From Martelella lutilitoris (GTDB lineage: Bacteria > Pseudomonadota > Alphaproteobacteria > Rhizobiales > Rhizobiaceae), in NCBI RefSeq assembly GCF_005924265.1, contig NZ_VCLB01000004.1, forward strand, positions 248,001 to 312,000: a DNA stretch of 64,000 bases. Reading direction: 5' to 3'. The notes beneath the pieces were generated by a model. It did not search any database and was not told the origin of the DNA. It was given only the letters and a program-made list of their open reading frames with translations. The position numbers and the translations under genes are program-made. The first letter of the stretch is position 1, and the number at the start of each line of letters is the position of its first letter. Shown piece after piece: positions 1 to 64,000 of the stretch.

Positions 1-33
1 TGCAGTTGGTGCCCAATTTCTCCCTGGTGCACC

Positions 34-61
34 GCAGCAGCTGTTCCCCTCTGGAGGTTTT
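34..61 (+). repeat. 28-bp tandem core repeat, copy A
   Basis: This 28-bp stretch runs from GCAGCAGCTG to GGAGGTTTT and recurs without mismatch at 234-261, exactly 200 bp downstream. It contains CCTC-TG-GAGG, which is both a small inverted repeat and a sequence with Shine-Dalgarno (GGAGG) and anti-Shine-Dalgarno (CCTC) character. Each copy is followed 16-20 nt later by an intrinsic terminator. Confidence 0.85.
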
Positions 62-80
62 GAGAGACCTTCTAACTCAA

Positions 81-113
81 AGGGCCCCGTTTTTTCGGTG
101 GCCCTCTTTTTTT
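81..113 (+). terminator. Intrinsic terminator of unit A
   Basis: AGGGCC (81-86) pairs with GGCCCT (100-105). An inner CCG/CGG (87-89 with 96-98) closes on a T-rich loop, and a run of seven T follows at 107-113. Confidence 0.8.
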
Positions 114-160
114 GCCCGCGATTCCCTGTTCTTTTTTTTCGCATTTCACGATGAAAACTG

Positions 161-189
161 TTGCAACGCGCACAAAAAAGAACCATATG
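161..189 (+). promoter_or_regulatory. Possible promoter for unit B
   Basis: TTGCAA (161-166) is followed after 17 bp by CATATG (184-189). This is a moderate match to a housekeeping promoter and would start a transcript near 196 that ends at the terminator at 307, giving an RNA of about 110 nt. This is an inference from spacing and hexamers only. Confidence 0.3.
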
Positions 190-233
190 CTGAGTTAGCT
201 GATGCATACGGCGACGACTCGTTGAGTCTCGCT

Positions 234-261
234 GCAGCAGCTGTTCCCCTCTGGAGGTTTT
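234..261 (+). repeat. 28-bp tandem core repeat, copy B
   Basis: Identical over 28 bp to 34-61. The flanks diverge immediately on both sides except for scattered matches. Confidence 0.85.
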
Positions 262-276
262 ACCTTCACACCTTAC

Positions 277-307
277 AAGGGCCCCGTTTGGAGGCCCTTT
301 TTTTTGC
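277..307 (+). terminator. Intrinsic terminator of unit B
   Basis: AAGGGCC (277-283) pairs with GGCCCTT (293-299). An inner CC/GG pair closes the loop, and the T run continues to 307 (ten consecutive T from 298). Confidence 0.85.
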
Positions 308-522
308 CTTGCGTCAGGTCGGGGGAACCGGAAGCGCTCTTCGGCAATTCAAGGCGTATACCCTTTCTTGTACTTTGTGTTTTAGAACGGCAGGACCTTT
401 TCGACGTGACGAACGCGGAAAGGCTTCCGGAGACCATTTCGGGACGACTGGAAAATTGCGCATGTGTCCGGCGTAGGCTACACATGACAGAGCTTCGAGG
501 GCCCGAGACGGAAAGGAATTGA
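308..522. other. Intergenic region without recognisable gene
   Basis: About 215 bp between the second terminator and the old yellow enzyme gene. It must carry the promoter of that gene, but I see no convincing hexamer pair. Short reading frames here lack ribosome binding sites. Confidence 0.5.
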
Positions 523-1638
523 ATGGCCAATCTTTTTGATCCCATCACGATCGGCGATGTCACTCTCGAAAACCGCATCATCATGGGCCCGCTGATGCGC
601 AACCGCTCTCCTGATGCCATTCCGAACGCGCTGAATGTCGAATATTACCGACAGCGCGCCACGGCCGGTCTGATCATTTCCGAGGCGACCGCGATCACCG
701 AGCAGGGCCAGGGCTATTCCCATGCGCCGGGCATCTACAGCGATGAAGCCGTCGAGGGCTGGCAGCATGTGACGAAGGCGGTCCATGAATCCGGCGGCAA
801 GATTTTCTGCCAGCTCATGCATGTCGGCCGGATCTCGCACAAATCTCTGCAGCCTTTCGGTGATCCGCCGGTGGCCCCCTCGCCCATTCAGGCCCGCGCC
901 AAGACCTTCGTCGTCTATTCCGACGGCACCAGCGATTTCATCGAGACCTCGATGCCACGCCAGCTCAAGCCCTACGAGATTTCCGGCATCATCGAGGACT
1001 ACCGCCGCGCTGCCGCACGCGCCATGGAGGCCGGTTTCGACGGCGTGGAAATCCACGGCGCCAATGGCTATCTCGTCGACCAGTTCCTGCGCTCCGGCAC
1101 CAACCAGCGCACCGATCTCTACGGCGGCCCGCTGGAAAACCGCGCGCGCTTCATGTTCGATGTCGTCGGCGCCATCGCGCGCGAGATCGGTCCCGGGCGC
1201 ACAGCCATCCGTCTTTCACCCGTTGCGCCGTCGAACGACATTTTCGACGAAAGGCCGCAGCCGCTGTTCAATTATCTGGCAAGCCAGCTGAGCGCCTACG
1301 ACCTTGCCTATGTCCATATTGTCGAGGGCGCGACCGGCGGCGATCGCGCCTACCAGCAGGGCCCCGAACCATTCAACTACGACGAAATGCGCGAGACCTA
1401 CTATCGCACCGACGGCTCCGGCGCATGGATGGTCAACAACGGCTATGACCGGCAGCTTGCCATCGATGCGCTGGAAAAGGAGCGCGCCGACCTCATCTGC
1501 TTTGGCCGTCCCTTCGTCGCCAATCCCGACCTTGTGCGCCGGCTTCGGATCAATGCGCAGCTCAATGCGTTGGATCAGAGGACGCTGTTCGGCGGAGATG
1601 AGAAGGGCTACACCGATTATCCCGTGCTCGGCAGCTAA
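523..1638 (+). CDS. Alkene reductase, old yellow enzyme (OYE) family
   Basis: An FMN-dependent NAD(P)H:flavin oxidoreductase of 371 aa, the usual length of NemA/OYE-type ene-reductases. These cytosolic enzymes reduce activated C=C bonds, maleimides, nitro compounds and nitrate esters. Visible signatures are the FMN-binding HVGR at residues 100-103, the substrate-binding H178-x-x-N181 pair in IHGANGYL, and the following DQFLRSG...YGGPLENRARF block. The start is set by AAGGAA about 5 nt before the ATG. The closest characterised type is N-ethylmaleimide reductase, but physiological substrates of this family are rarely known. The Ca2+/H+ antiporter gene follows after 43 bp on the same strand and may be co-transcribed. 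Confidence 0.93.
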   Translation: MANLFDPITIGDVTLENRIIMGPLMRNRSPDAIPNALNVEYYRQRATAGLIISEATAITEQGQGYSHAPGIYSDEAVEGWQHVTKAVHESGGKIFCQLMHVGRISHKSLQPFGDPPVAPSPIQARAKTFVVYSDGTSDFIETSMPRQLKPYEISGIIEDYRRAAARAMEAGFDGVEIHGANGYLVDQFLRSGTNQRTDLYGGPLENRARFMFDVVGAIAREIGPGRTAIRLSPVAPSNDIFDERPQPLFNYLASQLSAYDLAYVHIVEGATGGDRAYQQGPEPFNYDEMRETYYRTDGSGAWMVNNGYDRQLAIDALEKERADLICFGRPFVANPDLVRRLRINAQLNALDQRTLFGGDEKGYTDYPVLGS

Positions 1639-1681
1639 GGATCGTGCGCCCTGACGGGCGAGAGAACGGGGTTGCTTCGAC

Positions 1682-2776
1682 ATGCTGAAATTCCTGCGCG
1701 GTGAAATCCTGCTCTTGCAGGCCGTTCCGGCCGCCCTTGTCGCCTATCTTTTCGAGCATGCCGTGATGGAGGCGGGCCAGGTCTTCGCCCTGATGGCAGC
1801 CGCCGTGCTGATCGTTTCGATCGCCTCGGCTTCCATGCGCGTCGCCCATCATGCTGAAATCCTCGCCGCCAAGGCGGGCGAACCCTATGGCACGATGATC
1901 CTGACGCTGTCGGCCGTGCTGGTCGAGGTGCTGATCCTGGTGATCATGATGCAGCAGACCCAGCAGCCGACGCTGGTACGCGACACGATCTATTCCGCCG
2001 TCATGCTCGACATCAACGGCATTCTCGGCCTTGCGGCGCTCCTCGGCGGACTGAAGCACGGCGAGCAGCCCTATAATGATGATTCCGGCCGCACCTATTC
2101 GGTGATGATCCTGACGGCCATGGGCATCTCGATGATCGTGCCCGATTTCGTGCCGAAGGAAAGCTGGCACTATTATTCCGCCTTCACCATCGTCGCCATG
2201 CTGGCGCTCTATGCCGTTTTCCTGAAGATGCAGGTCGGCCAGCACAGCTATTTCTTCTCCTACCGCTACCCGAAAATGCGGGCGGGCGCGGAGCAGAGCG
2301 CAGCGGACGCGGAAGAGCATGGGCCGACGGCGCTTTCAGTCGGCGTGATTCTGGCCGGCGTGGCGGTGATCGGCCTCCTGGCAGAATTCATGTCCGCTTT
2401 CCTATCCGACGGTCTTGAAGGCACCGGCGCGCCGCTGGCGCTGACGGCCATCCTGGTCGCGGCCATTGCCGCCGGACCGGAAATCCTCACCGCGCTCCGC
2501 GCGGCGCTGAAAAACCGGATGCAGGCCGTCGTCAACATCGCGCTCGGCGCCTCGTTGTCGACGGTCATCCTCACCGTTCCGGTGGTCGAGGCAATCGCGC
2601 TTTTCACCGGACAGCCCTTCACCATGGCCATGACCCCGGTTCAGATCACCATGGTCGCGATCACACTGGTCGCCGCCGCCATCAACGTCAGTGACGGCGA
2701 GACCAACGCGATCGAGGGCATGACGCATTTCGTGCTGTTCGCCACCTTCATCATGCTCTCATTCCTGGGGCTTTAG
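1682..2776 (+). CDS. Calcium/cation:proton antiporter, ChaA/y4hA type
   Basis: A 364-aa integral inner-membrane protein of the CaCA superfamily, with about ten to eleven hydrophobic segments. The two pseudo-symmetric alpha repeats can be seen: GEPYGTMILTLSAVLVEV near residues 65-85 and GPEILTALRAAL followed by NIALGASLSTVILTVPVVE near residues 260-310. The acidic residue in each repeat is the usual cation ligand. The family exchanges Ca2+ or Na+/K+ for protons. Rhizobial members are usually annotated as ionic transporter y4hA. A polar loop near residues 195-215 separates the halves. The gene ends at the edge of a palindromic repeat that could terminate transcription. Confidence 0.88.
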   Translation: MLKFLRGEILLLQAVPAALVAYLFEHAVMEAGQVFALMAAAVLIVSIASASMRVAHHAEILAAKAGEPYGTMILTLSAVLVEVLILVIMMQQTQQPTLVRDTIYSAVMLDINGILGLAALLGGLKHGEQPYNDDSGRTYSVMILTAMGISMIVPDFVPKESWHYYSAFTIVAMLALYAVFLKMQVGQHSYFFSYRYPKMRAGAEQSAADAEEHGPTALSVGVILAGVAVIGLLAEFMSAFLSDGLEGTGAPLALTAILVAAIAAGPEILTALRAALKNRMQAVVNIALGASLSTVILTVPVVEAIALFTGQPFTMAMTPVQITMVAITLVAAAINVSDGETNAIEGMTHFVLFATFIMLSFLGL

Positions 2777-2834
2777 AGCGCCGTGCGTCCATTTGGACGC
2801 ACAAAGGACGCTCTAACCTATTGAATCTACCCAT
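2774..2834 (+). repeat. Compound palindromic repeat, copy 1 (partial)
   Basis: TAGAGCG (2774-2780) pairs with CGCTCTA (2809-2815), enclosing GTGCGTCC (2783-2790) paired with GGACGCAC (2795-2802). It is followed by a TATTGAATCTAC tail. The same unit recurs at 37069-37177 and, inverted, at 42205-42309, where a second hairpin is attached. Here the second hairpin is missing. The element overlaps the antiporter stop codon and sits between convergent genes, so it may act as a bidirectional terminator. Confidence 0.85.
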
Positions 2835-3856
2835 CAGGCGGCGCTGGTCTGCCTCGCGCCGTCTTCCGCCGGCAGCGTCACACCGAGATCTTCCAGGGCA
2901 ATTGCGATCGCGTCGTCGAGCGGTGTGTGCGGTTCATGCCCCAGAAAGGCCACCAGCTTGTCGTTCTTCATGTGCATCGGCGTGCGCCATAGATAGCGGA
3001 TTTCGAGGATTTCCCGCATCAGCGCGACGAAGGGCGCGAGCATGGGCACAAGGAACCACGGAAACGGCCGCACGGGCAGATCCGCCCTCCCCGACACGCG
3101 CCGGATGGCCTCGATCATAGCGGATCCGTCCTCGTCCCAATGCCCCTCGAAGTGAAAGTTGGCGTAAGACGGCAATTCTCTCGCGCGCGCATCGAGTGCT
3201 GCGAAAGTCTCGCCAAGGTCGGGCAGATAGGCCCATTGGTGGCCGATGCCGGGCGCGCTCAGCCGCGTGACGGAGCCGAGCGGCTTGCCGGCCTTCACCA
3301 TCTGGCCAAACCAGCTGTTGGCCCCGCTGGTCCCGCCGAAAAAGTCCCCTGCCCTGACGAGAATGACCTGGGTGCCGTTCCAGGCCGCCTCACGCAGGCG
3401 CGCCTCCATCTCGATACGGAGACGCCCCTTGCGCGTCGTCGCGCTCTGCGGGCTGTCTTCCTTTGGCTCAGGCAGGGCGTCCGGCCCGAAATTATAGACC
3501 GTGCCCGGAAACAGGATGCGGGCGCGGTTGGCCTTGGCCGCGACGATCGTGTTGTCCAGCATCGGGAGCACGAGCTTCTGCCAGTTGCGGTAGCCCGGCG
3601 GATTGACCCCGTGGAAGATGAGGGTCGCGCCTTCGGCCGCCGCCATGACATCTTCAAGCTTCATGGCGTCACCGGCAACCCATTCATAGACCGGGAATTT
3701 GCGCGCCTGCTTTTCGGGATTGCGGTTCATGGCGCGGATGCGATAGCCGCGCCGGCTGAGCGCTCTGGCGACAGCGCCGCCGACGCCGCCACTTGCGCCG
3801 AGGACAAGGGCGAGCGGGCGCGTCACGAGCGCATTGCGGGGATAGGTCTCAGTCAT
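2834..3856 (-). CDS. NAD(P)-binding epimerase/dehydratase-like oxidoreductase (extended SDR)
   Basis: A 340-aa cytosolic protein with an N-terminal Rossmann motif LVLGASGGVGGAVA at about residues 17-30, typical of extended or atypical SDRs that bind NAD(P). Further fold features are a GD after the third strand (VAGDAMKLEDV), FHGVNPPGY, and an active-site-like TVYNFGP in place of the classical YxxxK. The substrate is unknown, and related proteins are annotated only as NAD-dependent epimerase or NAD(P)H-binding protein. The gene is divergent from the LysR gene at 3944, with 87 bp between the starts, so the LysR protein is its likely regulator. Confidence 0.8.
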   Translation of the reverse strand: MTETYPRNALVTRPLALVLGASGGVGGAVARALSRRGYRIRAMNRNPEKQARKFPVYEWVAGDAMKLEDVMAAAEGATLIFHGVNPPGYRNWQKLVLPMLDNTIVAAKANRARILFPGTVYNFGPDALPEPKEDSPQSATTRKGRLRIEMEARLREAAWNGTQVILVRAGDFFGGTSGANSWFGQMVKAGKPLGSVTRLSAPGIGHQWAYLPDLGETFAALDARARELPSYANFHFEGHWDEDGSAMIEAIRRVSGRADLPVRPFPWFLVPMLAPFVALMREILEIRYLWRTPMHMKNDKLVAFLGHEPHTPLDDAIAIALEDLGVTLPAEDGARQTSAA

Positions 3857-3924
3857 CGGTTCGGTCCTTTGCCGTTCTCAACACTGAAGCCATGATCGGC
3901 GAAGTCTTCATCAAACGGAATTGT

Positions 3925-3940
3925 ATAAAAACGTGTTTAT
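3925..3940. promoter_or_regulatory. Possible LysR operator in divergent intergenic region
   Basis: ATAAA (3925-3929) and TTTAT (3936-3940) form an AT-rich inverted repeat with 6 bp between the arms. It fits the loose T-N11-A form of LysR sites and lies between the divergent oxidoreductase and LysR genes. It is short, so the call is tentative. Confidence 0.3.
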
Positions 3941-3943
3941 GCT

Positions 3944-4840
3944 ATGCATATTTGTATGGATAGAACGAGTTGGGATCATTACCGCACCTTGCTGGCGGTG
4001 CTCGATACGGGCACGCTTTCGGGCGCCGCGCGCCGGCTCGGACTGACCCAGCCGACGGTCGGCCGCCATATCGAGGCGCTGGAGGCGGAAGCCGGGCAGC
4101 AATTGTTCACCCGCTCGCAGCGCGGACTGGAGCCGACCGACACTGCGCGCGCCATGCGCCATCTTGCCGAGGGCATGGCGGCGTCCGCCGACGCAATCCG
4201 CCGTACGGCCTCGGAAAGCCGGAACAGCGTTGCCGGGACCGTCAGGATCAGCGCTTCCGATGTCATCGCGATCGAGGTTCTGCCCGAGATCCTCGCGCCG
4301 CTAATGGCAGCGCATCCCGCGCTCGATATCGAGGTTTCGGTCTCCGATGCGGTGGAGGATATTCTGGCGCGCAAGGCCGATATCGCGCTCAGGATGGTGG
4401 AGCCGAAGCAGGAGGCGCTGCTGGTGCGCAATATCGGCATGATCCCGATCGGCTGCTTCGCCCGCAAGGAGGTGATCGAGCGTTTCGGCGCTCCCGCCAC
4501 GCTCGAAGAGGTCGAAAAGCGCCCCACCATCGGCTTCGATCACGAGCTGGTCTATATCCGCGAGGCGTTGGACGCCTTCGGCGACCTGAAGATGCCGGCA
4601 TTCGACTTCCGCTCGGATAGCAATCTCGCCCAGCTTGCGGCGATCCGCGCAGGCTGCGGCTTCGGTTTCTGCCAGGCCCCGATAGGCCGGCGCGATCCCC
4701 GCCTTGAGGAGGTGCTTCAAGGACAGGTGCCGCTCAGCCTGCCCCTCTGGGTGGTGATGCATGAGGACCTGCGCCATTCGCCGCGCTGCCGGGCAGTCTT
4801 TGATGCGCTGGTGAAGGGGCTCAAGGCCTATATTGCATGA
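3944..4840 (+). CDS. LysR-family transcriptional regulator
   Basis: A 298-aa regulator with an N-terminal winged helix-turn-helix (about residues 10-65, including LSGAARRLGLTQPTVGRHIEALE) and a C-terminal periplasmic-binding-protein-like effector domain. The first ATG is at 3944. A second in-frame ATG at 3956 gives MDRTSWDHYRTLLAV, a more typical LysR N-terminus. Neither has a clear Shine-Dalgarno sequence, so the start may be either one. It is divergent from the NAD(P)-binding oxidoreductase and probably controls that gene and itself. The effector is unknown. Confidence 0.88.
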   Translation: MHICMDRTSWDHYRTLLAVLDTGTLSGAARRLGLTQPTVGRHIEALEAEAGQQLFTRSQRGLEPTDTARAMRHLAEGMAASADAIRRTASESRNSVAGTVRISASDVIAIEVLPEILAPLMAAHPALDIEVSVSDAVEDILARKADIALRMVEPKQEALLVRNIGMIPIGCFARKEVIERFGAPATLEEVEKRPTIGFDHELVYIREALDAFGDLKMPAFDFRSDSNLAQLAAIRAGCGFGFCQAPIGRRDPRLEEVLQGQVPLSLPLWVVMHEDLRHSPRCRAVFDALVKGLKAYIA

Positions 4841-4843
4841 GGC

Positions 4844-5980
4844 TCAGCGCCCGTCGGCCGGCAGATAGCGATCGACGATCAGATGCCATTGCTCGCTTTC
4901 CAGCGTCGACAGGATGGCGATATTGATGGCTTCGCGCGCCGGATCGTTCTTGGGCAGGATCAGACCGTAATTCTGCTGCGAGAAGGAAAGGCCCGCCAGA
5001 TAAAGTCCGGAAAAATCGCGAAGTCCCCATTGCAGCGCCGCCCGGTCATAGACAAAGGCGTCGATCTCGCCATGGGAAAGCGCTTTGAGCCCGGTCTCCA
5101 GATCCGGATAGTTCTCGGGAGCAACGTGGAGAATATCGAGTTCAGAGGCCGCCGAGGACCGGGGGACCGTACCGACCCTCAGGCCGCCGAGGTCGCCGAC
5201 GCTCTCGATCGCGCTGGTGCTGATCGAGGAGGTCAGTCCGGCGGCAAGTTGCGCCGTCGTGATCGCCGCCAGGATCAAGGCCGCGAACATCCAGAACATG
5301 GCCAGCAACCGTCCGAGAAAGGTTACCGGCGCCTTGTCGCCATAGCCGACAGTGGTCATCGTCACCGTCGCCCACCAGAACCCGGAGAACACGCCGCGCG
5401 CCGGCCGCGGCTCGAATTGTTCGGGATTGGCCCGCCGCTCCAGAAGCCAGATCAGCGCGCCGATGATGAAGACGGGGCCGGTCAGCAGGCCGAGCATGTA
5501 GAGAAAGGCCGGCGAGGTCAGCAGTTCCAGCATGAAGCGCGGGCCGAGCCGATCGACGAGCCGGACCGCGACGCCGACGCTGCCGCTGTAATAGGGCTGT
5601 GTAAAGTCGATCACCGCCTCGTCGCGCGCATTGATCGGAACGGGGCCGATCGCCGCGCCAAGCGTTCCGTCCTCAACCCTTGCGACCATGTCGGCCGGAT
5701 CGGTCTCAACGAGCCGGTAGTCGGTATCGAGGTTGCGGCTGAGCGCATTCATCAGGTCGACGCCGAGCCCGTACCAGGATCCGTCCCGGTCCTGCATCAC
5801 GAAGGGCGGAACGGCATGCACGCCGACCGCCACGGGCGCCTGCGCGGCTGAGTCTGTCTGGTCTGCCGGCTGCTGCGCCCATGCGCCGCCTGTTGAAAAG
5901 CCAAGAATCAGCAAGGCCAAAAGGCAAGAAAGCGCTTGGGTGACGGACAGGCTGGATACGGAAAAGAAGCTCAGTTTCAT
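4844..5980 (-). CDS. Ligand-gated potassium channel, GluR0-like (solute-binding domain plus TVGYGD pore)
   Basis: This 378-aa protein has the architecture of a prokaryotic ionotropic glutamate receptor. A signal peptide (residues 1-35, cleavage near AWA-QQ) precedes the first lobe of an amino-acid-binding domain (about 50-150, with the R119 motif NARDEAVIDFTQPYY). Next are TM1 (158-180), a pore helix and the potassium selectivity filter TVGYGD (210-215), and TM2 (222-248). The second ligand-binding lobe follows (about 260-373, with an acidic D312). R119 and D312 are at the positions that usually hold the alpha-carboxyl and alpha-amino groups of an amino acid. The pore should conduct K+ when the periplasmic domain binds ligand. 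The start was chosen for the signal peptide; a longer frame upstream overlaps the aminotransferase gene and is not real. Confidence 0.9.
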   Translation of the reverse strand: MKLSFFSVSSLSVTQALSCLLALLILGFSTGGAWAQQPADQTDSAAQAPVAVGVHAVPPFVMQDRDGSWYGLGVDLMNALSRNLDTDYRLVETDPADMVARVEDGTLGAAIGPVPINARDEAVIDFTQPYYSGSVGVAVRLVDRLGPRFMLELLTSPAFLYMLGLLTGPVFIIGALIWLLERRANPEQFEPRPARGVFSGFWWATVTMTTVGYGDKAPVTFLGRLLAMFWMFAALILAAITTAQLAAGLTSSISTSAIESVGDLGGLRVGTVPRSSAASELDILHVAPENYPDLETGLKALSHGEIDAFVYDRAALQWGLRDFSGLYLAGLSFSQQNYGLILPKNDPAREAINIAILSTLESEQWHLIVDRYLPADGR

Positions 5981-6058
5981 GACATCCCGGCTCGATGGTG
6001 AACAACCACGGCTATAGCGCCAATGGCATTGCCTGTTAAGCGCGATCGGCACGAAAAA

Positions 6059-6079
6059 GGGCGCGCCGCCGGCGCGCCC
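6059..6079 (-). terminator. Terminator of the aspartate aminotransferase gene
   Basis: A nine-base GC stem (6059-6067 with 6071-6079) has a 3-nt loop and, read on the minus strand, is followed by five T (6058-6054). It lies just past the aminotransferase stop codon and before the channel gene, so the two are probably separate transcripts. Confidence 0.8.
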
Positions 6080-6105
6080 CTTGATGCATTGAGCGACCGC
6101 CGCGC

Positions 6106-7635
<1,530 letters not shown>

Positions 7636-8022
7636 ATGTGGACGAAAACGGACATGCTGAAGGCGGCGAGAACGGCAAAGTGGAAGCGCGGACTTTCGGC
7701 GCTCGCTCTGCTCGGCACGCCCGCGCTGATGGCCATGACGCCCTTCCCGGCGGTGGCCCGCACCGGTCTCGACACCGCGCCCCTTGCAGCCGCCGATCCG
7801 GCATCCTCATTCTTTTCCGAATACCTGCCCTTCGCTGGCTCTTCCGGTACGGCCTATCACGACCTTCTCAGCCATGCACTTGCCCGTGACCTCCTGATCG
7901 GCGCGATGCTGGCGATCGCGATCGCCATGGTCGCGGGCGCATCCTTCCTGTGGCGGGAAAACGTCAATCACCTCCAGAAAGAGGCCGACCGAAAGAAACG
8001 CGGCGTCCTCGACATTTTTTGA
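7636..8022 (+). CDS. Hypothetical secreted or membrane-anchored small protein
   Basis: A 128-aa protein that I do not recognise. It has a basic N-terminus and a hydrophobic segment (about residues 20-38, GLSALALLGTPALMAMTPF, then AVA-R) that could be a signal peptide. A strongly hydrophobic helix follows at about 85-103 (LLIGAMLAIAIAMVAGASFLW), with a basic C-terminal tail (KEADRKKRGVLDIF) that is likely cytoplasmic. The ATG is preceded by GAAGGAGAAGG at ideal spacing, which supports a real gene. It stands alone, with its own intergenic regions on both sides. No enzymatic motif is visible. Confidence 0.65.
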   Translation: MWTKTDMLKAARTAKWKRGLSALALLGTPALMAMTPFPAVARTGLDTAPLAAADPASSFFSEYLPFAGSSGTAYHDLLSHALARDLLIGAMLAIAIAMVAGASFLWRENVNHLQKEADRKKRGVLDIF

Positions 8023-8027
8023 AGAGA

Positions 8028-8055
8028 CCGGCTTCCGCAACGTACCGAAAGCCGG
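8028..8055 (+). terminator. Weak hairpin after small membrane protein gene
   Basis: CCGGCTT (8028-8034) pairs with AAGCCGG (8049-8055) six bases after the stop codon. There is no proper T tract, so this may be a weak terminator or an mRNA 3' stabiliser. Confidence 0.35.
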
Positions 8056-8115
8056 ATTTCCTTCCGGGCGTCATTGCATTTTCCCCTGGCGAAGCTCCTT
8101 CCAGCCCCTAAAACT

Positions 8116-8131
8116 TTTACCGTTTGATAAA
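8116..8131. promoter_or_regulatory. Degenerate RutR-like site upstream of preT
   Basis: The 16-mer TTTACCGTTTGATAAA matches 10 of the 14 defined positions of the E. coli RutR consensus (TTGACCA-N2-TGGTCAA). It shares the left half TTTACC with the better site at 14564-14579 in front of the amidase gene. It lies 57 bp before the preT start, where a repressor site would be expected. The match is partial, so the call is low confidence. Confidence 0.3.
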
Positions 8132-8187
8132 ATTTTGAATTCGCGCTAGCATTCCATCCAATAACCTTAAAAACGGGGAACATTGCG

Positions 8188-9549
8188 ATGCGAAATCCGG
8201 AACCTGCCTTGAAGGGCGGGCGCCTTGCGCCCGACGACTATCACAAGAATTTTGCCGACCTGCACCCGCCGCTCGACCGGCACGAGGCGGCGGTCGAGGC
8301 CGATCGCTGCTATTTCTGCTACGACGCGCCCTGCATGACGGCCTGTCCGACAGCGATCGACATTCCGCTGTTCATCCGCCAGATCTCGACGGACAACCCG
8401 CTGGGCGCTGCGAAAACCATCTTCGACCAGAACATTTTCGGCGGTATGTGCGCGCGCGTCTGTCCCACCGAAACGCTGTGCGAGGAAGCCTGCGTGCGCA
8501 ACACGGCAGAGAAGAAGCCGGTCGAGATCGGCCTTCTGCAGCGCTACGCCACCGATACGGCGATGGAAAAGAACACGCAGTTCTACACACGCGCCCACGA
8601 GACCGGCAAACGCGTCGCCGTGGTCGGCGCAGGACCCGCGGGTCTTGCCTGCGCCCATCGCCTCGCCATGGCCGGCCACGACGTGGTCGTGCTGGAGGCG
8701 AAGGACAAGGCTGGCGGCCTCAACGAATACGGCCTTGCCGCCTACAAGACCGTCGACGATTTCGCCCAGAAGGAGATCGCCTATCTGCTTGAAATCGGCG
8801 GGATCGAAATTCGTGGCGGGCAGATGCTCGGCCGCGATTTCACCCTCGGGGAACTCCGCCGCGACTATGACGCCGTCTTCCTCGGCATGGGCCTTGGGGG
8901 CGTTAATGAACTCGGCATCCCCGGCGAGGACCTCGGCGCCTGCGAGAACGCCGTCGATTTCATCGAGAACCTGCGCCAGGCCGACGACTTCTCGACTGTT
9001 TCCGTCGGCTCTCACGTCGTCGTTCTCGGCGGCGGCATGACGGCGATCGATGCCGCGGTGCAGTCGAAGCTGCTGGGCGCGGACGAGGTGACGCTCTGCT
9101 ATCGACGCGGCGCGGATGCCATGGGCGCCTCGCAATTCGAGCAGGACCTTGCCGCCTCGCGCGGCGTCTTCATCCGCCACTACCTCGCGCCGAAGGAAAT
9201 CATCGGCGAGGACGGTCACGTCTCCGGCGTGCTGTTCGAGCATACGGAAATCCGCGACGGAAAGCTCGTCGGCACGGGCGAGACCGGCGTGATTGCCGCC
9301 GACCACGTGCTGAAGGCCATCGGCCAGACCTTCGTCACCGAACATCTCGAAGGCCTGAAACTCGAGAACGGCCGCATCGCCGTTGATGCGGAGGGCCGGA
9401 CGTCGCTGGCCGACGTCTGGGCAGGTGGCGACTGCATCAAGCGCGGCGAGGACCTGACCGTTACCTCGGTTCAGCAGGGCCGCGACGCCGCCATTTCCAT
9501 CAATCTCGTTCTCGCCGGCGAAGCGCCGCTGGCAAGCGCCGTGGCTTAA
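8188..9549 (+). CDS. preT: NAD-dependent dihydropyrimidine dehydrogenase, PreT subunit
   Basis: A 453-aa flavin and iron-sulfur subunit of the PreTA dihydropyrimidine dehydrogenase, which interconverts uracil or thymine and their 5,6-dihydro forms with NAD(H). The N-terminal region carries cysteine clusters for [4Fe-4S] centres (CYFCYDAPCMTACPT near residue 45 and CARVCPTETLCEEAC near 90), as in GltD-type proteins. A FAD-binding GAGPAGLACAHRLA follows near residue 150, then an NAD-binding GGGMTAIDAA near 280, and a C-terminal AGGDCIKRGEDLTVTSVQQGR that closes the flavin site. GGGGAA precedes the ATG. preA follows after 13 bp, forming a two-gene operon. Confidence 0.95.
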   Translation: MRNPEPALKGGRLAPDDYHKNFADLHPPLDRHEAAVEADRCYFCYDAPCMTACPTAIDIPLFIRQISTDNPLGAAKTIFDQNIFGGMCARVCPTETLCEEACVRNTAEKKPVEIGLLQRYATDTAMEKNTQFYTRAHETGKRVAVVGAGPAGLACAHRLAMAGHDVVVLEAKDKAGGLNEYGLAAYKTVDDFAQKEIAYLLEIGGIEIRGGQMLGRDFTLGELRRDYDAVFLGMGLGGVNELGIPGEDLGACENAVDFIENLRQADDFSTVSVGSHVVVLGGGMTAIDAAVQSKLLGADEVTLCYRRGADAMGASQFEQDLAASRGVFIRHYLAPKEIIGEDGHVSGVLFEHTEIRDGKLVGTGETGVIAADHVLKAIGQTFVTEHLEGLKLENGRIAVDAEGRTSLADVWAGGDCIKRGEDLTVTSVQQGRDAAISINLVLAGEAPLASAVA

Positions 9550-9562
9550 GGAGAGCAAGGAC

Positions 9563-10876
9563 ATGGCTGATCTCAGAAACAATTTCGTCGGTATCAAATC
9601 GCCCAACCCGTTCTGGCTCGCCTCCGCGCCGCCGACGGACAAGGCCTATAATGTCGAGCGCGCCTTCCGTGAAGGCTGGGGCGGCGTCGTGTGGAAGACG
9701 CTCGGCGAGGAAGGCCCGCCGGTCGTCAACGTCAACGGCCCGCGTTATGGCGCGATCTGGGGCGCCGACCGCCGGCTTCTCGGGCTCAACAATATCGAGT
9801 TGATCACCGACCGCGATCTCTATCTGAACCTCCGCGAAATCAAGGAAGTGAAGATGCGCTGGCCGGACCGGGCCATCGTGGTTTCCATCATGGTGCCCTG
9901 CGACGAGGAGAGCTGGAAGGCGATCCTGCCGCTGGTCGAAGAGACAGGCGCCGACGGGATCGAGCTCAATTTCGGCTGTCCCCACGGCATGTCGGAGCGC
10001 GGCATGGGCGCCGCCGTCGGCCAGGTGCCGGAATATGTCGAAATGGTGGTGCGCTGGTGCAAGCAATATACCCGCATGCCGGTGATCACCAAGCTGACGC
10101 CGAACATCACGGACATTCGCCATTCCGCGCGCGCGGCCCATCGCGGCGGCACCGATGCAGTGTCGCTGATCAACACGATCAATTCCATCGTCTCGGTCGA
10201 CCTCGACACTTTCGCGCCGATCCCGACGGTCGGCGGCAAGGGCACCCATGGCGGCTATTGCGGCCCGGCGGTCAAGCCGATCGCGCTCAACATGGTGGCC
10301 GAGATCGCCCGCGACCCGGAAACCGCCGGCCTGCCGATTTCCGGCATCGGCGGCATCACCACCTGGCGGGACGCGGCCGAATTCATGGTGCTCGGCGCCG
10401 GCAATGTGCAGGTCTGCACGGCGGCGATGACCTACGGATTCAAGATCGTCAAGGAAATGATCTCCGGCCTTTCGGCGTGGATGGACACGAAGGGCTTCGC
10501 CACGCTCGACGAGATTTCCGGCCGCGCCGTGCCGAATGTCACCGACTGGCAATACCTCAACCTCAATTCCATAACCAAGGCCCGCATCGACCAGGACGCC
10601 TGCATCAAATGCGGCCGCTGCCACATTGCCTGCGAGGACACCTCGCACCAGGCGATCACGGCCATGGTCGACGGCGAACGCCACTTCATGGTGAAGGAAG
10701 AAGACTGCGTCGGCTGCAATCTCTGCGTCAATGTCTGCCCCGTTGAAAACTGCATCGACATGGTGACGCTGGCACCCGGTGAAACGGACCGGCGCACCGG
10801 CAAGACGGTTTCCGCCGACTACGCCAACTGGACGTCTCACCCGAACAACCCGATGGCGACGAAGGCGGCCGAATAG
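9563..10876 (+). CDS. preA: NAD-dependent dihydropyrimidine dehydrogenase, PreA subunit
   Basis: A 437-aa catalytic subunit: an FMN-binding TIM barrel of the dihydroorotate dehydrogenase family (about residues 1-320), followed by a ferredoxin-like C-terminus with two [4Fe-4S] motifs. These are CIKCGRCHIAC near residue 347 and CVGCNLCVNVCP near 383. The active-site loop NFGCPHGMSERGMG (about 135-150) carries the catalytic cysteine region. Together with PreT it performs the first, reductive step of pyrimidine catabolism; dihydropyrimidinase and the N-carbamoyl-amidase encoded further right do the next two. AAGGAGAGCAAGGAC precedes the ATG. A strong terminator follows the stop codon. Confidence 0.96.
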   Translation: MADLRNNFVGIKSPNPFWLASAPPTDKAYNVERAFREGWGGVVWKTLGEEGPPVVNVNGPRYGAIWGADRRLLGLNNIELITDRDLYLNLREIKEVKMRWPDRAIVVSIMVPCDEESWKAILPLVEETGADGIELNFGCPHGMSERGMGAAVGQVPEYVEMVVRWCKQYTRMPVITKLTPNITDIRHSARAAHRGGTDAVSLINTINSIVSVDLDTFAPIPTVGGKGTHGGYCGPAVKPIALNMVAEIARDPETAGLPISGIGGITTWRDAAEFMVLGAGNVQVCTAAMTYGFKIVKEMISGLSAWMDTKGFATLDEISGRAVPNVTDWQYLNLNSITKARIDQDACIKCGRCHIACEDTSHQAITAMVDGERHFMVKEEDCVGCNLCVNVCPVENCIDMVTLAPGETDRRTGKTVSADYANWTSHPNNPMATKAAE

Positions 10877-10904
10877 GCACGCCTCAAACAATAACACATG
10901 AGAA

Positions 10905-10937
10905 AGCCATGGGGTCGCGCCGGCCCCATGGCTTTTT
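10905..10937 (+). terminator. Intrinsic terminator after preA
   Basis: AAAGCCATGGGG and CCCCATGGCTTT form a long perfect stem around a short GC-rich loop, followed by a T run. It ends the preTA transcript and separates it from the GGDEF/EAL gene. Confidence 0.85.
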
Positions 10938-11060
10938 GTCTCTACCAATCATGTATTTTTAGAGATAAATCAAACAGAACAATCTAATATACTTATATTT
11001 CTCTTCGAATATTAAGTATATATATAGGATAAAACTCTTTTTACATTGATTTCGCCTCAC
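10938..11060. promoter_or_regulatory. AT-rich upstream region of the GGDEF/EAL gene
   Basis: About 120 bp is strikingly AT-rich compared with the GC-rich surroundings, with alternating TATATATA near 11020. It probably contains the promoter of the GGDEF/EAL gene and may bind nucleoid proteins. No single hexamer pair can be chosen with confidence. Confidence 0.4.
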
Positions 11061-11110
11061 AATGTCCTGCAGCATGCGAAGCAAGGCAGGAGACGGGAGC
11101 AGGCGAGAGA

Positions 11111-13762
11111 ATGCTGAAGCCGGCAGCACAGCGACGAAAAAGATCTTACCGGTTGACGCCGAGCGACATTCTCGCTCTGGCCGTCGTCGCGCTCGTGCTC
11201 GGCTCGATGATCGTCGCCAATCGCCAGGCCGAATACAATTTCACCGAGAACCTGCGGCTGAAGACATCGGAGCGCATGGCGGTTTCCACGGCACGCCTTG
11301 AGGCGGATCTGGAAGAGAACCTCCGGCTGGTGGAGGGGATGGGCGTTGCGCTCTCGCTCGAGCCCGAAATCGATGCCGACCGCTTTGCGCGGCTGGCCGA
11401 CAAGCTGGTCGAGGGCCACAACGCGATCGCAAGCATTGCGCTCGCCCGCGACCTCAAGATCACCATGGTCTATCCGCTCGAAGAAAACCGGGAGGCGATT
11501 GGACTGGATTACCGCGACCGTCCGGAACAGCTTGCCGCGATCGACAAGGCATTGCTCGCGCGCGGGGCGGTCGTTGACGGTCCGATCGTGCTGGTTCAGG
11601 GCGGCTCGGGGCTGCTCACCTACTATCCGCTCTATGACGGCGAGGACAGCGAGACCTGGGGCCTGCTCTCGGCAATCGTTTCACTCGAAGACCTGCTCGC
11701 CGACCGCACGATCACCGCGCGCCATCCCGACCTCGACCTTGCGCTTGCCAAGAACGGCCCTGACGGATCGCCGGCCGATATCCTTTTCGGGCGAGCGGCA
11801 ATCTTCGAGGCCGATCCGGTCACGCAAGCGATCGAGCTTGCCAATACGCAATGGACGCTCGCCGCCGTACCGAAATCCGGCTGGAGCGAGCCGGTTTCTG
11901 AGGCGCTGCCCCGACAGATCATGATCGGCACGATCGGTCTCGTCATCATTGCAGCCGTTGTCGGCATCGCCTGGCTGATGCGCCTGCGCCAGCGAAACCT
12001 GGCAAAGCTCGGTCGGCTTTCCCGACGAATGCAGCTTGCCCTCGACGCCTCGAAGATCGGCGTCTGGGAGATGGATCTGGAGAGCGGCGAGGCCGTCTGG
12101 GACAGGCGGATGTACGCGCTTTACGGCAAATCGCCGGACTGCGGAAAAAGCCCCATGCAGATCTGGTTCGAAAGACTCCATCCCGACGATCTGAGAAAGG
12201 AAAAGACAAGGATGGAAATCACGATCGCCGAGGAAGCGGACTTCCGCAACACCTTCCGCATCGTGCTGGACGATGGAGAAACCCATCACATACAGGTCTT
12301 CGGCACGTTCTTCACGGACCCGGACGGCAAGGCGCGGATGATCGGCGTCAACTGGGACATAACCGAGGATGTCAGGCTTCACGAGAAGCTGAAAGGCGCC
12401 AATGTCGAGGCGCGCCAGAAGAATGCGGCGCTTGAAAAAGCGCAGAAGGTGCTGCGCCACAACGCGCTTCACGACGCGCTGACGGGCCTCGCCAACCGGC
12501 GCTATCTCGGCGAGGCCTTTGCCGGCGGCAAGGCCAGCGAGGCGATCGGGCCCGACGGACCGCCCTATGCCGTCCTGCACGTCGACCTCGACCGCTTCAA
12601 GGAGATTAACGACACGCTCGGCCATGCCGCGGGCGACGCGATGCTGCGCCACAGCGCCAACATGCTGCGCAGCATTGCCGGCGCCCACGACTTCCTTGCG
12701 CGCGTCGGCGGCGACGAGTTCACGCTGGTGACCGGCTGGGATGGCAATGTCGAACGGCTGACACGTCTGGCGCAGGAGATCATCCGCGCCCTTGGCCGGC
12801 CACTCCAATATGGCGAGCACCATGTGCGCGTCAGCGCCAGCGTCGGCATCGCCTGGATCGACAGCGAGACGACCACGATGCGCGATGCGCTCGTCAACGC
12901 CGGCATCGCGCTCTATGAGGCCAAGCGCATGGGCCGCAACCAGTTCGTGATCTTCGACGCCACGCTGCGCAATATCGCGATTACCAACAAGAAGGTGGCC
13001 GACGAATTGCTGGCCGCCCTTGAAGAGGACCAGTTCGAGGTGTTCTACCAGCCTCAGATTTCCGCGCGCACCGAGGAGATACAGGGCGTCGAGGCGCTGG
13101 TGCGCTGGCATCACCCGACCCGCGGCACGCTCGCCCCGAGCCATTTCATCGGCACCGCCGAGACGACCGGATCGATCGCCCGTATTGACGCCGTCGTGTT
13201 GGAGAAGGCCTGCGCGCAATTTCAGACCTGGCAGCAATCCGGTCTTGCCGTTCCCCATATCTCGGTCAACATCTCCGCCCAGCGACTGATTGACCCGCTT
13301 CTTCTTCAGGGCATCTCGGAAAGCAGGCTCAAGCCCGGCCAACTCTGCATCGAACTTCTCGAATCAATTTCCTTTGACGATCAGGACACCAGCCTGGAAA
13401 GCGCGGTGGCGGCGATCAAGGCGCTCGGGGTCGATGTCGAGATTGACGATTTCGGCACCGGCTACGCCTCGATCCTCAGCCTGCTCTCATTGTCGCCGAA
13501 ACGGCTGAAGATCGACCGGCAACTCGTGCTGCCCATCACCACCGGCCAGAGCCAGCGCCGTCTGGTCGCCTCGATCGTCGAGATCGGCAAGGCGCTCGGC
13601 ATTGAAGTGATCGCCGAAGGCGTCGAAACGGCCGAGCATGCGCGCATCCTGCGCGAACTCGGCGTCGATGCCTTCCAGGGCTATTTCTTCGCGCCGCCGC
13701 TTTCGGCCGACGCCCTGACGCGTTTCGCGCGCGACAGGAACTGGCTCGCGCAAATCTCGTAA
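11111..13762 (+). CDS. CHASE-PAS-GGDEF-EAL cyclic-di-GMP signalling protein
   Basis: An 883-aa inner-membrane sensor. TM1 (about residues 18-38) is followed by a periplasmic CHASE domain (about 45-230, with the typical YPLEENREAIGLDY), TM2 (about 268-290), a PAS domain (about 305-425), a GGDEF domain (intact GGDEF near 533-537) and an EAL domain. The EAL domain has intact EAL near residue 660, plus DDFGTGYAS and AEGVET. Both catalytic signatures are complete, so the protein could make and degrade cyclic-di-GMP. The inhibitory RxxD site before GGDEF keeps its D but lacks the R. It sits between preTA and rutR and ends 4 bp from the convergent rutR stop. The ligand is unknown. Confidence 0.93.
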   Translation: MLKPAAQRRKRSYRLTPSDILALAVVALVLGSMIVANRQAEYNFTENLRLKTSERMAVSTARLEADLEENLRLVEGMGVALSLEPEIDADRFARLADKLVEGHNAIASIALARDLKITMVYPLEENREAIGLDYRDRPEQLAAIDKALLARGAVVDGPIVLVQGGSGLLTYYPLYDGEDSETWGLLSAIVSLEDLLADRTITARHPDLDLALAKNGPDGSPADILFGRAAIFEADPVTQAIELANTQWTLAAVPKSGWSEPVSEALPRQIMIGTIGLVIIAAVVGIAWLMRLRQRNLAKLGRLSRRMQLALDASKIGVWEMDLESGEAVWDRRMYALYGKSPDCGKSPMQIWFERLHPDDLRKEKTRMEITIAEEADFRNTFRIVLDDGETHHIQVFGTFFTDPDGKARMIGVNWDITEDVRLHEKLKGANVEARQKNAALEKAQKVLRHNALHDALTGLANRRYLGEAFAGGKASEAIGPDGPPYAVLHVDLDRFKEINDTLGHAAGDAMLRHSANMLRSIAGAHDFLARVGGDEFTLVTGWDGNVERLTRLAQEIIRALGRPLQYGEHHVRVSASVGIAWIDSETTTMRDALVNAGIALYEAKRMGRNQFVIFDATLRNIAITNKKVADELLAALEEDQFEVFYQPQISARTEEIQGVEALVRWHHPTRGTLAPSHFIGTAETTGSIARIDAVVLEKACAQFQTWQQSGLAVPHISVNISAQRLIDPLLLQGISESRLKPGQLCIELLESISFDDQDTSLESAVAAIKALGVDVEIDDFGTGYASILSLLSLSPKRLKIDRQLVLPITTGQSQRRLVASIVEIGKALGIEVIAEGVETAEHARILRELGVDAFQGYFFAPPLSADALTRFARDRNWLAQIS

Positions 13763-13766
13763 GGCC

Positions 13767-14426
13767 TCAGGCGGCACCCTTGCCGGGAATAAGCCCATTG
13801 ATGAACAAGGCCTCGAGATAACGCGCAGCATCCTCGAATCGTCCCTCCCCCGAAAGCCCCTCGCCCAGCACCGCGCGCACCTGCACGTCGAAATCCGCAT
13901 AATGCTGGGTCGTCGCCCAGATCGAGAAGATCAGGTGGTAGGGATCGACCTTGCGCAGCTTTCCGGCGGCCTGCCAGGCGCGAATCACCTTGGCCTTCTC
14001 GTCGACAAGGTCCTTCAACTCGCCCTTGAGGAAGGATTCGGTATTGGGCGCGCCCTGCAGCACCTCATTGGCGAAAAGCCGGCTTTCGCGCGGATAGTCC
14101 CGCGCCATTTCAAGCTTGCGACGGATATAGGAGCGGATCTCGGCGGCCGGGTCCTTCTCGACGTCGAAGACCCGGAGCGGGTCGAGCCAGATGTCCATCA
14201 CCCGGGCGACAAGGGCCGCGAATACGGCCTCTTTCGAGCGAAAATAATAGAGCACGTTGGGTTTTGACATGCCGGCGGCCTCGGCGATCTGATCGACGGT
14301 CGCCCCTCTGAAACCGTTCGCCGAGAACACATCCAGAGCGGCCTCGAGGATCAGCTCCTCCTTGGCCTCCTGTATGCGCGTCCGCCGCTGTGTTCGCCCC
14401 GCCCGTGGTGTCATTTCCACTTCCAT
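13767..14426 (-). CDS. rutR: RutR-type TetR-family pyrimidine utilisation regulator
   Basis: A 219-aa TetR-family repressor. The N-terminal helix-turn-helix spans about residues 22-70 (FRGATVDQIAEAAGMSKPNVLYYF). The rest matches the RutR ligand domain, including LFANEVLQGAP, WAAAGKLRKVDPYHLIFSIWATTQHYADF with one substitution, and a C-terminal LFINGLIPGK. E. coli RutR binds uracil or thymine and releases TTGACCA-N2-TGGTCAA operators. GAAGGGCG precedes the chosen ATG. The gene is divergent from the amidase gene, whose leader holds a near-consensus RutR box. Regulator and pyrimidine genes are therefore a coherent regulon. Confidence 0.93.
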   Translation of the reverse strand: MEVEMTPRAGRTQRRTRIQEAKEELILEAALDVFSANGFRGATVDQIAEAAGMSKPNVLYYFRSKEAVFAALVARVMDIWLDPLRVFDVEKDPAAEIRSYIRRKLEMARDYPRESRLFANEVLQGAPNTESFLKGELKDLVDEKAKVIRAWQAAGKLRKVDPYHLIFSIWATTQHYADFDVQVRAVLGEGLSGEGRFEDAARYLEALFINGLIPGKGAA

Positions 14427-14478
14427 CGCCCTTCATTCCGCACTGCAACCCGCAGCCAGTTTTGCACAAATTCGAATC

Positions 14479-14497
14479 TAGCCTAAACTTTAGGCTA
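14479..14497. promoter_or_regulatory. Perfect 19-bp palindrome upstream of rutR
   Basis: TAGCCTAAA and TTTAGGCTA form perfect 9-bp arms around a single C. Seven T follow at 14498-14504. It lies about 53 bp upstream of the rutR start, in the divergent region. It could be an operator for rutR autoregulation or for another dimeric regulator. As RNA read rightward it could fold into a 7-bp stem with a U tract. It does not resemble the RutR consensus. Confidence 0.5.
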
Positions 14498-14545
14498 TTT
14501 TTTTGGAAAATGACGATTGAATTTGATGTTGATCACTTGAGCCTT

Positions 14546-14559
14546 GGCGCGGAAGTTGT
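14546..14559 (+). promoter_or_regulatory. Possible weak sigma-54-like promoter
   Basis: TTGGCGCGGAAGTTGTA has GG (14546-14547) and GT (14558-14559) separated by 10 bp, resembling the GG-N10-GC spacing of sigma-54 promoters. The -12 element has GT in place of the required GC, so this is weak. It would place the transcription start inside the RutR box that follows. Confidence 0.2.
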
Positions 14560-14563
14560 AAAG

Positions 14564-14579
14564 TTTACCAAGCGGTCAA
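14564..14579. promoter_or_regulatory. RutR operator upstream of the N-carbamoyl-amidase gene
   Basis: The 16-mer TTTACCAAGCGGTCAA matches the E. coli RutR consensus TTGACCA-N2-TGGTCAA at 12 of 14 defined positions. It lies 95 bp before the amidase start and 138 bp before the rutR start on the other strand. A rutR gene next door and pyrimidine-degradation genes downstream make this a well-supported prediction. Confidence 0.7.
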
Positions 14580-14674
14580 AAACGTGACCGATCCAAACAA
14601 GAAAGGCAATGCTCTCTTTCCGGCGGCTGGACCGGCGTTGGGCAAGGCCTCGGGAACAGAAACGGGGAACAGTC

Positions 14675-15928
14675 ATGGCAGCCTTTGCAGGCGAGAACAT
14701 GCGTATCAACGGCGACCGTCTTTGGGACGCGATCATGGAAATGGCCAGGATCGGACCCGGCGTCGCCGGCGGCAACAACCGCCAGACCTTGACGGATGAG
14801 GACGCGGAAGGCCGCGCGCTCTTTAAAGAATGGTGTGACGAAGCGGGCCTTTCGATGGGCGTCGACAAGATGGGCTCGATGTTCATGACCCGACCGGGCA
14901 CCGATCCCGACGCACTGCCCGTCTATGTCGGCAGCCATCTCGACACCCAGCCGACCGGCGGCAAATATGACGGTGTGCTCGGCGTGCTGTCCGCGCTTGA
15001 ACTGGTGCGCACGCTGAACGACCTTAATATCAAGACCAAGCACCCGATCGTGGTCACCAACTGGGCGAACGAGGAAGGCGCCCGCTTCGCGCCCGCCATG
15101 CTCGCCTCCGGCGTTTTCGCCGGCATGCACACGCTCGACTATGCCTATGGCCGCAAGGATCCAGAGGGCAAGGCCTATGGCGACGAGCTGAAGCGCATCG
15201 GCTGGCTGGGCGAGGAAGAGGTGGGCGCCCGCAAGATGCACGCCTATTACGAATACCACATCGAGCAAGGCCCGATCCTGGAAGCCGAAAAGAAGGAAAT
15301 CGGCGTCGTCACCCACTGTCAGGGCCTCTGGTGGCTGGAATTTACGCTGACCGGCAAGGAAGCCCATACCGGCTCCACGCCGATGGCGATGCGCGTCAAT
15401 GCCGGCCTTGCCATGGCCCGCATTCTGGAAATGGTGCAGAAAGTGGCGATGGATGCCCAGCCGAACGCTGTCGGCGGCGTCGGCCAGATGTTCTTCAAGC
15501 CCAATTCCCGCAATGTGCTGCCCGGCACCGTCACCTTCACCGTCGATATCCGCACGGTAGACCAGGACAAGCTCGACGGCATGCGCGCGGCGATCGAAAA
15601 ACAGGCCGCCGAGATCTGCGAGGAGCTGGGCGTCGGCTGTTCGGTCGAGCCGGTCGGTCATTTCGATCCGGTCACCTTCGACCCCGAACTGGTGAAAAAC
15701 GTTCGCGATGCCGCCGTCGAACTCGGATACGGTCACATGGACATCGTTTCCGGCGCAGGGCACGATGCCTGCTGGGCCGCCAAGGTCGCCCCCGCCACCA
15801 TGGTGATGTGCCCCTGCGTCGACGGGCTGTCGCACAACGAGGCCGAGGACATTTCCAAGGAATGGGCCACCGCCGGCGCGGACGTGTTGCTCAGGGCAGT
15901 GTTGAAGACGGCGGAGATTGTGGAGTAG
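14675..15928 (+). CDS. Zn-dependent N-carbamoyl-beta-alanine amidohydrolase (hydantoinase/carbamoylase family)
   Basis: A 417-aa member of the M20-like amidase family that hydrolyses N-carbamoyl-beta-amino acids to the amino acid, CO2 and NH3. This is the third step of reductive pyrimidine degradation (beta-ureidopropionase, also called PydC, HyuC or AmaB). Visible motifs are GSHLDTQPTGGKYDGVLGVL, with metal-binding H and D near residue 88, ANEEGARF (E near 132), HIEQGPILE (about 197) and a late GAGHDACW. The start at 14675 gives the family length and is preceded by GGGGAA; an in-frame ATG 66 bp upstream adds an atypical basic leader. Allantoate amidohydrolase is a related possibility, but the gene context favours pyrimidines. 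Confidence 0.9.
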   Translation: MAAFAGENMRINGDRLWDAIMEMARIGPGVAGGNNRQTLTDEDAEGRALFKEWCDEAGLSMGVDKMGSMFMTRPGTDPDALPVYVGSHLDTQPTGGKYDGVLGVLSALELVRTLNDLNIKTKHPIVVTNWANEEGARFAPAMLASGVFAGMHTLDYAYGRKDPEGKAYGDELKRIGWLGEEEVGARKMHAYYEYHIEQGPILEAEKKEIGVVTHCQGLWWLEFTLTGKEAHTGSTPMAMRVNAGLAMARILEMVQKVAMDAQPNAVGGVGQMFFKPNSRNVLPGTVTFTVDIRTVDQDKLDGMRAAIEKQAAEICEELGVGCSVEPVGHFDPVTFDPELVKNVRDAAVELGYGHMDIVSGAGHDACWAAKVAPATMVMCPCVDGLSHNEAEDISKEWATAGADVLLRAVLKTAEIVE

Positions 15929-15968
15929 TGGCTTTCGCTCTATATTCTTGGGACGAAGGGATTATCCG

Positions 15969-16175
15969 ATGTCCGACAAGGTTACAAATGAGCTTATATT
16001 TGAAACGCTCAAACGTATGCAGGAAGCGCTTGCCCTGCACACGCAGTATCACCTTGAAACCAAAGAGCGGCTCGGCTTCATTGAACAGCAATATGCCAGC
16101 ATCTCACGACGCATCGATCGCATGGACGGGCGCATTGCACGCATCGAGAAGCGGCTCGACCTGGTCGACGGATAG
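15969..16175 (+). CDS. Small coiled-coil protein of unknown function
   Basis: A 68-aa protein predicted to be almost entirely helical: MSDKVTNELIFETLKRMQEAL, then a heptad-like region ending RRIDRMDGRIARIEKRLDLVDG. The spacing of I, M, I, I and L suggests a short coiled coil. GAAGGGA lies at good spacing before the ATG. Similar small proteins occur scattered in rhizobial genomes, but no function is known to me. It sits 40 bp after the amidase gene and before hydA, so it may be in the same transcript. Confidence 0.55.
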   Translation: MSDKVTNELIFETLKRMQEALALHTQYHLETKERLGFIEQQYASISRRIDRMDGRIARIEKRLDLVDG

Positions 16176-16478
16176 CCGCCGCTCCTTTCTCACCACCGGC
16201 AACACGGCATGAAAAGCAAACCGAAGGACGCAACACCGGCTCTCCGATCGCGCGGCTTCATCGGCGCGAAACCGGCCTCGACCGTCAGCGGCGGGGCGGC
16301 GGTCGCGCCGCAGCCAGGCGAAGCGGCCAGAAGCCGGGGGAGTATCAGCCCCAATCTAGGCGCAGCACCTTCGGACATGAACGAGAACACCTACCCGCGG
16401 GGAAAATACCGGCTGAAATAGACACCATCAAAACGAGAAGCGGAAAACCGCCCGTTTGAAAATCAAGGGAACAGCAGA
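16176..16478. other. Intergenic region, 303 bp
   Basis: This gap separates the small coiled-coil gene from hydA. It holds a 70-codon frame (16209-16421) without a ribosome binding site, rich in Ala, Pro, Gly, Ser and Arg, which I do not accept as a gene. No terminator or repeat seen elsewhere in the window is present. It may carry a second promoter for hydA. Confidence 0.45.
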
Positions 16479-17933
16479 ATGAGCACAGTTATCAAGGGCG
16501 GCACGATTGTCACCGCCGACCTGACCTATAAATCCGATGTAAAGATCGAGGACGGCAAGATCGTCGCGATCGGCCCCGATCTTTCCGGCGACGAGACGCT
16601 GGATGCCACCGGCTGTTTCGTCATGCCCGGCGGCATCGATCCGCATGTGCACCTGCAGATGCCGTTCATGGGCACTTATTCCTCGGATGACTTTGCCAGC
16701 GGTACGCGCGCGGCTGTTGCCGGCGGCACGACCATGGTCGTCGATTTCTGCCTGCCCGATCCCGGCCAGTCGCTGTTCGATGCAATCAAGCGCTGGGACA
16801 ACAAGTCGACCAGTGCGGCCTGCGACTATTCCTTCCACATGGCGATTACCTGGTGGGACAAGCAGGTGTTTGACGAGATGGAAGCGGTCGTCAAGGAACA
16901 CGGCATCAACACCTTCAAGCACTTCATGGCCTATAAGGGCGCGCTGATGGTGAATGACGACGAGATGTTCGCCTCCTTCCAGCGCTGTGCCGAACTTGGC
17001 GCCATGCCGCTGGTCCACGCCGAAAACGGCGATGTCGTTGCCAGCATGCAGGCAAAGCTGATGGCCGAAGGCAATAATGGCCCGGAAGGCCACGCTTATT
17101 CGCGCCCGCCGGAAGTGGAAGGCGAGGCCACCAACCGCGCCATCATGATCGCCGACATGGCCGGCGTGCCGCTTTACGTGGTCCATACCTCCTGCGAGCA
17201 AAGCCACGAGGCGATCCGCCGCGCCAAGCAGAAGGGTATGCGGGTCTATGGCGAGCCGCTGATCCAGCATCTGATGCTCGATGAAAGCGAATATTTCGAC
17301 AAGGACTGGGACCATTCCGCCCGTCGGGTGATGTCGCCGCCCTTCCGCAACAAGCAGCACCAGGACTCGCTCTGGGCCGGCCTGCAATCGGGCACGCTCT
17401 CCTGCGTTGCGACCGACCACTGTGCCTTCACAACCGAGCAGAAGCGCTACGGCGTCAACGACTTCACCAAGATCCCGAACGGTACGGGCGGCCTGGAAGA
17501 CCGTCTGCCGCTTCTTTGGACCTATGGCGTGACGACCGGCAGGCTGACGATGAACGAATTCGTTGCCGTCACCTCCACCAACATTGCCAAGATCCTCAAC
17601 ATGTATCCGAAGAAGGGCGCCGTTCTGGTCGGCGCGGATGCCGATCTCATCGTCTGGGATCCGACGCTGGAAAAGACGATCACCGCCGACACCCAGGTTT
17701 CCGCCATCGATTACAACGTGTTCGAGGGCAAGCATGTGAAGGGCCTGCCGCGCTTCACCCTGTCACGCGGCAAGGTCGTTCTCGAGGAATCGACGCTGAA
17801 GACCGAGGAGGGACACGGCAAATACGTCAAGCGCGAGCCCTACCCGGCCGTCAACAAGGCGCTCTCCACCTGGAAGGACCTCGTTGCCCCGCGCAGAATA
17901 GAGCGCGCCGGCATTCCGCCTTCGGGGGTCTGA
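16479..17933 (+). CDS. hydA: Dihydropyrimidinase (D-hydantoinase)
   Basis: A 484-aa cyclic amidohydrolase that opens 5,6-dihydrouracil or dihydrothymine to N-carbamoyl-beta-amino acids, the second step of reductive pyrimidine catabolism. All binuclear zinc ligands are present: H56 and H58 in DPHVH, carboxylatable K153 in FMAYKG, H180 in LVHAENGD, H236 in VVHTSCEQ and D313 in ATDHCAF. Length is standard. AAGGGA precedes the ATG. LysE and NUDIX genes follow after 3 and 4 bp, and the ABC ATPase gene overlaps the NUDIX stop, so these are one transcription unit. Confidence 0.96.
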   Translation: MSTVIKGGTIVTADLTYKSDVKIEDGKIVAIGPDLSGDETLDATGCFVMPGGIDPHVHLQMPFMGTYSSDDFASGTRAAVAGGTTMVVDFCLPDPGQSLFDAIKRWDNKSTSAACDYSFHMAITWWDKQVFDEMEAVVKEHGINTFKHFMAYKGALMVNDDEMFASFQRCAELGAMPLVHAENGDVVASMQAKLMAEGNNGPEGHAYSRPPEVEGEATNRAIMIADMAGVPLYVVHTSCEQSHEAIRRAKQKGMRVYGEPLIQHLMLDESEYFDKDWDHSARRVMSPPFRNKQHQDSLWAGLQSGTLSCVATDHCAFTTEQKRYGVNDFTKIPNGTGGLEDRLPLLWTYGVTTGRLTMNEFVAVTSTNIAKILNMYPKKGAVLVGADADLIVWDPTLEKTITADTQVSAIDYNVFEGKHVKGLPRFTLSRGKVVLEESTLKTEEGHGKYVKREPYPAVNKALSTWKDLVAPRRIERAGIPPSGV

Positions 17934-17936
17934 CGC

Positions 17937-18590
17937 ATGGACTGGTCAAGCGTAGCGGCCTTTGCCGCGACCGAGTTTCTTTTGTGCCTGTCGCCGGGGC
18001 CTGCCGTGCTGCTGGTCGTGGGGCTATCCATGCGGCAGGGCTTCTGGCGCTCGCAGGCGGCAGCGACCGGCATTCTGGCGACCAATGCGCTTTATTTCGC
18101 GCTGTCGGCCGCCGGCGTCGCCTCGCTGATCCTGATGAGCGCAACGCTCTTCAATGTGGTGAAAATCATCGGTGCGGTCTATCTCGCCTGGCTCGGCATC
18201 AAGATGATCGCCCCGCTGTTGTCTCGCCGGAAAGGTGAAGGCGGTTCGGCCTTGGCTGGTGCGGCAAATCTCAAACGCGTGACACCCGAAGCGCCGTTCA
18301 GGCTGTTCTTCCGCGGCTTCAGCGTACAGGCGGCAAACCCGAAAAACCTCGCCTTCTTCGTCGCCATCCTGCCGCAATTCGTCAACCCGACGGGCGATGT
18401 AGCGATGCAGATGGTGGTCTTCGGCGGCATTTCGGTGATGCTCGAACTGCCGATCCTGCTCATCTATGCGCTCGCCTTCTCCGCCCTTGCCCGGGTGGTG
18501 ACGGAACGCGCGGTGGCCTGGCTCGAGGCGTCCGCCGGCGGCATTCTGGTGATGTTGGGGGCAGCGCTTGCCCTGCAGAAGAGGGCGTGA
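17937..18590 (+). CDS. LysE/RhtB-family amino-acid exporter
   Basis: A 217-aa inner-membrane protein with six hydrophobic segments and the family signature CLSPGPAVLLVVGLSMRQGF near residues 20-40, as in RhtB/LysE translocators. A cytoplasmic loop (about residues 95-120) leads into FRGFSVQAANPKNLAFF, also typical. The family exports amino acids or their analogues. In this operon a beta-amino acid (beta-alanine or beta-aminoisobutyrate, the end products of pyrimidine degradation) is an attractive but unproven substrate. The ATG is 3 bp after the hydA stop codon. Confidence 0.88.
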   Translation: MDWSSVAAFAATEFLLCLSPGPAVLLVVGLSMRQGFWRSQAAATGILATNALYFALSAAGVASLILMSATLFNVVKIIGAVYLAWLGIKMIAPLLSRRKGEGGSALAGAANLKRVTPEAPFRLFFRGFSVQAANPKNLAFFVAILPQFVNPTGDVAMQMVVFGGISVMLELPILLIYALAFSALARVVTERAVAWLEASAGGILVMLGAALALQKRA

Positions 18591-18594
18591 GCGG

Positions 18595-19023
18595 ATGAGC
18601 GACGACAACACCATCCGCATCGCCGTCGCGCTGATCATCAACGACAAGGGCGAGATGCTGACCGTGCGCAAGCGCGGCACGGCGGCCTTCATGCAGCCCG
18701 GCGGCAAGATTGACGAAGGCGAGACCCCGATCGCGGCCCTCATTCGTGAACTGGACGAGGAACTGGCGCTGAAGCTAGCGCCCGAAGTCTTCCGGCCGGA
18801 AGGGCACCACCGCGAAAGAGCGGCGAACGAACCCGGAATGATCGTCGAGGCGGAAGCCTTTTCGACCTTCGCCGCGCCGGAGGTCGCGCCGCAGGCGGAA
18901 ATCGCAGAATGTCGGTGGCTGCCGCTTTTCGGGCCGGTCGGCGTGAAACGCGCCGCCTTGAGCGAACGCCACCTGTTTCCCATCGCGCGAAAACGATTTT
19001 CAGAACTGGAGAGCGCAGAATGA
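18595..19023 (+). CDS. NUDIX hydrolase
   Basis: A 142-aa NUDIX-fold pyrophosphohydrolase. The NUDIX box reads GKIDEGE-x7-RELDEELAL (about residues 41-63), with all catalytic glutamates; the late consensus G is replaced by A, which is tolerated in the family. The substrate is unknown. Members of this size hydrolyse nucleoside di- and triphosphates or their analogues, including damaged nucleotides. It is tightly coupled: the start lies 4 bp after the LysE stop, and its TGA overlaps the ATG of the ABC ATPase gene. This placement suggests a link to nucleobase metabolism, but that is inference. Confidence 0.88.
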   Translation: MSDDNTIRIAVALIINDKGEMLTVRKRGTAAFMQPGGKIDEGETPIAALIRELDEELALKLAPEVFRPEGHHRERAANEPGMIVEAEAFSTFAAPEVAPQAEIAECRWLPLFGPVGVKRAALSERHLFPIARKRFSELESAE

Positions 19024-19811
19024 ATGACAAGGCGCCCCTTTCCGTCGTCTCGGCGAAGGATCTCTGTCTCACCTTTACGACCAATGACGGTCCGGTCCAC
19101 GCCCTGAAGGATGTCAATCTGGAGGTCAAGAAGGGCGATTTCGTCTCCTTCATCGGTCCGTCCGGCTGCGGCAAGACCACCTTTCTGCGGGTGATCGCCG
19201 ACCTTGAGAAAAAAACCGCCGGCGAGATCACCGTCAACGGCACCACGCCGGAAAACGCCCGGCTTGACCGCGCCTATGGCTATGTGTTTCAGGCCGCCGC
19301 CCTTTATCCCTGGCGCACGATCGAGAAGAATGTCGCCCTGCCGCTCGAAATCATGGGCTATACCAAGGCCGACCAGACCCGCCGCATCGAACGGGTGCTG
19401 GAGCTGGTGGACCTTGCAGGCTTCGGGAAGAAATTCCCATGGCAGCTATCGGGCGGCATGCAGCAGCGCGCCTCGATTGCCCGCGCGCTCGCCTTCGATG
19501 CCGATCTTCTGCTGATGGACGAGCCCTTTGGCGCGCTCGACGAGATCGTCCGCGACCATCTGAACGAGCAATTGCTGAAGCTCTGGGCCGCGACCAACAA
19601 GACCATCTGCTTCGTCACGCACTCGATCCCCGAGGCCGTCTATCTATCGACCAAGATCGTGGTGATGAGCCCGCGCCCCGGCCGGGTGACCGATGTGATT
19701 GATTCGACGCTGCCGAAGGAACGCCCGCTCGACATTCGCGAAAGCCCGGAATTCCTGAAGATCGCCCATCGCGTGCGCGAGGGACTGAGAGCGGGGCATA
19801 GTTATGAGTGA
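19020..19811 (+). CDS. ABC transporter ATP-binding protein, nitrate/taurine/NMT1 type
   Basis: A 263-aa ATPase of the SsuB/TauB/ThiZ group. It carries Walker A GPSGCGKTT (about residues 42-50), Q-loop VFQAAALYPWRT, signature LSGGMQQR (about 143), Walker B LLLMDEPFGALDE and switch H in VTHSIPEAVYLS. It should energise the two permeases and binding protein encoded after a 404-bp repeat-filled gap. The ATG overlaps the NUDIX stop (ATGA), so translation is coupled to the pyrimidine operon. Confidence 0.93.
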   Translation: MNDKAPLSVVSAKDLCLTFTTNDGPVHALKDVNLEVKKGDFVSFIGPSGCGKTTFLRVIADLEKKTAGEITVNGTTPENARLDRAYGYVFQAAALYPWRTIEKNVALPLEIMGYTKADQTRRIERVLELVDLAGFGKKFPWQLSGGMQQRASIARALAFDADLLLMDEPFGALDEIVRDHLNEQLLKLWAATNKTICFVTHSIPEAVYLSTKIVVMSPRPGRVTDVIDSTLPKERPLDIRESPEFLKIAHRVREGLRAGHSYE

Positions 19812-19831
19812 GCGCCTGCCGCACCCTCACG

Positions 19832-19972
19832 CCGTCACCCCGGCCTTGAGCCGGGGTCCAGGGCGGCACGGCCTGAACGCGCGAACCGGTTCTGCTGCCG
19901 GACATCAAACGCTGCCTCCCGTTGTTTGGGCCTGGATCCCGGCTCAAGGCCGGGATGACGGAAGAGGTTGGG
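19832..19972. repeat. Paired GTCAYCCCGG-type palindromes (locus 1)
   Basis: A forward copy (GTCACCCCGGCCTTGAGCC..., from about 19834) and an inverted copy (CTGGATCCCGGCTCAAGGCC..., to about 19969) face each other about 100 bp apart. Each copy is itself a palindrome. The same arrangement is found at four other loci in the window. Confidence 0.8.
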
Positions 19973-20005
19973 GAGTGGCTAAAGGAACCGGCGGCCTCTC
20001 TTCGA

Positions 20006-20137
20006 TCTCCCCCCTTGAGGGGGAGATGCCCCGACAGGGGCAGAGGGGAGTGAACCGCAAGCCCGAAACACCGCGCCGATTGGGGAGGGGTTACCCCTCT
20101 CTGTCGCTTTCGCGACATCTCCCCCTCAAGGGGGGAG
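20006..20137. repeat. Paired CTCCCCCTTGAGGGGGAG-type palindromes
   Basis: Two copies in opposite orientation: 20006-20053 (CTCCCCCCTTGAGGGGGAG then GACAGGGGCAGAGGGG) and 20094-20137 (CCCCTCTCTGTCGCTTTCG then CTCCCCCTCAAGGGGGGAG). This repeat type is common in alphaproteobacterial intergenic regions. The two copies can pair to form one long stem. Confidence 0.75.
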
Positions 20138-20215
20138 CTTGGTGGGTGGGCTTGGCTGTTTCTGCAGACAATAGCAGGCCGCATTTGAAAGACGAAAGCG
20201 AGAAAGGACACCGCC

Positions 20216-21085
20216 ATGCTGCGTGAACGCGTCCTTCCGGTTGCCACCGTCGTCTTTGCCATCCTGGCCATCTGGTGCGTCTTCGTCGTGGTGATGAACC
20301 GGCAGTTTGTCGAGGATCAGGCGCGCCGCGCCGGACAGGAGATCACCTTCGGCGAAATCGTCTCGCAATCCTACACGCTGGAGCGGCCGGTGCTGCCCTC
20401 CCCGCACCAGGTCGCGGCGGAACTCTGGAACACCACGGTCGAAAAGAAGATCACCTCCAAGCGCAGCCTCGTCTATCACGCCTGGATCACGCTGTCCTCC
20501 ACCCTGCTCGGCTTTGCCATCGGCTCCGGTTTCGGCATCATTCTCGCCATCGCCATCGTCCACAACCGCACGATGGAACGCTCGATGATGCCGTGGATCA
20601 TCGCCAGCCAGACGATTCCGATCATCGCCATCGCGCCGATGCTGATCGTCGTCCTGAACGCGATCGGCATTACCGGGCTTTTGCCCAAGGCGCTGATCTC
20701 GACCTATCTGTCTTTCTTCCCCGTCGCCGTCGGCATGGTCTCGGGGCTGCGTTCGCCCGACGCGCTGCAACTCGACCTGATGCGCACCTATAATGCCAAT
20801 GACCGGCAGATCCTGTGGAAGCTCAGACTGCCGTCGGCCATGCCCTATCTTTTCACGTCGCTGAAAATCGCGATCGCGATTTCGCTGGTTGGCGCGATCA
20901 TCGCCGAACTGCCGACGGGCGCGGTGGCCGGTCTTGGCGCGCGGCTCCTGTCAGGCTCCTATTACGGGCAGACGGTGCAGATCTGGTCGGCGCTGTTCAT
21001 GGCCGCGATCCTCGCCTCCATTCTGGTCGCCATTGTCGGGCTTGCGCAAACCGCGGTCCTCAAACGCATGGGGGTCAAGCCATGA
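20216..21085 (+). CDS. ABC transporter permease 1, nitrate/taurine/NMT1 type
   Basis: A 289-aa inner-membrane permease of the SsuC/TauC/ThiX group. It has an N-terminal membrane segment (about residues 8-28), an extended periplasmic-side region (about 30-80), then the typical five to six helices. The EAA-like loop reads MRTYNANDRQILWKLRLPSAMPYLF (about 185-210) and contacts the ATPase. GAAAGGAC precedes the ATG. The next permease start overlaps its stop codon (ATGA). Confidence 0.92.
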   Translation: MLRERVLPVATVVFAILAIWCVFVVVMNRQFVEDQARRAGQEITFGEIVSQSYTLERPVLPSPHQVAAELWNTTVEKKITSKRSLVYHAWITLSSTLLGFAIGSGFGIILAIAIVHNRTMERSMMPWIIASQTIPIIAIAPMLIVVLNAIGITGLLPKALISTYLSFFPVAVGMVSGLRSPDALQLDLMRTYNANDRQILWKLRLPSAMPYLFTSLKIAIAISLVGAIIAELPTGAVAGLGARLLSGSYYGQTVQIWSALFMAAILASILVAIVGLAQTAVLKRMGVKP

Positions 21086-21951
21086 ATGACGGTTTCGTCT
21101 TGTTCGCGATCGCCTTCTGGCTCGGCGGCTGGGCCTTCAACGAGTGGCTGGTGCGGCAGAAATTCTCCAACCCCGTGCTCAATCGCCTTGCCTGGTTTGC
21201 CGTGCCCGTCATTTTCGGCGCCGCGATCATCATCATCTGGGAAGGCGTCGTCATCGCCTTCGACATTCCGCCGATCCTGCTGCCTGCCCCAAGCGATGTC
21301 TGGGTGCGTCTGATCAATTCGCTGCCGATCCTCTGGGCCGATTTCCAGCAAACCTTCCTGAAGGCGGTGCTGATCGGTTATGCAATCGGCTGCGGCTCTG
21401 GTTTCATCGTCGCCATCCTCATCGACCGTTCGCCATTCCTCAAGAACGGGCTGCTGCCGTTCGGCAATTTCGTTTCGGCGCTGCCGATCGTCGGCATCGC
21501 ACCGATCATGGTGATGTGGTTCGGCTTCGACTGGCCATCAAAGGCCGCCGTTGTCGTGGTCGCGACCTTTTTCCCGATGCTGGTCAACACCATCCAGGGC
21601 CTGTCCGCCTCATCCAGCATGGAGCGTGACCTGATGCGCACCTATGCCGCCTCCTGGTCACAGACGCTGATCAAGCTCCGGCTCCCGGCGGCATGGCCGT
21701 TCATTTTCAATGCGTTGAAGATCAATTCCACGCTGGCGCTGATCGGCGCCATTGTGGCAGAATTTTTCGGCACACCCACGGTCGGCATGGGGTTCCGGAT
21801 TTCCACGGAAGTGGGCCGGGCCAATATCGACATGGTCTGGGCCGAAATTGCGGTGGCGGCGCTTGCCGGCTCCGCCTTTTATGGCGTGGTGGCGCTCATT
21901 CAGCGCGTCGTCACGTTCTGGCATCCCTCCGTCCGGTCCGGGCGGTCGTGA
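21082..21951 (+). CDS. ABC transporter permease 2, nitrate/taurine/NMT1 type
   Basis: A 289-aa permease paralogous to its neighbour. It has about seven hydrophobic segments and an EAA-like loop MRTYAASWSQTLIKLRLPAAWPFIF near residues 190-215, followed by LIGAIVAEFFG. Two different permeases, one ATPase and an NMT1/THI5-like binding protein are the composition of importers for pyrimidine-ring compounds such as the thiamine precursor HMP, riboflavin and related molecules. Its ATG overlaps the preceding stop codon. Confidence 0.92.
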   Translation: MNDGFVLFAIAFWLGGWAFNEWLVRQKFSNPVLNRLAWFAVPVIFGAAIIIIWEGVVIAFDIPPILLPAPSDVWVRLINSLPILWADFQQTFLKAVLIGYAIGCGSGFIVAILIDRSPFLKNGLLPFGNFVSALPIVGIAPIMVMWFGFDWPSKAAVVVVATFFPMLVNTIQGLSASSSMERDLMRTYAASWSQTLIKLRLPAAWPFIFNALKINSTLALIGAIVAEFFGTPTVGMGFRISTEVGRANIDMVWAEIAVAALAGSAFYGVVALIQRVVTFWHPSVRSGRS

Positions 21952-21985
21952 TGAATCAAATATCGAAACCAAGGGGAACGACAAC

Positions 21986-22981
21986 ATGAAATCGACACTT
22001 CTCGCGGCATTGACCGCCGGTGGTCTGGCGCTCGGCGCAGGTCAGGCCTTTTCCGCAGATGAAATCACGCTGCAGCTCAAGTGGGTGACCCAGGCCCAGT
22101 TCGCCGGCTATTACGTGGCCCTCGAAAAAGGCTTCTACGAAGAAGAAGGCCTCGACGTCACCATCAAGCCCGGCGGCCCGGATATCGCGCCCGCTCAGGT
22201 TCTGGCCGGCGGCGGCGCAGACGTCATCGTCGACTGGATGCCGTCGGCGCTCGCAACGCGCGAAAAGGGCGTGCCGCTCGTCAACATCGCCCAGCCGTTC
22301 AAGTCTTCCGGCATGATGCTGACGTGTCTCAAGGAAAACAACGTGATGAGCCCGGAAGATTTCCCCGGCAAGACGCTGGGCGTCTGGTTCTACGGCAATG
22401 AATATCCGTTCCTGTCGTGGATGGCCCATCTCGGCATCCCGACCGATGGCGGCGAGGACGGCGTGACCGTGCTGAAACAGGGCTTCAACGTTGACCCGCT
22501 CTTGCAGAAGCAGGCGGCCTGCATCTCCACCATGACCTATAACGAATACTGGCAGGTGATCGACGCCGGCATTTCCGAGGACCAGCTCAACACCTTCAAA
22601 TATGAGGATGAGGGCGTGGCGACGCTGGAGGACGGCCTCTACGTGCTGGAAGACGATCTCGCCGATCCGAAATTCAAGGAAGACATGGTGAAGTTCGTTC
22701 GCGCCTCGATGAAGGGCTGGAAATGGGCCGAGGAAAACCCGGACGAAGCCGCCGAGATCGTGCTCGAATATGACGACACCGGCGCCCAGACCGAAAAGCA
22801 CCAGAAGCGGATGATGGGCGAAGTGGCCAAGCTGACGGCCGGCTCCAATGGCGCGCTTGACCCGGCCGACTACGAGCGCACCGTCGAGGTTCTTCTCGGC
22901 GGCGGCTCCGACCCGGTCATCACCAAGAAGCCGGAAGGCGCCTATACGCTGGAAATCACCGACGCGGCGCTTTCCAACTAA
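21986..22981 (+). CDS. ABC transporter substrate-binding protein, NMT1/THI5-like
   Basis: A 331-aa periplasmic protein with a signal peptide (MKSTLLAALTAGGLALGAGQAFSA, cleavage near residue 24). It opens with LQLKWVTQAQFAGYYVALEKGFY, the hallmark of the NMT1/THI5-like family that includes ThiY and RibY. Family members bind pyrimidine-type or flavin precursors. Given the linked RutR box, PreTA, HydA and amidase genes, uracil, thymine, dihydropyrimidine or a carbamoyl intermediate are the likely ligands; this is inference. The start was chosen for the signal peptide and AAGGGGAACGACAAC ribosome binding site. Confidence 0.9.
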   Translation: MKSTLLAALTAGGLALGAGQAFSADEITLQLKWVTQAQFAGYYVALEKGFYEEEGLDVTIKPGGPDIAPAQVLAGGGADVIVDWMPSALATREKGVPLVNIAQPFKSSGMMLTCLKENNVMSPEDFPGKTLGVWFYGNEYPFLSWMAHLGIPTDGGEDGVTVLKQGFNVDPLLQKQAACISTMTYNEYWQVIDAGISEDQLNTFKYEDEGVATLEDGLYVLEDDLADPKFKEDMVKFVRASMKGWKWAEENPDEAAEIVLEYDDTGAQTEKHQKRMMGEVAKLTAGSNGALDPADYERTVEVLLGGGSDPVITKKPEGAYTLEITDAALSN

Positions 22982-23289
22982 ATTTCAAACACTTGATTAA
23001 ATACTGATGCGCGCGGTTCTGTTCGGGACCGCGCGTATTGCATTTTTGCACCAGTTTCGATATTAATCGAACCACCTGGTTCAATTTTGCAAGTTTTTGC
23101 ATTAGACCGACTTGAAATTGGGGCCGGTTGTGACGAACTGCCCAGCGACATCATCCGGCATTCGCCCGTTCGCGTAGAACAGGCAGCAGGTGCCCGGTGC
23201 AAGACCGGTCGATCACCGCGCGCTCAGTTTGCGCAAGACGATCCGCAATAAAGTTGTGGCCTCCTCCCGGCCGATAGAGGAAAACCGTC
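22982..23289. other. Intergenic region upstream of RND efflux genes, 308 bp
   Basis: This holds the end of the pyrimidine importer operon and the control region of the RND efflux pair. The only clear structure is the inverted repeat at 23067-23084. No terminator with a T tract is obvious. Short frames are not supported. Confidence 0.5.
23067..23084. promoter_or_regulatory. Inverted repeat, candidate operator for the RND pump
   Basis: TCGAACCA (23067-23074), CC, TGGTTCAA (23077-23084): arms match at 7 of 8 positions around a 2-bp centre. The form is typical of TetR/MarR operators. It lies about 205 bp before the adaptor gene. It resembles a RutR box stretched by one base in each arm (TTGAACCA against TTGACCA), which is notable since a RutR locus ends just upstream. 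No regulator gene is adjacent to the pump. Confidence 0.45.
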
Positions 23290-24477
23290 ATGCAGAAACA
23301 TGTCCGTCTCGCCGTATTGTCTCCGATGCTTCTCGCGATGGCCTTTTCGCCGGCACTCGGCGCTGAAGCGAGTGCGCCCGCCGAGACAGGAACGAGCCTG
23401 CCCTCCATCATCGTCACCGATGTGAAAGTGATGCCGCTGACCGCAATCGTCCGGGCGACCGGCACGATTGAACCGGTCGAGGAAGTCTATGTCCAGCCGC
23501 TGGTCGAAGGCCTCTCGATCGAGACGATCAATGCTGAAATCGGCGACAGGGTTGAAGAAGGCGAGGTTCTGGCAACGCTTAGAACCGACGCGCTGCTCCT
23601 GCAGAAAAGCAGCCTTCAGGCAAGCAAGGCCAAGGCCGAGGCAAGTCTGGCCCAGCTCAACGCCCAGTTGACGGCAAGCGAGGCCGCCCAGACGGATGCC
23701 CGCCGTCAGTTCGAGCGCACCAAGCGCCTTGCCGACAATGGCTCGGTCTCCACCTCGGCGCTGGAACAGGCGGAAACGGCGGCACTGAGGGCCGATGCCT
23801 CGACGGCCGCCGCGCGCGAGGCCGTCAGCGTGGCGGAAGCCGATATCAACGTCCAGCAGGCGCAGATCGACGATATCGACCTTCGGTTGGAGCGCACCAA
23901 CATCAAGGCGCCGGTCTCCGGCGTCATCTCCGGCAAGAATGCCCGCATCGGCGCGATTGCCACCGGCGCCTCGACGCCGATGTTCACCATGATCCGCGAC
24001 GGCGCGATCGAACTGGTTGCCGAGGTCCCCGAGGAAAACATGATGAAGGTATCCGAGGGCCAACCGGCGAAGATCTCGCTGGTCGGCGATGCGCCCGCTC
24101 TCAGCGGCACCGTCCGGCTGGTTTCGCCCGTTGTCGACAACATCACCCGTCTTGGCGATGTGTTCATCTCCATTGATGAGCCCGGTCGCGCGCGTCCCGG
24201 CATGTATGCCAGCGCCGAGATCATTGTCGAGGAAGCCGAAAACCTGGCCCTGCCGATGACCGCCGTCAATATCGACCGTCAGGGTTCCACCGTGCGCCGG
24301 GTGAAGGACGGCACGGTCGAGATCGTGACGGTCAGGACCGGCATCCAGGACGGCGAAACGATCGAGATCGTTGATGGCCTTGCCGCGGGCGACCAGGTGG
24401 TGGCCAAGGCCGGCGCCTATGTGCGCGCCGGTGACCGGATCAACCCCGTGCCGGCCGCCGAAGCGCCGCTCAACTGA
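23290..24477 (+). CDS. RND efflux periplasmic adaptor subunit (HlyD/MFP family)
   Basis: A 395-aa membrane fusion protein. It has a signal peptide (residues 1-24, ending SPALGA), a lipoyl-type barrel with VDGL/VEGL-like motif, and a long alpha-helical hairpin (about residues 100-190, Ala/Glu/Gln-rich). The second lipoyl half carries IKAPVSGVISGKNARIGAIATG, and a beta-barrel and membrane-proximal domain follow. It lacks a lipobox cysteine, so it is probably not lipidated. It links the inner-membrane pump encoded 11 bp downstream to an outer-membrane channel that is not encoded here. GAGG precedes the ATG. Confidence 0.93.
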   Translation: MQKHVRLAVLSPMLLAMAFSPALGAEASAPAETGTSLPSIIVTDVKVMPLTAIVRATGTIEPVEEVYVQPLVEGLSIETINAEIGDRVEEGEVLATLRTDALLLQKSSLQASKAKAEASLAQLNAQLTASEAAQTDARRQFERTKRLADNGSVSTSALEQAETAALRADASTAAAREAVSVAEADINVQQAQIDDIDLRLERTNIKAPVSGVISGKNARIGAIATGASTPMFTMIRDGAIELVAEVPEENMMKVSEGQPAKISLVGDAPALSGTVRLVSPVVDNITRLGDVFISIDEPGRARPGMYASAEIIVEEAENLALPMTAVNIDRQGSTVRRVKDGTVEIVTVRTGIQDGETIEIVDGLAAGDQVVAKAGAYVRAGDRINPVPAAEAPLN

Positions 24478-24488
24478 GGTCAGGACAC

Positions 24489-27400
24489 ATGAACTTTTCA
24501 GCCTGGGCCATTCGAAATCCGGTCGCGCCCCTTCTGCTTCTGGGCCTGCTCCTGTTCATGGGCCTGCAGTCGTTCCGCGACATGCCGATCACCCGTTTCC
24601 CGAATATCGACGTCCCCGTCGTCGCCGTCACCGTCACCCAGAGCGGCGCGGCGCCTGCGGAACTGGAAATGCAGGTGACGAAGAAGATCGAGGATGCGAT
24701 CGCCAGCGTCTCCGGCGTCGATGAGTTGAACTCGACGGTGACCGACGGCGTTTCCACCACCTCGGTGCTGTTCCGCATGGAAGTGAAGCCCGACGAGGCG
24801 TTGCGCGACGTCAAGGACGCGATCGACAATATCCGCTCCGACCTGCCGGCCAATGCCGACGAGCCGGTCGTGCGCAAGATCGACGTCGAAGGCCAGGCGA
24901 TCCAGACCTTTGCCGTCTCCTCGCCCAACATGTCGCTGGAGGAACTCTCCTGGTTTGTCGATGACACGATCGAGCGAGCGTTGCAGGGCATACGCGGCGT
25001 CGGCCGGGTTGATCGCTACGGCGGCGCGGATCGGGAGATCCAGGTCTCGCTCGATGAAAACAAGCTGGCGAGCTATGGCATCACCGCATCCGATGTGAAC
25101 GCGCAGCTACGTCAGACCAACGCCGATACCGGCTCCGGCCGCGGTCAGGTGGCCGGCGCCGAACAGGCGATCCGCACGCTGGGCGACGCCCGCAGCGTTT
25201 CCGATCTCGCCAACACCATGATCGCGCTGGGCAATGGCCGGTTCGCGCGGCTTTCCGACCTCGGCACGGTGACGGACACCTATGAGGAGCCGCGCACCTT
25301 CGCCCGCCACGAAGGCAATCCGGTGGTCTCCTTCGGCGTGTTCCGCTCCAAGGGCGCCAGCGAAGTGACGGTCGCCGATGCGGTGGCCGAGGCGCTGGAC
25401 GAGGTCCGCGCCGAACACCCGGATGTCTCCATCGACCTGATCGACGACGCCGTCTACTTCACCAAGGGCAATTACACCGCAGCCCTCGACACGCTTTACG
25501 AGGGCGCGATCCTCGCCATCATCGTCGTCTTCCTGTTCCTGCACAATTGGCGGGCGACGCTGATTGCCGCCGTGGCGCTTCCCTTCTCGGTGGTCCCGAC
25601 CTTCTGGATCATGGATATGCTTGGCTTCTCGCTCAACCTCGTCAGCCTGATCTCGCTGACGCTGGCGACCGGTATTCTGGTCGATGACGCGATCGTGGAG
25701 GTGGAGAATATCGAGCGGCATATCGGCATGGGCAAGACGCCCTACCGCGCAGCGCTCGATGCCGCCGACGAGATCGGCCTTGCGGTGATCGCCACGTCCT
25801 TCACCATCATTGCCGTCTTCGCGCCGGTCTCCTTCATGCCGGGCATTCCGGGCCAATACTTCATCCAGTTCGGACTGACAGTGGCCTTTGCCGTGTTCTT
25901 CTCGCTCGTGGTTGCCCGCCTGATTACCCCCGTGATGGCCGCCTATATGCTCAAACCCGCAAAGCACAAGGCGAAGGAAGACAAAGAGAGCAATGACGGC
26001 CGCGCGATGCGCGGCTATACGGCCGCCGTACGCTGGACCACACGGTTCCGCTATGTGACACTGGTCGCCGCGCTCGGCGTCCTGGCCGTGTCGCTATTCT
26101 TTATGGCAAAGATCCCCGGCAGTTTCATGCCGCCGGAAGATGCCTCGCGCATCGTGCTCTCCGTCGAACTGCCGCCCAACGCGCAGCTTTCCGACACCGA
26201 GGAGATGACCCGGCTGGTCGCGAACCGGATCGAGGGTTTCGAGGGCGTGGAGAGCGTCACCGTGCTCGGCGGTTCGTCGCCGCTGGGCGACCTCGAATAT
26301 CGCCGCGCGACCGTGACGGTGACGCTCGAAAACCTTGCGCACTCGCTGCCCGAGGCGATCGTCAACGATCTGATCGGCGGCATTCCGCTGATCGGCCAGT
26401 ACCTGCCGAAGCTTGAGCCGCAGGGCCGCACCATCCCGCAATGGCAGATCGAGCAGGAGGTTCTGGCGGCGCTTTCGGACATTCCCGACCTTCGCATCAC
26501 CAAGCTGAACGACCGGGGCCAGCGCGACATCCAGTTCAACTTCCTCTCCGACAATGAGGAAGACCTGCAGCAGGCGGTTGCCATTCTGGAATCCAAGCTG
26601 CGCGCCGATCCGATGCTGGACAAGGTCTCGTCCGAAGGCGCCCTCCCCCGGCCGGAACTGCAGATCCATCCGAAGAAGGAAATCGCGGCCCGGCTTGGCG
26701 TGACGCCGGCCCAGATCGCCAATACGGTTCGCGTCTCGACCGTCGGCGATATCGACGCCAACCTGCCGAAGATCTCGCTCGACAACCGGCTGATCCCGAT
26801 CCGCGTTCGCACCGATCTGGAGCTGCGCCGTGACCTCTCGGCAATCCGCAACCTGAAGATCCAGACCGCGAGCGGCGAAATGGTGCCGCTTTCGGTGGTC
26901 GCCGACGTCAACTACACGGAAGGGGTCGCAACCGTTGACCGCTACGACCGCCACCGCGTGGTTACCATCGGCGCCAACCTGCCGCCGGGCGTGGCGCTCG
27001 ATCCCGCGACCGCGCGCTTCCGCGAGATCGTCGAGAATACCGAGATCCCGTCCACGGTGACGCTGGCCGAGAGCGGCGATGCCAAGATCCTCGCCGAAAT
27101 GCAGCAAAGCTTCATCAACGCCATGCTGCTCGGCCTGTTCCTGGTGCTGGCGGTGCTGATCCTGTTGTTCAAGGACGTGATCCAACCCTTTACCATCCTG
27201 TTCTCTCTGCCGCTGGCGCTTGGCGGGGTGGCAATCGCGCTGATCCTGACCGACGAGCCGGTATCGATGCCGGTGATGATCGGCCTGCTGATGCTGATGG
27301 GCATCGTCACCAAGAACGCCATCCTGCTCGTCGACTTCGCCAAGGAGGCGATCTGGCACGGCATGGAACGGCGCGCCGCTCTTGTCGAGGCCGGCCGCAA

Positions 27401-27773
27401 GCGTGCCCGCCCGATCATCATGACCTCGATCGCCATGTCGGCCGGCATGCTGCCGGCAGCCCTTGGCGTCGGCGAAGGCTCCGCCTTCCGCGCACCCATG
27501 GCAACGGCGGTGATCGGCGGCATCATCGTCTCCACCGTGCTGAGCCTCCTGGTCGTCCCGGCCTTCTTCATGATCATGGATGACATCGCCAGGCTTTTGA
27601 GGTGGGCGTTCAGCCGCTTCATCGGCCAGCGCGATCCGGACGATCATGTCTATACCACCGAGGAAGCGGGCCGGTTGAGCGAGGCCAACCGCGCCAAAAT
27701 TGCCAAACTCGAAGAGCGGATCAACGAGATCGAGAACAACCGCGAAGGCTATGGCAGGCACGGCATGGCGTGA
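24489..27773 (+). CDS. RND multidrug efflux pump permease (HAE1/AcrB-like)
   Basis: A 1094-aa proton-driven inner-membrane transporter. The N-terminus (NFSAWAIRNPVAPLLLLGLL) is TM1. Large periplasmic loops follow TM1 and TM7, and the FRDMPITRFPNIDVPVV entry to the porter domain is typical. TM4 contains TGILVDDAIVEVENIERH, the DD proton-relay pair. PGSFMPPEDASRIV begins the second half, and TM10 carries the conserved GIVTKNAILLVDFA. The last 40 or so residues form a charged coiled-coil tail (EANRAKIAKLEERINEIENN), longer than in AcrB. No outer-membrane factor follows. Substrates cannot be predicted. Confidence 0.94.
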   Translation: MNFSAWAIRNPVAPLLLLGLLLFMGLQSFRDMPITRFPNIDVPVVAVTVTQSGAAPAELEMQVTKKIEDAIASVSGVDELNSTVTDGVSTTSVLFRMEVKPDEALRDVKDAIDNIRSDLPANADEPVVRKIDVEGQAIQTFAVSSPNMSLEELSWFVDDTIERALQGIRGVGRVDRYGGADREIQVSLDENKLASYGITASDVNAQLRQTNADTGSGRGQVAGAEQAIRTLGDARSVSDLANTMIALGNGRFARLSDLGTVTDTYEEPRTFARHEGNPVVSFGVFRSKGASEVTVADAVAEALDEVRAEHPDVSIDLIDDAVYFTKGNYTAALDTLYEGAILAIIVVFLFLHNWRATLIAAVALPFSVVPTFWIMDMLGFSLNLVSLISLTLATGILVDDAIVEVENIERHIGMGKTPYRAALDAADEIGLAVIATSFTIIAVFAPVSFMPGIPGQYFIQFGLTVAFAVFFSLVVARLITPVMAAYMLKPAKHKAKEDKESNDGRAMRGYTAAVRWTTRFRYVTLVAALGVLAVSLFFMAKIPGSFMPPEDASRIVLSVELPPNAQLSDTEEMTRLVANRIEGFEGVESVTVLGGSSPLGDLEYRRATVTVTLENLAHSLPEAIVNDLIGGIPLIGQYLPKLEPQGRTIPQWQIEQEVLAALSDIPDLRITKLNDRGQRDIQFNFLSDNEEDLQQAVAILESKLRADPMLDKVSSEGALPRPELQIHPKKEIAARLGVTPAQIANTVRVSTVGDIDANLPKISLDNRLIPIRVRTDLELRRDLSAIRNLKIQTASGEMVPLSVVADVNYTEGVATVDRYDRHRVVTIGANLPPGVALDPATARFREIVENTEIPSTVTLAESGDAKILAEMQQSFINAMLLGLFLVLAVLILLFKDVIQPFTILFSLPLALGGVAIALILTDEPVSMPVMIGLLMLMGIVTKNAILLVDFAKEAIWHGMERRAALVEAGRKRARPIIMTSIAMSAGMLPAALGVGEGSAFRAPMATAVIGGIIVSTVLSLLVVPAFFMIMDDIARLLRWAFSRFIGQRDPDDHVYTTEEAGRLSEANRAKIAKLEERINEIENNREGYGRHGMA

Positions 27774-27842
27774 GCGTTGCGGATTGGCGAACGGAAACAT
27801 TCCGCTAGCGGAAAACGCGAATTTCTTTAAATCGTTTCGTTC

Positions 27843-27869
27843 AAGGGCCGGCCTGAAACCGGCCCTTTT
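27843..27869 (+). terminator. Terminator of the RND efflux operon
   Basis: AAGGGCCGG (27843-27851) pairs perfectly with CCGGCCCTT (27859-27867) across a 7-nt loop, followed by TT and, after two bases, another T run. Confidence 0.8.
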
Positions 27870-27928
27870 GCTTTTTGCCACGTGCGGCATCCGCGCGCGC
27901 CGCAAACGTCAAAATTTCCGGCCCTCAG

Positions 27929-27942
27929 TTGATTGAAATCAA
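27929..27942. promoter_or_regulatory. Perfect FNR/FixK-type box
   Basis: TTGAT-TGAA-ATCAA matches the FNR/Anr/FixK consensus TTGAT-N4-ATCAA at every defined position. It is the only such site noticed near a gene start here. It lies 277 bp before the GTG of a Crp/Fnr-family gene whose recognition helix has the E-x-x-S-R pattern that reads this core. Confidence 0.7.
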
Positions 27943-28218
27943 TACCCCGCGCCGCGTCTGCTTCTAGGTTTCATCCAGTCAGAAGGCCGGTCTCCTCCCT
28001 CCCAACCGATGAGACGGCCCTGGCCGCAGGACAGGCTGTGCGGATGGTCCGCATTGCCTGCGATAGTCAGACATTATGCGCGAGGAACCGGGTTTCCCTC
28101 TGACAAGGAAACGGGTTCCGGCGCAGCAACCGGCGACATTGCGGCGTGCACCGGTCGTGTTGCAGATCTGGACAGGCAAAAAGCCCGGTCGCCGCGGGGC
28201 CGGGACAGGAGACGGACA

Positions 28219-28905
28219 GTGAACAGGACCCTCTTGCTGAACGAGCGAAAGAAAACGCTTTTTGTCGAAACCAAGCTGACGGCCAACATGGATATGGCGA
28301 CCATGAACAAGCTGATGGAATGCGCGACCTTCGCCAATTGCTATCCCCGTGACGTGGTCTTTCGCCAGGGCGATCCGGCGACCCATTTCTACAGCGTGCT
28401 TTCCGGCTATGTGCGCCTTTACCGGCAGAACAGCGAAGGCCGCGAAGCCGATATCCGCGTCTGCGGACCGGGCGACAGCTTTGCCGACGACCTGATCTTC
28501 GGCGGCGACACCTATGAATACCACGCCCAGGCCGCCGACAAGGCGATGCTGGCGCGCTACGACATCAACCGCGTGCGCAATGCGAGCCTTGCCGATGACG
28601 GCATGCTGGCGCGCGCCATTGCCGGCTCGCTTGCCGGCCAGCTTCAGGAAACCATGGACTGCATCGCCAATGACCGGCTCAACACCGCCGTTCAGCGCGT
28701 TGCCCTTTACCTTCTGGAACAGGCCGAGGGCCAGGAATCCCCTGCCTCCTTCCGCCTCTCCTTCCAGAAGAGCCTTCTTGCCGGCAAGCTGGGGCTTGCC
28801 CCGGAAGCGCTTTCCCGCGCCTTCGCGACGCTGAAGGGTCTCGGCGTCCACGTACACGGCCGCATCATCGAAATTGAGGATATGGACGCGCTGCGGGCTC
28901 TCTGA
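28219..28905 (+). CDS. Crp/Fnr-family transcriptional regulator
   Basis: A 228-aa regulator with a cyclic-nucleotide-binding-like beta roll (about residues 30-135: CYPRDVVFRQGDPATHFYSVLSG), a dimerisation helix and a C-terminal helix-turn-helix (about 180-210: LLAGKLGLAPEALSRAFATL). The recognition helix has E-x-x-S-R, the FNR/FixK/DNR-type specificity. The four N-terminal cysteines of a [4Fe-4S] FNR are absent, so it is more like DNR/NnrR or FixK. The GTG start has AGGAGAC at ideal spacing and gives family length. A perfect FNR box upstream suggests autoregulation or control by another Fnr protein under low oxygen or nitric oxide. Confidence 0.88.
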   Translation: MNRTLLLNERKKTLFVETKLTANMDMATMNKLMECATFANCYPRDVVFRQGDPATHFYSVLSGYVRLYRQNSEGREADIRVCGPGDSFADDLIFGGDTYEYHAQAADKAMLARYDINRVRNASLADDGMLARAIAGSLAGQLQETMDCIANDRLNTAVQRVALYLLEQAEGQESPASFRLSFQKSLLAGKLGLAPEALSRAFATLKGLGVHVHGRIIEIEDMDALRAL

Positions 28906-28933
28906 TCTGCGCACCGGTCATGCGGCCGACCTG

Positions 28934-28964
28934 AAAACCGGCGGGGCCATTCCCGCCGGTTTTT
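28934..28964 (+). terminator. Terminator of the Crp/Fnr gene
   Basis: AACCGGCGGG (28936-28945) pairs with CCCGCCGGTT (28952-28961), extended by A-T pairs on both sides and ending in a T run to 28964. Confidence 0.88.
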
Positions 28965-29035
28965 CGTTCGTCCGGGTTGTCGTCAAAGACGGCATAAATC
29001 CGAGCAAAAAACGCGTGGCAAGCGCACGTCGTGTC

Positions 29036-29213
29036 GCATGGATCCTCGGGTCAAGCCCGAGGATGACGCAGTATGTGACGACAGTTTGGTCTATATTTCG
29101 GACCGGGGGAGAGACGACCGGGCTTTGAAATACTGACGCCCCCTTGGATGCGGATCTGACGCATCAATTGCTTTGCAGAAGGCGTCATCCTCAGGCTTGA
29201 CCCGAGGATCTAG
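29036..29213. repeat. Paired GTCATCC-type palindromes (locus 2)
   Basis: Copies at about 29040-29070 (GGATCCTCGGGTCAAGCCC...) and 29183-29213 (GTCATCCTCAGGCTTGACCC...) are mutual inverted repeats. Their order is reverse then forward, the opposite of the other four loci. Confidence 0.75.
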
Positions 29214-29261
29214 GCTCATGCGACTTGGGCACGCGAACAAGATCGGCGTTCAATGGCAGTC

Positions 29262-29873
29262 TCAAAGACCGCCATTTTCCTTGAGGAAGGCGACAATCGC
29301 CTCCACCCCGTCGCCGCGCTTCAGGTCGGTAAACACGGTCGGCGCGCCGGAGCGCATGCGTTCGGCGTCAGCAGCCATAACGTCGAGATTGACCTCGACG
29401 TAAGGGGCCAGATCCTTCTTGTTGATGATCAGAAGGTCCGAGCGGGTGATGCCCGGTCCCCCCTTGCGCGGGATTTCCTCGCCTTGGGCGACCGAAATCA
29501 CGTAGATGGTGATGTCGGCAAGGTCCGGCGAGAAGGTGGCAGCCAGATTATCGCCGCCCGATTCGATGAAGATGATATCGAGATCGGGAATGCGGCTGTT
29601 GAGTTCAGCGATCGCCTGCAGGTTGATCGTCGCGTCCTCGCGGATGGCCGTATGCGGGCAGCCGCCGGTCTCCACGCCGACGATGCGGTCCGACGAAAGC
29701 GCCTGCATGCGCACCAGAGCTTCCGCGTCCTCGCGCGTATAGATGTCATTGGTCACCACGGCGACGGAGTAATCGCGGCCCATCGCCTTGCAGAGCTTTT
29801 CCGTCAGCGCCGTTTTGCCGGAGCCCACCGGACCGCCGATGCCAACGCGCAGGGGACCGTTTTCAGACTTCAT
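29262..29873 (-). CDS. ureG: Urease accessory protein UreG (GTPase)
   Basis: A 203-aa SIMIBI-class GTPase that drives nickel insertion into urease with UreE, UreF and UreD/H. The P-loop is GGPVGSGKT at residues 13-21. The invariant CPH nickel-binding motif is in [15 protein letters not shown], and the guanine-specificity INKKDLAP lies near residue 150. GAGG precedes the ATG at 29873; in-frame codons further upstream are not needed. It is the last gene of ureE-ureF-ureG, all on the minus strand. No urease structural gene lies in this window. Confidence 0.95.
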
Positions 29874-29898
29874 GTCGAACCTCGTCAAATCAAAAAAA

Positions 29899-30618
29899 TT
29901 AGCTGCGAAAAAGTCGCGAATGCTGGGTTTCATGGCGCAGCGCCGAGACATCCGCCCGGAAGGTGCATCCGCCGAGATCGTCAAGGCCGGAGACGGCCGC
30001 ACGCGCCGCCGTTTCGAGGATCGTCTCTTCCAGCCCCGCCAGCACTTCAAGCCCTAAGACCTGGCCGCAGAGCGACAGCCTGATGGCGGCGGAGATCGAC
30101 TGGGCGATCTGGGCATGAAGATAGCCCTGGCAGGCCGCTTCCAGACCGATGCCATGTGCTCCTGCGACGGCGCCAAAGGCAACCGGCAGCGCGATCTCGT
30201 CCGGCAGTTCGGCAAGCACGGGCGCAGGCCAGGCGGCGGCGGCGGTGACGAAGGCCGACCCGAGCGCCAGCGTCTCGGCATGGCGTTCGCGCGCGCCGGC
30301 AAGGGCGGCGGCAAGCGCTGCCGTCTCGCCAATGCGGGCGCTGTCACCCTCCGCACGATGGCTTTCGCACAGAAGCACGGCATCGTTCCAGAGGAAGCCC
30401 TGCGCGAGCCCCGAGGAAAGCCAGTCCTTCAGGCCCGCCGCGTCCCGCAGCAGACCGTCATGAGCGGCCCGTTCCAGCCCGCCGGAATAGGCAAAGCCGC
30501 CGAGCGGAAAGGCCGGCGACAGCCAGGACATCAGCCTGAGCAGCGACGTGCCCGAAACGTTGGCCGCCTCAATCGTGGTGGTGGTGATGGCCGTGATGGT
30601 CGTGATCTCCGTGATCAT
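29899..30618 (-). CDS. ureF: Urease accessory protein UreF
   Basis: UreF is the GTPase-regulating partner in the UreDFG complex. The conserved N-terminal block [24 protein letters not shown] and the [13 protein letters not shown] region are clear, and the C-terminal [11 protein letters not shown] is typical. The start is uncertain. The ATG at 30618 keeps the conserved LLRLM but overlaps ureE by 50 bp, and its first 17 or so codons read the His-codon tract of ureE in another frame as Ile/Thr. An ATG at 30531 begins inside the conserved block and is probably too short. No start has a good ribosome binding site, so translation is probably coupled to ureE. Confidence 0.85.
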
Positions 30619-31096
30619 GATCGTGATGGTGGTCGTGATCGCCGTGATGGTGATCATGATCGCCATGGCTGTGATAGGCGCCGCGCACGGGCTGGAACGG
30701 TTCGACGACTTCGCTCACCGTCGCGCCAAGACCATTGAGCATCTGCCGGATGACATGGTCGCGCAGGATCAGGATACGATCGGTTTCGATCTGTGCCGGC
30801 AGATGCCGGTTGCCGAGATGCCAGGCAAGTTCGATGATATGGAGGCCGTCGCGGGCGCGAATCTCGTAAAGCTCCTCGGGTGCTGCGACGATCTCGATCA
30901 GCGAGCCGTCTTCCAGCACCAACCGGTCGCCGCTGGCAAACAGCACGGCTTCCTTGAGATCGAGCATCACCGAGCCGCCATCGGCAAGCTTCAGCGCCTT
31001 GCGCCGAAGGTGACGCCCGTCATGGGTCAGTTCGATACGGCCCGAGGCCGGGCCGCTGGCCGTGCCTGCCGGAATATAGGTTGTCACACGTTGCAT
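30569..31096 (-). CDS. ureE: Urease accessory protein UreE (nickel chaperone)
   Basis: A 175-aa metallochaperone. The N-terminal peptide-binding-like domain ([11 protein letters not shown] to about residue 70) is followed by the metal-binding domain with [12 protein letters not shown] (about 95-110). The C-terminal tail of about 30 residues is made almost only of His, Asp and Gly, a nickel-storage tail. The His tract is encoded by simple CAT/CAC-GAT repeats that are prone to slippage, so its length probably varies among strains. AAGGGGAT precedes the ATG at 31096. A promoter-like pair lies upstream at 31142-31169. Confidence 0.94.
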
Positions 31097-31141
31097 TCTA
31101 TCCCCTTGCACCACGCCTGAAACGATCCAGGGTGATCAGCA

Positions 31142-31169
31142 TTCATAGCAAGATTGCACCGCTTGGCAA
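31142..31169 (-). promoter_or_regulatory. Promoter-like pair upstream of ureE
   Basis: On the minus strand TTGCCA (31169-31164) and TATGAA (31147-31142) are 16 bp apart, about 45 bp before the ureE start. This suggests that ureEFG is transcribed separately from the NAGGN genes to its right. Confidence 0.4.
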
Positions 31170-31191
31170 GCGCGTGCACTGCAGCAATCGC

Positions 31192-32385
31192 TCAGGCATG
31201 GCCGGCATGATGGGGATGTTCCGGGTCGTCGATCTTCTCCGTCTCGACATCGGCGGAGAGTTCCTGCTGCGCCCTGCCGGTCGGCTGACGGGTGAAGCCG
31301 GTCATCGGACCGGTCTGCTGGAAGTCGCGCTTGATTTCGACATCGGAGGTCAGATAGGCGGTGATCAGTTCCGCGATCGAGCGCAGCGCATGCATGTGGA
31401 TGCGCTCGTAACCGTGCGAGGCATCGACGCCAAAGGCAACAAGGGCGGTGCGCACATCGGCGCCTGCTTCCACAGCACTTGCCGAATCCGAGCGATAGTA
31501 GCGGAAGACGTCCTTCTGGTAGCGGATATCGTTGAACTTGCAGACATCCACCAGCTTCTTGGTCAGGTGCCAGTCGAAAGGTCCGGTCTGGTCGGCCATG
31601 GCGATGGTGACGCCGAACTCGGAGGAGTTCTGTCCAGGCGCCGATGTGCCGTTGTCGACGGAGACAAGCGAGGCGACCTCCGGCGCGACAATTGACGAGG
31701 CCCCCACACCGACCTCCTCGGCGATGGTGAACAGCCAGTGGCTGGCGACCGGCGTCTCGACATTCGCATCCTGCATCGCCTTCAGCGCGGCCAGCATCAG
31801 CGCCACGCCGGCCTTGTTGTCAAGATGGCGGGAGATGATGAAGCCGTTGTCGAGGAATTCCGGCTGCGGATCGATGGCGACGATGTCGCCGATCTCGATG
31901 CCCAGCCTGTCGAGATCCTCCTCGTCGCGGCTCAGGGCATCAACGCGCAGTTCGACATAGTCCCACCCGACCGGCATTTCGTCGATTTCGTTGTTATAGG
32001 TGTGGCCGGAGGCCTTGAGCGGCAGGATGGTCCCGCGATAGGCGCCCTTTTCGGTGAAAAGCGTCGCCCGCGCGCCCTCGGCAAAGCGCGCCGACCAGGT
32101 ACCGATCGGCACCAGTTCGAGCCGGCCATTGTCCTTCAGGAATTTCACCTGCGCGCCAAGCGTGTCGACATGGGAAACGACGGCGCGCGCGCCGCGGCTA
32201 TCCACGCCCCTGCGCACGGCCCGAATGGCGCCCCTGCGGGTCAATTCAACGGAGAGGCCAAGCTTCTCAAGCTCTCCTGTGACGAAGCGGACGATCGGAT
32301 CGGTGTAGCCTGTCGGCGAGGGGATCGCGAGCAGCGATTTCAGAATGTCGGACAGGTACTCGGAATCAATCGTCAGTCTTTGCAT
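31192..32385 (-). CDS. M42-family peptidase of the NAGGN osmoprotectant system
   Basis: A 397-aa binuclear metal aminopeptidase-like protein of family M42. Metal and catalytic motifs include VSHVDTLGAQV (H, D near residue 70), HLDNKAGVA (D near 187), EEVGVGAS (EE near 218) and DNGTSAPG (D near 245). Family M42 hydrolases of this subtype are found with NAGGN synthesis genes and are presumed to process the dipeptide osmolyte. The ATG at 32385 lies just after the ngg stop codon; a GTG three bases upstream is an alternative. It is the last gene of the three-gene NAGGN unit. Confidence 0.9.
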   Translation of the reverse strand: MQRLTIDSEYLSDILKSLLAIPSPTGYTDPIVRFVTGELEKLGLSVELTRRGAIRAVRRGVDSRGARAVVSHVDTLGAQVKFLKDNGRLELVPIGTWSARFAEGARATLFTEKGAYRGTILPLKASGHTYNNEIDEMPVGWDYVELRVDALSRDEEDLDRLGIEIGDIVAIDPQPEFLDNGFIISRHLDNKAGVALMLAALKAMQDANVETPVASHWLFTIAEEVGVGASSIVAPEVASLVSVDNGTSAPGQNSSEFGVTIAMADQTGPFDWHLTKKLVDVCKFNDIRYQKDVFRYYRSDSASAVEAGADVRTALVAFGVDASHGYERIHMHALRSIAELITAYLTSDVEIKRDFQQTGPMTGFTRQPTGRAQQELSADVETEKIDDPEHPHHAGHA

Positions 32386-32388
32386 CAC

Positions 32389-34212
32389 TCACTCGTTTTT
32401 CTGCGCTTCGCGGGCTGAAGCCCTGGCCCCTGCCGGCATGGACAGGGGGAACAGCAGATCGACAAACCGTTCGGCCGTCGGCTGCGGCTCGTGGTTGGCA
32501 AGCCCCGGGCGCTCGTTGGCCTCGATAAATGCGTAATCAGGGTTTTGGGGCGACTTGATCATCAAATCAATCCCCACGACCGGAATATTGATCGCGCGGG
32601 CTGCGGAAATCGCGGCATCCACAAGCTTCGGATGCACGATATCGGTCACGTCATGGATCGTGCCGCCGGTATGCAGATTGGCCGTGCGGCGGACCCGGAT
32701 CTCCTCGCCTTCCTTCGGCACGTCGGCGAAGGTGTAGCCGGCGGCGCGGACCGTCCGTTCGGTTTCGGCATCAAGCGGTATGGAGGATTCGCCGCCGGTC
32801 GCGGCACTGCGACGCGCGCTCTGGGCCGAGATCAGTTGCTCGATCGACGAGCGCCCATCGCCGATGATATGGGCCGGACGGCGCACGGCGGCCGCCACGA
32901 GGCGATAATTGATGACGATGAGACGAAGGTCCTCGCCCTCGACCATTTCCTCGATCAGCACCGTATCGCAATAGGCCTTGGCGGCGTCGACCGCCTCGCG
33001 CACCTCTTCGGGCGTGGTGACGCCGACGGAAATGCCCCTGCCCTGCTCGCCGCGCGCCGGTTTGACGACGAGCGGTCCGGCCTCCTCAAGAAAGCCGGCA
33101 ATGGCTTCGTCGCCGGCGTCGGACGTCATCTGGCGCGGCACCTTGACGCCCGCCTCCTCGACGAAGCGTCGGGTCACCGACTTGTCGTCACAGATCGACA
33201 TTGCGACAGAGGTCGTCAGTTCCGTCAGGCTTTCGCGACAGTGGATCGAGCGGCCGCCGTAGGACAGTCGGAAAAAGCCGCCCTTGGCGTCGGTCACCTC
33301 CGCCGAAATGCCGCGCCGCCGCGCCTCGGCGACGATCAGCCGGGCATAGGGGTTCAGCGCCTCGTAGTCTTCCTGCTCCGGTCCGGTGAACAGTTTCTCG
33401 TTGATCTGGTTCTTGCGCTTGACGGTGAAGAACGGCACCCGCTTGAAGCCGAGCTTTTCGTAGAGCTTTATCGCCGGCACATTGTCATGCAGCACCGAGA
33501 GGTCGAGATGGGAAGCGCCGCGCGCGAGGAAATGCTCGGCCAGCCTGCGCACCAGCGCCTCGCCGATGCCGCGCTGGCGCGCCTGCGGATCGCTGGCCAG
33601 GCACCAGAGCGACGCGCCCTTTTCCGGATCGTTGAACACTCTGCCGTGGTCGATGCCGGTGACGGTGCCCAGGATATTGCCGGTATGCTCGTCCTCGGCG
33701 ACGAAATAGACGATCGAGCGGGCATCGCGCTGACGCCAGAAGAAGTCCGGCCGCACCACGACCATGCCGCGCGCGGCATAGATACGGTTGATCGCCTGGG
33801 CATCGATTTCCGATGTCAGCCGGCGGATGAAGAAACCCTGCGGCGGCTTGGAGGGCGCGGCGCGATAGGTCGAAAGATCGAGCCGATAGGTGTGCGAGGG
33901 ATCGAGGAACACCTCCTGCGGCGCGTTGGCCAGCACCACATGCGGATCGCGCACATAGATGGCGATATCGCGGTGGTCCGGCACCTCGGCCCGCAAGGTT
34001 TCGATCAGCAGCTTGGCGTCGGAAAAGGTCTGGCCGAAGACGATCCGGCCCCAGCCGCAATCGATCGAGACATCCGATTTCATCACGCCGCTGTCATCGC
34101 CGCTTTTGATCGGCGGCTTCATGCCCTGGGTCCGCATCTTCTTCAGGCGATGGGAATAGGCATCGCGGTTGCGGTGCTCCGGGTGATCCTTCGGACCCTT
34201 TTCCGAGCTCAT
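32389..34212 (-). CDS. ngg: N-acetylglutaminylglutamine synthetase (GNAT plus ATP-grasp)
   Basis: A 607-aa bifunctional enzyme for the osmolyte N-acetylglutaminylglutamine amide. A GNAT acetyltransferase domain spans about residues 110-285, with the acetyl-CoA motif QARQRGIGEALVRRL. An ATP-grasp ligase domain spans about 310-590, with VVKPARGEQGRGISVGV and the metal-binding FIEANERPGL. The former acetylates glutamine and the latter forms the peptide bond. GAGGAAAAG precedes the ATG at 34212. The gene lies 10 bp after asnO and directly before the M42 peptidase gene, the standard order in rhizobia and pseudomonads. Confidence 0.93.
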   Translation of the reverse strand: MSSEKGPKDHPEHRNRDAYSHRLKKMRTQGMKPPIKSGDDSGVMKSDVSIDCGWGRIVFGQTFSDAKLLIETLRAEVPDHRDIAIYVRDPHVVLANAPQEVFLDPSHTYRLDLSTYRAAPSKPPQGFFIRRLTSEIDAQAINRIYAARGMVVVRPDFFWRQRDARSIVYFVAEDEHTGNILGTVTGIDHGRVFNDPEKGASLWCLASDPQARQRGIGEALVRRLAEHFLARGASHLDLSVLHDNVPAIKLYEKLGFKRVPFFTVKRKNQINEKLFTGPEQEDYEALNPYARLIVAEARRRGISAEVTDAKGGFFRLSYGGRSIHCRESLTELTTSVAMSICDDKSVTRRFVEEAGVKVPRQMTSDAGDEAIAGFLEEAGPLVVKPARGEQGRGISVGVTTPEEVREAVDAAKAYCDTVLIEEMVEGEDLRLIVINYRLVAAAVRRPAHIIGDGRSSIEQLISAQSARRSAATGGESSIPLDAETERTVRAAGYTFADVPKEGEEIRVRRTANLHTGGTIHDVTDIVHPKLVDAAISAARAINIPVVGIDLMIKSPQNPDYAFIEANERPGLANHEPQPTAERFVDLLFPLSMPAGARASAREAQKNE

Positions 34213-34222
34213 CGGCTTTTCC

Positions 34223-35998
34223 TCAAATCTCGTGAGACTGCAACCACATTTCCAGAAGCGCCACCTGCCACAGTTCCGAACCGCGCAGCGGCGTGATGTG
34301 GCCGATCGGATCGATGAACAGGTCATCGAGATAGGATTTGTTGAACAGGCCGCGCTCGCTGGAGACCTGGCTCGTCAGTGTATCACGAACCATGTCGAGA
34401 TACTCGCCCGAGATGTATTTGAGCTGCGGCACCGGGAAATAGCCCTTCTTGCGGTCGATCACCTCATGCGGCACGACGAGACGGGCGGCGTCCTTCAGCA
34501 CGCCCTTGCCGCCGTCATTGAGCTTGAATTCCGGCGGGATGGTGGCCGCCAGTTCGGCAAGCTCGTGATCGAGGAACGGCACGCGCGCCTCAAGCCCCCA
34601 GGCCATGGTCATGTTGTCGACGCGCTTGACCGGGTCGTCCACCAGCATCACCTGGCTGTCGAGGCGAAGCGCGCGGTCAACCGGGCCTTCCGCGCCCGGC
34701 GCCATCAGGTGGCTCTCGACAAAGGCGCGGCTGACGTCTTCTTCCGCCAGCCATTCCGGTGAAAGGTGACGCGACAACTTGGCATGATCGCGGTCGAAGA
34801 AGCCCTTGGCATAATCGCCGACGACATCGTTGGAATTTTCAAGCGGCGGATACCAGTGGTAGCCGGCAAAGATCTCGTCCGCGCCCTGGCCGGACTGCAC
34901 AACCTTGATGTGCTTGGACACTTCGCGCGACAGCAGGAAAAAGCCGATATTGTCGTAGGAGACCATCGGTTCCGACATGGCGTTGATCGTGTCCGGCAGC
35001 GCGCTCATCAGCTCCGAGGAGGGCACGAAGATCTTGTGGTGATCCGTGCCGAAGCGTTCGGCGACGAGATCGGAATAGCTGAACTCGTCGCCCTTCTCGC
35101 CATTGGCTTCCTCAAAGCCGATGGAGAAGGTCATCAGGTCCTTCTGGCCTTCCTCGGCCAGAAGCCCGGTGATGATCGAGGAATCGACGCCGCCGGACAA
35201 GAGCACGCCGACGGGCACGTCGGCCACCATGCGGCGACGAACGGCGGTGCGCAGCGCCTCCAGCACCCGGTCGCGCCATTCCTCGCGCGACAGGCCGGCG
35301 GTCGCGGGATCACGTTCATGCGGCGGCGCCCAGTAGCGGATGTCCTCGAAGGAGCCATCCGGCTCGTAGCAGCGAGTCGTCGCCGGCGGCAGCTTGCGCA
35401 CGCCCTTCAGGATCGTGTGCGGCGGCGGCACAACGGCGTGGAAACTCATGTAATGATGCAGCGCCACCGGATCGACGGACTTGTCGACGCCCCCGCCGCG
35501 CAGAAGTGCGGGAAGTGTGGAGGCGAAGCGGATATTCTTGCCGCTTGTCGTGTAATAGAGCGGCTTGATGCCGAACCGGTCGCGCGCGAGCATGGCCTTG
35601 CCGCTGTCACGCTCGATGACGGCAAAGGCGAACATGCCATGGAAATGCTTGACGCAATCGCGGCCCCAGGCGTGATAGGCCTTGAGAATGACTTCCGTGT
35701 CGCCGGTGGAGAAGAAACGGTAGCCCTTTTCCTCCAGCGTCTTGCGCAGCTCCGGATAGTTGTAGATGCAGCCGTTGAACACGATCGTCAGACCGAGTTC
35801 AGGATCGGTCATCGGTTGGGCAGCCTTCTCGGAGAGGTCGATGATCTTCAGGCGGCGATGGCCGAAGGCATAATTGCCGCGGCCGAGAATGCCGCTGCCA
35901 TCCGGCCCGCGCGGGGCAAGCGCCGCTGTAATGCGGGCGACGGCCTCGGCATCCGCAAGCGTTCCGTCAAATCTGATTTCTCCGGCAATACCACACAT
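34223..35998 (-). CDS. asnO: N-acetylglutaminylglutamine amidotransferase (AsnB-like)
   Basis: A 591-aa class II glutamine amidotransferase with an asparagine-synthetase domain. The N-terminal nucleophile Cys2 (MCGIAGEIRF) fixes the start at 35998. Glutaminase motifs include RGPDG and GHRRLKIIDLS. The synthetase P-loop is VLLSGGVDSS near residue 265, and the ammonia from glutamine is used to amidate the dipeptide. It is the first gene of the NAGGN operon, divergent from a marR gene across a region with a 44-bp palindrome. NAGGN is accumulated under high osmolarity, so osmotic induction is expected. Confidence 0.93.
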   Translation of the reverse strand: MCGIAGEIRFDGTLADAEAVARITAALAPRGPDGSGILGRGNYAFGHRRLKIIDLSEKAAQPMTDPELGLTIVFNGCIYNYPELRKTLEEKGYRFFSTGDTEVILKAYHAWGRDCVKHFHGMFAFAVIERDSGKAMLARDRFGIKPLYYTTSGKNIRFASTLPALLRGGGVDKSVDPVALHHYMSFHAVVPPPHTILKGVRKLPPATTRCYEPDGSFEDIRYWAPPHERDPATAGLSREEWRDRVLEALRTAVRRRMVADVPVGVLLSGGVDSSIITGLLAEEGQKDLMTFSIGFEEANGEKGDEFSYSDLVAERFGTDHHKIFVPSSELMSALPDTINAMSEPMVSYDNIGFFLLSREVSKHIKVVQSGQGADEIFAGYHWYPPLENSNDVVGDYAKGFFDRDHAKLSRHLSPEWLAEEDVSRAFVESHLMAPGAEGPVDRALRLDSQVMLVDDPVKRVDNMTMAWGLEARVPFLDHELAELAATIPPEFKLNDGGKGVLKDAARLVVPHEVIDRKKGYFPVPQLKYISGEYLDMVRDTLTSQVSSERGLFNKSYLDDLFIDPIGHITPLRGSELWQVALLEMWLQSHEI

Positions 35999-36157
35999 GT
36001 TCTGGCCGATCGCTCCTGTCCTTGGCGCCAGGCCTGAGAAGCAAGGGAGGTCTCCACAGAACAGGCGCATATTCGATTTTCTCGTCGCCGCCTGCGGTCA
36101 GGCCGCGCGGCGAAATTGCGTTACGGGCGGGAGCCCGCATTTCTGGGTTGCTAATTG

Positions 36158-36201
36158 ATTACAACAGAAATCATTTGAGTTCAAATGATTTCTGTTGTAA
36201 T
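36158..36201. promoter_or_regulatory. 44-bp perfect palindrome between asnO and marR
   Basis: Left arm 36158-36178 and right arm 36181-36201 are 21-bp perfect inverted repeats around GT. The inner half-site reads ATCATTTGA-GT-TCAAATGAT and the outer part ACAACAGAA/TTCTGTTGT. It ends 11 bp before the marR ATG and lies 160 bp upstream of asnO. Length and perfection are well beyond chance. It is probably an operator bound by two MarR dimers, controlling both divergent transcripts. Confidence 0.75.
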
Positions 36202-36212
36202 TGACTGATCGC

Positions 36213-36695
36213 ATGAAGGACGAGGATCTGACATCGAAAAACGCCGAAGCCGTGATGAAGGCCATCCGCCGTATCGCGCATGCGATCGACATCCGCTCGA
36301 AACGCATCGGTCGCGAGACGGGACTGACCATTCCGCAGATCGTCGTGCTGCAGGCCGTTGCCGACCAGGGCGCGCTGACCACGGCGGCAATCTCGAAACA
36401 GGCCGACCTCAGTCCGGCGACGACAGTCACCATTCTCGACAAGCTGGAGGCCAAGGGGCTGATCGAGCGCAAGCGCTCTTCGTCTGACCGGCGCAAGGTG
36501 CAGGCTGTGCTGACAGATGCGGGCTCGAAGACGCTCGCGGCCACGCCGTCGCTTTTTGCCGACGGCTTCGCCGCGGAATTTTCCGCCTTTGATCGCAACG
36601 AGCAGTTTTCCATCGTCACCTCGTTCAGACGCGTGGCCGATCTTCTCGATGTGGAAGAGACGACCAAGCCAGAGAGCGGGTTCTCCGAGCCCTGA
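36213..36695 (+). CDS. MarR-family transcriptional regulator next to the NAGGN genes
   Basis: A 160-aa winged-helix regulator. The DNA-binding region is about residues 50-105 (LTTAAISKQADLSPATTVTILDKLEAKGLIERKRSSSDRRKVQAVLT with an intact wing DRR). MarR proteins of the EctR/CosR branch control compatible-solute genes such as the ectoine operon, and this gene's divergence from asnO suggests an equivalent role for NAGGN. The ATG at 36213 is used; a TTG at 36201 lies inside the palindrome and is less likely. The gene is presumably autoregulated through that palindrome. The effector is unknown. Confidence 0.88.
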   Translation: MKDEDLTSKNAEAVMKAIRRIAHAIDIRSKRIGRETGLTIPQIVVLQAVADQGALTTAAISKQADLSPATTVTILDKLEAKGLIERKRSSSDRRKVQAVLTDAGSKTLAATPSLFADGFAAEFSAFDRNEQFSIVTSFRRVADLLDVEETTKPESGFSEP

Positions 36696-36708
36696 GTCAA
36701 ACACGGTC

Positions 36709-36981
36709 TCAGTGGCTTCGAAGAGCGTCGATAAGCTCGCCCTTGTCCATCTTCGAGCGGCCTTCGATGCCGATCTCCTGCGCGCGGTCGTAAAGCTCCT
36801 CGCGCGTCCATTCTTCGTAAGGCTCTGACTTGCCGCCCTTTTTCGACGGGTTCATGCGGCTGTTGGCCTTGGCGTTGGCAATACGCGCGGCCTTTTCCTT
36901 CGAGGCCCCGTCATCGCGCAGGGCCTGATAGGTTTCCTCGTCCTTGATCGATGGGCGCTGGTCTTGCGACGTTCTGGGCAT
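36709..36981 (-). CDS. Small Rho-N/SAP-like domain protein
   Basis: A 90-aa basic protein of the type annotated Rho termination factor N-terminal domain-like. The N-terminal part (SIKDEETYQALRDDGASKEKAARIANA) is the plasmid-stabilisation-like motif seen in such small stress proteins. The C-terminal 40 residues (YEEWTREELYDRAQEIGIEGRSKMDKGELIDALR) form the Rho-N/LEM-like helix-extended fold, used for nucleic-acid binding. GGAGG precedes the ATG. Homologues occur in many rhizobia as stress-induced small proteins of unknown role. Confidence 0.8.
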   Translation of the reverse strand: MPRTSQDQRPSIKDEETYQALRDDGASKEKAARIANAKANSRMNPSKKGGKSEPYEEWTREELYDRAQEIGIEGRSKMDKGELIDALRSH

Positions 36982-37068
36982 TGTCCTGATCCTCCGTTCG
37001 AACCGTTTTCGAAACGCCGCAAACGGCCGGAAGGTTCCCGGAATTCAACGGATAGACGCCCCCGCGCC

Positions 37069-37177
37069 TAGAGCGCCGTGCGTCCTTTCGGACGCACAAA
37101 GGACGCTCTAACTTATTGAATCTACGCATCGTTCTTTTCGAAAATCGATTCCGATTTTCGAGCCGATGCGCTAGCGC
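37069..37177 (+). repeat. Compound palindromic repeat, copy 2 (full)
   Basis: Part one (37069-37110) repeats the TAGAGCG/CGCTCTA and GTGCGTCC/GGACGCAC nested stems of copy 1. A linker TTATTGAATCTACGCATCG follows, then part two: CGAAAATCG/CGATTTTCG within CGCATCG/CGATGCG, ending in CTAGCGC. The last bases overlap the stop codon of the leftward gene at 37171. Both parts fold into long hairpins. Confidence 0.88.
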
Positions 37178-37425
37178 TTCGATCGCGCCTCGGCGCCCTC
37201 GACGATGGCCCGGATGGTGTCGGCAACGCGGTACTGGAAGGCAAAGGAGCTGTCGGGATCAAAGCCCGGGTCCTCCTCCTGCCCCTTGACGGTCAACAGC
37301 CCATCGAGCGCGGCGCGGAACACCGCCCGGTTCTCGCCTTCAGGAAGGGCGGCGGCGAGCGCGATCAACACTTCCTGATGCGCGGCAATCTGCGCTTCGA
37401 GCCTTTCAAGACGTTCTTCCGACAT
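37171..37425 (-). CDS. Hypothetical small protein
   Basis: An 84-aa acidic protein without a recognised family. A helical N-terminus (MSEERLERLEAQIAAHQEVLIALAAAL) is coiled-coil-like. The middle (EDPGFDPDSSFAFQYRVADTIRAIVEGA) resembles a short regulatory or packing motif. AGAGGA precedes the ATG at good spacing. Its stop codon lies in the edge of the compound repeat, which may act as its terminator. Confidence 0.65.
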   Translation of the reverse strand: MSEERLERLEAQIAAHQEVLIALAAALPEGENRAVFRAALDGLLTVKGQEEDPGFDPDSSFAFQYRVADTIRAIVEGAEARSKR

Positions 37426-37574
37426 GTTGTCCTCTCAAGCTTGTCCTTTTCATAAACAGGGCACAGGCGGCGTGATAAATCAATGGCGTCGGCGATGATG
37501 CGGATTGCGGGAACCGGAGAGCAGCCCGTGGCGTTTGAACCGAAATGCACCCTCGATTGCGGCAGGAGTTTTTC

Positions 37575-38180
37575 TTGGAACAAGCCGATACGGCCGAGCA
37601 TGAATTCCGTTCCCTGACGGAAATTGTCGAACGCACCGTCGAAGAGACCGGAGGCGGCACCGTCTCCGTCGAACACTTGATGCGTTCTTTCGGCCACGCC
37701 TCTTTCATTCCGCTTCTCATCCTGCCGGCGCTGATCCTGATCACGCCGCTCAGCGGCGTGCCGGGGCTTTCCACCGTCTGCGGCCTGATCATCATGCTGA
37801 TCGCGGGCCAGCGGCTTGTCGGCCACAGGCAGATCTGGCTGCCCGGCTGGATCCGCAGCAGGACGATGAAGAGCGCCAGACTTCATGCCGGGCTGGAAAA
37901 GATCCTGCCGTTTACCCGCTTCGTCGACCGCATCAGCCGCAAACGAATGACCTTCCTGTTCAGGCCGCCGCTGGTGCTGTTGCTGCCGCTTGCCTGCACG
38001 CTCTTCGGCGCGGTGATGCCGTTGATGGAGATCGTTCCGTTCTCGTCATCGCTGATCGGCGTGGCGGTGACGCTGATCGCCTTTTCGATGCTGACCCGCG
38101 ACGGCCTGTTTGCGCTGCTGGCGCTTGCGCCCGTGGGGCTTGTCATCTGGGCTGTCACCAGCGTGTTGACATCGCTCTGA
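37575..38180 (+). CDS. ExoD-family exopolysaccharide-synthesis membrane protein
   Basis: A 201-aa inner-membrane protein of the ExoD family. The cytoplasmic N-terminus ends in VSVEHLMRSFGHASFIPLLILPALILITPLSGVPG, the conserved entry to the first membrane region. A second hydrophobic stretch starts LLLPLACTLFGAVMPLMEIVPFSSS, and the C-terminus is also hydrophobic. ExoD was found in rhizobial exopolysaccharide production and alkaline tolerance; its biochemical role is unknown. The TTG at 37575 has AGGAG six bases upstream and is chosen. An in-frame ATG at 37545 lacks a ribosome binding site and would add 10 residues. Confidence 0.82.
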   Translation: MEQADTAEHEFRSLTEIVERTVEETGGGTVSVEHLMRSFGHASFIPLLILPALILITPLSGVPGLSTVCGLIIMLIAGQRLVGHRQIWLPGWIRSRTMKSARLHAGLEKILPFTRFVDRISRKRMTFLFRPPLVLLLPLACTLFGAVMPLMEIVPFSSSLIGVAVTLIAFSMLTRDGLFALLALAPVGLVIWAVTSVLTSL

Positions 38181-38199
38181 CGGACCGCAGGAAGAAAGG

Positions 38200-38658
38200 T
38201 CAGACGGCCACCCAACTCTGGTCGACAACCGCTTCCATCGCCACATAGCTCGTCGTCCAGCTGACATAGGGCAGCTCGGAAATCTCTTCCGCCATGATCC
38301 GGCGGAAATGTTCCATGTCGCGCGAGCGGACCTTGATCTGGTAATCGAAGCCACCCGCGATCAGGTAGCATTCCTCGATTTCCGGGATCTGCCGCACCGC
38401 CTCGTTGAACTGCTGCAACGCCTTTTGCCGGGTGTCGCTGACCTTTACCGTGACATAGGTGACATGGGTAAGCCCGAGCTTGATCGGCGACAGCATGGCG
38501 CGGTACCCCCTGATCAGGCCCATATCCTCCATCTGGCGAACCCTGAGCGCGACGGGGGTCTTCGACAGGCCGACCTTGCGCGCCAGATCCGTCATGGAGA
38601 TGCGCGCGTCGACGACCAGTTCCTCGAGGATTTTCCGGTTGATGGGATCGATTTCCAT
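38200..38658 (-). CDS. putR: Lrp/AsnC-family proline regulator PutR
   Basis: A 152-aa Lrp/AsnC protein. An N-terminal helix-turn-helix (about residues 5-55: MTDLARKVGLSKTPVALRVRQME) is joined to a RAM ligand-binding domain (about 65-145). Its divergence from putA, 113 bp apart, is the arrangement of PutR in Agrobacterium and other alphaproteobacteria. There the protein activates putA in response to proline. The short AT-rich intergenic region presumably holds its site. Confidence 0.9.
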   Translation of the reverse strand: MEIDPINRKILEELVVDARISMTDLARKVGLSKTPVALRVRQMEDMGLIRGYRAMLSPIKLGLTHVTYVTVKVSDTRQKALQQFNEAVRQIPEIEECYLIAGGFDYQIKVRSRDMEHFRRIMAEEISELPYVSWTTSYVAMEAVVDQSWVAV

Positions 38659-38771
38659 CGGCTGACCCTGGTTTTCATTGTTTTTTGTTACGAATGGCTA
38701 AATAAATAACGAAAACTGGTCGCATCGTCCACGCAATTGACGTTAGTCTGGCAAAAAACGAGGAGCAGAAT

Positions 38772-41700
38772 TTGGCCGACAATCCCTTCCCAGCGCTCGG
38801 TTTTGAGCAGAAATTTGCCCCCGATGCCCCGCTTCTCAAAGCCTTGAGCGAACGGGCGGACATCACCCCGGACGAACGCAAGGCGATCAGCAAGCGGGCC
38901 GCCGATCTTGTCCGGCGCATCCGTTCGGAAAGCAAGCCGACGCTGATGGAGCATTTCCTGGCCGAATACGGGCTTTCAACGCGCGAAGGCGTGGCGCTGA
39001 TGTGCCTGGCCGAAGCCATGCTGCGCGTGCCGGACAAGTTCACCATCGACGCGCTGATCGAGGACAAGATCGCGCCGTCGGAATGGAACAACCATCTTGG
39101 CACGGCCGCCTCCTCGCTCGTCAATGCCTCCACCTGGGCGCTGATGCTGACCGGCAAGGTGCTGGATGACCGCAACGACCCCGGCATTGCCAACACGCTG
39201 CACGGTCTTGTACGGCGCATGGGCGAGCCGGTGATCCGCACCGCCGTCCTGCGCGCAATGAAGGAGATGGGCCGGCAGTTCGTGCTCGGCGAAACCATCG
39301 AGGACGCATTGAAACGCGGCGACAGCCGCATGAAGCAGGGCTTCACCTATTCCTTCGACATGCTCGGCGAGGCGGCGATGACCGCTGACGACGCCGCGCG
39401 CTACGACCGCCACTACGCAAACGCGATCAAGGCGATCGGCAAGGCTGCGGTCCACGAGAAGATCGTCGACAACCCCGGCATCTCGATCAAGCTTTCCGCC
39501 CTTCATCCGCGTTATGAAGTGGCCAAGGAAGAGCGCGTGATGGACGAGCTGGTGCCGATCGTCAAGCGCCTTTCCGTACAGGCAAAGGACGCCGGCATCG
39601 CGCTGCATATCGATGCCGAGGAGCAAGCGCGCCTTGCGCTTTCCTTCAAGGTGATCGACGCGGTGATGGCCGATCCGGCGCTCGACGGCTGGGACGGTTT
39701 CGGCGTCGTCGTCCAGGCCTATGGAAAGCGCGCCGATGCCGCCCTTGATGCGCTTTATGACATGGCGACGCGCTATGACCGCAAGATCAATGTCCGCTTG
39801 GTGAAGGGCGCCTACTGGGACACGGAAATGAAGCTTGCCCAGGTCAACGGCATGCCGGATTTTCCGCTCTATTCCACCAAGGCGGCGACAGATGTGGCCT
39901 ATCTCTGCCTGGCGCGGAAGCTGTTTTCGCTCGGCGACCGCATATTCCCGCAATTTGCCTCGCACAATGCCCATACGATTGCCGCCGTTCTGGAACTGGC
40001 CGATGGTCGACCTTACGAGTTTCAGCGGCTTCACGGCATGGGCGAGCGACTGCATGACATCGTCAAGAAGGAGACCGGTGGTCACTGCCGCATCTACGCC
40101 CCCGTCGGCGCCCATCGCGATCTGCTGGCCTATCTGGTGCGCCGCCTGCTGGAAAACGGCGCCAACTCCTCCTTCGTTCACCAGATCGTCGACACCAGCA
40201 TTGCGCCGGAAACCGTCGCCAGCGATCCCTTCGAGGCCGTCAAGACAGCAAAGCCGCCGGCGGCGCTGAAGAAGCCGGCCGATATCTTCGGCGAGGGCCG
40301 GCTAGCGGCGAAGGGCTGGGACACGACGGCGGACGATGTGCTGGCTGCCATCGAGAAAGCGCGCGACGTCCCGCTTCCCGACGGCAAGCCGCTGACGGTT
40401 TCAGAACCGACCGGTACAACCAGAGCCGTTACCAACCCGGCAACGGGCGAGACAATCGGCACGGTGCTGGAGGCCGACGAGGCAACCGTTGCCCGCGCCT
40501 TCGATGACGCCGCCACCTGGGATGCGCCGGCATCCGAGCGCGCCGCCGTGCTGCGCAAGGCCGCCGATCTCTATGAGGCAAATTACGGCGTGTTGTTCGC
40601 GCTTCTGGCGCGCGAAGCCGGCAAGACCATCGCCGATGCCATCGGCGAGGTGCGCGAGGCCGTCGACTTCCTGCGCTACTATGCCCGCGAGGGCGAGAAC
40701 ACGGTGCGGGCGCCGCGCGGCATCATCGCCGCCATCAGCCCGTGGAACTTCCCGCTGGCGATCTTCACCGGCCAGATTTCGGCCGCCCTGATGGCCGGCA
40801 ATGGCGTGCTCTGCAAGCCCGCGGAACAGACGCAGATGATCGCCCACAAGGCCGTCGAGCTCCTGCATGAGGCGGGCGTGCCGAACTCGGCCCTCCAGCT
40901 TCTGACCGGCGACGGCCCGACCGTTGGCGCGGCGCTGACAGCCGACAAACGCGTTTCCGGCGCTGTCTTCACCGGCTCGATCGATACGGCCAAGCTGATC
41001 GAGAAATCGATTGCCGAGAACCTTGCGCCCGGCACGCCGCTGATCGCCGAGACCGGCGGGCTCAACGCCATGATCGTCGACAGCACGGCGCTTCCCGAAC
41101 AGGCCGTGCGCGACATCGTTGCCTCCGCCTTCCAGTCGGCCGGCCAGCGCTGCTCGGCGCTGCGTTGCCTCTACATTCAGGAAGACACTGCCGAGCATCT
41201 GATCGCGATGATCAAGGGCGCGATGGACGAGCTTGCCGTGGGCGATCCCTGGCTGTTTTCAACCGATGTCGGCCCGGTGATCGACGCCGAGGCCCGCGAC
41301 GGCATCGCTGCTTATCTCAAGGAAAAATCCGGCCGTATCATCCATCAATTGAAAGCGCCGGAAATCGGCACGTTCATTGCGCCGACCATGCTCAGGGTCA
41401 ATGGCATCGATGATCTGGAGCGCGAGATCTTCGGCCCGGTGCTGCATGTTGCGACCTACAAGGCGCGCGACCTGGAAAAGGTTGTCGAGAAGGTCAACGC
41501 CCGCGGCTACGGTCTCACCTTCGGCCTCCACACCCGCATTGATGACCGGGTGCAGGACGTGTCGGAAAGCATCCATGTCGGCAATATCTATGTGAACCGC
41601 AACCAGATCGGCGCGGTCGTCGGCTCGCAGCCCTTCGGCGGCGAGGGACTTTCCGGCACAGGTCCCAAGGCCGGCGGTCCCGACTATCTGCCGCGCTTCC

Positions 41701-42182
41701 TGACGCCCGAGTCCGGCCAGAGCGGGGGCGAGGACTGGACGGAGGATGCCGACATGAAACCGGTCGAGGCCATGCTGTCGGCGCTTGCCGAAGTAAAGCT
41801 CGGCGAGGAGCTGATGCCCGGCGTCACCGGCGAACTCAACCGGCTTGCCTTTTACAGCCGTCCGCCGCTTCTCTGCCTCGGTCCAGGCAAGGAAATCGCC
41901 GCAGCCCAGAAAGCCGCCGTCGAGGCGCTGGGCGGTCGCGCCGTTGCCGTCGACGGTCATGTCGATCCGGAGAGGCTGACGACGCTTGAGGGCTTTTCGG
42001 GTGCCTTGTGGTGGGGTGAAGAGCAGACAGCTCGCGCGTTTGCAAAGGCGCTTGCCAAACGCACCGGCCCGGTGCTGCCGCTGATCACCGCGATGCCGGA
42101 CAAGGCGCATGCGGCCTTCGAACGCCACCTCTGCGTCGACACCACGGCATCGGGCGGGAATGCGAGCCTTCTGGCTGGGTGA
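38772..42182 (+). CDS. putA: Bifunctional proline dehydrogenase / 1-pyrroline-5-carboxylate dehydrogenase PutA
   Basis: A 1136-aa enzyme that oxidises proline to glutamate at the membrane surface. The FAD-containing PRODH barrel (about residues 130-470) has NVRLVKGAYWDTEMK and FASHNAHTIAAV. The NAD-dependent P5C dehydrogenase domain (about 540-1000) has the catalytic region AETGGLN (E near 760) and GQRCSAL (C near 794). A C-terminal domain of about 120 residues follows. It lacks the N-terminal ribbon-helix-helix of E. coli PutA, consistent with external regulation by PutR. The start is TTG, with GAGGAGCAGAAT before it and the conserved ADNPFPAL following. Confidence 0.95.
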   Translation: MADNPFPALGFEQKFAPDAPLLKALSERADITPDERKAISKRAADLVRRIRSESKPTLMEHFLAEYGLSTREGVALMCLAEAMLRVPDKFTIDALIEDKIAPSEWNNHLGTAASSLVNASTWALMLTGKVLDDRNDPGIANTLHGLVRRMGEPVIRTAVLRAMKEMGRQFVLGETIEDALKRGDSRMKQGFTYSFDMLGEAAMTADDAARYDRHYANAIKAIGKAAVHEKIVDNPGISIKLSALHPRYEVAKEERVMDELVPIVKRLSVQAKDAGIALHIDAEEQARLALSFKVIDAVMADPALDGWDGFGVVVQAYGKRADAALDALYDMATRYDRKINVRLVKGAYWDTEMKLAQVNGMPDFPLYSTKAATDVAYLCLARKLFSLGDRIFPQFASHNAHTIAAVLELADGRPYEFQRLHGMGERLHDIVKKETGGHCRIYAPVGAHRDLLAYLVRRLLENGANSSFVHQIVDTSIAPETVASDPFEAVKTAKPPAALKKPADIFGEGRLAAKGWDTTADDVLAAIEKARDVPLPDGKPLTVSEPTGTTRAVTNPATGETIGTVLEADEATVARAFDDAATWDAPASERAAVLRKAADLYEANYGVLFALLAREAGKTIADAIGEVREAVDFLRYYAREGENTVRAPRGIIAAISPWNFPLAIFTGQISAALMAGNGVLCKPAEQTQMIAHKAVELLHEAGVPNSALQLLTGDGPTVGAALTADKRVSGAVFTGSIDTAKLIEKSIAENLAPGTPLIAETGGLNAMIVDSTALPEQAVRDIVASAFQSAGQRCSALRCLYIQEDTAEHLIAMIKGAMDELAVGDPWLFSTDVGPVIDAEARDGIAAYLKEKSGRIIHQLKAPEIGTFIAPTMLRVNGIDDLEREIFGPVLHVATYKARDLEKVVEKVNARGYGLTFGLHTRIDDRVQDVSESIHVGNIYVNRNQIGAVVGSQPFGGEGLSGTGPKAGGPDYLPRFLTPESGQSGGEDWTEDADMKPVEAMLSALAEVKLGEELMPGVTGELNRLAFYSRPPLLCLGPGKEIAAAQKAAVEALGGRAVAVDGHVDPERLTTLEGFSGALWWGEEQTARAFAKALAKRTGPVLPLITAMPDKAHAAFERHLCVDTTASGGNASLLAG

Positions 42183-42204
42183 GGGGTCAAAGGGCATGGG
42201 GAAG

Positions 42205-42309
42205 GCGCTAGCGCATCGGCTCGAAAATCGGAATCGATTTTCGAGCCGATGCGTAGATTCAATAAGTTAGAGCGTCCTTTGTGCGTCCTAAAGGACGCAC
42301 GGCGCTCTA
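42205..42309 (-). repeat. Compound palindromic repeat, copy 3 (full, inverted)
   Basis: An inverted copy of 37069-37177, running from GCGCTAGCGCATCGG through CGAAAATCG/CGATTTTCG to GCGCTCTA. The two parts and linker are conserved with a few substitutions, for example in the GTGCGTCC loop. Confidence 0.88.
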
Positions 42310-42335
42310 ATCCAGTCAACCCCTCCTCACCCTCC

Positions 42336-42485
42336 GCGTCATCCTCGGGCTTGACCCGAGGATCCAGGCTGCTTTCCGCATGACAGCAGGGGCCTTATGA
42401 CCTTTGGGGGCCGACAACGGCATCTGCAGACGCCTCTCGCGACCAAGATGATTGGGCCCTCGGGTCAAGCCCGAGGTTGACGCGC
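42336..42485. repeat. Paired GTCATCC-type palindromes (locus 3)
   Basis: A forward copy at about 42339-42369 (GTCATCCTCGGGCTTGACCC...) and an inverted copy at about 42457-42484 (CTCGGGTCAAGCCC...) face each other about 90 bp apart. Confidence 0.8.
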
Positions 42486-42551
42486 GTGGAGAGGGTGGAG
42501 ATCAACGAACAGCAGCGACCGCGGCAACACTTCCAACGGTAGGCCCTCCCC

Positions 42552-43373
42552 TCAAGCGCGATACTTCTCCGGCGGCCAGTTGTCCGACGGCATAGGGGCG
42601 TTGGAAAGGTCCGTGATCAGCGCCGCGAGGCTTGCCGCCGTGTGCTCCAGCAACGCCCTGCCCTTTTCCGCCGTGGAGCGGCGCGCATCGCCGGTCACGC
42701 CGTCGGCATTGAGGTCCTGCGCCTTCCAGCCGAGGCCGCCGACGCGGCCGCCGCCGGGATTGGCGGAAAGCTGTGTCGTGCCCGCCTCGATCTCATCGAC
42801 GGAAGAACGGAAATCGTCGAGATTTTCCATCACCACCAGGTCCGGGTGCAGGGCCAGCATCAGTGACGTTTCGATATCGCCGCCGTGAAAGCCGGTGCGG
42901 ATTTCGTCGTCGGTAAAAAGCCCTTCCGGATAGCCGGCATCGAACCATGTGGCATAGGCGCCGAGAATGTTGTGGCGTACGCGCTGGTCGAGCGCGACGG
43001 CGGCAAGCAGCCCCGCCTGTCCGCCATGGCTGTTGAAAATCAGAATGCGCTTCAGCCCGGTGGAGCGCACCGCGCAATCAAGCACACGCGTCCAGGATTG
43101 CATCAGATCGGGCGCGGGATGGGCGAGCGAACCGGCATAATCGAGATGTTCCTGCGAGGCGCCGACCGGCTGCAGCGGCAGGACGACGGCTGGAACATCA
43201 TCGCCAAGCTTTTTGAGCGCGGCCGAGACAATGCCGCTATTGATCAGGCAATCCGTGCCGACCGGCAGGTGCGGTCCATGCTGCTCCGTCGCGCCGACGG
43301 GCAGAACCGCCACCGTGTTCTCCGGCAGCGCCGCATGCTCCAGCGATGTCATTTCAAGCCAGTAGCGTTTCAT
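42552..43373 (-). CDS. Creatininase-family amidohydrolase
   Basis: A 273-aa metal-dependent amidohydrolase of the creatininase/ArfB/MftE family. Metal ligands are visible in PVGATEQHGPHLPVGTDCLI (E, H, D near residues 30-42), in FNSHGGQ (H near 120) and in FHGGDIETSLML (HGGD, E). Family members open cyclic amides (creatinine) or hydrolyse formamides of purine-like intermediates. It is the last gene of a leftward operon with ADP-ribosylglycohydrolase, PfkB kinase, nucleoside phosphorylase and ABC importer genes; its ATG overlaps the stop codon of the ADP-ribosylglycohydrolase gene. A ring-opening or deformylation step on a nucleoside-derived base is plausible but unproven. Confidence 0.85.
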   Translation of the reverse strand: MKRYWLEMTSLEHAALPENTVAVLPVGATEQHGPHLPVGTDCLINSGIVSAALKKLGDDVPAVVLPLQPVGASQEHLDYAGSLAHPAPDLMQSWTRVLDCAVRSTGLKRILIFNSHGGQAGLLAAVALDQRVRHNILGAYATWFDAGYPEGLFTDDEIRTGFHGGDIETSLMLALHPDLVVMENLDDFRSSVDEIEAGTTQLSANPGGGRVGGLGWKAQDLNADGVTGDARRSTAEKGRALLEHTAASLAALITDLSNAPMPSDNWPPEKYRA

Positions 43374-44422
43374 CCCTGCTCTCCCGCAATCACCTTTTCA
43401 TTGAATGTTGCAAGCCCCTCGGCAATACGCGCCAGATCGAGCCCGTTGACGGCCGAGACCTCCTCGATCAGTGCGAGCGGAATGCCCGCCGCGCCGTTCC
43501 AGGCGGCAGCTACCGAACCGGCGATCATCGCGATCGTATCGCTGTCATTGCCGCCATTGACGGCAGCGACGATTGCCATCCACGGGTCGCCGTCTGCGGC
43601 GGCAACAAGGCCGAAAGCATGCGGCACGGCTTCCGACATGGCAACGCCATTGCCGATGACCTCGATCAGTTCGGCCCGTGCGGTCTCGATATCCGCCTTG
43701 TAGCGAATGCCGATCTCGACCGCCATCTCGATGCGGCGGGCAACGCCTGCGCCGCCGACAATGCGGCCACTGCGATGCGCTTCCACCTCGCCAAGCCGTG
43801 CGCCCTCGAGCGCTGCATCGACAATCGTCATCGAACGCCCGGGCGAAAGCCCGACGGCAATCGCGCCCGCAACAGCGGAAGCGCCAGCGTAAGCGATCTG
43901 GGTGTTGTGTGTCGGCGCCGACATCAGGCAGGCGATGCGGACGGCCTCGGAGAGGTTTCCAGCCGCTGCGCACCCCGCCGTCGGCGCGCGCATGGCGCCG
44001 CCATTCGAGGTGCCGAACATGCAGGAATAGGCCTCGGGCGTGGCAACGGCTTCGGCGGGCGCGCCGGCGCGCATGGCCTCGACTGCAATGCGGGTCGTCG
44101 GCCCGGCAAAGCGCTGAAACATTTCCTCGTCATGTGACCAATCGATGAAGCCGGCAATCGCGTCGGCGGAAACCGGCGCACGCTCAAGCCCGATGATGCG
44201 CTTGGCCATGGCCAGCATCTGCGTCGCGTCATCCGTCAGCCGGCCCGGCGCCAGTCCTTTGGCGAAGGGGGATCTTTCCGGCGGCGTGCGAAACGTCGTC
44301 ACCGGCCCGCCAAAAATACGGAAAATCTCGTCCGGGTGCATGCATTCTGTGGCAGCGCCCAGCGCATCGGCGACACAGGCGGCCGACAATACGGCCTCGA
44401 TGGCTTTCGATCTGGTGGCCAT
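43370..44422 (-). CDS. ADP-ribosylglycohydrolase (DraG) family protein
   Basis: A 350-aa protein of the DraG/ARH fold. Binuclear metal-binding signatures are LTDDATQM (T63-D64-D65) near the N-terminus and GGNDSDTIAMIAGS near residue 290. DraG-type enzymes cleave N-ribosyl bonds from ADP-ribosyl-arginine, and some related proteins hydrolyse other N-glycosides. Here it lies between PfkB kinase and creatininase genes in a nucleoside-type operon, so a small-molecule glycosidase role is more likely than protein deribosylation. That is inference from context. Confidence 0.87.
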   Translation of the reverse strand: MATRSKAIEAVLSAACVADALGAATECMHPDEIFRIFGGPVTTFRTPPERSPFAKGLAPGRLTDDATQMLAMAKRIIGLERAPVSADAIAGFIDWSHDEEMFQRFAGPTTRIAVEAMRAGAPAEAVATPEAYSCMFGTSNGGAMRAPTAGCAAAGNLSEAVRIACLMSAPTHNTQIAYAGASAVAGAIAVGLSPGRSMTIVDAALEGARLGEVEAHRSGRIVGGAGVARRIEMAVEIGIRYKADIETARAELIEVIGNGVAMSEAVPHAFGLVAAADGDPWMAIVAAVNGGNDSDTIAMIAGSVAAAWNGAAGIPLALIEEVSAVNGLDLARIAEGLATFNEKVIAGEQG

Positions 44423-44425
44423 TGT

Positions 44426-45361
44426 CTACAGTCTTTCCTTCATCTTGTCTTTCATCAGCGCTTCCGCGCCCGCGCCGTCGCAGCGTCCCGTTTCCAAGAA
44501 ATGCGCGGCAGCGGCCGTGCCGAAGGTCAACGCCTTTTCGAATTTGCGTCCGCGCCGTGTCGCCGTGGCGAGGCCTGCGAGAAACACATCGCCGGCGCCT
44601 GTGGTGTTGCGCGGCGTCACCTTGTGCGCGCGAAGGCGGTGAACGGTTTCACCGTCAATCGCGACCAGACCCTCGGAGCCGAGCGTGACGACGGCCCTGC
44701 GGCTGCCATTGCCGGAGAGGAAACGGGCAAGCGCTTCGGCGGCTTCGGCAATCGGCCGGTCATTGCCGGTGCGCGCCATCCATGCCTCAAGCACCTGCCG
44801 GTTGGTGACCACGACCGAGGCGAAGGGCAGGATGTTTTCCATCGCCTGCCAGCCCCAGCGCTCGATCTCCGGCAGCTCCAGATCGATCATCCTCTCGATG
44901 CCGGTTTTCGCGGCGCGATCGAACATCCGCGCCACGGCTTCGGGATGGAAGAAATTGGAGACGACCGTATCGTCTGCCTGCAACGAAACGCTGTCGCCGA
45001 TCACCGCCAGCGTTTCGACCGGAACGGGATCGATCAGGATCGCCTTCTCGCCGGTTCGGTCGACGATGATGGTGGCGGACGCCGTGACGCTGTCGGATTG
45101 CACGTCAACGGCCTCCGTGCTCATGTCGCGCTCGGCGAGCCACTGCATCAGGATCGCGCCCTCGCCGTCATCCCCGATCGTGGAGACCAGCCGCGCATCC
45201 TCGCCAAGCCGGCTCAGCGCCCAGGCGCAATTGAGCGGCGGACCGCCGGCGCGTTCTTCCTTTTGCTTGATGAAAGCCTTCTCGTCGTGGCCAGGCAGGT
45301 CGTCGACGGTCAGTATCCGGTCGAGCACCAGCGGGCCGAGGCAATAGATCGCGCCGCTCAT
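44426..45361 (-). CDS. PfkB/ribokinase-family carbohydrate or nucleoside kinase
   Basis: A 311-aa kinase of the ribokinase fold. Signatures are AGGPPLNCAWALSRLG (about residues 38-53; usual GGxxxN motif) and the catalytic NTTGAGDVFLAGLA (about 255-268, base D). The substrate could be a ribose, a nucleoside or a pseudouridine-like compound; sequence alone cannot decide. Its ATG overlaps the stop codon of the ABC ATPase gene (ATGA). The DraG-family gene begins 3 bp after its stop codon, so the operon is translationally coupled. Confidence 0.88.
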   Translation of the reverse strand: MSGAIYCLGPLVLDRILTVDDLPGHDEKAFIKQKEERAGGPPLNCAWALSRLGEDARLVSTIGDDGEGAILMQWLAERDMSTEAVDVQSDSVTASATIIVDRTGEKAILIDPVPVETLAVIGDSVSLQADDTVVSNFFHPEAVARMFDRAAKTGIERMIDLELPEIERWGWQAMENILPFASVVVTNRQVLEAWMARTGNDRPIAEAAEALARFLSGNGSRRAVVTLGSEGLVAIDGETVHRLRAHKVTPRNTTGAGDVFLAGLATATRRGRKFEKALTFGTAAAAHFLETGRCDGAGAEALMKDKMKERL

Positions 45362-46461
45362 GAGTGCGCGACCCTGGCGCCGGTGTCGGGATCGAAGAGC
45401 AGCGGCTCGGCCTCGTCGATGCGGATATGGGCGACTTCGCCGAATTGCGGCGGGCGTTCGCGCGTCGGCACGGCGATGCGGTGTTCGCCGAGCGCCACAT
45501 GCACCAACCAGGAGCCGCCGATATATTCGCTGGAATGCACCTCGCCGGTGATCGTCAGCGGGCCGGCCTCATCGGCAAAGGATAGCCGGTCGGAGCGGAG
45601 CCCCAGCAGCACCGGCTTGCCGTTCTGCATCGCGATTGCGGCGGCGAGTGACCTTGATGGGGTGAAGGCCGTCCCGCCGATGCCGTAGCCCTCGCCAGTC
45701 TTTTCCACCGGCAGAAGGATCGCCGGCGGGCTGCCGACGAAGGTTGCCACGAAGGCGGATGCCGGATGCTCGTAGATCGTCTCGGGCGTATCATGCTGCA
45801 GCACGTAGCCATTGGCCATCACCGCCACGCGGTCGGCCATGCTCATCGCCTCTTCCTGGTCATGGGTGACCATGACAGTGGTGAGCCCGATACGCTCATG
45901 CAGTTCGCGAATATCGACGCGCACGCTTTTTCTCAAGACCGCATCGAGATTGGAAAGCGGCTCGTCGAGAAGCAGAAGCTTCGGCCGGATGACGAGCGCA
46001 CGGGCGAGCGCCACGCGCTGCTGCTGGCCACCGGAAAGCGCATTCGGCATCCGGCCGGAAAGCCCGTCGAGCTTGACCAGATCGAGCGCCTCTTCCACAC
46101 GGTCATCGGCCTCCTTGCCCTTGATGCCGCGCATATCGAGGCCGAAGCGGATATTGGCGTCGACCGTCATATGCGGAAACAGCGCATAGGACTGGAAGAC
46201 GATGCCGATATCGCGCCTGTAGGTCGGGATGGCATCGAGCCCCTCGCCCGCCAGCGCCATCTCGCCCTCGGTCGCCTTTTCAAGGCCGGCGATGATCTTC
46301 AAGAGCGTGGTCTTGCCGCAGCCCGATGGGCCGAGCAGCGCCAGGAATTCGCCCTTGCGCACATTGAGGGACACGCTTTTCAGCGCCGGCTCGCCTCCGC
46401 CGCCGTAGTGCTTCATCACCTTCTGGATCACCAGGTGGTCGGGTGCGTGCTTCTCAGCCAT
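45358..46461 (-). CDS. ABC transporter ATP-binding protein, polyamine/iron type
   Basis: A 367-aa importer ATPase of the PotA/FbpC type. Walker A is GPSGCGKTTLLK (about residues 41-52), signature LSGGQQQRVALARAL (about 140), Walker B LLLLDEPLSNLD and switch VTHDQEEAMSMAD. A C-terminal TOBE-like domain follows (about 245-360). It would power the two permeases and binding protein encoded upstream in the same operon. It overlaps the nucleoside phosphorylase gene by 8 bp. Confidence 0.93.
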   Translation of the reverse strand: MAEKHAPDHLVIQKVMKHYGGGGEPALKSVSLNVRKGEFLALLGPSGCGKTTLLKIIAGLEKATEGEMALAGEGLDAIPTYRRDIGIVFQSYALFPHMTVDANIRFGLDMRGIKGKEADDRVEEALDLVKLDGLSGRMPNALSGGQQQRVALARALVIRPKLLLLDEPLSNLDAVLRKSVRVDIRELHERIGLTTVMVTHDQEEAMSMADRVAVMANGYVLQHDTPETIYEHPASAFVATFVGSPPAILLPVEKTGEGYGIGGTAFTPSRSLAAAIAMQNGKPVLLGLRSDRLSFADEAGPLTITGEVHSSEYIGGSWLVHVALGEHRIAVPTRERPPQFGEVAHIRIDEAEPLLFDPDTGARVAHS

Positions 46462-47281
46462 GGGCGTCCTCCCGGAAAAGCCTTGCGAGCGCGGAAAGTC
46501 CGACGGTGATCGCCGCCGTCTGACCGGAGCCGGATTTGTGCAATTCGCCGGTCACCACATTGTCTCCGACCGAGCAGACCGCGCCGCCGCGCCGTCCGTA
46601 AAGGCTGCAAAGCGTCAGGATCGCGGCCGCCTCGCGGTCCGTGTTGAGAACGCCGGCGCGGCTCCAGTAATCGATGATCTGCTTGTGGTCTTCCTGCAGA
46701 TAGCCGCCCGGACCCGGCTTGCCCCAGCCGCAATATTCGCTGTCGCCCGAGCGGGTGATGCCGATGTGATAGGGATGGCCGACTTGATCGGCCGCCGCCT
46801 TCATCGCGCCGACCACCTGCCAGTCGGCAACGGCCGGGTATTCAGCCCGAACATGAGCTTTCGTCATGCCCTCGTCGCGCACCGCGCCGGAGGAGATGAC
46901 AATATCGCCGACGCCGACCTTCGGGCTCCACGCGCCGCAGCCGCCAATGCGGATAACGGTGGTGCAATCGGTGAAGTTGAAGAGATCCATCAGCGCCAGT
47001 TCCGCCTCGGGCGAGCCGGAGCCGCCGGAAACGATCGAGACCGGCGCGCCGTCATAACTACCCGTCACCGTGGTGAAGAGGCCCGTCTTGGCGGAGATCT
47101 CGGCATTGTCGAGGGCGGCGGCAAGCGAATCCTCCTCCGCGCCGTCGCCGACGACCAGCGGATCCTTGACGGCAAGCACGACGTAAGGGGCGATGCGGTC
47201 GCGTTTGAAGCCTGTCAGCAGCGGCACGCCGTCGCGCACGAAATGCGGCATGGTTTTGAGATAGCGGTATTCTTCGGGCAT
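46454..47281 (-). CDS. Nucleoside phosphorylase (PNP/UDP family)
   Basis: A 275-aa enzyme of the purine nucleoside/uridine phosphorylase family. The phosphate-site-like VSGGSGSPEAELALMDL and RIGGCGAW stretch (about residues 65-105) match the family's GxGxPSxxIxxxEL and GTCG motifs. The late DREAAAILTLCSLYGRRGGAVCSVGDN (about 220-245) covers the base-binding and catalytic region. It would split a nucleoside and phosphate to ribose 1-phosphate and base. Position between the permease and ATPase genes of an importer is unusual and links it tightly to the imported compound. Confidence 0.88.
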   Translation of the reverse strand: MPEEYRYLKTMPHFVRDGVPLLTGFKRDRIAPYVVLAVKDPLVVGDGAEEDSLAAALDNAEISAKTGLFTTVTGSYDGAPVSIVSGGSGSPEAELALMDLFNFTDCTTVIRIGGCGAWSPKVGVGDIVISSGAVRDEGMTKAHVRAEYPAVADWQVVGAMKAAADQVGHPYHIGITRSGDSEYCGWGKPGPGGYLQEDHKQIIDYWSRAGVLNTDREAAAILTLCSLYGRRGGAVCSVGDNVVTGELHKSGSGQTAAITVGLSALARLFREDAHG

Positions 47282-47294
47282 TGTTCTTTCTTTC

Positions 47295-48089
47295 TCAAAG
47301 ACGGCGTGACCATTTGAACATGAATTCGCCGATCAGCGCGGCGACAAGGATGAAGGCGACGATCGCCGAACCGATGGCAAGCGTGATCGGGTCGATGCCC
47401 TGGCTTCGAAGCTGGGCGTAAAGCCGAACCGGAAAGGTGATCCAGCGCGCGCCGGCAATCAGCGAGGAGACGATCACGTCGTTGAAGGAGATCAGCACGG
47501 AGAAGGCAGCGGACGAGACAAGCCCCGGCATGGCAAGCGGAAGCGTGATGCGCCGGACAACGCGGCCGGATGACGCGCCGAGCGTGGCGGCGGCCTGTTC
47601 CAGCAGCGGATCGAGATCGGCGAAGGTGGAGACCATGATGCGCACGGAAAAGGGCATGGTGATCACCGCATGGGCGAGCACCAGCGCCGGCAGCGTGCCG
47701 GACATGCCGAGACGCGAATAGATCTGCAGAAGCGCAATCGCCCAGACGATCAGCGGCAGCACCAGCGGCGTCATCAGGATCGCCTCGACGATCCGCCCGC
47801 CGGCGGGCCTGTAGCGCACCAGGGCAAAGGCCGCCATGGCGCCGAAAAGGACGGCGATGAAACCTGCGAGGATCGCGACCAAAAGCGAGACCGACAGCGC
47901 GCTTTTATATTCCCGGCTTTCAAGGGCGGCGTCATACCAGCGCAAAGAATAGGCCTTTGGCGGAAAGCGGAAGAAACTCGCATCATCGAAGGAGGCAAAG
48001 ATCAGCACCGCGATCGGCGCCAGCAGAAAGACGAAGGCGAGAACGGTCCAGACAAAGCGGGCCGAAACGGCGAACCCATAGGTTTTCAT
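47295..48089 (-). CDS. ABC transporter permease 2, polyamine/iron type
   Basis: A 264-aa permease of the PotC type. Six hydrophobic segments and the EAA loop LEQAAATLGASSGRVVRRITLPLAMPGL (about residues 160-190) are clear. Its start at 48089 overlaps the stop codon of permease 1 by 4 bp. A longer in-frame extension to 48995 lies over permease 1 and is a frame artefact. Confidence 0.93.
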   Translation of the reverse strand: MKTYGFAVSARFVWTVLAFVFLLAPIAVLIFASFDDASFFRFPPKAYSLRWYDAALESREYKSALSVSLLVAILAGFIAVLFGAMAAFALVRYRPAGGRIVEAILMTPLVLPLIVWAIALLQIYSRLGMSGTLPALVLAHAVITMPFSVRIMVSTFADLDPLLEQAAATLGASSGRVVRRITLPLAMPGLVSSAAFSVLISFNDVIVSSLIAGARWITFPVRLYAQLRSQGIDPITLAIGSAIVAFILVAALIGEFMFKWSRRL

Positions 48090-48934
48090 GCAGGCCTCCG
48101 TGCGAGCAGTTTCGAGGCAAGCGAGCCGATCGCAAGACCGAGCGCCAGGATCGCCAGCATGACGACGGCAATGGCCGAGGCAAACGGCCAGTCCAGCACC
48201 AGCGAGGCCTGCTGATAGGCCATGGTGCCGAAGGTGGCGATCTTGCCCTGGCCGAGGATCTGCGGCGTGACGAAGGAGGTGAGCGAGGCGCAGAACACCA
48301 GCACCGAGCCGGCAATGATGCCCGGCGCAATCAGCGGCAGGATAACGCGCCGCCAGACGATGAATGTCGGAGCGCCGAGCGTTTCGGCAGCGGCCTCCAC
48401 ATCCTTTGGCAGCCGCGAAAGCGCATTGACCAGCGGCAGCAGCATCAGCGGCAGGAACGCCTGCACCAGACCGATGATGACGCCCGGCACCGTGCCGAGG
48501 AACTTGACGCTGCGGGTGATCAGTCCGAGGTCCTTGAGGATGGAGTTGATCACCCCGAGCGGGCCCAGAAGATGCAGCATGCCGAGCGTTGGGAGCAGCG
48601 CGCCGGAGACGAGCGGCACCAGAATGAGCGCCAGCAGCAGGCCCTTGGCCCGGCCGGCGCTGACGGCGATCTGGCGCGCCATCGGCAGCGCGATGACAAG
48701 GGAAAGCACGGTTGCCGCTGCGCTCATCCAGATGGTGCGGAAGAAGACCTCGGCGAAGTATGTATCGGACACCAGCCTGGCGTAATTGGCCGCGGAAAAA
48801 CCTTCCGCCATCAACAGCGAGCCCTCCCCCTGCACCCGGAAACTGGTGACGAACAGCCACAGGAAGGGAAGCAGGAAGACGATGCCCGACAGGACGAGTG
48901 CCGGCATCAGCAGCATGAGCGCGCGTTTGTTCAT
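48086..48934 (-). CDS. ABC transporter permease 1, polyamine/iron type
   Basis: A 282-aa permease of the PotB type. Six segments and the EAA loop VEAAAETLGAPTFIVWRRVILPLIAPGI (about residues 190-218) are visible. The ATG at 48934 (MNKRALMLLMPALVL) is chosen; a GTG three codons upstream is possible. The gene lies 72 bp after the binding-protein gene, with a strong hairpin between them. Confidence 0.92.
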   Translation of the reverse strand: MNKRALMLLMPALVLSGIVFLLPFLWLFVTSFRVQGEGSLLMAEGFSAANYARLVSDTYFAEVFFRTIWMSAAATVLSLVIALPMARQIAVSAGRAKGLLLALILVPLVSGALLPTLGMLHLLGPLGVINSILKDLGLITRSVKFLGTVPGVIIGLVQAFLPLMLLPLVNALSRLPKDVEAAAETLGAPTFIVWRRVILPLIAPGIIAGSVLVFCASLTSFVTPQILGQGKIATFGTMAYQQASLVLDWPFASAIAVVMLAILALGLAIGSLASKLLARRPA

Positions 48935-48964
48935 GAAAATCACCGGATTGCCGCGTCACCGAAA

Positions 48965-48994
48965 TGCCGCCGCACCGGTTGCGGCGCGGCGGCA
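48965..48994 (-). terminator. Intercistronic hairpin after the binding-protein gene
   Basis: TGCCGCCGC (48965-48973) pairs with GCGGCGGCA (48986-48994) in the gap between the binding-protein and permease genes. There is no T tract, so it is more likely an mRNA-stabilising or attenuating element. Such elements give excess binding protein in many importer operons. Confidence 0.55.
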
Positions 48995-49006
48995 AGGGTC
49001 GTGGGC

Positions 49007-50038
49007 TTACTGTTCGAGCAGTTCCTTGTTCCAGCGCTGGGTCCAGTCGCTGCGCTCACCGATCACATAGGGCCAGTCAAGCTGCACCAGGCTTTCGACT
49101 TCTTCCGGCGTGTCGATCACGTCGGCGGAGGCTTCCTCGGAGAGTTCGACCATGGAGTTGGTCGGACCGAAGAAGATCTGCTCGGCGTAGTCGGTCTGGT
49201 TTGCAACGCCGAGGGCCTTTTCGGCGAACATCTTTGCAAGCTCCGGCTCGGGGCTGTCCTTGACCAGGCACAGCATGTCGCGCACCAGAACCGGGCCGGG
49301 ATCGCTCGGGAAGGAGAAGCCGATATCGGGGTGCTCCTTCAGCGCCGACAGAACGTAACCGGAAATCATCGGGGCCATGGCCACTTCGCCGGCATCCATC
49401 ATGGCGAAGATCTCGTCGAGATTGGTGTAGGTCATGGCGATCGGCTTCAGTCCCTGGAGCTTCTCGAAAGCGGCATCGGGATCATGCTCGTCGGCGCCCG
49501 CGAGACGCGCGGCAACGCCGATCAGGCCATCGCCTTCCGAACCCGGATACTGGGCAACGGCAATCATGCCGTTATATTCCGGGTCCCACATGTCTTCCCA
49601 TTCCGGCGCTTCGGAAACGATGTTCTTGTTGTAGGCAATGCCGAGGCCGACCAGCGACATGGCGTAGCAGCCATTGTTCATGCCGTCCCAGATGGCCTTG
49701 TACATGTCGGTTTCCGGATCCGGCGGCAGCACGATGCCATCGGAAAGCGCCTGCGGAGCCTCGTACATGTTGAGGAAGGCGACATCCATGGTCGGATTGT
49801 CCTTTTCCGCATAGATGCGGGCCATGCGGTCGCCCGTGCCGCCGAGGACGAATTCGACGGACGCGCCGGTTTCCTCTTCGATCGGCTCGGCGACGTTTTC
49901 GCGCAGCAGGCGTTCGATATCGCCGCCCCAGACGCCGACAACGAGCGTGTGGCCGGAATAGTCGTCAGCGGCGAAGGCGCCGGCGGCGGGCAGGCCGATG
50001 GCGCCGGCAAGAAGGGCTGTGGTCAGTTTCTTCAGCAT
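49007..50038 (-). CDS. ABC transporter substrate-binding protein, polyamine/iron type
   Basis: A 343-aa periplasmic protein with a signal peptide (MLKKLTTALLAGAIGLPAAGAFA-AD, cleavage near residue 23). The rest has the PotD/Fe-type fold, with GHTLVVGVWGGDIERLLRENVAEPIEEETG near the start and VGLGIAYNKNI in the middle. The ligand is unknown; the operon context (nucleoside phosphorylase, PfkB, DraG-like, creatininase-like) suggests a nucleoside or related N-compound. It is the first gene of the leftward operon, so its promoter is in the 167-bp gap to the LysR gene. Confidence 0.92.
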   Translation of the reverse strand: MLKKLTTALLAGAIGLPAAGAFAADDYSGHTLVVGVWGGDIERLLRENVAEPIEEETGASVEFVLGGTGDRMARIYAEKDNPTMDVAFLNMYEAPQALSDGIVLPPDPETDMYKAIWDGMNNGCYAMSLVGLGIAYNKNIVSEAPEWEDMWDPEYNGMIAVAQYPGSEGDGLIGVAARLAGADEHDPDAAFEKLQGLKPIAMTYTNLDEIFAMMDAGEVAMAPMISGYVLSALKEHPDIGFSFPSDPGPVLVRDMLCLVKDSPEPELAKMFAEKALGVANQTDYAEQIFFGPTNSMVELSEEASADVIDTPEEVESLVQLDWPYVIGERSDWTQRWNKELLEQ

Positions 50039-50205
50039 GATGTTCCAATTCCCCTTGTTTTGTCTGATTGGCTGAAACCCGGGTCGCGGACATGTCGGCC
50101 GCTTGCCGTGTGTCAAGAAGAGGTCCGCAGAAGACCGGCTCTCTCGAAACCAATTAAACGGCAGGAATTGACGTTTCATAAGACCCCTTGCCCCAATAGA
50201 CTCTA

Positions 50206-51207
50206 TTAGTTCCCACGAATGGCTTCGGGCGAAGTTTCACTTGATGGATGGGGTGTGAATTCGCTTATCTCTTTGGCAACCCGGCGCAACAATTTCCTGA
50301 ACCACTGATTGCCGGGGGAGAGATGCGACCGTTCATGCCACAGCGTGTAAAAGCTCATCCGGGCCAGTTCCTCCGGCGCGCCGACAATCGAGAAGGCGCC
50401 CGACTGCGCCATCTGCTCGGCAAAGGGGCGGCTGCTGGTGAACACCAGATCGGTGCGTGCCAGCATATGCGGCACCAGCGTGAATTCGGCGACCGACATG
50501 GCGATCTCGCGCTTGGCGTCAAGCTGGGCAAGCTGCCCGTCGATGGGACTGATGGCCGGGCTCGTATGCGGCGTCGGCGAAAGATGATCGAGGTTCAGAT
50601 ATTCCTGAAGGTCGATGCGCGCGCGGCCTGCAAGCGGGTGTTCGTTGCGCATGACGAGAACGATGTCGGTCTCCAGCAGCGGCGCAAAACGCAGGTAATC
50701 GCGCGGCAGCGGCCAGTTGCCGATCACCAGATCGAGCTTGCCCTCCTCGAGTTCGGTAAATATCCGGGATTCCTCAGGGATTGTGCAGAAATCAAGCGGC
50801 ATGTTGGGCGCTTCGCGGCGCACCAGTTCGCCAATGCGCGGCATGAAGAAGGTCCCGAGGCAATTGGCCGCGTAAACGCGGAAGCGGCGATTGTAGCTTG
50901 CCGGATCGAACGTATCCTCGGAGACGGCGAGCGCATCGATCTCGCGCAGAATGTTGGACACCTGGGCGCGGAGCGCAATGCCCTTGTCCGTCGGGATCAG
51001 CTTCACGCCCGAGCGCACCAGCAGCGGATCGCCGAGAATTTCGCGAAGCCGCTTCAGCGCGAGCGAAACGGAAGGCTGGCTCTGTCCGAGTATCGTGGCG
51101 GTTTTCGAGACGCTGCATTCATCAAGCAGCACGTCGAGAATGCGCATCAGGCGCAGGTCGAGTCCGTGGTCTCCGGCTGGTGTGGCCAAAACATGGGTTC
51201 CTTTCAC
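50206..51207 (-). CDS. LysR-family transcriptional regulator
   Basis: A 333-aa LysR protein. The helix-turn-helix lies at about residues 28-60 (SVSKTATILGQSQPSVSLALKRLRE), followed by the effector domain (about 105-310). The start used is a GTG at 51207 without a strong ribosome binding site; nearby internal starts are possible. It lies on the same strand as, and upstream of, the ABC/nucleoside operon, and is divergent from the amidohydrolase gene at 51326. It may therefore regulate both. Confidence 0.87.
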   Translation of the reverse strand: MKGTHVLATPAGDHGLDLRLMRILDVLLDECSVSKTATILGQSQPSVSLALKRLREILGDPLLVRSGVKLIPTDKGIALRAQVSNILREIDALAVSEDTFDPASYNRRFRVYAANCLGTFFMPRIGELVRREAPNMPLDFCTIPEESRIFTELEEGKLDLVIGNWPLPRDYLRFAPLLETDIVLVMRNEHPLAGRARIDLQEYLNLDHLSPTPHTSPAISPIDGQLAQLDAKREIAMSVAEFTLVPHMLARTDLVFTSSRPFAEQMAQSGAFSIVGAPEELARMSFYTLWHERSHLSPGNQWFRKLLRRVAKEISEFTPHPSSETSPEAIRGN

Positions 51208-51325
51208 AAGGCTCGCCGGATCGCCCCCACCACAGGCGGCCCGGTCGGCTTAACGTCGTCCCCGGTAAAAAATTTATGCAATTTTCATGCCGCCTGAACA
51301 AAGCGGCGGCCAAACGGAGTAAAGC

Positions 51326-52831
51326 ATGGCAATCCTGATCAAGAACGGCCTCGTCATCAACCAGAAAACCGGCGCGCACAGCTTTGCGAGCGGCGATGTG
51401 CTGATCGATGGTGACCGGATAATAGGCAAAGGCGGTGATCTTTCGGCACGCGCCGCCGGCTTTCAGGATCTGCAGGTGATCGATGCGTCCGACAAGCTGG
51501 TCATGCCGGGCTTCATCGATGCGCACATGCATTCCAATGAAGGCTTCGAGATGGGCCGCTATGACAACCTGCCGCTCGAAATCTGGCTGTCGGAGGTCTA
51601 CCCGCCCTTCGGATCGCCGGCGATGACATGGCGCGAGCATTATCTGCGCGCCATGCTGGTCGCGATCATCTCGCTGCGCTCAGGCGTCACCACGCTGCAG
51701 GACGATGTGATCAACATTACGGGCACACCCGAAGCCGTCGACGCGACGGCCACGGCCTTCCAGGACGCCGGACTGCGCGCCTGGATCACGGCCTCCATGT
51801 GGGACGAGAGCTATTGCAACAGCCTGCCCTTTGTCGGCGATCTCGTACCGGCTGAGATGAAAGCGCGGCTCGATGCCATGCCCGCGCCGGACTGGAAGGC
51901 GCAGATCGAACTCTTCGAGGAGCTTTCCGGCAAGTGGCACGGCAAGGACAATATGCGCATCATTCTCGGCCCCTGCGGGCCGCAGCGCTGCTCGGAGAAG
52001 CTGTTGCAGGAAGTTGCAGGGCTTTCCGAAGCGCGCGACCTGCCGGTCCATTGCCATGTGCTGGAAACCAAGACCCAGGCCGTGACCGGCGCGGAGAAAT
52101 ACGGCCGCACGCTGGTTCAGTTCCTGAAGGACATGGGGCTGATGACCCACCGCCTGACCATGAACCACGCGATCTGGCTGACCGATGAGGATATCGCGAC
52201 GATGGGCGAGGCCCGCTGCTCGACGACGCATAACCCGCTGGCGAACCTGAAGCTCGGTTCCGGCGTCTCGCCGGTACGGCGGATGATGAATGCCGGCGTC
52301 AATGTCGCGCTCGGCTGTGATGGCGTGGCGTCGGCCGATACCGCCGATATCTTCGTCGCCTTCAAGGCGGCCGCCGGGCTGCACAAGATCGGCACGTTCG
52401 ACTATAATGACTGGATTTCGGCGCATGAGGTCTATGACATGGCAACCACGTCTGCCGCGCGCTCCAGCCTCATGGAAAAAGAGGTCGGGACGCTGGAAGA
52501 AGGCATGCTCGCCGACGTCATCCTGATGGACAAGACCGATTGGGGCTTCATGCCGCTGCATGACCCGATCAAGAAGATCGCCTTCTCGGTCAATTCCGAT
52601 GTCGTCACCCATTCGATCGTCGGCGGCAAGCTGGTGATGGAGGATCGCAAGCTCAAAACCGTCAACGAGAATGATCTGCGCGGCGAAATTGCCGAGGCCG
52701 CCGCGAAATTCGAGCGTGACCACTGCCCGGAAATGAGCAAGGGTGCGGCGGAAGTCCGGCCCTATCTCGACCAGATGTACGACACGGCGACAACGCGCGA
52801 AATCGGCCTTTATCCGCGTGTGAAAGTGTAA
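51326..52831 (+). CDS. TRZ/ATZ-type amidohydrolase (putative deaminase)
   Basis: A 501-aa metal-dependent amidohydrolase of the cytosine deaminase/TrzN/SAH-deaminase group. Metal-binding motifs are FIDAHMHSNEGF (HxH near residues 67-69), HCHVLETKTQ (H near 235), NHAIWL (H near 275) and LGCDGVASADTADIF (D near 330). Family members deaminate or dechlorinate N-heterocycles and nucleosides. GGAGTAAAGC precedes the ATG. The DenD-like gene begins 15 bp after the stop codon, so they form an operon. Confidence 0.88.
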   Translation: MAILIKNGLVINQKTGAHSFASGDVLIDGDRIIGKGGDLSARAAGFQDLQVIDASDKLVMPGFIDAHMHSNEGFEMGRYDNLPLEIWLSEVYPPFGSPAMTWREHYLRAMLVAIISLRSGVTTLQDDVINITGTPEAVDATATAFQDAGLRAWITASMWDESYCNSLPFVGDLVPAEMKARLDAMPAPDWKAQIELFEELSGKWHGKDNMRIILGPCGPQRCSEKLLQEVAGLSEARDLPVHCHVLETKTQAVTGAEKYGRTLVQFLKDMGLMTHRLTMNHAIWLTDEDIATMGEARCSTTHNPLANLKLGSGVSPVRRMMNAGVNVALGCDGVASADTADIFVAFKAAAGLHKIGTFDYNDWISAHEVYDMATTSAARSSLMEKEVGTLEEGMLADVILMDKTDWGFMPLHDPIKKIAFSVNSDVVTHSIVGGKLVMEDRKLKTVNENDLRGEIAEAAAKFERDHCPEMSKGAAEVRPYLDQMYDTATTREIGLYPRVKV

Positions 52832-52846
52832 GGAAGGAACTCGCCC

Positions 52847-53809
52847 ATGGCCTCCGTCGCCATCATCGGCGCCTCCGGCATGATCGGCGCCAGGCTTGCC
52901 CGTACACTGATTGCACGCGGCGCGCTCGGCCGTAAGCGGCTTGACGCGCTCATCCTTTCCGATATCCGCAAGGGCACGATCGAAGGGGATGGAACAGAAT
53001 GGGTGACGGGGGATGCGGCGGAATTCGAGACGATCGGGCAGGTGGTGGCGTCCCGGCCGGACGTGATCTTTCACGTGGCCGCGACCGCCATGGGCCAGGC
53101 CGACAGCAATTTCGCCGTCGGCTATCACATCAATTTCGATACGGTGCGGGCGACCGTCGAGGCGATCCGGCTTGCCGGCGATGACTATTGCCCGCGCCTC
53201 GTCCATGCTTCGTCGATCGGGGTCTATGGCGCCCCCTTCCCGGCCCTCATCGATGATACGACAACGCCCCGGCCGGACAGTTCCTACGGCACGCAAAAGC
53301 TGATGAGCGAGGCGATCATCGCCGACTATTCCCGCATGGGCTTCTTGGACGGCATCTGCCTGCGCCTGGCCACAATCGCGGTCCGGCCCGGTAAGGCCAC
53401 CCATGGCAATTCCGGCTTCTTTTCCAACATCATCCGCGAACCGCTGGAAGGTCGGCGGGCGCTCCTGCCGGCTTCGGACGATGTGCGTCACTGGCTGGCC
53501 TCGCCGGAAACGGCGGTGGCGCAGCTCATCCATGCGGCAATCCTCGACGGGCCGATCCCGGCTGAAGCGCGGGCGCTCGTCATGCCCGGCGTGTCTCTGA
53601 CGGTCGAGGTGCTGCTTGCAGCGCTTGCCGAACGAGCGGGCGACGAGATGCTGTCGCTGATCGACCGCGCCGATCCGCCGGTCTTCGGACCGCAGGACTT
53701 CCCGGCCTGCTTCTCCGCCGAAACGGCTCGAAGACTCGGCTTTCCGCTGCTGGAGGAAAAGGCCGTGGATTTCATCGACGGCTTTTTGAGATCCCGCTTT
53801 CCGGCCTGA
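52847..53809 (+). CDS. NAD-dependent epimerase/dehydratase, DenD-like
   Basis: A 320-aa extended SDR similar to D-erythronate dehydrogenase (DenD). The cofactor motif is IIGASGMIGARLAR (about residues 6-19). The catalytic residues are likely S near 122 in VHASSIGVYG and YGTQK (Y near 146 with K four later). DenD-type enzymes oxidise four-carbon sugar acids at C2. Linked to an amidohydrolase and nucleoside-type genes, it could act on a sugar fragment. AAGGAAGG precedes the ATG. It ends 3 bp before the convergent Ntn-hydrolase gene. Confidence 0.85.
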   Translation: MASVAIIGASGMIGARLARTLIARGALGRKRLDALILSDIRKGTIEGDGTEWVTGDAAEFETIGQVVASRPDVIFHVAATAMGQADSNFAVGYHINFDTVRATVEAIRLAGDDYCPRLVHASSIGVYGAPFPALIDDTTTPRPDSSYGTQKLMSEAIIADYSRMGFLDGICLRLATIAVRPGKATHGNSGFFSNIIREPLEGRRALLPASDDVRHWLASPETAVAQLIHAAILDGPIPAEARALVMPGVSLTVEVLLAALAERAGDEMLSLIDRADPPVFGPQDFPACFSAETARRLGFPLLEEKAVDFIDGFLRSRFPA

Positions 53810-53812
53810 GGC

Positions 53813-55399
53813 TCAGTCCACCAGCGCCAGGCCATCCGCGCGCGGATCGGTTGCCGCTTCCATCAACCCGTTTTCGTGCAGCACCACGGCGCCGGCGTGC
53901 CCGGCGGCATCGGAAAAGGCCGGCAGCATCTCGACATCGTGTCCGGCCGCTTTCAAGGCCGCAACAAGGGCCGGATCAAAACGGTCCTCGAGCTTCAGCG
54001 TCGTGGTCTCCTCGCCCCAGGTGCGGCCCAAAAGCCAGCGCGGCGCGGTAACGGCCGCCTGCAGTTCCTCGCCGAACTGCACATGGCGCGAGAACACGGC
54101 GGCCTGCGTCTGCGGCTGCCCCTCGCCGCCCATCGTGCCATAGGCCATCACGCGGCCGTCCTTCAGATGCGCAAGCGCGGGGTTCAGCGTGTGAAAGGGG
54201 CGTTTTCCCGGCGCAAGCTGATTGGGACCGGGAGACAGCGAGAAGCCTGCGCCGCGGTTCTGGAAGAACACGCCGGTCTCGGGACAGGTCAACCCGGAGC
54301 CGAACTCCCAATAGACGCTCTGGATGAAGGAGACGACATTGCCGTATCGGTCCGCCGCCCCCATCCAGATCGTGTCGCCCTCCGCCGGCTCATAGGGCCA
54401 GGGCAGCGCCTGCTTCAAGTCGATCTTCGCGGCCAGCCGATCGAGCCTGTCATCGGCAAGCCAGTTCTGCGCGGGCTCTTCCATGAAATCCGGATCGCCC
54501 AGCCCTTCGTTGCGTTTGATGAAGGCCTGTTTGGTGGATTCGATCAGACCGTGGAGATGATCGAATCCTTCGCCCTCGGCAACGCCCAGCCGATCGAACA
54601 GCGCCAGGATCATCAGCGAGGCGATGCCTTGCGTCGGCGGGATCATGTTCATGAGCTGGCCATGCGATGTCTCGACGCGGAGCGGATCGACGATGCGGGC
54701 TTGATAGGCGCCAAAATCCGCAAGGCGCAGCGGCGATCCGGTCTCCTCAAGGAATGCGGCATGGGTGCGGGCGAGTTCGCCGGTATAATAGGACGATAAT
54801 CCTTCCGCCACGAGCTTGCGCAACGTTGCGCCAAGCGGTGTCTGGCAGAGCCTGTCGCCCGCCTTGGGCGACGCGCCGTCCAGCAGGAAGGTCTCGGCAA
54901 AGCCGGGCACATCGCGCAACCCGTCGAGCTTGTCAGCCGTGCACTGCGCCTGGTTTCCGGTGACCGCAATGCCGTTTTCGGCATAATGGATTGCGGAAGA
55001 GAGCAGGTCTTCGAGCGGCAGGCGTTTTTCATCCGCCACCAGAGACAGCGCCTTTTCCCAGCCGCCGATCGTGCCCGGTACGGTGAGCGCTGCAAGGGCC
55101 CCGCGCGTCGGCATCGCTGCCGCGAACCCACGGCTTGCATACCAATCGGGCGTCGCAAGTGCGGCCGCCTGCCCGCAGGCGGAAATGCCGGTCACCTTCT
55201 CGCCCGGCCTGTGGATCAGCCAGAAGCCATCGCCACCGATCCCGTTCATGTGCGGATACGTAACCGCGATCGTCGCGGCGGCGGCGACCATCGCCTCCAT
55301 TGCCGTGCCGCCGGCGCGCAGGATGTCGCGGCCGGCAAGCGCCGCAGCGCGGTGCGGCGCGGTGAAGGCTCCGTCAAAGCCTGTCGCGGAATGAAGCAT
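53813..55399 (-). CDS. Gamma-glutamyltransferase-family Ntn hydrolase, HpxW-like (oxamate amidohydrolase candidate)
   Basis: A 528-aa protein of the gamma-glutamyltransferase family. T343, in GDTIWMGAAD, is at the position of the N-terminal nucleophile made by autocleavage. The following DRYGNVVSFIQSVYWEFGSG matches the family's core. No signal peptide is visible, so it is probably cytosolic, unlike typical Ggt. Absence of a leader, the length and association with an HpxZ-like gene point to HpxW of Klebsiella, which hydrolyses oxamate to oxalate and ammonia. Substrate assignment here is inference. It ends the operon running left from the cupin gene. Confidence 0.8.
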   Translation of the reverse strand: MLHSATGFDGAFTAPHRAAALAGRDILRAGGTAMEAMVAAAATIAVTYPHMNGIGGDGFWLIHRPGEKVTGISACGQAAALATPDWYASRGFAAAMPTRGALAALTVPGTIGGWEKALSLVADEKRLPLEDLLSSAIHYAENGIAVTGNQAQCTADKLDGLRDVPGFAETFLLDGASPKAGDRLCQTPLGATLRKLVAEGLSSYYTGELARTHAAFLEETGSPLRLADFGAYQARIVDPLRVETSHGQLMNMIPPTQGIASLMILALFDRLGVAEGEGFDHLHGLIESTKQAFIKRNEGLGDPDFMEEPAQNWLADDRLDRLAAKIDLKQALPWPYEPAEGDTIWMGAADRYGNVVSFIQSVYWEFGSGLTCPETGVFFQNRGAGFSLSPGPNQLAPGKRPFHTLNPALAHLKDGRVMAYGTMGGEGQPQTQAAVFSRHVQFGEELQAAVTAPRWLLGRTWGEETTTLKLEDRFDPALVAALKAAGHDVEMLPAFSDAAGHAGAVVLHENGLMEAATDPRADGLALVD

Positions 55400-55406
55400 G
55401 ATACCC

Positions 55407-56564
55407 TCAGAGGAAGCGTTTGGCCGTCTCGATCAGCAGAAGGTCGCTGCCCGGAGCGGCGACCAGCGAGAGCCCGAGCGGCGAGCCCTGGCTTGCGGCG
55501 ATCGGGATCGACAATTGCGGCAGGCCGCCATGGCCGGCGATTGCCAGCATGGCGAGCGCACGGTTGCGGAAGGTTTCGACGATGTCGTTGCCGGCGGTCA
55601 GAAGCGGCGCAGGCCCCGGCGAGGTCGGATAGACCATGATGGTTCCCGGCTGCAGCACGCGGTTGAGATGCGCGCGGAAGGCCTCGCGCCTGGCCCTGGC
55701 TTCCTCGAATTCCTCCGGCGTGATCTTCGACGCCATGGCGAAACGTTCGCGGATGCCGGGGCCGAAGTCCGGTTCGCGCTTTTCGATCCAGGCCCCGAAA
55801 TGCTGCCAGATCTCGTAACCCTGGTGCGTGCGGAAGACCGGCAGCAGGGCCTTCAGGTCACCGCCCGGCAGAAGCGAGCTGTCATTGCGGTCACCCCTCG
55901 GCAGCGCCGCCTTCAGCGCAGCGGCTGCTTCGTCCTCGCACAGGCGCCAGACATCGGCCGGGTACACCAGCCGGACATCCGCGTCGACCTTCTGCTCTCC
56001 CGCGAAGATCTCGCCAAGTGTCTCAAGCGTCTCGAGATCGCGGGTGAGGAAGCCCGGCACATCGTAGCTTTCGGCTAGCGGCAACAGGCCGTCGCTCGGC
56101 ACCAGCCCATGGGTCGGACGCCAGCCGAAAAGGCCACAGAATGAGGCCGGCAGGCGCACCGAGCCGCCCGTGTCCGATCCAAGCCCGATATCGGCAAGGC
56201 CGGAGGCAACGGCAGAGGCCGAGCCGGAAGAGGAACCGCCCGGAACGCGCGAGGGCGCGGCCGGATTTTCCGGCGTGCCGAAACGGGCATTCATCCCCAT
56301 CAGGCTATAGGCGAGTTCGTCCATATGGACCTTGCCCGCCAGGGCTGCGCCGTTGTCGAGGAGGGTCTGAACCGCCGCCGCGTTGCGGACCGCGGGCGCC
56401 TGATCCTCCGCCCATTCCGGATTGCCGCCGCCGGTGACGGCGCCCTTGATGTCGAAATTATCCTTCACCGCGACCGTAAGGCCCGAAAGCAAGTCCGAGC
56501 CCGGCGTTTCCAAGGTGATCGGAGGTTCGAAACGTTCGACGAAGGGACCGATGGATTGCGTCAT
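55407..56564 (-). CDS. Amidase (amidase-signature family)
   Basis: A 385-aa Ser-cisSer-Lys amidase. Catalytic residues are K34 in VAVKDNFD, the cis-Ser in GGSSSGS (about 111-113) and the nucleophile S135 in DTGGSVR. It is shorter than AtzE/HpxY proteins (about 450 aa) and closer in length to AMI1-like amidases. In Klebsiella the corresponding position of the hpx locus is an AtzE-like amidase. No AtzG/HpxX-type small partner is seen. It lies 7 bp before the HpxW-like gene and 353 bp after the HpxZ-like gene. Confidence 0.85.
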   Translation of the reverse strand: MTQSIGPFVERFEPPITLETPGSDLLSGLTVAVKDNFDIKGAVTGGGNPEWAEDQAPAVRNAAAVQTLLDNGAALAGKVHMDELAYSLMGMNARFGTPENPAAPSRVPGGSSSGSASAVASGLADIGLGSDTGGSVRLPASFCGLFGWRPTHGLVPSDGLLPLAESYDVPGFLTRDLETLETLGEIFAGEQKVDADVRLVYPADVWRLCEDEAAAALKAALPRGDRNDSSLLPGGDLKALLPVFRTHQGYEIWQHFGAWIEKREPDFGPGIRERFAMASKITPEEFEEARARREAFRAHLNRVLQPGTIMVYPTSPGPAPLLTAGNDIVETFRNRALAMLAIAGHGGLPQLSIPIAASQGSPLGLSLVAAPGSDLLLIETAKRFL

Positions 56565-56612
56565 GAAGCCTGCCCGGAAATTTGAGGATCGATAGGTGGA
56601 GCATGCACGCAA

Positions 56613-56917
56613 GTCGCTGAAAACGCAACGCGAAGCTCACTATCCGAAAGCCGGGAAGACCATCCCGGCTCGGTATGTTGTCTAACGCCGTTGCACCATC
56701 ATCCGTCATGCCGGCCTTGAGCCGGCATCCAGGGCGAGACAGCAAGGACTATCGCGCTTAGGGCGCTATGGCAAAAGGTGTTCTTGTGGCCCTGGACCCC
56801 GGCTCAAGGCCGGGGTGACGGAGAATGGGAGCAGGCTTTTTGCATCTGCAACGGGCTATGCCAGCAGACGAGCCGGAAGAGGCCCGGATCATCTGCTCCG
56901 ATGCTACGCCAAATGCA
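56613..56917. other. Intergenic region, 305 bp, with paired repeats
   Basis: It lies between the amidase and HpxZ-like genes, both on the minus strand. It contains an inverted pair of dispersed palindromes and no supported gene. It may separate the operon into two transcripts or attenuate the second part. Confidence 0.7.
56702..56823. repeat. Paired GTCATGCC-type palindromes (locus 4)
   Basis: A forward copy at about 56706-56735 (GTCATGCCGGCCTTGAGCC...) and an inverted copy at about 56791-56820 (CTGGACCCCGGCTCAAGGCC...) face each other about 55 bp apart. Confidence 0.8.
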
Positions 56918-57328
56918 TCAATGCGTATTGCCCATCAGCGACACATGGGCGGCGGCGACTTTCCAGCCGTTGGCCGTGCGGATCCATGTCTGGCTCTGGC
57001 GTCCACGGACGGAAGCGCCCGGCCGCTGGAATTCGAGGTCGCAGACCGCGCAATCCCGGCCGAAGGCGGTGATCTGGCGGCGGATGACATCGCGCTGCGG
57101 CGAACCGCCCGAACGGCCCTTGCGGAAATCGCGGATTTCGGAAATGCCGTAGAGGTTTTCGCCGACGCCGTAGCGCAGCGTGTTCTCGCTGTCCCAGAAC
57201 AGCGCATCCAGCGTATCGAGATCGTTCTCCATCAGCGCCTTCTCATAGAGGTCGCAGAGTTTGGTGACCTCTTCCAGAACGTCGGGAAGATTGACGGGTT
57301 GAACGGCGGCGTCTTTTTCCTGTGTCAT
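56918..57328 (-). CDS. NTF2-like DUF3225 protein, HpxZ/AtzH-like
   Basis: A 136-aa protein with the NTF2/SnoaL-like fold. Its central part, LYEKALMENDLDTLDALFWDSENTLRYGVGENLYG, is typical of the DUF3225 family that includes HpxZ (oxalurate catabolism) and AtzH. The TWIRTANGWKVAAAHVSLM end is the family's terminal strand. AtzH decarboxylates dicarboxyurea, and HpxZ is needed for oxalurate use in Klebsiella. Its start overlaps the stop codon of the hydrolase gene upstream (ATGA). Confidence 0.83.
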   Translation of the reverse strand: MTQEKDAAVQPVNLPDVLEEVTKLCDLYEKALMENDLDTLDALFWDSENTLRYGVGENLYGISEIRDFRKGRSGGSPQRDVIRRQITAFGRDCAVCDLEFQRPGASVRGRQSQTWIRTANGWKVAAAHVSLMGNTH

Positions 57329-58110
57329 GCGTCTGCTCGTAAAAGGCCGGCGACGATATCGTCCGAGGAACAGACGAAGCCGAAGCACTGGCGTGTGTTG
57401 TAAAGGGTGGCGTCCATGCAGAATTGCGGCGAGGTGGTTGCCGCGCAATCCTCCACCAGTATGCAGTCATAGCCGAGGAAATTGGCGTCCTGCAGCGTGC
57501 AAAGCACACATTGGTCGGCATTGACGCCGGCGAAGAGCACGGTGGTGACGCCGAGATTGCGCAAGACGCTGTCGAGTTCGGTATCCTGAAAGCCGGACAT
57601 GCGGTATTTGTCGACGGAAATGTCGGTTTCCGCGATCTCGAGTTCGTCAACCACGGCCGCCGCCCAGCTATCCTTTTCCAGAACATGCGCGCCATTGGGC
57701 AGCGGATCGCCGATGCCGGTTTCCCGCCCCGTCGGCTGGTAAACATGGAGCGTGGAGGGCGGCAGGTTGGCCTTGTCCGCACGGTTGCCCCAGTTGAGCC
57801 AGACGACGGGCACTTCGGCGGACCGCAAGCCGGGCAGCAGTCGCTGCAACGGTTCGATCGGCGCGCGGGCGGGCGTGACATCGACGCCAATGCCGGCAAG
57901 CCAGCCATCGGGGTGGCAGAAATCATTCTGCATGTCGATGACGATGATGGCGGTGCGGTTCAGGTCGAGGACGATCTCACGGTCGCCGTCCTTCACGGAA
58001 AGCGAGCGCGGTTCAGGCTGCGGCCGGATCATGTCGACCCGACCTTTTGAAACCTGCCACCGGTTCAGCCGCGAGGGCCCGAGCGGCAGGGCATCGGCGT
58101 CTTTCCGCAT
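57325..58110 (-). CDS. Cysteine hydrolase (isochorismatase-like), RutB-like
   Basis: A 261-aa amidohydrolase of the isochorismatase-like fold. The catalytic triad is D59 in VIDMQNDF, K168 in DKYRMSGF and C201 in GVNADQCV. Sequence spacing and the SGFxxTxLDSxLRxxG block resemble RutB (ureidoacrylate amidohydrolase) and biuret/N-carbamoylsarcosine amidases. It probably cleaves a ureido or carbamoyl amide. Its ATG overlaps the cupin stop codon. The N-terminus is extended by about 40 residues compared with RutB; a start at M27 is possible. Confidence 0.86.
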   Translation of the reverse strand: MRKDADALPLGPSRLNRWQVSKGRVDMIRPQPEPRSLSVKDGDREIVLDLNRTAIIVIDMQNDFCHPDGWLAGIGVDVTPARAPIEPLQRLLPGLRSAEVPVVWLNWGNRADKANLPPSTLHVYQPTGRETGIGDPLPNGAHVLEKDSWAAAVVDELEIAETDISVDKYRMSGFQDTELDSVLRNLGVTTVLFAGVNADQCVLCTLQDANFLGYDCILVEDCAATTSPQFCMDATLYNTRQCFGFVCSSDDIVAGLLRADA

Positions 58111-58538
58111 CAGGCGGCCTTCCCGGTCAGCACCTTCAGATCTTCCGCATCCAGCGATACGCGCTCGCCGGAACGGATCAGTTCGGCAAAGTCCTGGTTC
58201 GGCGTCATCACCGTCAGCGTGTAGAGTTTCGACGAGCCGGTGTTCTTCACCACATGCTCAGACCCCGGACACAGCATCAGCGCGTCGCCCTTCCTGATCG
58301 GCATTTCCTCGCCGTCGCTGGAGGCGATGCCTTCGCCCTCGATCACATAGAAGAATTCGTGCGCGTGGCTGTGCTCGTTCGGCGGCGTCGCGCCGCCGAC
58401 GGTGAAGATCTCGATGACGAAGATATTGTCGATCTCGTCCTTCTTCGGATCAAACAGGATCGCGAAATAATTGGTGTCGGTCGGCGCGATCTTGAACACT
58501 TCGGCCTTTTCGACCTGTTCGAATGCATAGGTGAGCAT
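58110..58538 (-). CDS. Cupin-domain protein
   Basis: A 142-aa single-domain cupin. Metal-binding motif 1 is NEHSHAHEFFYVIEGEG (about residues 54-70, with H and E ligands), and motif 2 is PGSEHVVKNTGS (H near 96). Cupins of this size act as isomerases, dioxygenases or sensors. AGAGGGT precedes the ATG. It is the first gene of a leftward operon divergent from a LysR gene 257 bp away. Function is unknown; its place suggests it acts on the same compound as the RutB-like hydrolase that follows directly. Confidence 0.83.
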   Translation of the reverse strand: MLTYAFEQVEKAEVFKIAPTDTNYFAILFDPKKDEIDNIFVIEIFTVGGATPPNEHSHAHEFFYVIEGEGIASSDGEEMPIRKGDALMLCPGSEHVVKNTGSSKLYTLTVMTPNQDFAELIRSGERVSLDAEDLKVLTGKAA

Positions 58539-58757
58539 GGGACCCTCTGGAAATCCTGTCTGACAATAAGAGCCGGCATGAGCGGCGCGGAGCATTTAAA
58601 GGTGGTGGGAGACCTTAGAGTACCGCTCATGCCGGAACCGAAGGCTGAAACCGCCGCTACAGCTGGGGAAAAAACGCTTTGCGGTGGTCCATGACGCCTC
58701 CAGCACTGATGTCATGGTGCTGCAGTTTCTGTCGCTTTAAAAGCACTTATTTTCGCA

Positions 58758-58763
58758 TATAAT
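58758..58763 (+). promoter_or_regulatory. -10 element of the LysR gene
   Basis: A perfect TATAAT sits 32 bp before the LysR ATG. A convincing -35 element is not visible, as expected for an activated or weak promoter. Confidence 0.45.
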
Positions 58764-58781
58764 GTTGCCTCCAAGGCAACA
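58763..58781. promoter_or_regulatory. Inverted repeat at the LysR transcription start
   Basis: TGTTGCCT (58763-58770) and AGGCAACA (58774-58781) are perfect 8-bp arms around CCA. The element overlaps the end of TATAAT and the expected transcription start, the place for an autorepression operator. T and A spacing also agrees with the T-N11-A form. Confidence 0.55.
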
Positions 58782-58794
58782 AAGGAAGCGCCCC

Positions 58795-59697
58795 ATGCTG
58801 CATGGACGCCTGCTCAACTATCTCGACGAGGTCGCCCGCAGCGGCTCGGTGCGCAAGACAGCCGAACGGCTCAATGTCTCCGCCTCCGCCATCTCGCGCC
58901 AGATCGCGGCCCTTGAGGAAGCGCTCGACACCCAGCTTTTCGATCGCAGCCGCCGACGCCTGACGCTGACGGCCGCGGGTGAAATCCTGATCGGCCATGT
59001 GCGCGAGACGCTGAAGGGCATGAACCGCGCCGAGGCGATGATGGAGGACCTGAAGGGGTTGCGCCGCGGGGTGGTGACGATCGCGCTGATGAGCGGCCTT
59101 GCCGCCAACCTGCTGCCGCGCGCCGTCGGCCGTTTTCAGCGCGCCAATCCGGGCGTCAGCGTGCGAATGATGTTGATGACCACGGGCGACGATATCCGCA
59201 ATGCGGTGCGGGCCGGCGAGGCCGACATGGGCCTCGGCTTCGATTTTCCGGCGGATGCGGATATCAGTGTTCTTGAAATCGCCATCGGACGGCTCGGCCT
59301 TGCCGTCGCGCCGGACCATCCGCTGGCGCGTTCCACCAGCGTGCGCCTGTCCGAATGCGTCGGCTATCCGGTCGCCGGCGCCGACCCGACCACGGCGATC
59401 CGCCCGCATATCGAACAGGTCTTCTCCCGCGCCAATCTGCAGATGTCTTTTGCGGTGGAAGCCAATTCGATCGAGATGATGCGGCATCTTGCCATGAGCG
59501 AGGGCTACCTCACCTTCCTCACACCCTTCGATATCGCCTTCGAAAGCCGCATGGGCCGCCTCGTCTATGTGCCGGTGCGCGAGTTCCAGTCCGACACCCA
59601 GCAATTGATGCTGATCGGCGGCCGACGAAACATCACCGCGATTGCAAGCGTGTTTGTGGAGAATATCCGAACCGTGATGCGGGAAATGGCGGATTGA
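58795..59697 (+). CDS. LysR-family transcriptional regulator
   Basis: A 300-aa LysR protein. The helix-turn-helix lies at about residues 17-50 (SVRKTAERLNVSASAISRQIAALEEAL) and the effector domain at about 85-290. AAGGAAG precedes the ATG. It is divergent from the cupin-hydrolase-HpxZ operon and is the likely regulator of that operon. The effector is unknown; a ureide or similar pathway compound is a reasonable guess. Confidence 0.9.
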   Translation: MLHGRLLNYLDEVARSGSVRKTAERLNVSASAISRQIAALEEALDTQLFDRSRRRLTLTAAGEILIGHVRETLKGMNRAEAMMEDLKGLRRGVVTIALMSGLAANLLPRAVGRFQRANPGVSVRMMLMTTGDDIRNAVRAGEADMGLGFDFPADADISVLEIAIGRLGLAVAPDHPLARSTSVRLSECVGYPVAGADPTTAIRPHIEQVFSRANLQMSFAVEANSIEMMRHLAMSEGYLTFLTPFDIAFESRMGRLVYVPVREFQSDTQQLMLIGGRRNITAIASVFVENIRTVMREMAD

Positions 59698-59756
59698 ACT
59701 GCGGGTTGGCTGGTCAAAAGGGGCCATCTTTTTACGGCACTGACTTCCACAAATCA

Positions 59757-59979
59757 CTGTCATGCCGGGCTTGAGCCGGCATCTAGACCACCGGTCGGCG
59801 AATTTGAACCGTCCGATGATCCAGCTCTTTGTTTTGCGCATCGGGTTATCGAAAACCGGATTCCACTTTTTCGCCCGATGCTCTTGGGCGGCACGAGAGG
59901 GGCAAATGATCACGTTGGAAGAGTCGAAAATGAGCCTTCCGTCAACTGGCCCTGAACCCCGGTACAGGCCGAGGTGACG
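59757..59979. repeat. Paired GTCATGCC-type palindromes (locus 5)
   Basis: A forward copy at about 59759-59788 (GTCATGCCGGGCTTGAGCC...) and an inverted, decayed copy at about 59951-59979 (CTGAACCCCGGTACAGGCC...) flank the RIME-like element about 160 bp apart. Confidence 0.65.
59838..59881. repeat. RIME-like palindromic element
   Basis: GCATCGGG (59838-59845) pairs with CCCGATGC (59874-59881), enclosing TATCGAAAACCGGATTCCAC, which resembles the core of the Rhizobium intergenic mosaic element. Part two of the compound repeats at 37069 and 42205 has a similar layout (GCATCG, CGAAAATCG, GATTCC). Confidence 0.65.
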
Positions 59980-60023
59980 GCAGCGTGGGTGGCCGGCCTC
60001 GATATTCAAAAGAGCTTCCCGGG

Positions 60024-60428
60024 CTACTCCCGCGCCTCGCCCGGTAGCATCTCAAGCGCATTGATCCACGGCGCCGCCGCCTCGCACCAGATCTGCCGTT
60101 TCGGCGGCAGGGCGGCGCGCTGGTCGATCAGGCCCCAGCGGAGCGCCCAGTCATTGGCCGCCTCCCCCTCGCCTCTGGAAAACACCGGTCCGCCGCAGGT
60201 TTCGCAAAAGGCCTGGGCGCGCTTGGCGCCGCTTTCGGCCATCTTCCAGTACTCCCTGAGAACACCGCTCAGGATCTCCACATCTTCGCGCGCAACCAGA
60301 ACCGAGACACGGTAGGGCGAGCCGGAGAGCCTCTGGCACTGCTCGCAATGGCAGACGACCACGGCCTCGGGGTCGATGCTCGCCGCAAAGCGCACATTGC
60401 CGCAAAAGCAGCTACCGGTGACGTCCAT
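60024..60428 (-). CDS. GFA-family (glutathione-dependent formaldehyde-activating-like) protein
   Basis: A 134-aa zinc protein of the GFA/CENP-V fold. Cysteine motifs are CFCGNVRF (about residues 7-14), CHCEQCQRLSG (about 27-37) and CETCGGPVF (about 75-83), the standard zinc ligands. The founding enzyme joins formaldehyde and glutathione, but most relatives have no known substrate. The start at 60428 has GGAG eight bases upstream; an in-frame ATG 36 bp further out does not. Confidence 0.87.
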   Translation of the reverse strand: MDVTGSCFCGNVRFAASIDPEAVVVCHCEQCQRLSGSPYRVSVLVAREDVEILSGVLREYWKMAESGAKRAQAFCETCGGPVFSRGEGEAANDWALRWGLIDQRAALPPKRQIWCEAAAPWINALEMLPGEARE

Positions 60429-60557
60429 GATCCATTCTCCGTTTTCCGCAGGGAGGCTGTTCATGCCATGGAGGCGCGGCCGGGTGCAACATGTCGAGGC
60501 TTGAAGAATCCTGATGGCAGCATCAGATTACGGAAAACAGAGAACAGGAGAGCGTTG

Positions 60558-61013
60558 ATGAATATCGGCGAAGCCGCACGCCAGTCGGGGCTGCCGCCCA
60601 AGACAATCCGGTACTACGAGGAAATCGGTCTCGTCGTCGCTGATCGTGCGCCCAACGGATACCGGGATTATTCCGGCAACCATGTGCACCGGCTGAACTT
60701 CATCCACCGCTCGCGCGACCTCGGCTTCTCGGTCGAAGAGTGCCGGCTGCTGCTCTCGCTTTATGACGACAACGCCCGCGAAAGCGCCGAGGTCAAGGCG
60801 CTGGCGCTTTCCAAGATCACCGAGATCGACGCCAAGCTCGAAAGGCTCGCCAGCCTGAAGGCCACGCTGCAGCATCTGGCTGAAACCTGCCACGGCGACC
60901 ATCGGCCGGATTGCCCGATCCTCGAGGAGCTATCCGGCGACAAGGATTGCTGCCCGCCGGCCTCAAGCCTCGAAACGGATCACCGCGTGGGCACGGGTTC
61001 CTCGCCGCGATAG
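60558..61013 (+). CDS. cueR: Copper-responsive MerR-family regulator CueR/HmrR
   Basis: A 151-aa MerR-family activator. The N-terminal DNA-binding domain (MNIGEAARQSGLPPKTIRYYEEIGLV) is typical. Cu(I)-binding C111 and C119 in CHGDHRPDCP match C112 and C120 of E. coli CueR. A further CC pair follows at 131-132 as in HmrR. It senses Cu(I), Ag(I) or Au(I) and activates copper export genes, none of which lie here. AGGAGAG precedes the ATG. The last 34 bp overlap the 3' end of the convergent dehydrogenase gene. Confidence 0.92.
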   Translation: MNIGEAARQSGLPPKTIRYYEEIGLVVADRAPNGYRDYSGNHVHRLNFIHRSRDLGFSVEECRLLLSLYDDNARESAEVKALALSKITEIDAKLERLASLKATLQHLAETCHGDHRPDCPILEELSGDKDCCPPASSLETDHRVGTGSSPR

Positions 61014-61861
61014 TCGTAGAAACCCCGGCCGGATTTGCGGCCGAGCCAGCCGGCATCGACATATTTGACGAGCAGAGGGCACGGCCGGTACTTGTTGTCG
61101 GCCAACCCTTCATGCAGCAGTTGCATGCCGGCAAGGCAGGTGTCGAGGCCGATGAAATCGGCAAGTTCCAGCGGCCCCATCGGGTGGCGCGCGCCGAGCT
61201 TCATGGCGACGTCGATCGCATCGACCGACCCGACCCCCTCATAAAGCACATAGATCGCCTCGTTGATCATCGGCAGCAGGATGCGGTTGACGATGAAGGC
61301 GGGGAAATCCTCCGAGACCGTCGGCGTCTTGCCGAGCGAGCGAACGAAGTCCTTGGCCGTCTCGAAAGTCACTTCCTCCGTGGCAATGCCCCGCACCAGT
61401 TCGACCAGCTCCATCACCGGCACCGGGTTCATGAAATGCACGCCCATGAAGCGCTCGGGACGGTCGGTCGCAGCCGCAAGACGGGTGATGGAAAAGGCCG
61501 ATGTATTGGTCGCCAGCAGGGCTTCCGGCTTCAAAATCGGGCAGATCTTCGCGTAGAGCGCGCGCTTGGCCGCCTCATCCTCGGTGATCGCCTCGATCGC
61601 CATGTCGACGGAGGCAAGGTCCTGAAGGTCGGTCGAGCCACTGATCAGCGCCAGCGCTTTCTTGCGCGCGTCATCGGTGAGCTTGCCGGAATTGACCTGG
61701 CGGGCAAGATTGCCGTTGATCGTCGCGAGAGCCCGTTCGATCTGCTCGCGCTCGCTGTCGATCAGGTGCACGTCATAACCAGCAACCGCGCAGACATGGG
61801 CCACCCCGCAGCCCATGGCGCCGGCGCCGACAACCCCTATGCGCTTTATGTTATCAGCCAT
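60980..61861 (-). CDS. hbdA: 3-hydroxybutyryl-CoA dehydrogenase
   Basis: A 293-aa NAD(P)-dependent 3-hydroxyacyl-CoA dehydrogenase. The dinucleotide motif is GVVGAGAMGCGVAHVCAVAGYDV (about residues 9-31). The catalytic pair H-E is visible in VHFMNPVPVMELVELV, and the C-terminal dimerisation domain has IDVAMKLGARHPMGPLELADFIGLD. It interconverts 3-hydroxybutyryl-CoA and acetoacetyl-CoA in butyrate/PHB metabolism. The gene is monocistronic and converges with cueR, sharing 34 bp. Confidence 0.9.
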   Translation of the reverse strand: MADNIKRIGVVGAGAMGCGVAHVCAVAGYDVHLIDSEREQIERALATINGNLARQVNSGKLTDDARKKALALISGSTDLQDLASVDMAIEAITEDEAAKRALYAKICPILKPEALLATNTSAFSITRLAAATDRPERFMGVHFMNPVPVMELVELVRGIATEEVTFETAKDFVRSLGKTPTVSEDFPAFIVNRILLPMINEAIYVLYEGVGSVDAIDVAMKLGARHPMGPLELADFIGLDTCLAGMQLLHEGLADNKYRPCPLLVKYVDAGWLGRKSGRGFYDYRGEEPVPTR

Positions 61862-62072
61862 TTCGCGCTCCCTTGCTCGTTTTCCGGGCGAACGGCAGGC
61901 CGCTCGCGAAAGTCCGTACCACTTGATAGTCCCTCGGGCCGCTCATTTCCAGTGCCAACCCCTCTGCGACGCCAAGTTCGGGATCGGTCGAAACATGTTC
62001 TTTTCCCTGTCGCCGGCGATGAAAAACCGCTAGAGGCTAGTTCAGAAATAACGAGGAAACGGCATAAAACGC
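61862..62072. other. Intergenic region between hbdA and dxr
   Basis: A 211-bp divergent region. It must hold both promoters, but no clear hexamers, palindromes or terminators are visible. Confidence 0.5.
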
Positions 62073-63236
62073 ATGTCTACGCGACGCATCGCCATTTTCG
62101 GCGCGACCGGGTCGATCGGGCTCAACACGCTCGACGTGATCGAACAGCTCGGCGGGCGCGACAGTTTCGAACTGACCGCGGTCACCGGCAACGCCAATGT
62201 CGAGGCGCTGGCGAAAAAGGCGATCGACCACGGCGCGCGAATGGCCGTGACCGCCGACGAGACGCGCTACAAGGCGCTGAAGGAAGCCTTGTCCGGCTCG
62301 GGCATCACGCCTGCCGCCGGGACAAGCGGGCTTTCCGAAGCCGCGCGGATGGACAATGACATGGTGATGGCCGCAATCGTCGGCACGGCGGGGCTCAAGC
62401 CGACGCTGGAGGCCGCCAAGGCCGGCGCCGACATTGCCCTTGCCAACAAGGAATGCCTCGTTTCCGCCGGTCCCCTGTTCATGGAGGCGATTGCCGCCGG
62501 CGGCGGCACAATGGTTCCCGTCGACAGCGAGCATTCCGCCGTCTTTCAGGTGTTCGAGGAAAACCAGCGCCGGGCGCTGGAACGCGTCATCATCACCGCA
62601 TCCGGCGGCCCGTTCCGCACCAGGAGCCTTGAGGAAATGCGCCATGTCGATGCCGCCACGGCGCGCGCCCACCCCAACTGGTCGATGGGCCTGAAGATCT
62701 CGATCGACAGCGCCTCGATGTTCAACAAGGCGCTGGAAATGATCGAGGCCATGCACCTCTTCGCGCTGAAGCCGGAACAGGTGGAGGTGATCGTCCATCC
62801 GCAGTCGATCATCCATTCCATGGTGGGCTACGCCGATGGCTCGGTTCTGGCCCAGCTCGGTGCGCCGGACATGCGCACGGCGATCGGCTATGCGCTTTCT
62901 TATCCGAACCGTCCGGCGCTTTCGGTCGAACGGCTCGATTTCGCCAGGCTTGCACGGCTCGATTTCGAGGCGCCGGACGAGATCCGGTTCCCCGCCCTGC
63001 GCCTGGCGCGGGTCGCCATGGCGCGCGGCGGGCTTCAGGGCGCGGTCTTGAACGGCGCCAAGGAAGTGGCGCTGGAAGCCTTTATCGAAGGGCGCTGCGG
63101 CTTTCTCGAAATGGCGGAAATCACGGAAGCCGTGATGGACAGCCTCTCGCACCTGCCCGCCGCCGTCGATATTGACGATATCTATGCCGCCGATGCGGAA
63201 GCGCGCCTAAGGGCCGCAGGCCTTGTCAGGGCGTAA
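62073..63236 (+). CDS. dxr: 1-deoxy-D-xylulose-5-phosphate reductoisomerase
   Basis: A 387-aa enzyme of the non-mevalonate isoprenoid pathway: DXP + NADPH to 2-C-methyl-D-erythritol 4-phosphate. The NADPH motif is FGATGSIGLNTLDVI (about residues 9-23). Metal and substrate motifs are VPVDSEHSAVFQ (D, E near 150), ASGGPF (about 180) and SIDSASMFNKALE (about 205-217). A second dxr copy in the genome would be needed to call this one redundant; isoprenoid synthesis makes it probably essential. No strong ribosome binding site is seen. Confidence 0.95.
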   Translation: MSTRRIAIFGATGSIGLNTLDVIEQLGGRDSFELTAVTGNANVEALAKKAIDHGARMAVTADETRYKALKEALSGSGITPAAGTSGLSEAARMDNDMVMAAIVGTAGLKPTLEAAKAGADIALANKECLVSAGPLFMEAIAAGGGTMVPVDSEHSAVFQVFEENQRRALERVIITASGGPFRTRSLEEMRHVDAATARAHPNWSMGLKISIDSASMFNKALEMIEAMHLFALKPEQVEVIVHPQSIIHSMVGYADGSVLAQLGAPDMRTAIGYALSYPNRPALSVERLDFARLARLDFEAPDEIRFPALRLARVAMARGGLQGAVLNGAKEVALEAFIEGRCGFLEMAEITEAVMDSLSHLPAAVDIDDIYAADAEARLRAAGLVRA

Positions 63237-63239
63237 CCC

Positions 63240-63932
63240 CTACCATTCGATGCGGCTGCCGTCATAGGCCAGGAATATACCGGTCTCGCCTTCGGCGATG
63301 CCGTTCAGTGCGGAGAGCATGTTTCCGGCGGCCTCTTCGGCCGCGACCCGACGATTGCTGCCGGCATAGGGCTCGGAAAGCGGCGTCGCCACCGTGCCAG
63401 GGTGAAGCGCGACAAGCGAAAGCAGGGGACTTCTGCGCCGCGCCTCGATCGCCGCGGTGCGCAGGATCTGGTTCAGCGCCGCCTTGGACGAACGGTAGGA
63501 CATCCACCCGCCGATGTGGTTGTCACCGATCGAACCGACGCGCGCTGAAAGGCTGGCGAAGATGGCCCTCCGGTCACGTGCCATCAGCGGCAGAAAGTGC
63601 TTGAGCAGAAGCGCCGGACCGATGGCGTTGACGGAAAACTGCCGTGCCATGGCATCGGGATCAAGCGCGCGGATCGTCTTCTCCGGGCCGACGCCATCAA
63701 TATGCAACGCGCCGGTCGCGCAGAGGATAAGATCGAACGAATGACCCGCAAACCGCTCCGCCGCCTGGGCCACGCAGGCCTCGTCGAAGATCTCGATCCC
63801 ATCCTCGCGCCGCGATAGCGTTTCGAGGGCGCCGCAGCGCGGATCAGCCCCGATCGCGGCGCAAAAGGCGCTGCCGATACCGCCGGAAGCGCCGATGACG
63901 AGCGCGCGATAGCCCTCGGCAAGACTGGTCAT
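63240..63932 (-). CDS. SDR-family oxidoreductase
   Basis: A 230-aa classical short-chain dehydrogenase. The cofactor motif reads VIGASGGIGSAFCA (about residues 12-25). The usual NNAG is replaced by LCATGALH (about 72). The active site is S near 129 (SLSARVGSIG) and YRSSKAALN (Y, K near 145-149). A late GTVATPLSEP is typical. Function cannot be assigned. It converges with dxr at 3 bp. About 68 bp remain between its start and the window end. Confidence 0.87.
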   Translation of the reverse strand: MTSLAEGYRALVIGASGGIGSAFCAAIGADPRCGALETLSRREDGIEIFDEACVAQAAERFAGHSFDLILCATGALHIDGVGPEKTIRALDPDAMARQFSVNAIGPALLLKHFLPLMARDRRAIFASLSARVGSIGDNHIGGWMSYRSSKAALNQILRTAAIEARRRSPLLSLVALHPGTVATPLSEPYAGSNRRVAAEEAAGNMLSALNGIAEGETGIFLAYDGSRIEW

Positions 63933-64000
63933 GTCGGTTCCTGGTATCTGTCTCTCCCTTTCAGGAAGGAACTACGCCCGAATGCCGCTTGCGGATCAGC

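Follow-up and report, generated by a model that had tools for sequence, protein, structure and literature searches.

The window, that is, the whole stretch of 64,000 nt that was analysed, comes from Martelella lutilitoris (assembly GCF_005924265.1, contig NZ_VCLB01000004.1, positions 248,001 to 312,000 of the forward strand). On its minus strand, from position 50038 down to 42552, the genes of an ABC importer lie together with those of several enzymes. In the direction of transcription they encode a solute-binding protein (SBP, 49007–50038, 343 aa; SBP_bac_8, PF13416, 66.2 bits for a cut-off of 27), the PotB-like permease 1 with a GTG start (48086–48943, 285 aa) and the PotC-like permease 2 (47295–48089, 264 aa), both with the BPD_transp_1 domain (PF00528), an NP-I-fold (nucleoside-phosphorylase-fold) protein named PNP (46454–47281, 275 aa; PNP_UDP_1, PF01048, 101.8 bits, cut-off 25.1) and the importer ATPase (45358–46461, 367 aa; ABC_tran, PF00005, 133.2 bits, cut-off 25). 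There follow a PfkB-family kinase (44426–45361, 311 aa; PF00294, 130.3 bits, cut-off 25.8), a protein of the DraG/ADP-ribosylglycohydrolase fold, DRAG (43370–44422, 350 aa; ADP_ribosyl_GH, PF03747, 153.4 bits, cut-off 26.2), and a creatininase-family metal amidohydrolase, CREA (42552–43373, 273 aa; PF02633, 205.2 bits, cut-off 31.3). The SBP and permease 1 genes are 63 bp apart, and from permease 1 to CREA the junctions measure −4, 13, −8, −4, 3 and −4 bp. The original prediction of a co-encoded importer, nucleoside phosphorylase, PfkB kinase, DraG-family protein and creatininase-family enzyme, with overlaps and with the phosphorylase-type gene placed between the permease and ATPase genes, is thus confirmed by the coordinates and family matches; SBP through CREA would form one operon transcribed as a single unit.

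The start of SBP was picked from a signal-like sequence and is backed by an upstream stop in locus L003, the longer frame opening at 50179. A LysR-family regulator gene with a GTG start (50206–51207, minus strand, 333 aa; PF03466 and PF00126) lies 167 bp upstream of SBP. Across a divergent intergenic region of 118 bp (51208–51325) it faces, on the plus strand, the gene of a TRZ/ATZ-type amidohydrolase, AMH (51326–52831, 501 aa; PF01979, 152.7 bits), and then that of an NAD-dependent epimerase-type, erythronate-dehydrogenase-like dehydrogenase (52847–53809; NF043036, 260.2 of 325 bits, below the cut-off). The LysR gene, the divergent AMH and the kinship to E. coli yegTUV had not been part of the original prediction. 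The 118-bp region is the probable LysR-controlled promoter region; a promoter scan listed no site within it. That scan gave 3 promoter-like sites (2.0 in shuffled sequences, sd 1.5) and the terminator scan 7 terminator-like sites (10.0 in shuffles, sd 3.5), so neither gave a signal beyond chance.

We compared this arrangement with that of 18 other loci, one record being kept of each set of genomes taken to be duplicates. As far as the contigs extend, the order AMH, LysR, SBP, two permeases, PNP, ATPase, PfkB, DraG, CREA is repeated in all of them, except for DraG in two. With the window's own locus excluded, the creatininase-family and PfkB genes are found in 18/18 loci, those of PNP, ATPase and permease 2 in all 17 whose contig extends far enough, and those of AMH, LysR, SBP and permease 1 in 16 of 16 by the same rule. 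DraG is present in 16 of the 18, a count that is biased because DraG was the query that found most of these loci. It is missing from the operon in L130 and L131, a point against the scheme proposed below, and both of these genomes have a DraG elsewhere, adjoining an adenine deaminase and another PfkB. The proposed DraG-PfkB-creatininase triad therefore does recur, but not as an invariant core, since two operons keep all else without DraG. The epimerase-type dehydrogenase is an optional part, found near the operon in six of the 18 loci (four times beside AMH, twice downstream of CREA). Among the compared sequences, PfkB and DraG of L009 contain several frame breaks, and this locus was left out of the DraG alignment and the trees; the DraG tree also lacks L100; AMH of L007 is spread over two frames, and L005 has unknown bases inside PNP. 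The ACS query was taken from L011, hence its 100% match there.

With AMH as the query, 14 of the 397 genomes searched in the order, the window's own included, matched at E ≤ 1e-120. Twelve of them carry PfkB and creatininase together, with DraG between the two in ten; in one of the ten (G306, locus L100) DraG is split over two frames. Genome G095 has AMH without other operon genes in the 20 kb examined, which counts against the scheme proposed below. The PNP query, run class-wide, found 3 of 385 genomes, namely the window's own and two at 36–38% identity. Altogether, these data support the view that the operon is a conserved import-and-catabolism unit of several alphaproteobacteria.

We then considered the DraG and PfkB proteins. 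DraG is known for taking ADP-ribose off proteins. In DRAG, residues E26, T63, D64, D65, D293, D295 and T296 are invariant in 15/15 sequences and align with ARH3 at what we take to be the ARH-type metal-ligand positions; together with the PF03747 score they place DRAG in the ADP-ribosylglycohydrolase family. It shares fold and metal positions with the ARH3/DraG ADP-ribosylhydrolases but differs from them in standing in a catabolic operon context. The kinase likewise belongs to the PfkB family and falls below the ribokinase model (TIGR02152, 113 of 299.65 bits). A PfkB gene is near DraG in 29/29 loci of the order search, one split DraG being counted there twice (as L029 and L043), and in 17/17 new loci of the phylum search. 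Second matches in G370 (L059, with PfkB) and G293 (L060) lie outside the 29; L060, a related DraG, has no PfkB nearby, and this counts against the scheme proposed below.

Across Pseudomonadota, related DraG-PfkB pairs, including that of E. coli yegTUV, adjoin nucleoside symporters, purine/cytosine permeases or Pot-type importers. Beside the sampled pairs we found a nucleoside permease above its cut-off (TIGR00889; L081 and L092), Nuc_H_symport (L087) and NCS1 purine/cytosine permeases (L088, L089 and L095). The DraG and PfkB trees, although limited by their midpoint rooting and long branches, both show the same two superclades (100/100). The DraG that is sister to the operon clade (98/94) belongs to an adenine deaminase-PfkB-DraG module of six genomes (G293, G347, G225, G130, G278 and G099; L044–L048 and L111), whose PfkB falls in the same superclade as the operon's. 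The adenine deaminase of L047 scores 587.9 bits against an equivalog cut-off of 472.5, and its homologues in the other five are 83–95% identical. This module differs from the operon in having adenine deaminase where the operon has AMH, in its divergent isochorismatase and hyuAB genes, and in that no importer was recognised beside it. Taken together, the neighbours of the related pairs and the phosphorylase fold of PNP make it likely, by association, that the operon's substrate is a riboside or nucleoside-like compound.

E. coli yegTUVW encodes a putative transporter, an ADP-ribosylglycohydrolase-like protein, a sugar-kinase-like protein and the GntR regulator GgaR. The operon qualifies as a yegTUV-type module, with adjacent DraG-fold and PfkB genes beside an importer, YegU being 31% identical to DRAG and YegV 33% identical to PfkB of the other superclade. 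The yegTUV DraG and PfkB themselves fall in that other superclade, as judged by proxy from enterobacterial-type loci. The E. coli system also differs in using an NHS-type symporter and a GntR regulator instead of a Pot-type ABC importer and LysR, and in having no PNP, AMH or creatininase gene. A YegT crystal structure is mentioned in the excerpt of PMC11979927. According to the excerpt of PMC11241209, none of gemcitabine, xanthosine, uridine and cytidine was transported by YegT, the putative nucleoside symporter of the set; this also counts against the riboside reading. A glycogen/ADP-glucose role is proposed for yegTUV in the excerpt of PMC10819704.

We next asked how PNP might act on such a substrate; alignment A1 takes in one distant homologue, L102. 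PNP has the fold and sequence family of uridine phosphorylase and the NP-I enzymes (PF01048 and Foldseek) and lies under the equivalog cut-off of uridine phosphorylase (TIGR01718, 157 of 280.3 bits); its structure model is unsure at 40–49, 137–144 and 181–194. We took Gly26, Arg30, Arg48, Arg91 and Thr94 as the phosphate ligands of E. coli Udp. The Arg48 and Thr94 positions are Gly in 6/6 PNP orthologues and Arg30 is kept in only one of the six, whereas the control homologue L102 retains all five positions. The position of Udp Met197 is Arg in all six, the pyrimidine contacts are changed, and a purine-type catalytic Asp has been gained, the equivalents of Mtn D197 (Asp) and Mtn E174 (Glu) being present in 6/6; for Mtn E12 no reliable match was found. 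The loss, for the most part, of three presumed phosphate ligands and the gain of the catalytic Asp make hydrolysis of the N-glycosidic bond the likelier activity and phosphorolysis doubtful. The original prediction of a nucleoside split by phosphorolysis or hydrolysis is thus supported in part: the substrate is probably nucleoside-like, and phosphorolysis is doubtful. An unlikely alternative is that PNP works as a genuine phosphorylase whose phosphate site has been rebuilt, PfkB acting on ribose 1-phosphate or another sugar. The top 50 fold matches are all phosphorylases by title, a point against a nucleosidase; Arg91 is kept and Lys or Arg is gained at Gly26, both in 6/6; and a ribose-1-phosphate kinase model is the second-best NCBIfam match of PfkB (NF053626, 82.9 of 330 bits).

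The remaining enzymes would process the base. At the position of a Glu that we presume to bind ribose in MTA/SAH deaminases, AMH has F or L in 8/8 sequences, whereas the five solved relatives shown all have Glu, only 4f0r among them being titled MTA/SAH deaminase. Elsewhere AMH adjoins a RutB-like amidase, in an AMH-cupin-amidase neighbourhood. From the missing Glu and this neighbour, AMH probably acts on a free base. In CREA, E30, H32, D41, H116 and E168, presumably metal-related, are invariant in 14/14; CREA falls below every NCBIfam equivalog cut-off, those of the creatininase (TIGR04448, 70 of 235 bits), MftE, IolN and ArfB models included.

On these grounds we propose a LysR-controlled import and hydrolytic breakdown of a purine-type riboside, a scheme to which we give, as a whole, a probability of about 0.5; what it says of the class of substrate, of the sequence of the steps and of the reaction of each enzyme is inferred. 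The Pot-type ABC importer would bring in a purine-type (adenine-like or modified) riboside, whose N-glycosidic bond would be hydrolysed in the cytoplasm by PNP, acting as a purine-type nucleosidase, and DraG may hydrolyse another ribosyl linkage, either additional or alternative to that one (in an alpha-anomer or an O-ribosyl form). The released ribose would be phosphorylated by PfkB to ribose 5-phosphate and enter central metabolism, while the free base would be deaminated by AMH and an amide of the product opened by CREA.

The order of the steps could also be reversed, PfkB phosphorylating the riboside and DraG or PNP then splitting the 5'-phosphate into base and ribose 5-phosphate, by analogy with PsuK/PsuG. 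We regard this as improbable: the closest named models of PfkB are sugar kinases, and a Pfam scan of ten operon proteins gave no PsuG-type match. On the other hand, in the operon's PfkB clade the ribokinase motif GG..N does not always keep its Asn, to which we presume a role, and the Arg at the Udp Met197 position might contact a charged group. PsuK is a PfkB kinase working ahead of a glycosidase, and psuTGK resembles the operon in outline, with import, PfkB kinase, glycosidase and ribose 5-phosphate (both from the excerpt of PMC9247573); it differs in having a PsuG-type enzyme and another importer, and the operon has extra base-degrading enzymes. Pseudouridine itself was rejected as the substrate for want of a PsuG-type match.

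The importer bears on a further alternative. The best-scoring models of its components are of the Pot and Phn types (ATPase, PhnT2, 352 of 457.7 bits; permease 2, PotC, 143.1 of 326; permease 1, PotB, 150.5 of 348). The SBP, with a mean column identity of 82% over 14 orthologues, has as nearest solved folds one with no ligand named and otherwise binders of opines (MotA and AgtB), polyamines, hexose phosphate, pyridoxal phosphate or iron; none of its top 50 solved folds is a nucleoside binder by title, which counts against a riboside. DraG-fold enzymes hydrolyse ADP-ribosyl-arginine. These points agree with a substrate that is not a nucleoside but an amino compound in ribosylated or glycated form (similar to an opine, or a ribosyl-amino acid); DraG would cut its ribosyl bond, at N or O, and leave the amino portion to the other hydrolases. 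We nonetheless consider this very unlikely, as it leaves unexplained the NP-I-fold PNP with its purine-type Asp, the deaminase-like AMH, and the fact that related pairs have nucleoside/purine transporters and adenine deaminase as neighbours.

Other readings were rejected: uptake of polyamines or iron alone is compatible with the SBP fold, but ATPase, permeases and SBP are under the NCBIfam cut-offs shown and the enzymes do not fit; creatinine breakdown as the main reading has the low creatininase score and would leave PfkB, DraG and PNP without explanation; MTA/SAH salvage has no place for PfkB and an AMH without the presumed ribose Glu; nitrogenase regulation by DraG has 42 of 337.05 bits with the dinitrogenase-reductase DraG model (TIGR02662); and nothing in the evidence spoke for cyclic t6A, 5-azacytidine or a thiamine-related compound, which had also been considered as substrates.

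In the open-access literature, preprints outside, we found no description of this gene cluster, in line with the original statement that no characterised pathway has this set, and the literature found gives no substrate for DraG-PfkB pairs. Such pairs span Pseudomonadota, E. coli K-12 included. The operon, related to yegTUV, which lacks an assigned role, looks like an undescribed route of riboside import and breakdown. Beyond what yegTUV has, it encodes a deaminase-like enzyme as well as an amide hydrolase and a protein resembling a nucleosidase, and these additions point to ribosides of an aminated base openable at an amide. If this is true, proteins of the ADP-ribosylglycohydrolase fold, usually annotated for protein de-modification, can serve as nutrient enzymes. 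More tentatively, the substrate could be of a riboside class for whose catabolism no route is known, namely a purine-like base that bears either two ribosyl linkages or one in the alpha configuration. DraG would then have turned nutrient enzyme, and the orphan yegTUV would be a stripped-down relative. Compounds of this description include ribosyl-adenosine from poly(ADP-ribose) and the alpha-nucleosides of cobamides; a further example would be an oxidised purine riboside, with an imidazolone-like ring openable by a creatininase-family enzyme.

In the window, the minus-strand genes at 42552-51207 encode, from high to low coordinates, a LysR regulator, a solute-binding protein (SBP), permease 1, permease 2, an NP-I-fold protein (PNP), an ABC ATPase, a PfkB-family kinase, an ADP-ribosylglycohydrolase-fold protein (DraG) and a creatininase-family enzyme (CREA); a TRZ/ATZ-type amidohydrolase (AMH; 51326-52831, plus strand) is divergent from LysR across 118 bp. 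The junctions from permease 1 to CREA measure -4, 13, -8, -4, 3 and -4 bp, and from this arrangement we infer that the genes are transcribed as one unit. The SBP start was set at 50038, as in the original prediction, in a reading frame already open from 50179, because a signal-like sequence starts there, because the orthologous ORFs in L003 and L004, loci from other genomes, are 343 residues long, and because L003 has an in-frame stop upstream. Pfam bore out the family of every operon gene. That prediction had correctly observed importer and enzyme genes together. Its interpretation, a nucleoside uptake and degradation operon at 42552-50038, was right in outline; phosphorolysis is doubtful, and it missed both AMH and the kinship with the E. 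coli yegTUV set. It knew of no characterised pathway with this gene set, and likewise we found the set described nowhere in the open-access literature searched. Further along the window, a 528-residue ORF (53813-55399), gamma-glutamyltranspeptidase-like by eye and a possible further member, adjoins the DenD-like dehydrogenase gene; it has homologues at the equivalent place in L002 and L009, and L003 and L004 stop about there.

Searching genome contigs with DraG gave 12 loci and, with those from genome searches, 18 were compared besides the window. The DraG-PfkB-creatininase triad, previously singled out for a gene-neighbourhood survey, is conserved in its CREA and PfkB members (18/18) and incomplete for DraG (16/18). 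Where the contig reaches, PNP, the ATPase and permease 2 are always present (17/17), as are AMH, LysR, SBP and permease 1 (16/16). Over the ten proteins, identity ranges from 37% (PfkB, L013) to 99% (permease 1 and the ATPase, L002). Record titles name Martelella, Pleomorphomonas, Prosthecomicrobium, Bauldia, Rhizobium lusitanum and Marinicella, besides two further MAGs. The window comes from a Martelella-like alphaproteobacterium: the nearest named records for its DraG are Martelella radicis (93%) and one titled Marinicella sp. W31 (94% over the best segment). A DenD-like dehydrogenase lies near the operon in 6 of the 18 loci (four beside AMH, two downstream of CREA), and an AMP-binding acyl-CoA-ligase-like gene in five. 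Since DraG had been the query for most loci, the survey was redone with AMH: at a threshold of 1e-120, 14 of the 397 genomes of the order matched, 12 with PfkB and CREA together, and DraG lay between these in 10 of the 12. The two operons without DraG, in genomes G293 and G347 (L130, L131), keep all other operon genes, and both genomes carry DraG in a separate adenine deaminase-PfkB-DraG module (L044, L048). As their PfkB is nested in the DraG-bearing clade of the PfkB tree (99/98), DraG was probably lost from these operons. In genome G306 DraG is split over two frames (L100:8934-9918) with the remaining operon present. At L009:9068-11040, PfkB and DraG are matched in pieces that lie in several frames; the record is titled Marinicella sp. 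W31 and, from its identities, looks like a Martelella. Gene decay, an error of sequencing or mislabelling may explain this.

Phosphorolysis or hydrolysis had been proposed for the cleavage. Six PNP orthologues, one of them the window's, were aligned with Udp, DeoD and Mtn of E. coli; L102, a 36% identical homologue from another genomic setting, served as control. Of the Udp positions that we take to be phosphate ligands (Gly26, Arg30, Arg48, Arg91, Thr94), Arg91 is kept in 6/6 and Arg30 in 1/6; Arg48 and Thr94 are Gly and Gly26 is Lys or Arg in all six, and the control keeps all five. At Udp Val221 all six have Asp (Ser in the control), aligned with what are presumably the catalytic Asp residues of DeoD (D205 when numbering includes the initial Met) and Mtn (D197). 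The ribose Glu (Udp E198) is kept, and the Udp pyrimidine contacts Gln166 and Arg168 become Trp and Lys or Arg; Phe162 is replaced by Glu and Met197 by Arg. These residues argue for a purine-type enzyme that would do without the conventional use of phosphate, in the simplest case a nucleosidase, so that hydrolysis is favoured and phosphorolysis, with its ligands mostly lost, is doubtful. Against a nucleosidase, Arg91 stays and a basic residue is gained; Mtn E12, which we take to be the Glu activating water, could not be matched in the alignment; the AlphaFold2 model (mean pLDDT 78.6, pTM 0.81) is unsure at 40-49, 137-144 and 181-194; and the best 50 Foldseek matches are all phosphorylases by title.

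DraG keeps E26, T63, D64, D65, D293, D295 and T296, aligned with ARH3 and presumably its metal and catalytic positions, in 15/15 sequences, and CREA keeps E30, H32, D41, H116 and E168 in 14/14 and reaches no NCBIfam equivalog cut-off. PfkB scores 113 of the 299.65 bits of the ribokinase model and the Asn of GG..N, which we take to be the ribokinase motif, is not constant, so ribose, ribose 1-phosphate and a riboside are all possible substrates. AMH is closest to MTA/SAH deaminases and triazine hydrolases. The position of what is presumably the ribose-binding Glu of the MTA/SAH deaminases is Glu in the 5/5 solved relatives listed and F or L in AMH (8/8). In genome G095 AMH has a cupin and an isochorismatase-family enzyme as neighbours, and no other operon gene lies within the 20 kb fetched. 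RutB and biuret hydrolase are the closest to this enzyme, which stays under the cut-off of each. The absence of the ribose Glu together with this neighbour leads us to place AMH, tentatively, on the free base. G293 has the same trio and G347 AMH plus cupin; the trio is perhaps a separate heterocycle-degrading set. AMH is followed by a cupin at L130:9935-12713, L132:9493-12280 and L131:8576-10578, with the isochorismatase-family enzyme too in L130 and L132.

A nucleoside-like substrate is an unproven candidate. A riboside would be imported and then cleaved by PNP and/or DraG, as fold and residues suggest, to ribose and base; PfkB would phosphorylate the ribose, and, judging from family and context, AMH would deaminate the base and CREA open an amide. 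A rival order, with the kinase first, would follow the pseudouridine pathway as set out in PMC9247573. That a single operon encodes two distinct ribosyl hydrolases hints at two linkages or two anomers, and since two operons have lost DraG, DraG looks like the accessory one. What most suggests an adenine-like base is the sister module, whose adenine deaminase scores 587.9 bits in L047, above the equivalog cut-off of 472.5; the module is divergent from isochorismatase and hyuAB (hydantoinase A, B) genes (L044-L048, L104-L108, L111). At L107 an AA_synth (PF06684) gene was also seen there. The strongest result against a nucleoside is the set of fold neighbours of the modelled SBP, though the fold class is broad: no nucleoside binder appears by title among the best 50 folds (moderate model, pLDDT 71.9, pTM 0.66). 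By sequence and fold, its closest solved relative is 4edp (no ligand named), and other solved relatives bind polyamines, opines (MotA, AgtB), hexose phosphates (AfuA), pyridoxal phosphate, GABA or iron. The SBP is highly conserved, with column identity averaging 82% across 14 sequences.

The DraG-PfkB pair extends beyond this operon. PfkB stands beside DraG in all 29 loci of the order search and within 4 kb in 11 of the 17 new loci of the phylum search, lying about one gene further away in the other six; the three intervening proteins scanned (L088, L089, L095) are all NCS1 purine/cytosine permeases. Beside the pairs, the nucleoside permease model TIGR00889 is above cut-off in L081 and L092 and Nuc_H_symport occurs in L087; the other adjoining transporters scanned are an SBP_bac_5 protein in L051 and, in L052 and loci like it, Pot-type ABC importers. 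In G293, a second DraG-fold gene (L060:6777-7676), 36% identical, has no PfkB nearby. The DraG (41 rows) and PfkB (43 rows) trees, midpoint-rooted and with long branches flagged, share the same two superclades (100/100), this operon plus the adenine deaminase module versus all others, as would be expected of a pair evolving together. E. coli YegU is 31% identical to the window DraG, and YegV 33% identical to PfkB of the other superclade. No function is known for yegTUV; the set is tied to glycogen via its regulator (PMC10819704), a YegT structure is reported (PMC11979927), and YegT showed no transport of gemcitabine, xanthosine, uridine or cytidine (PMC11241209). In E. coli K-12 (L112:3822-10302), yegTUVW adjoins yegX, thiD and thiM.
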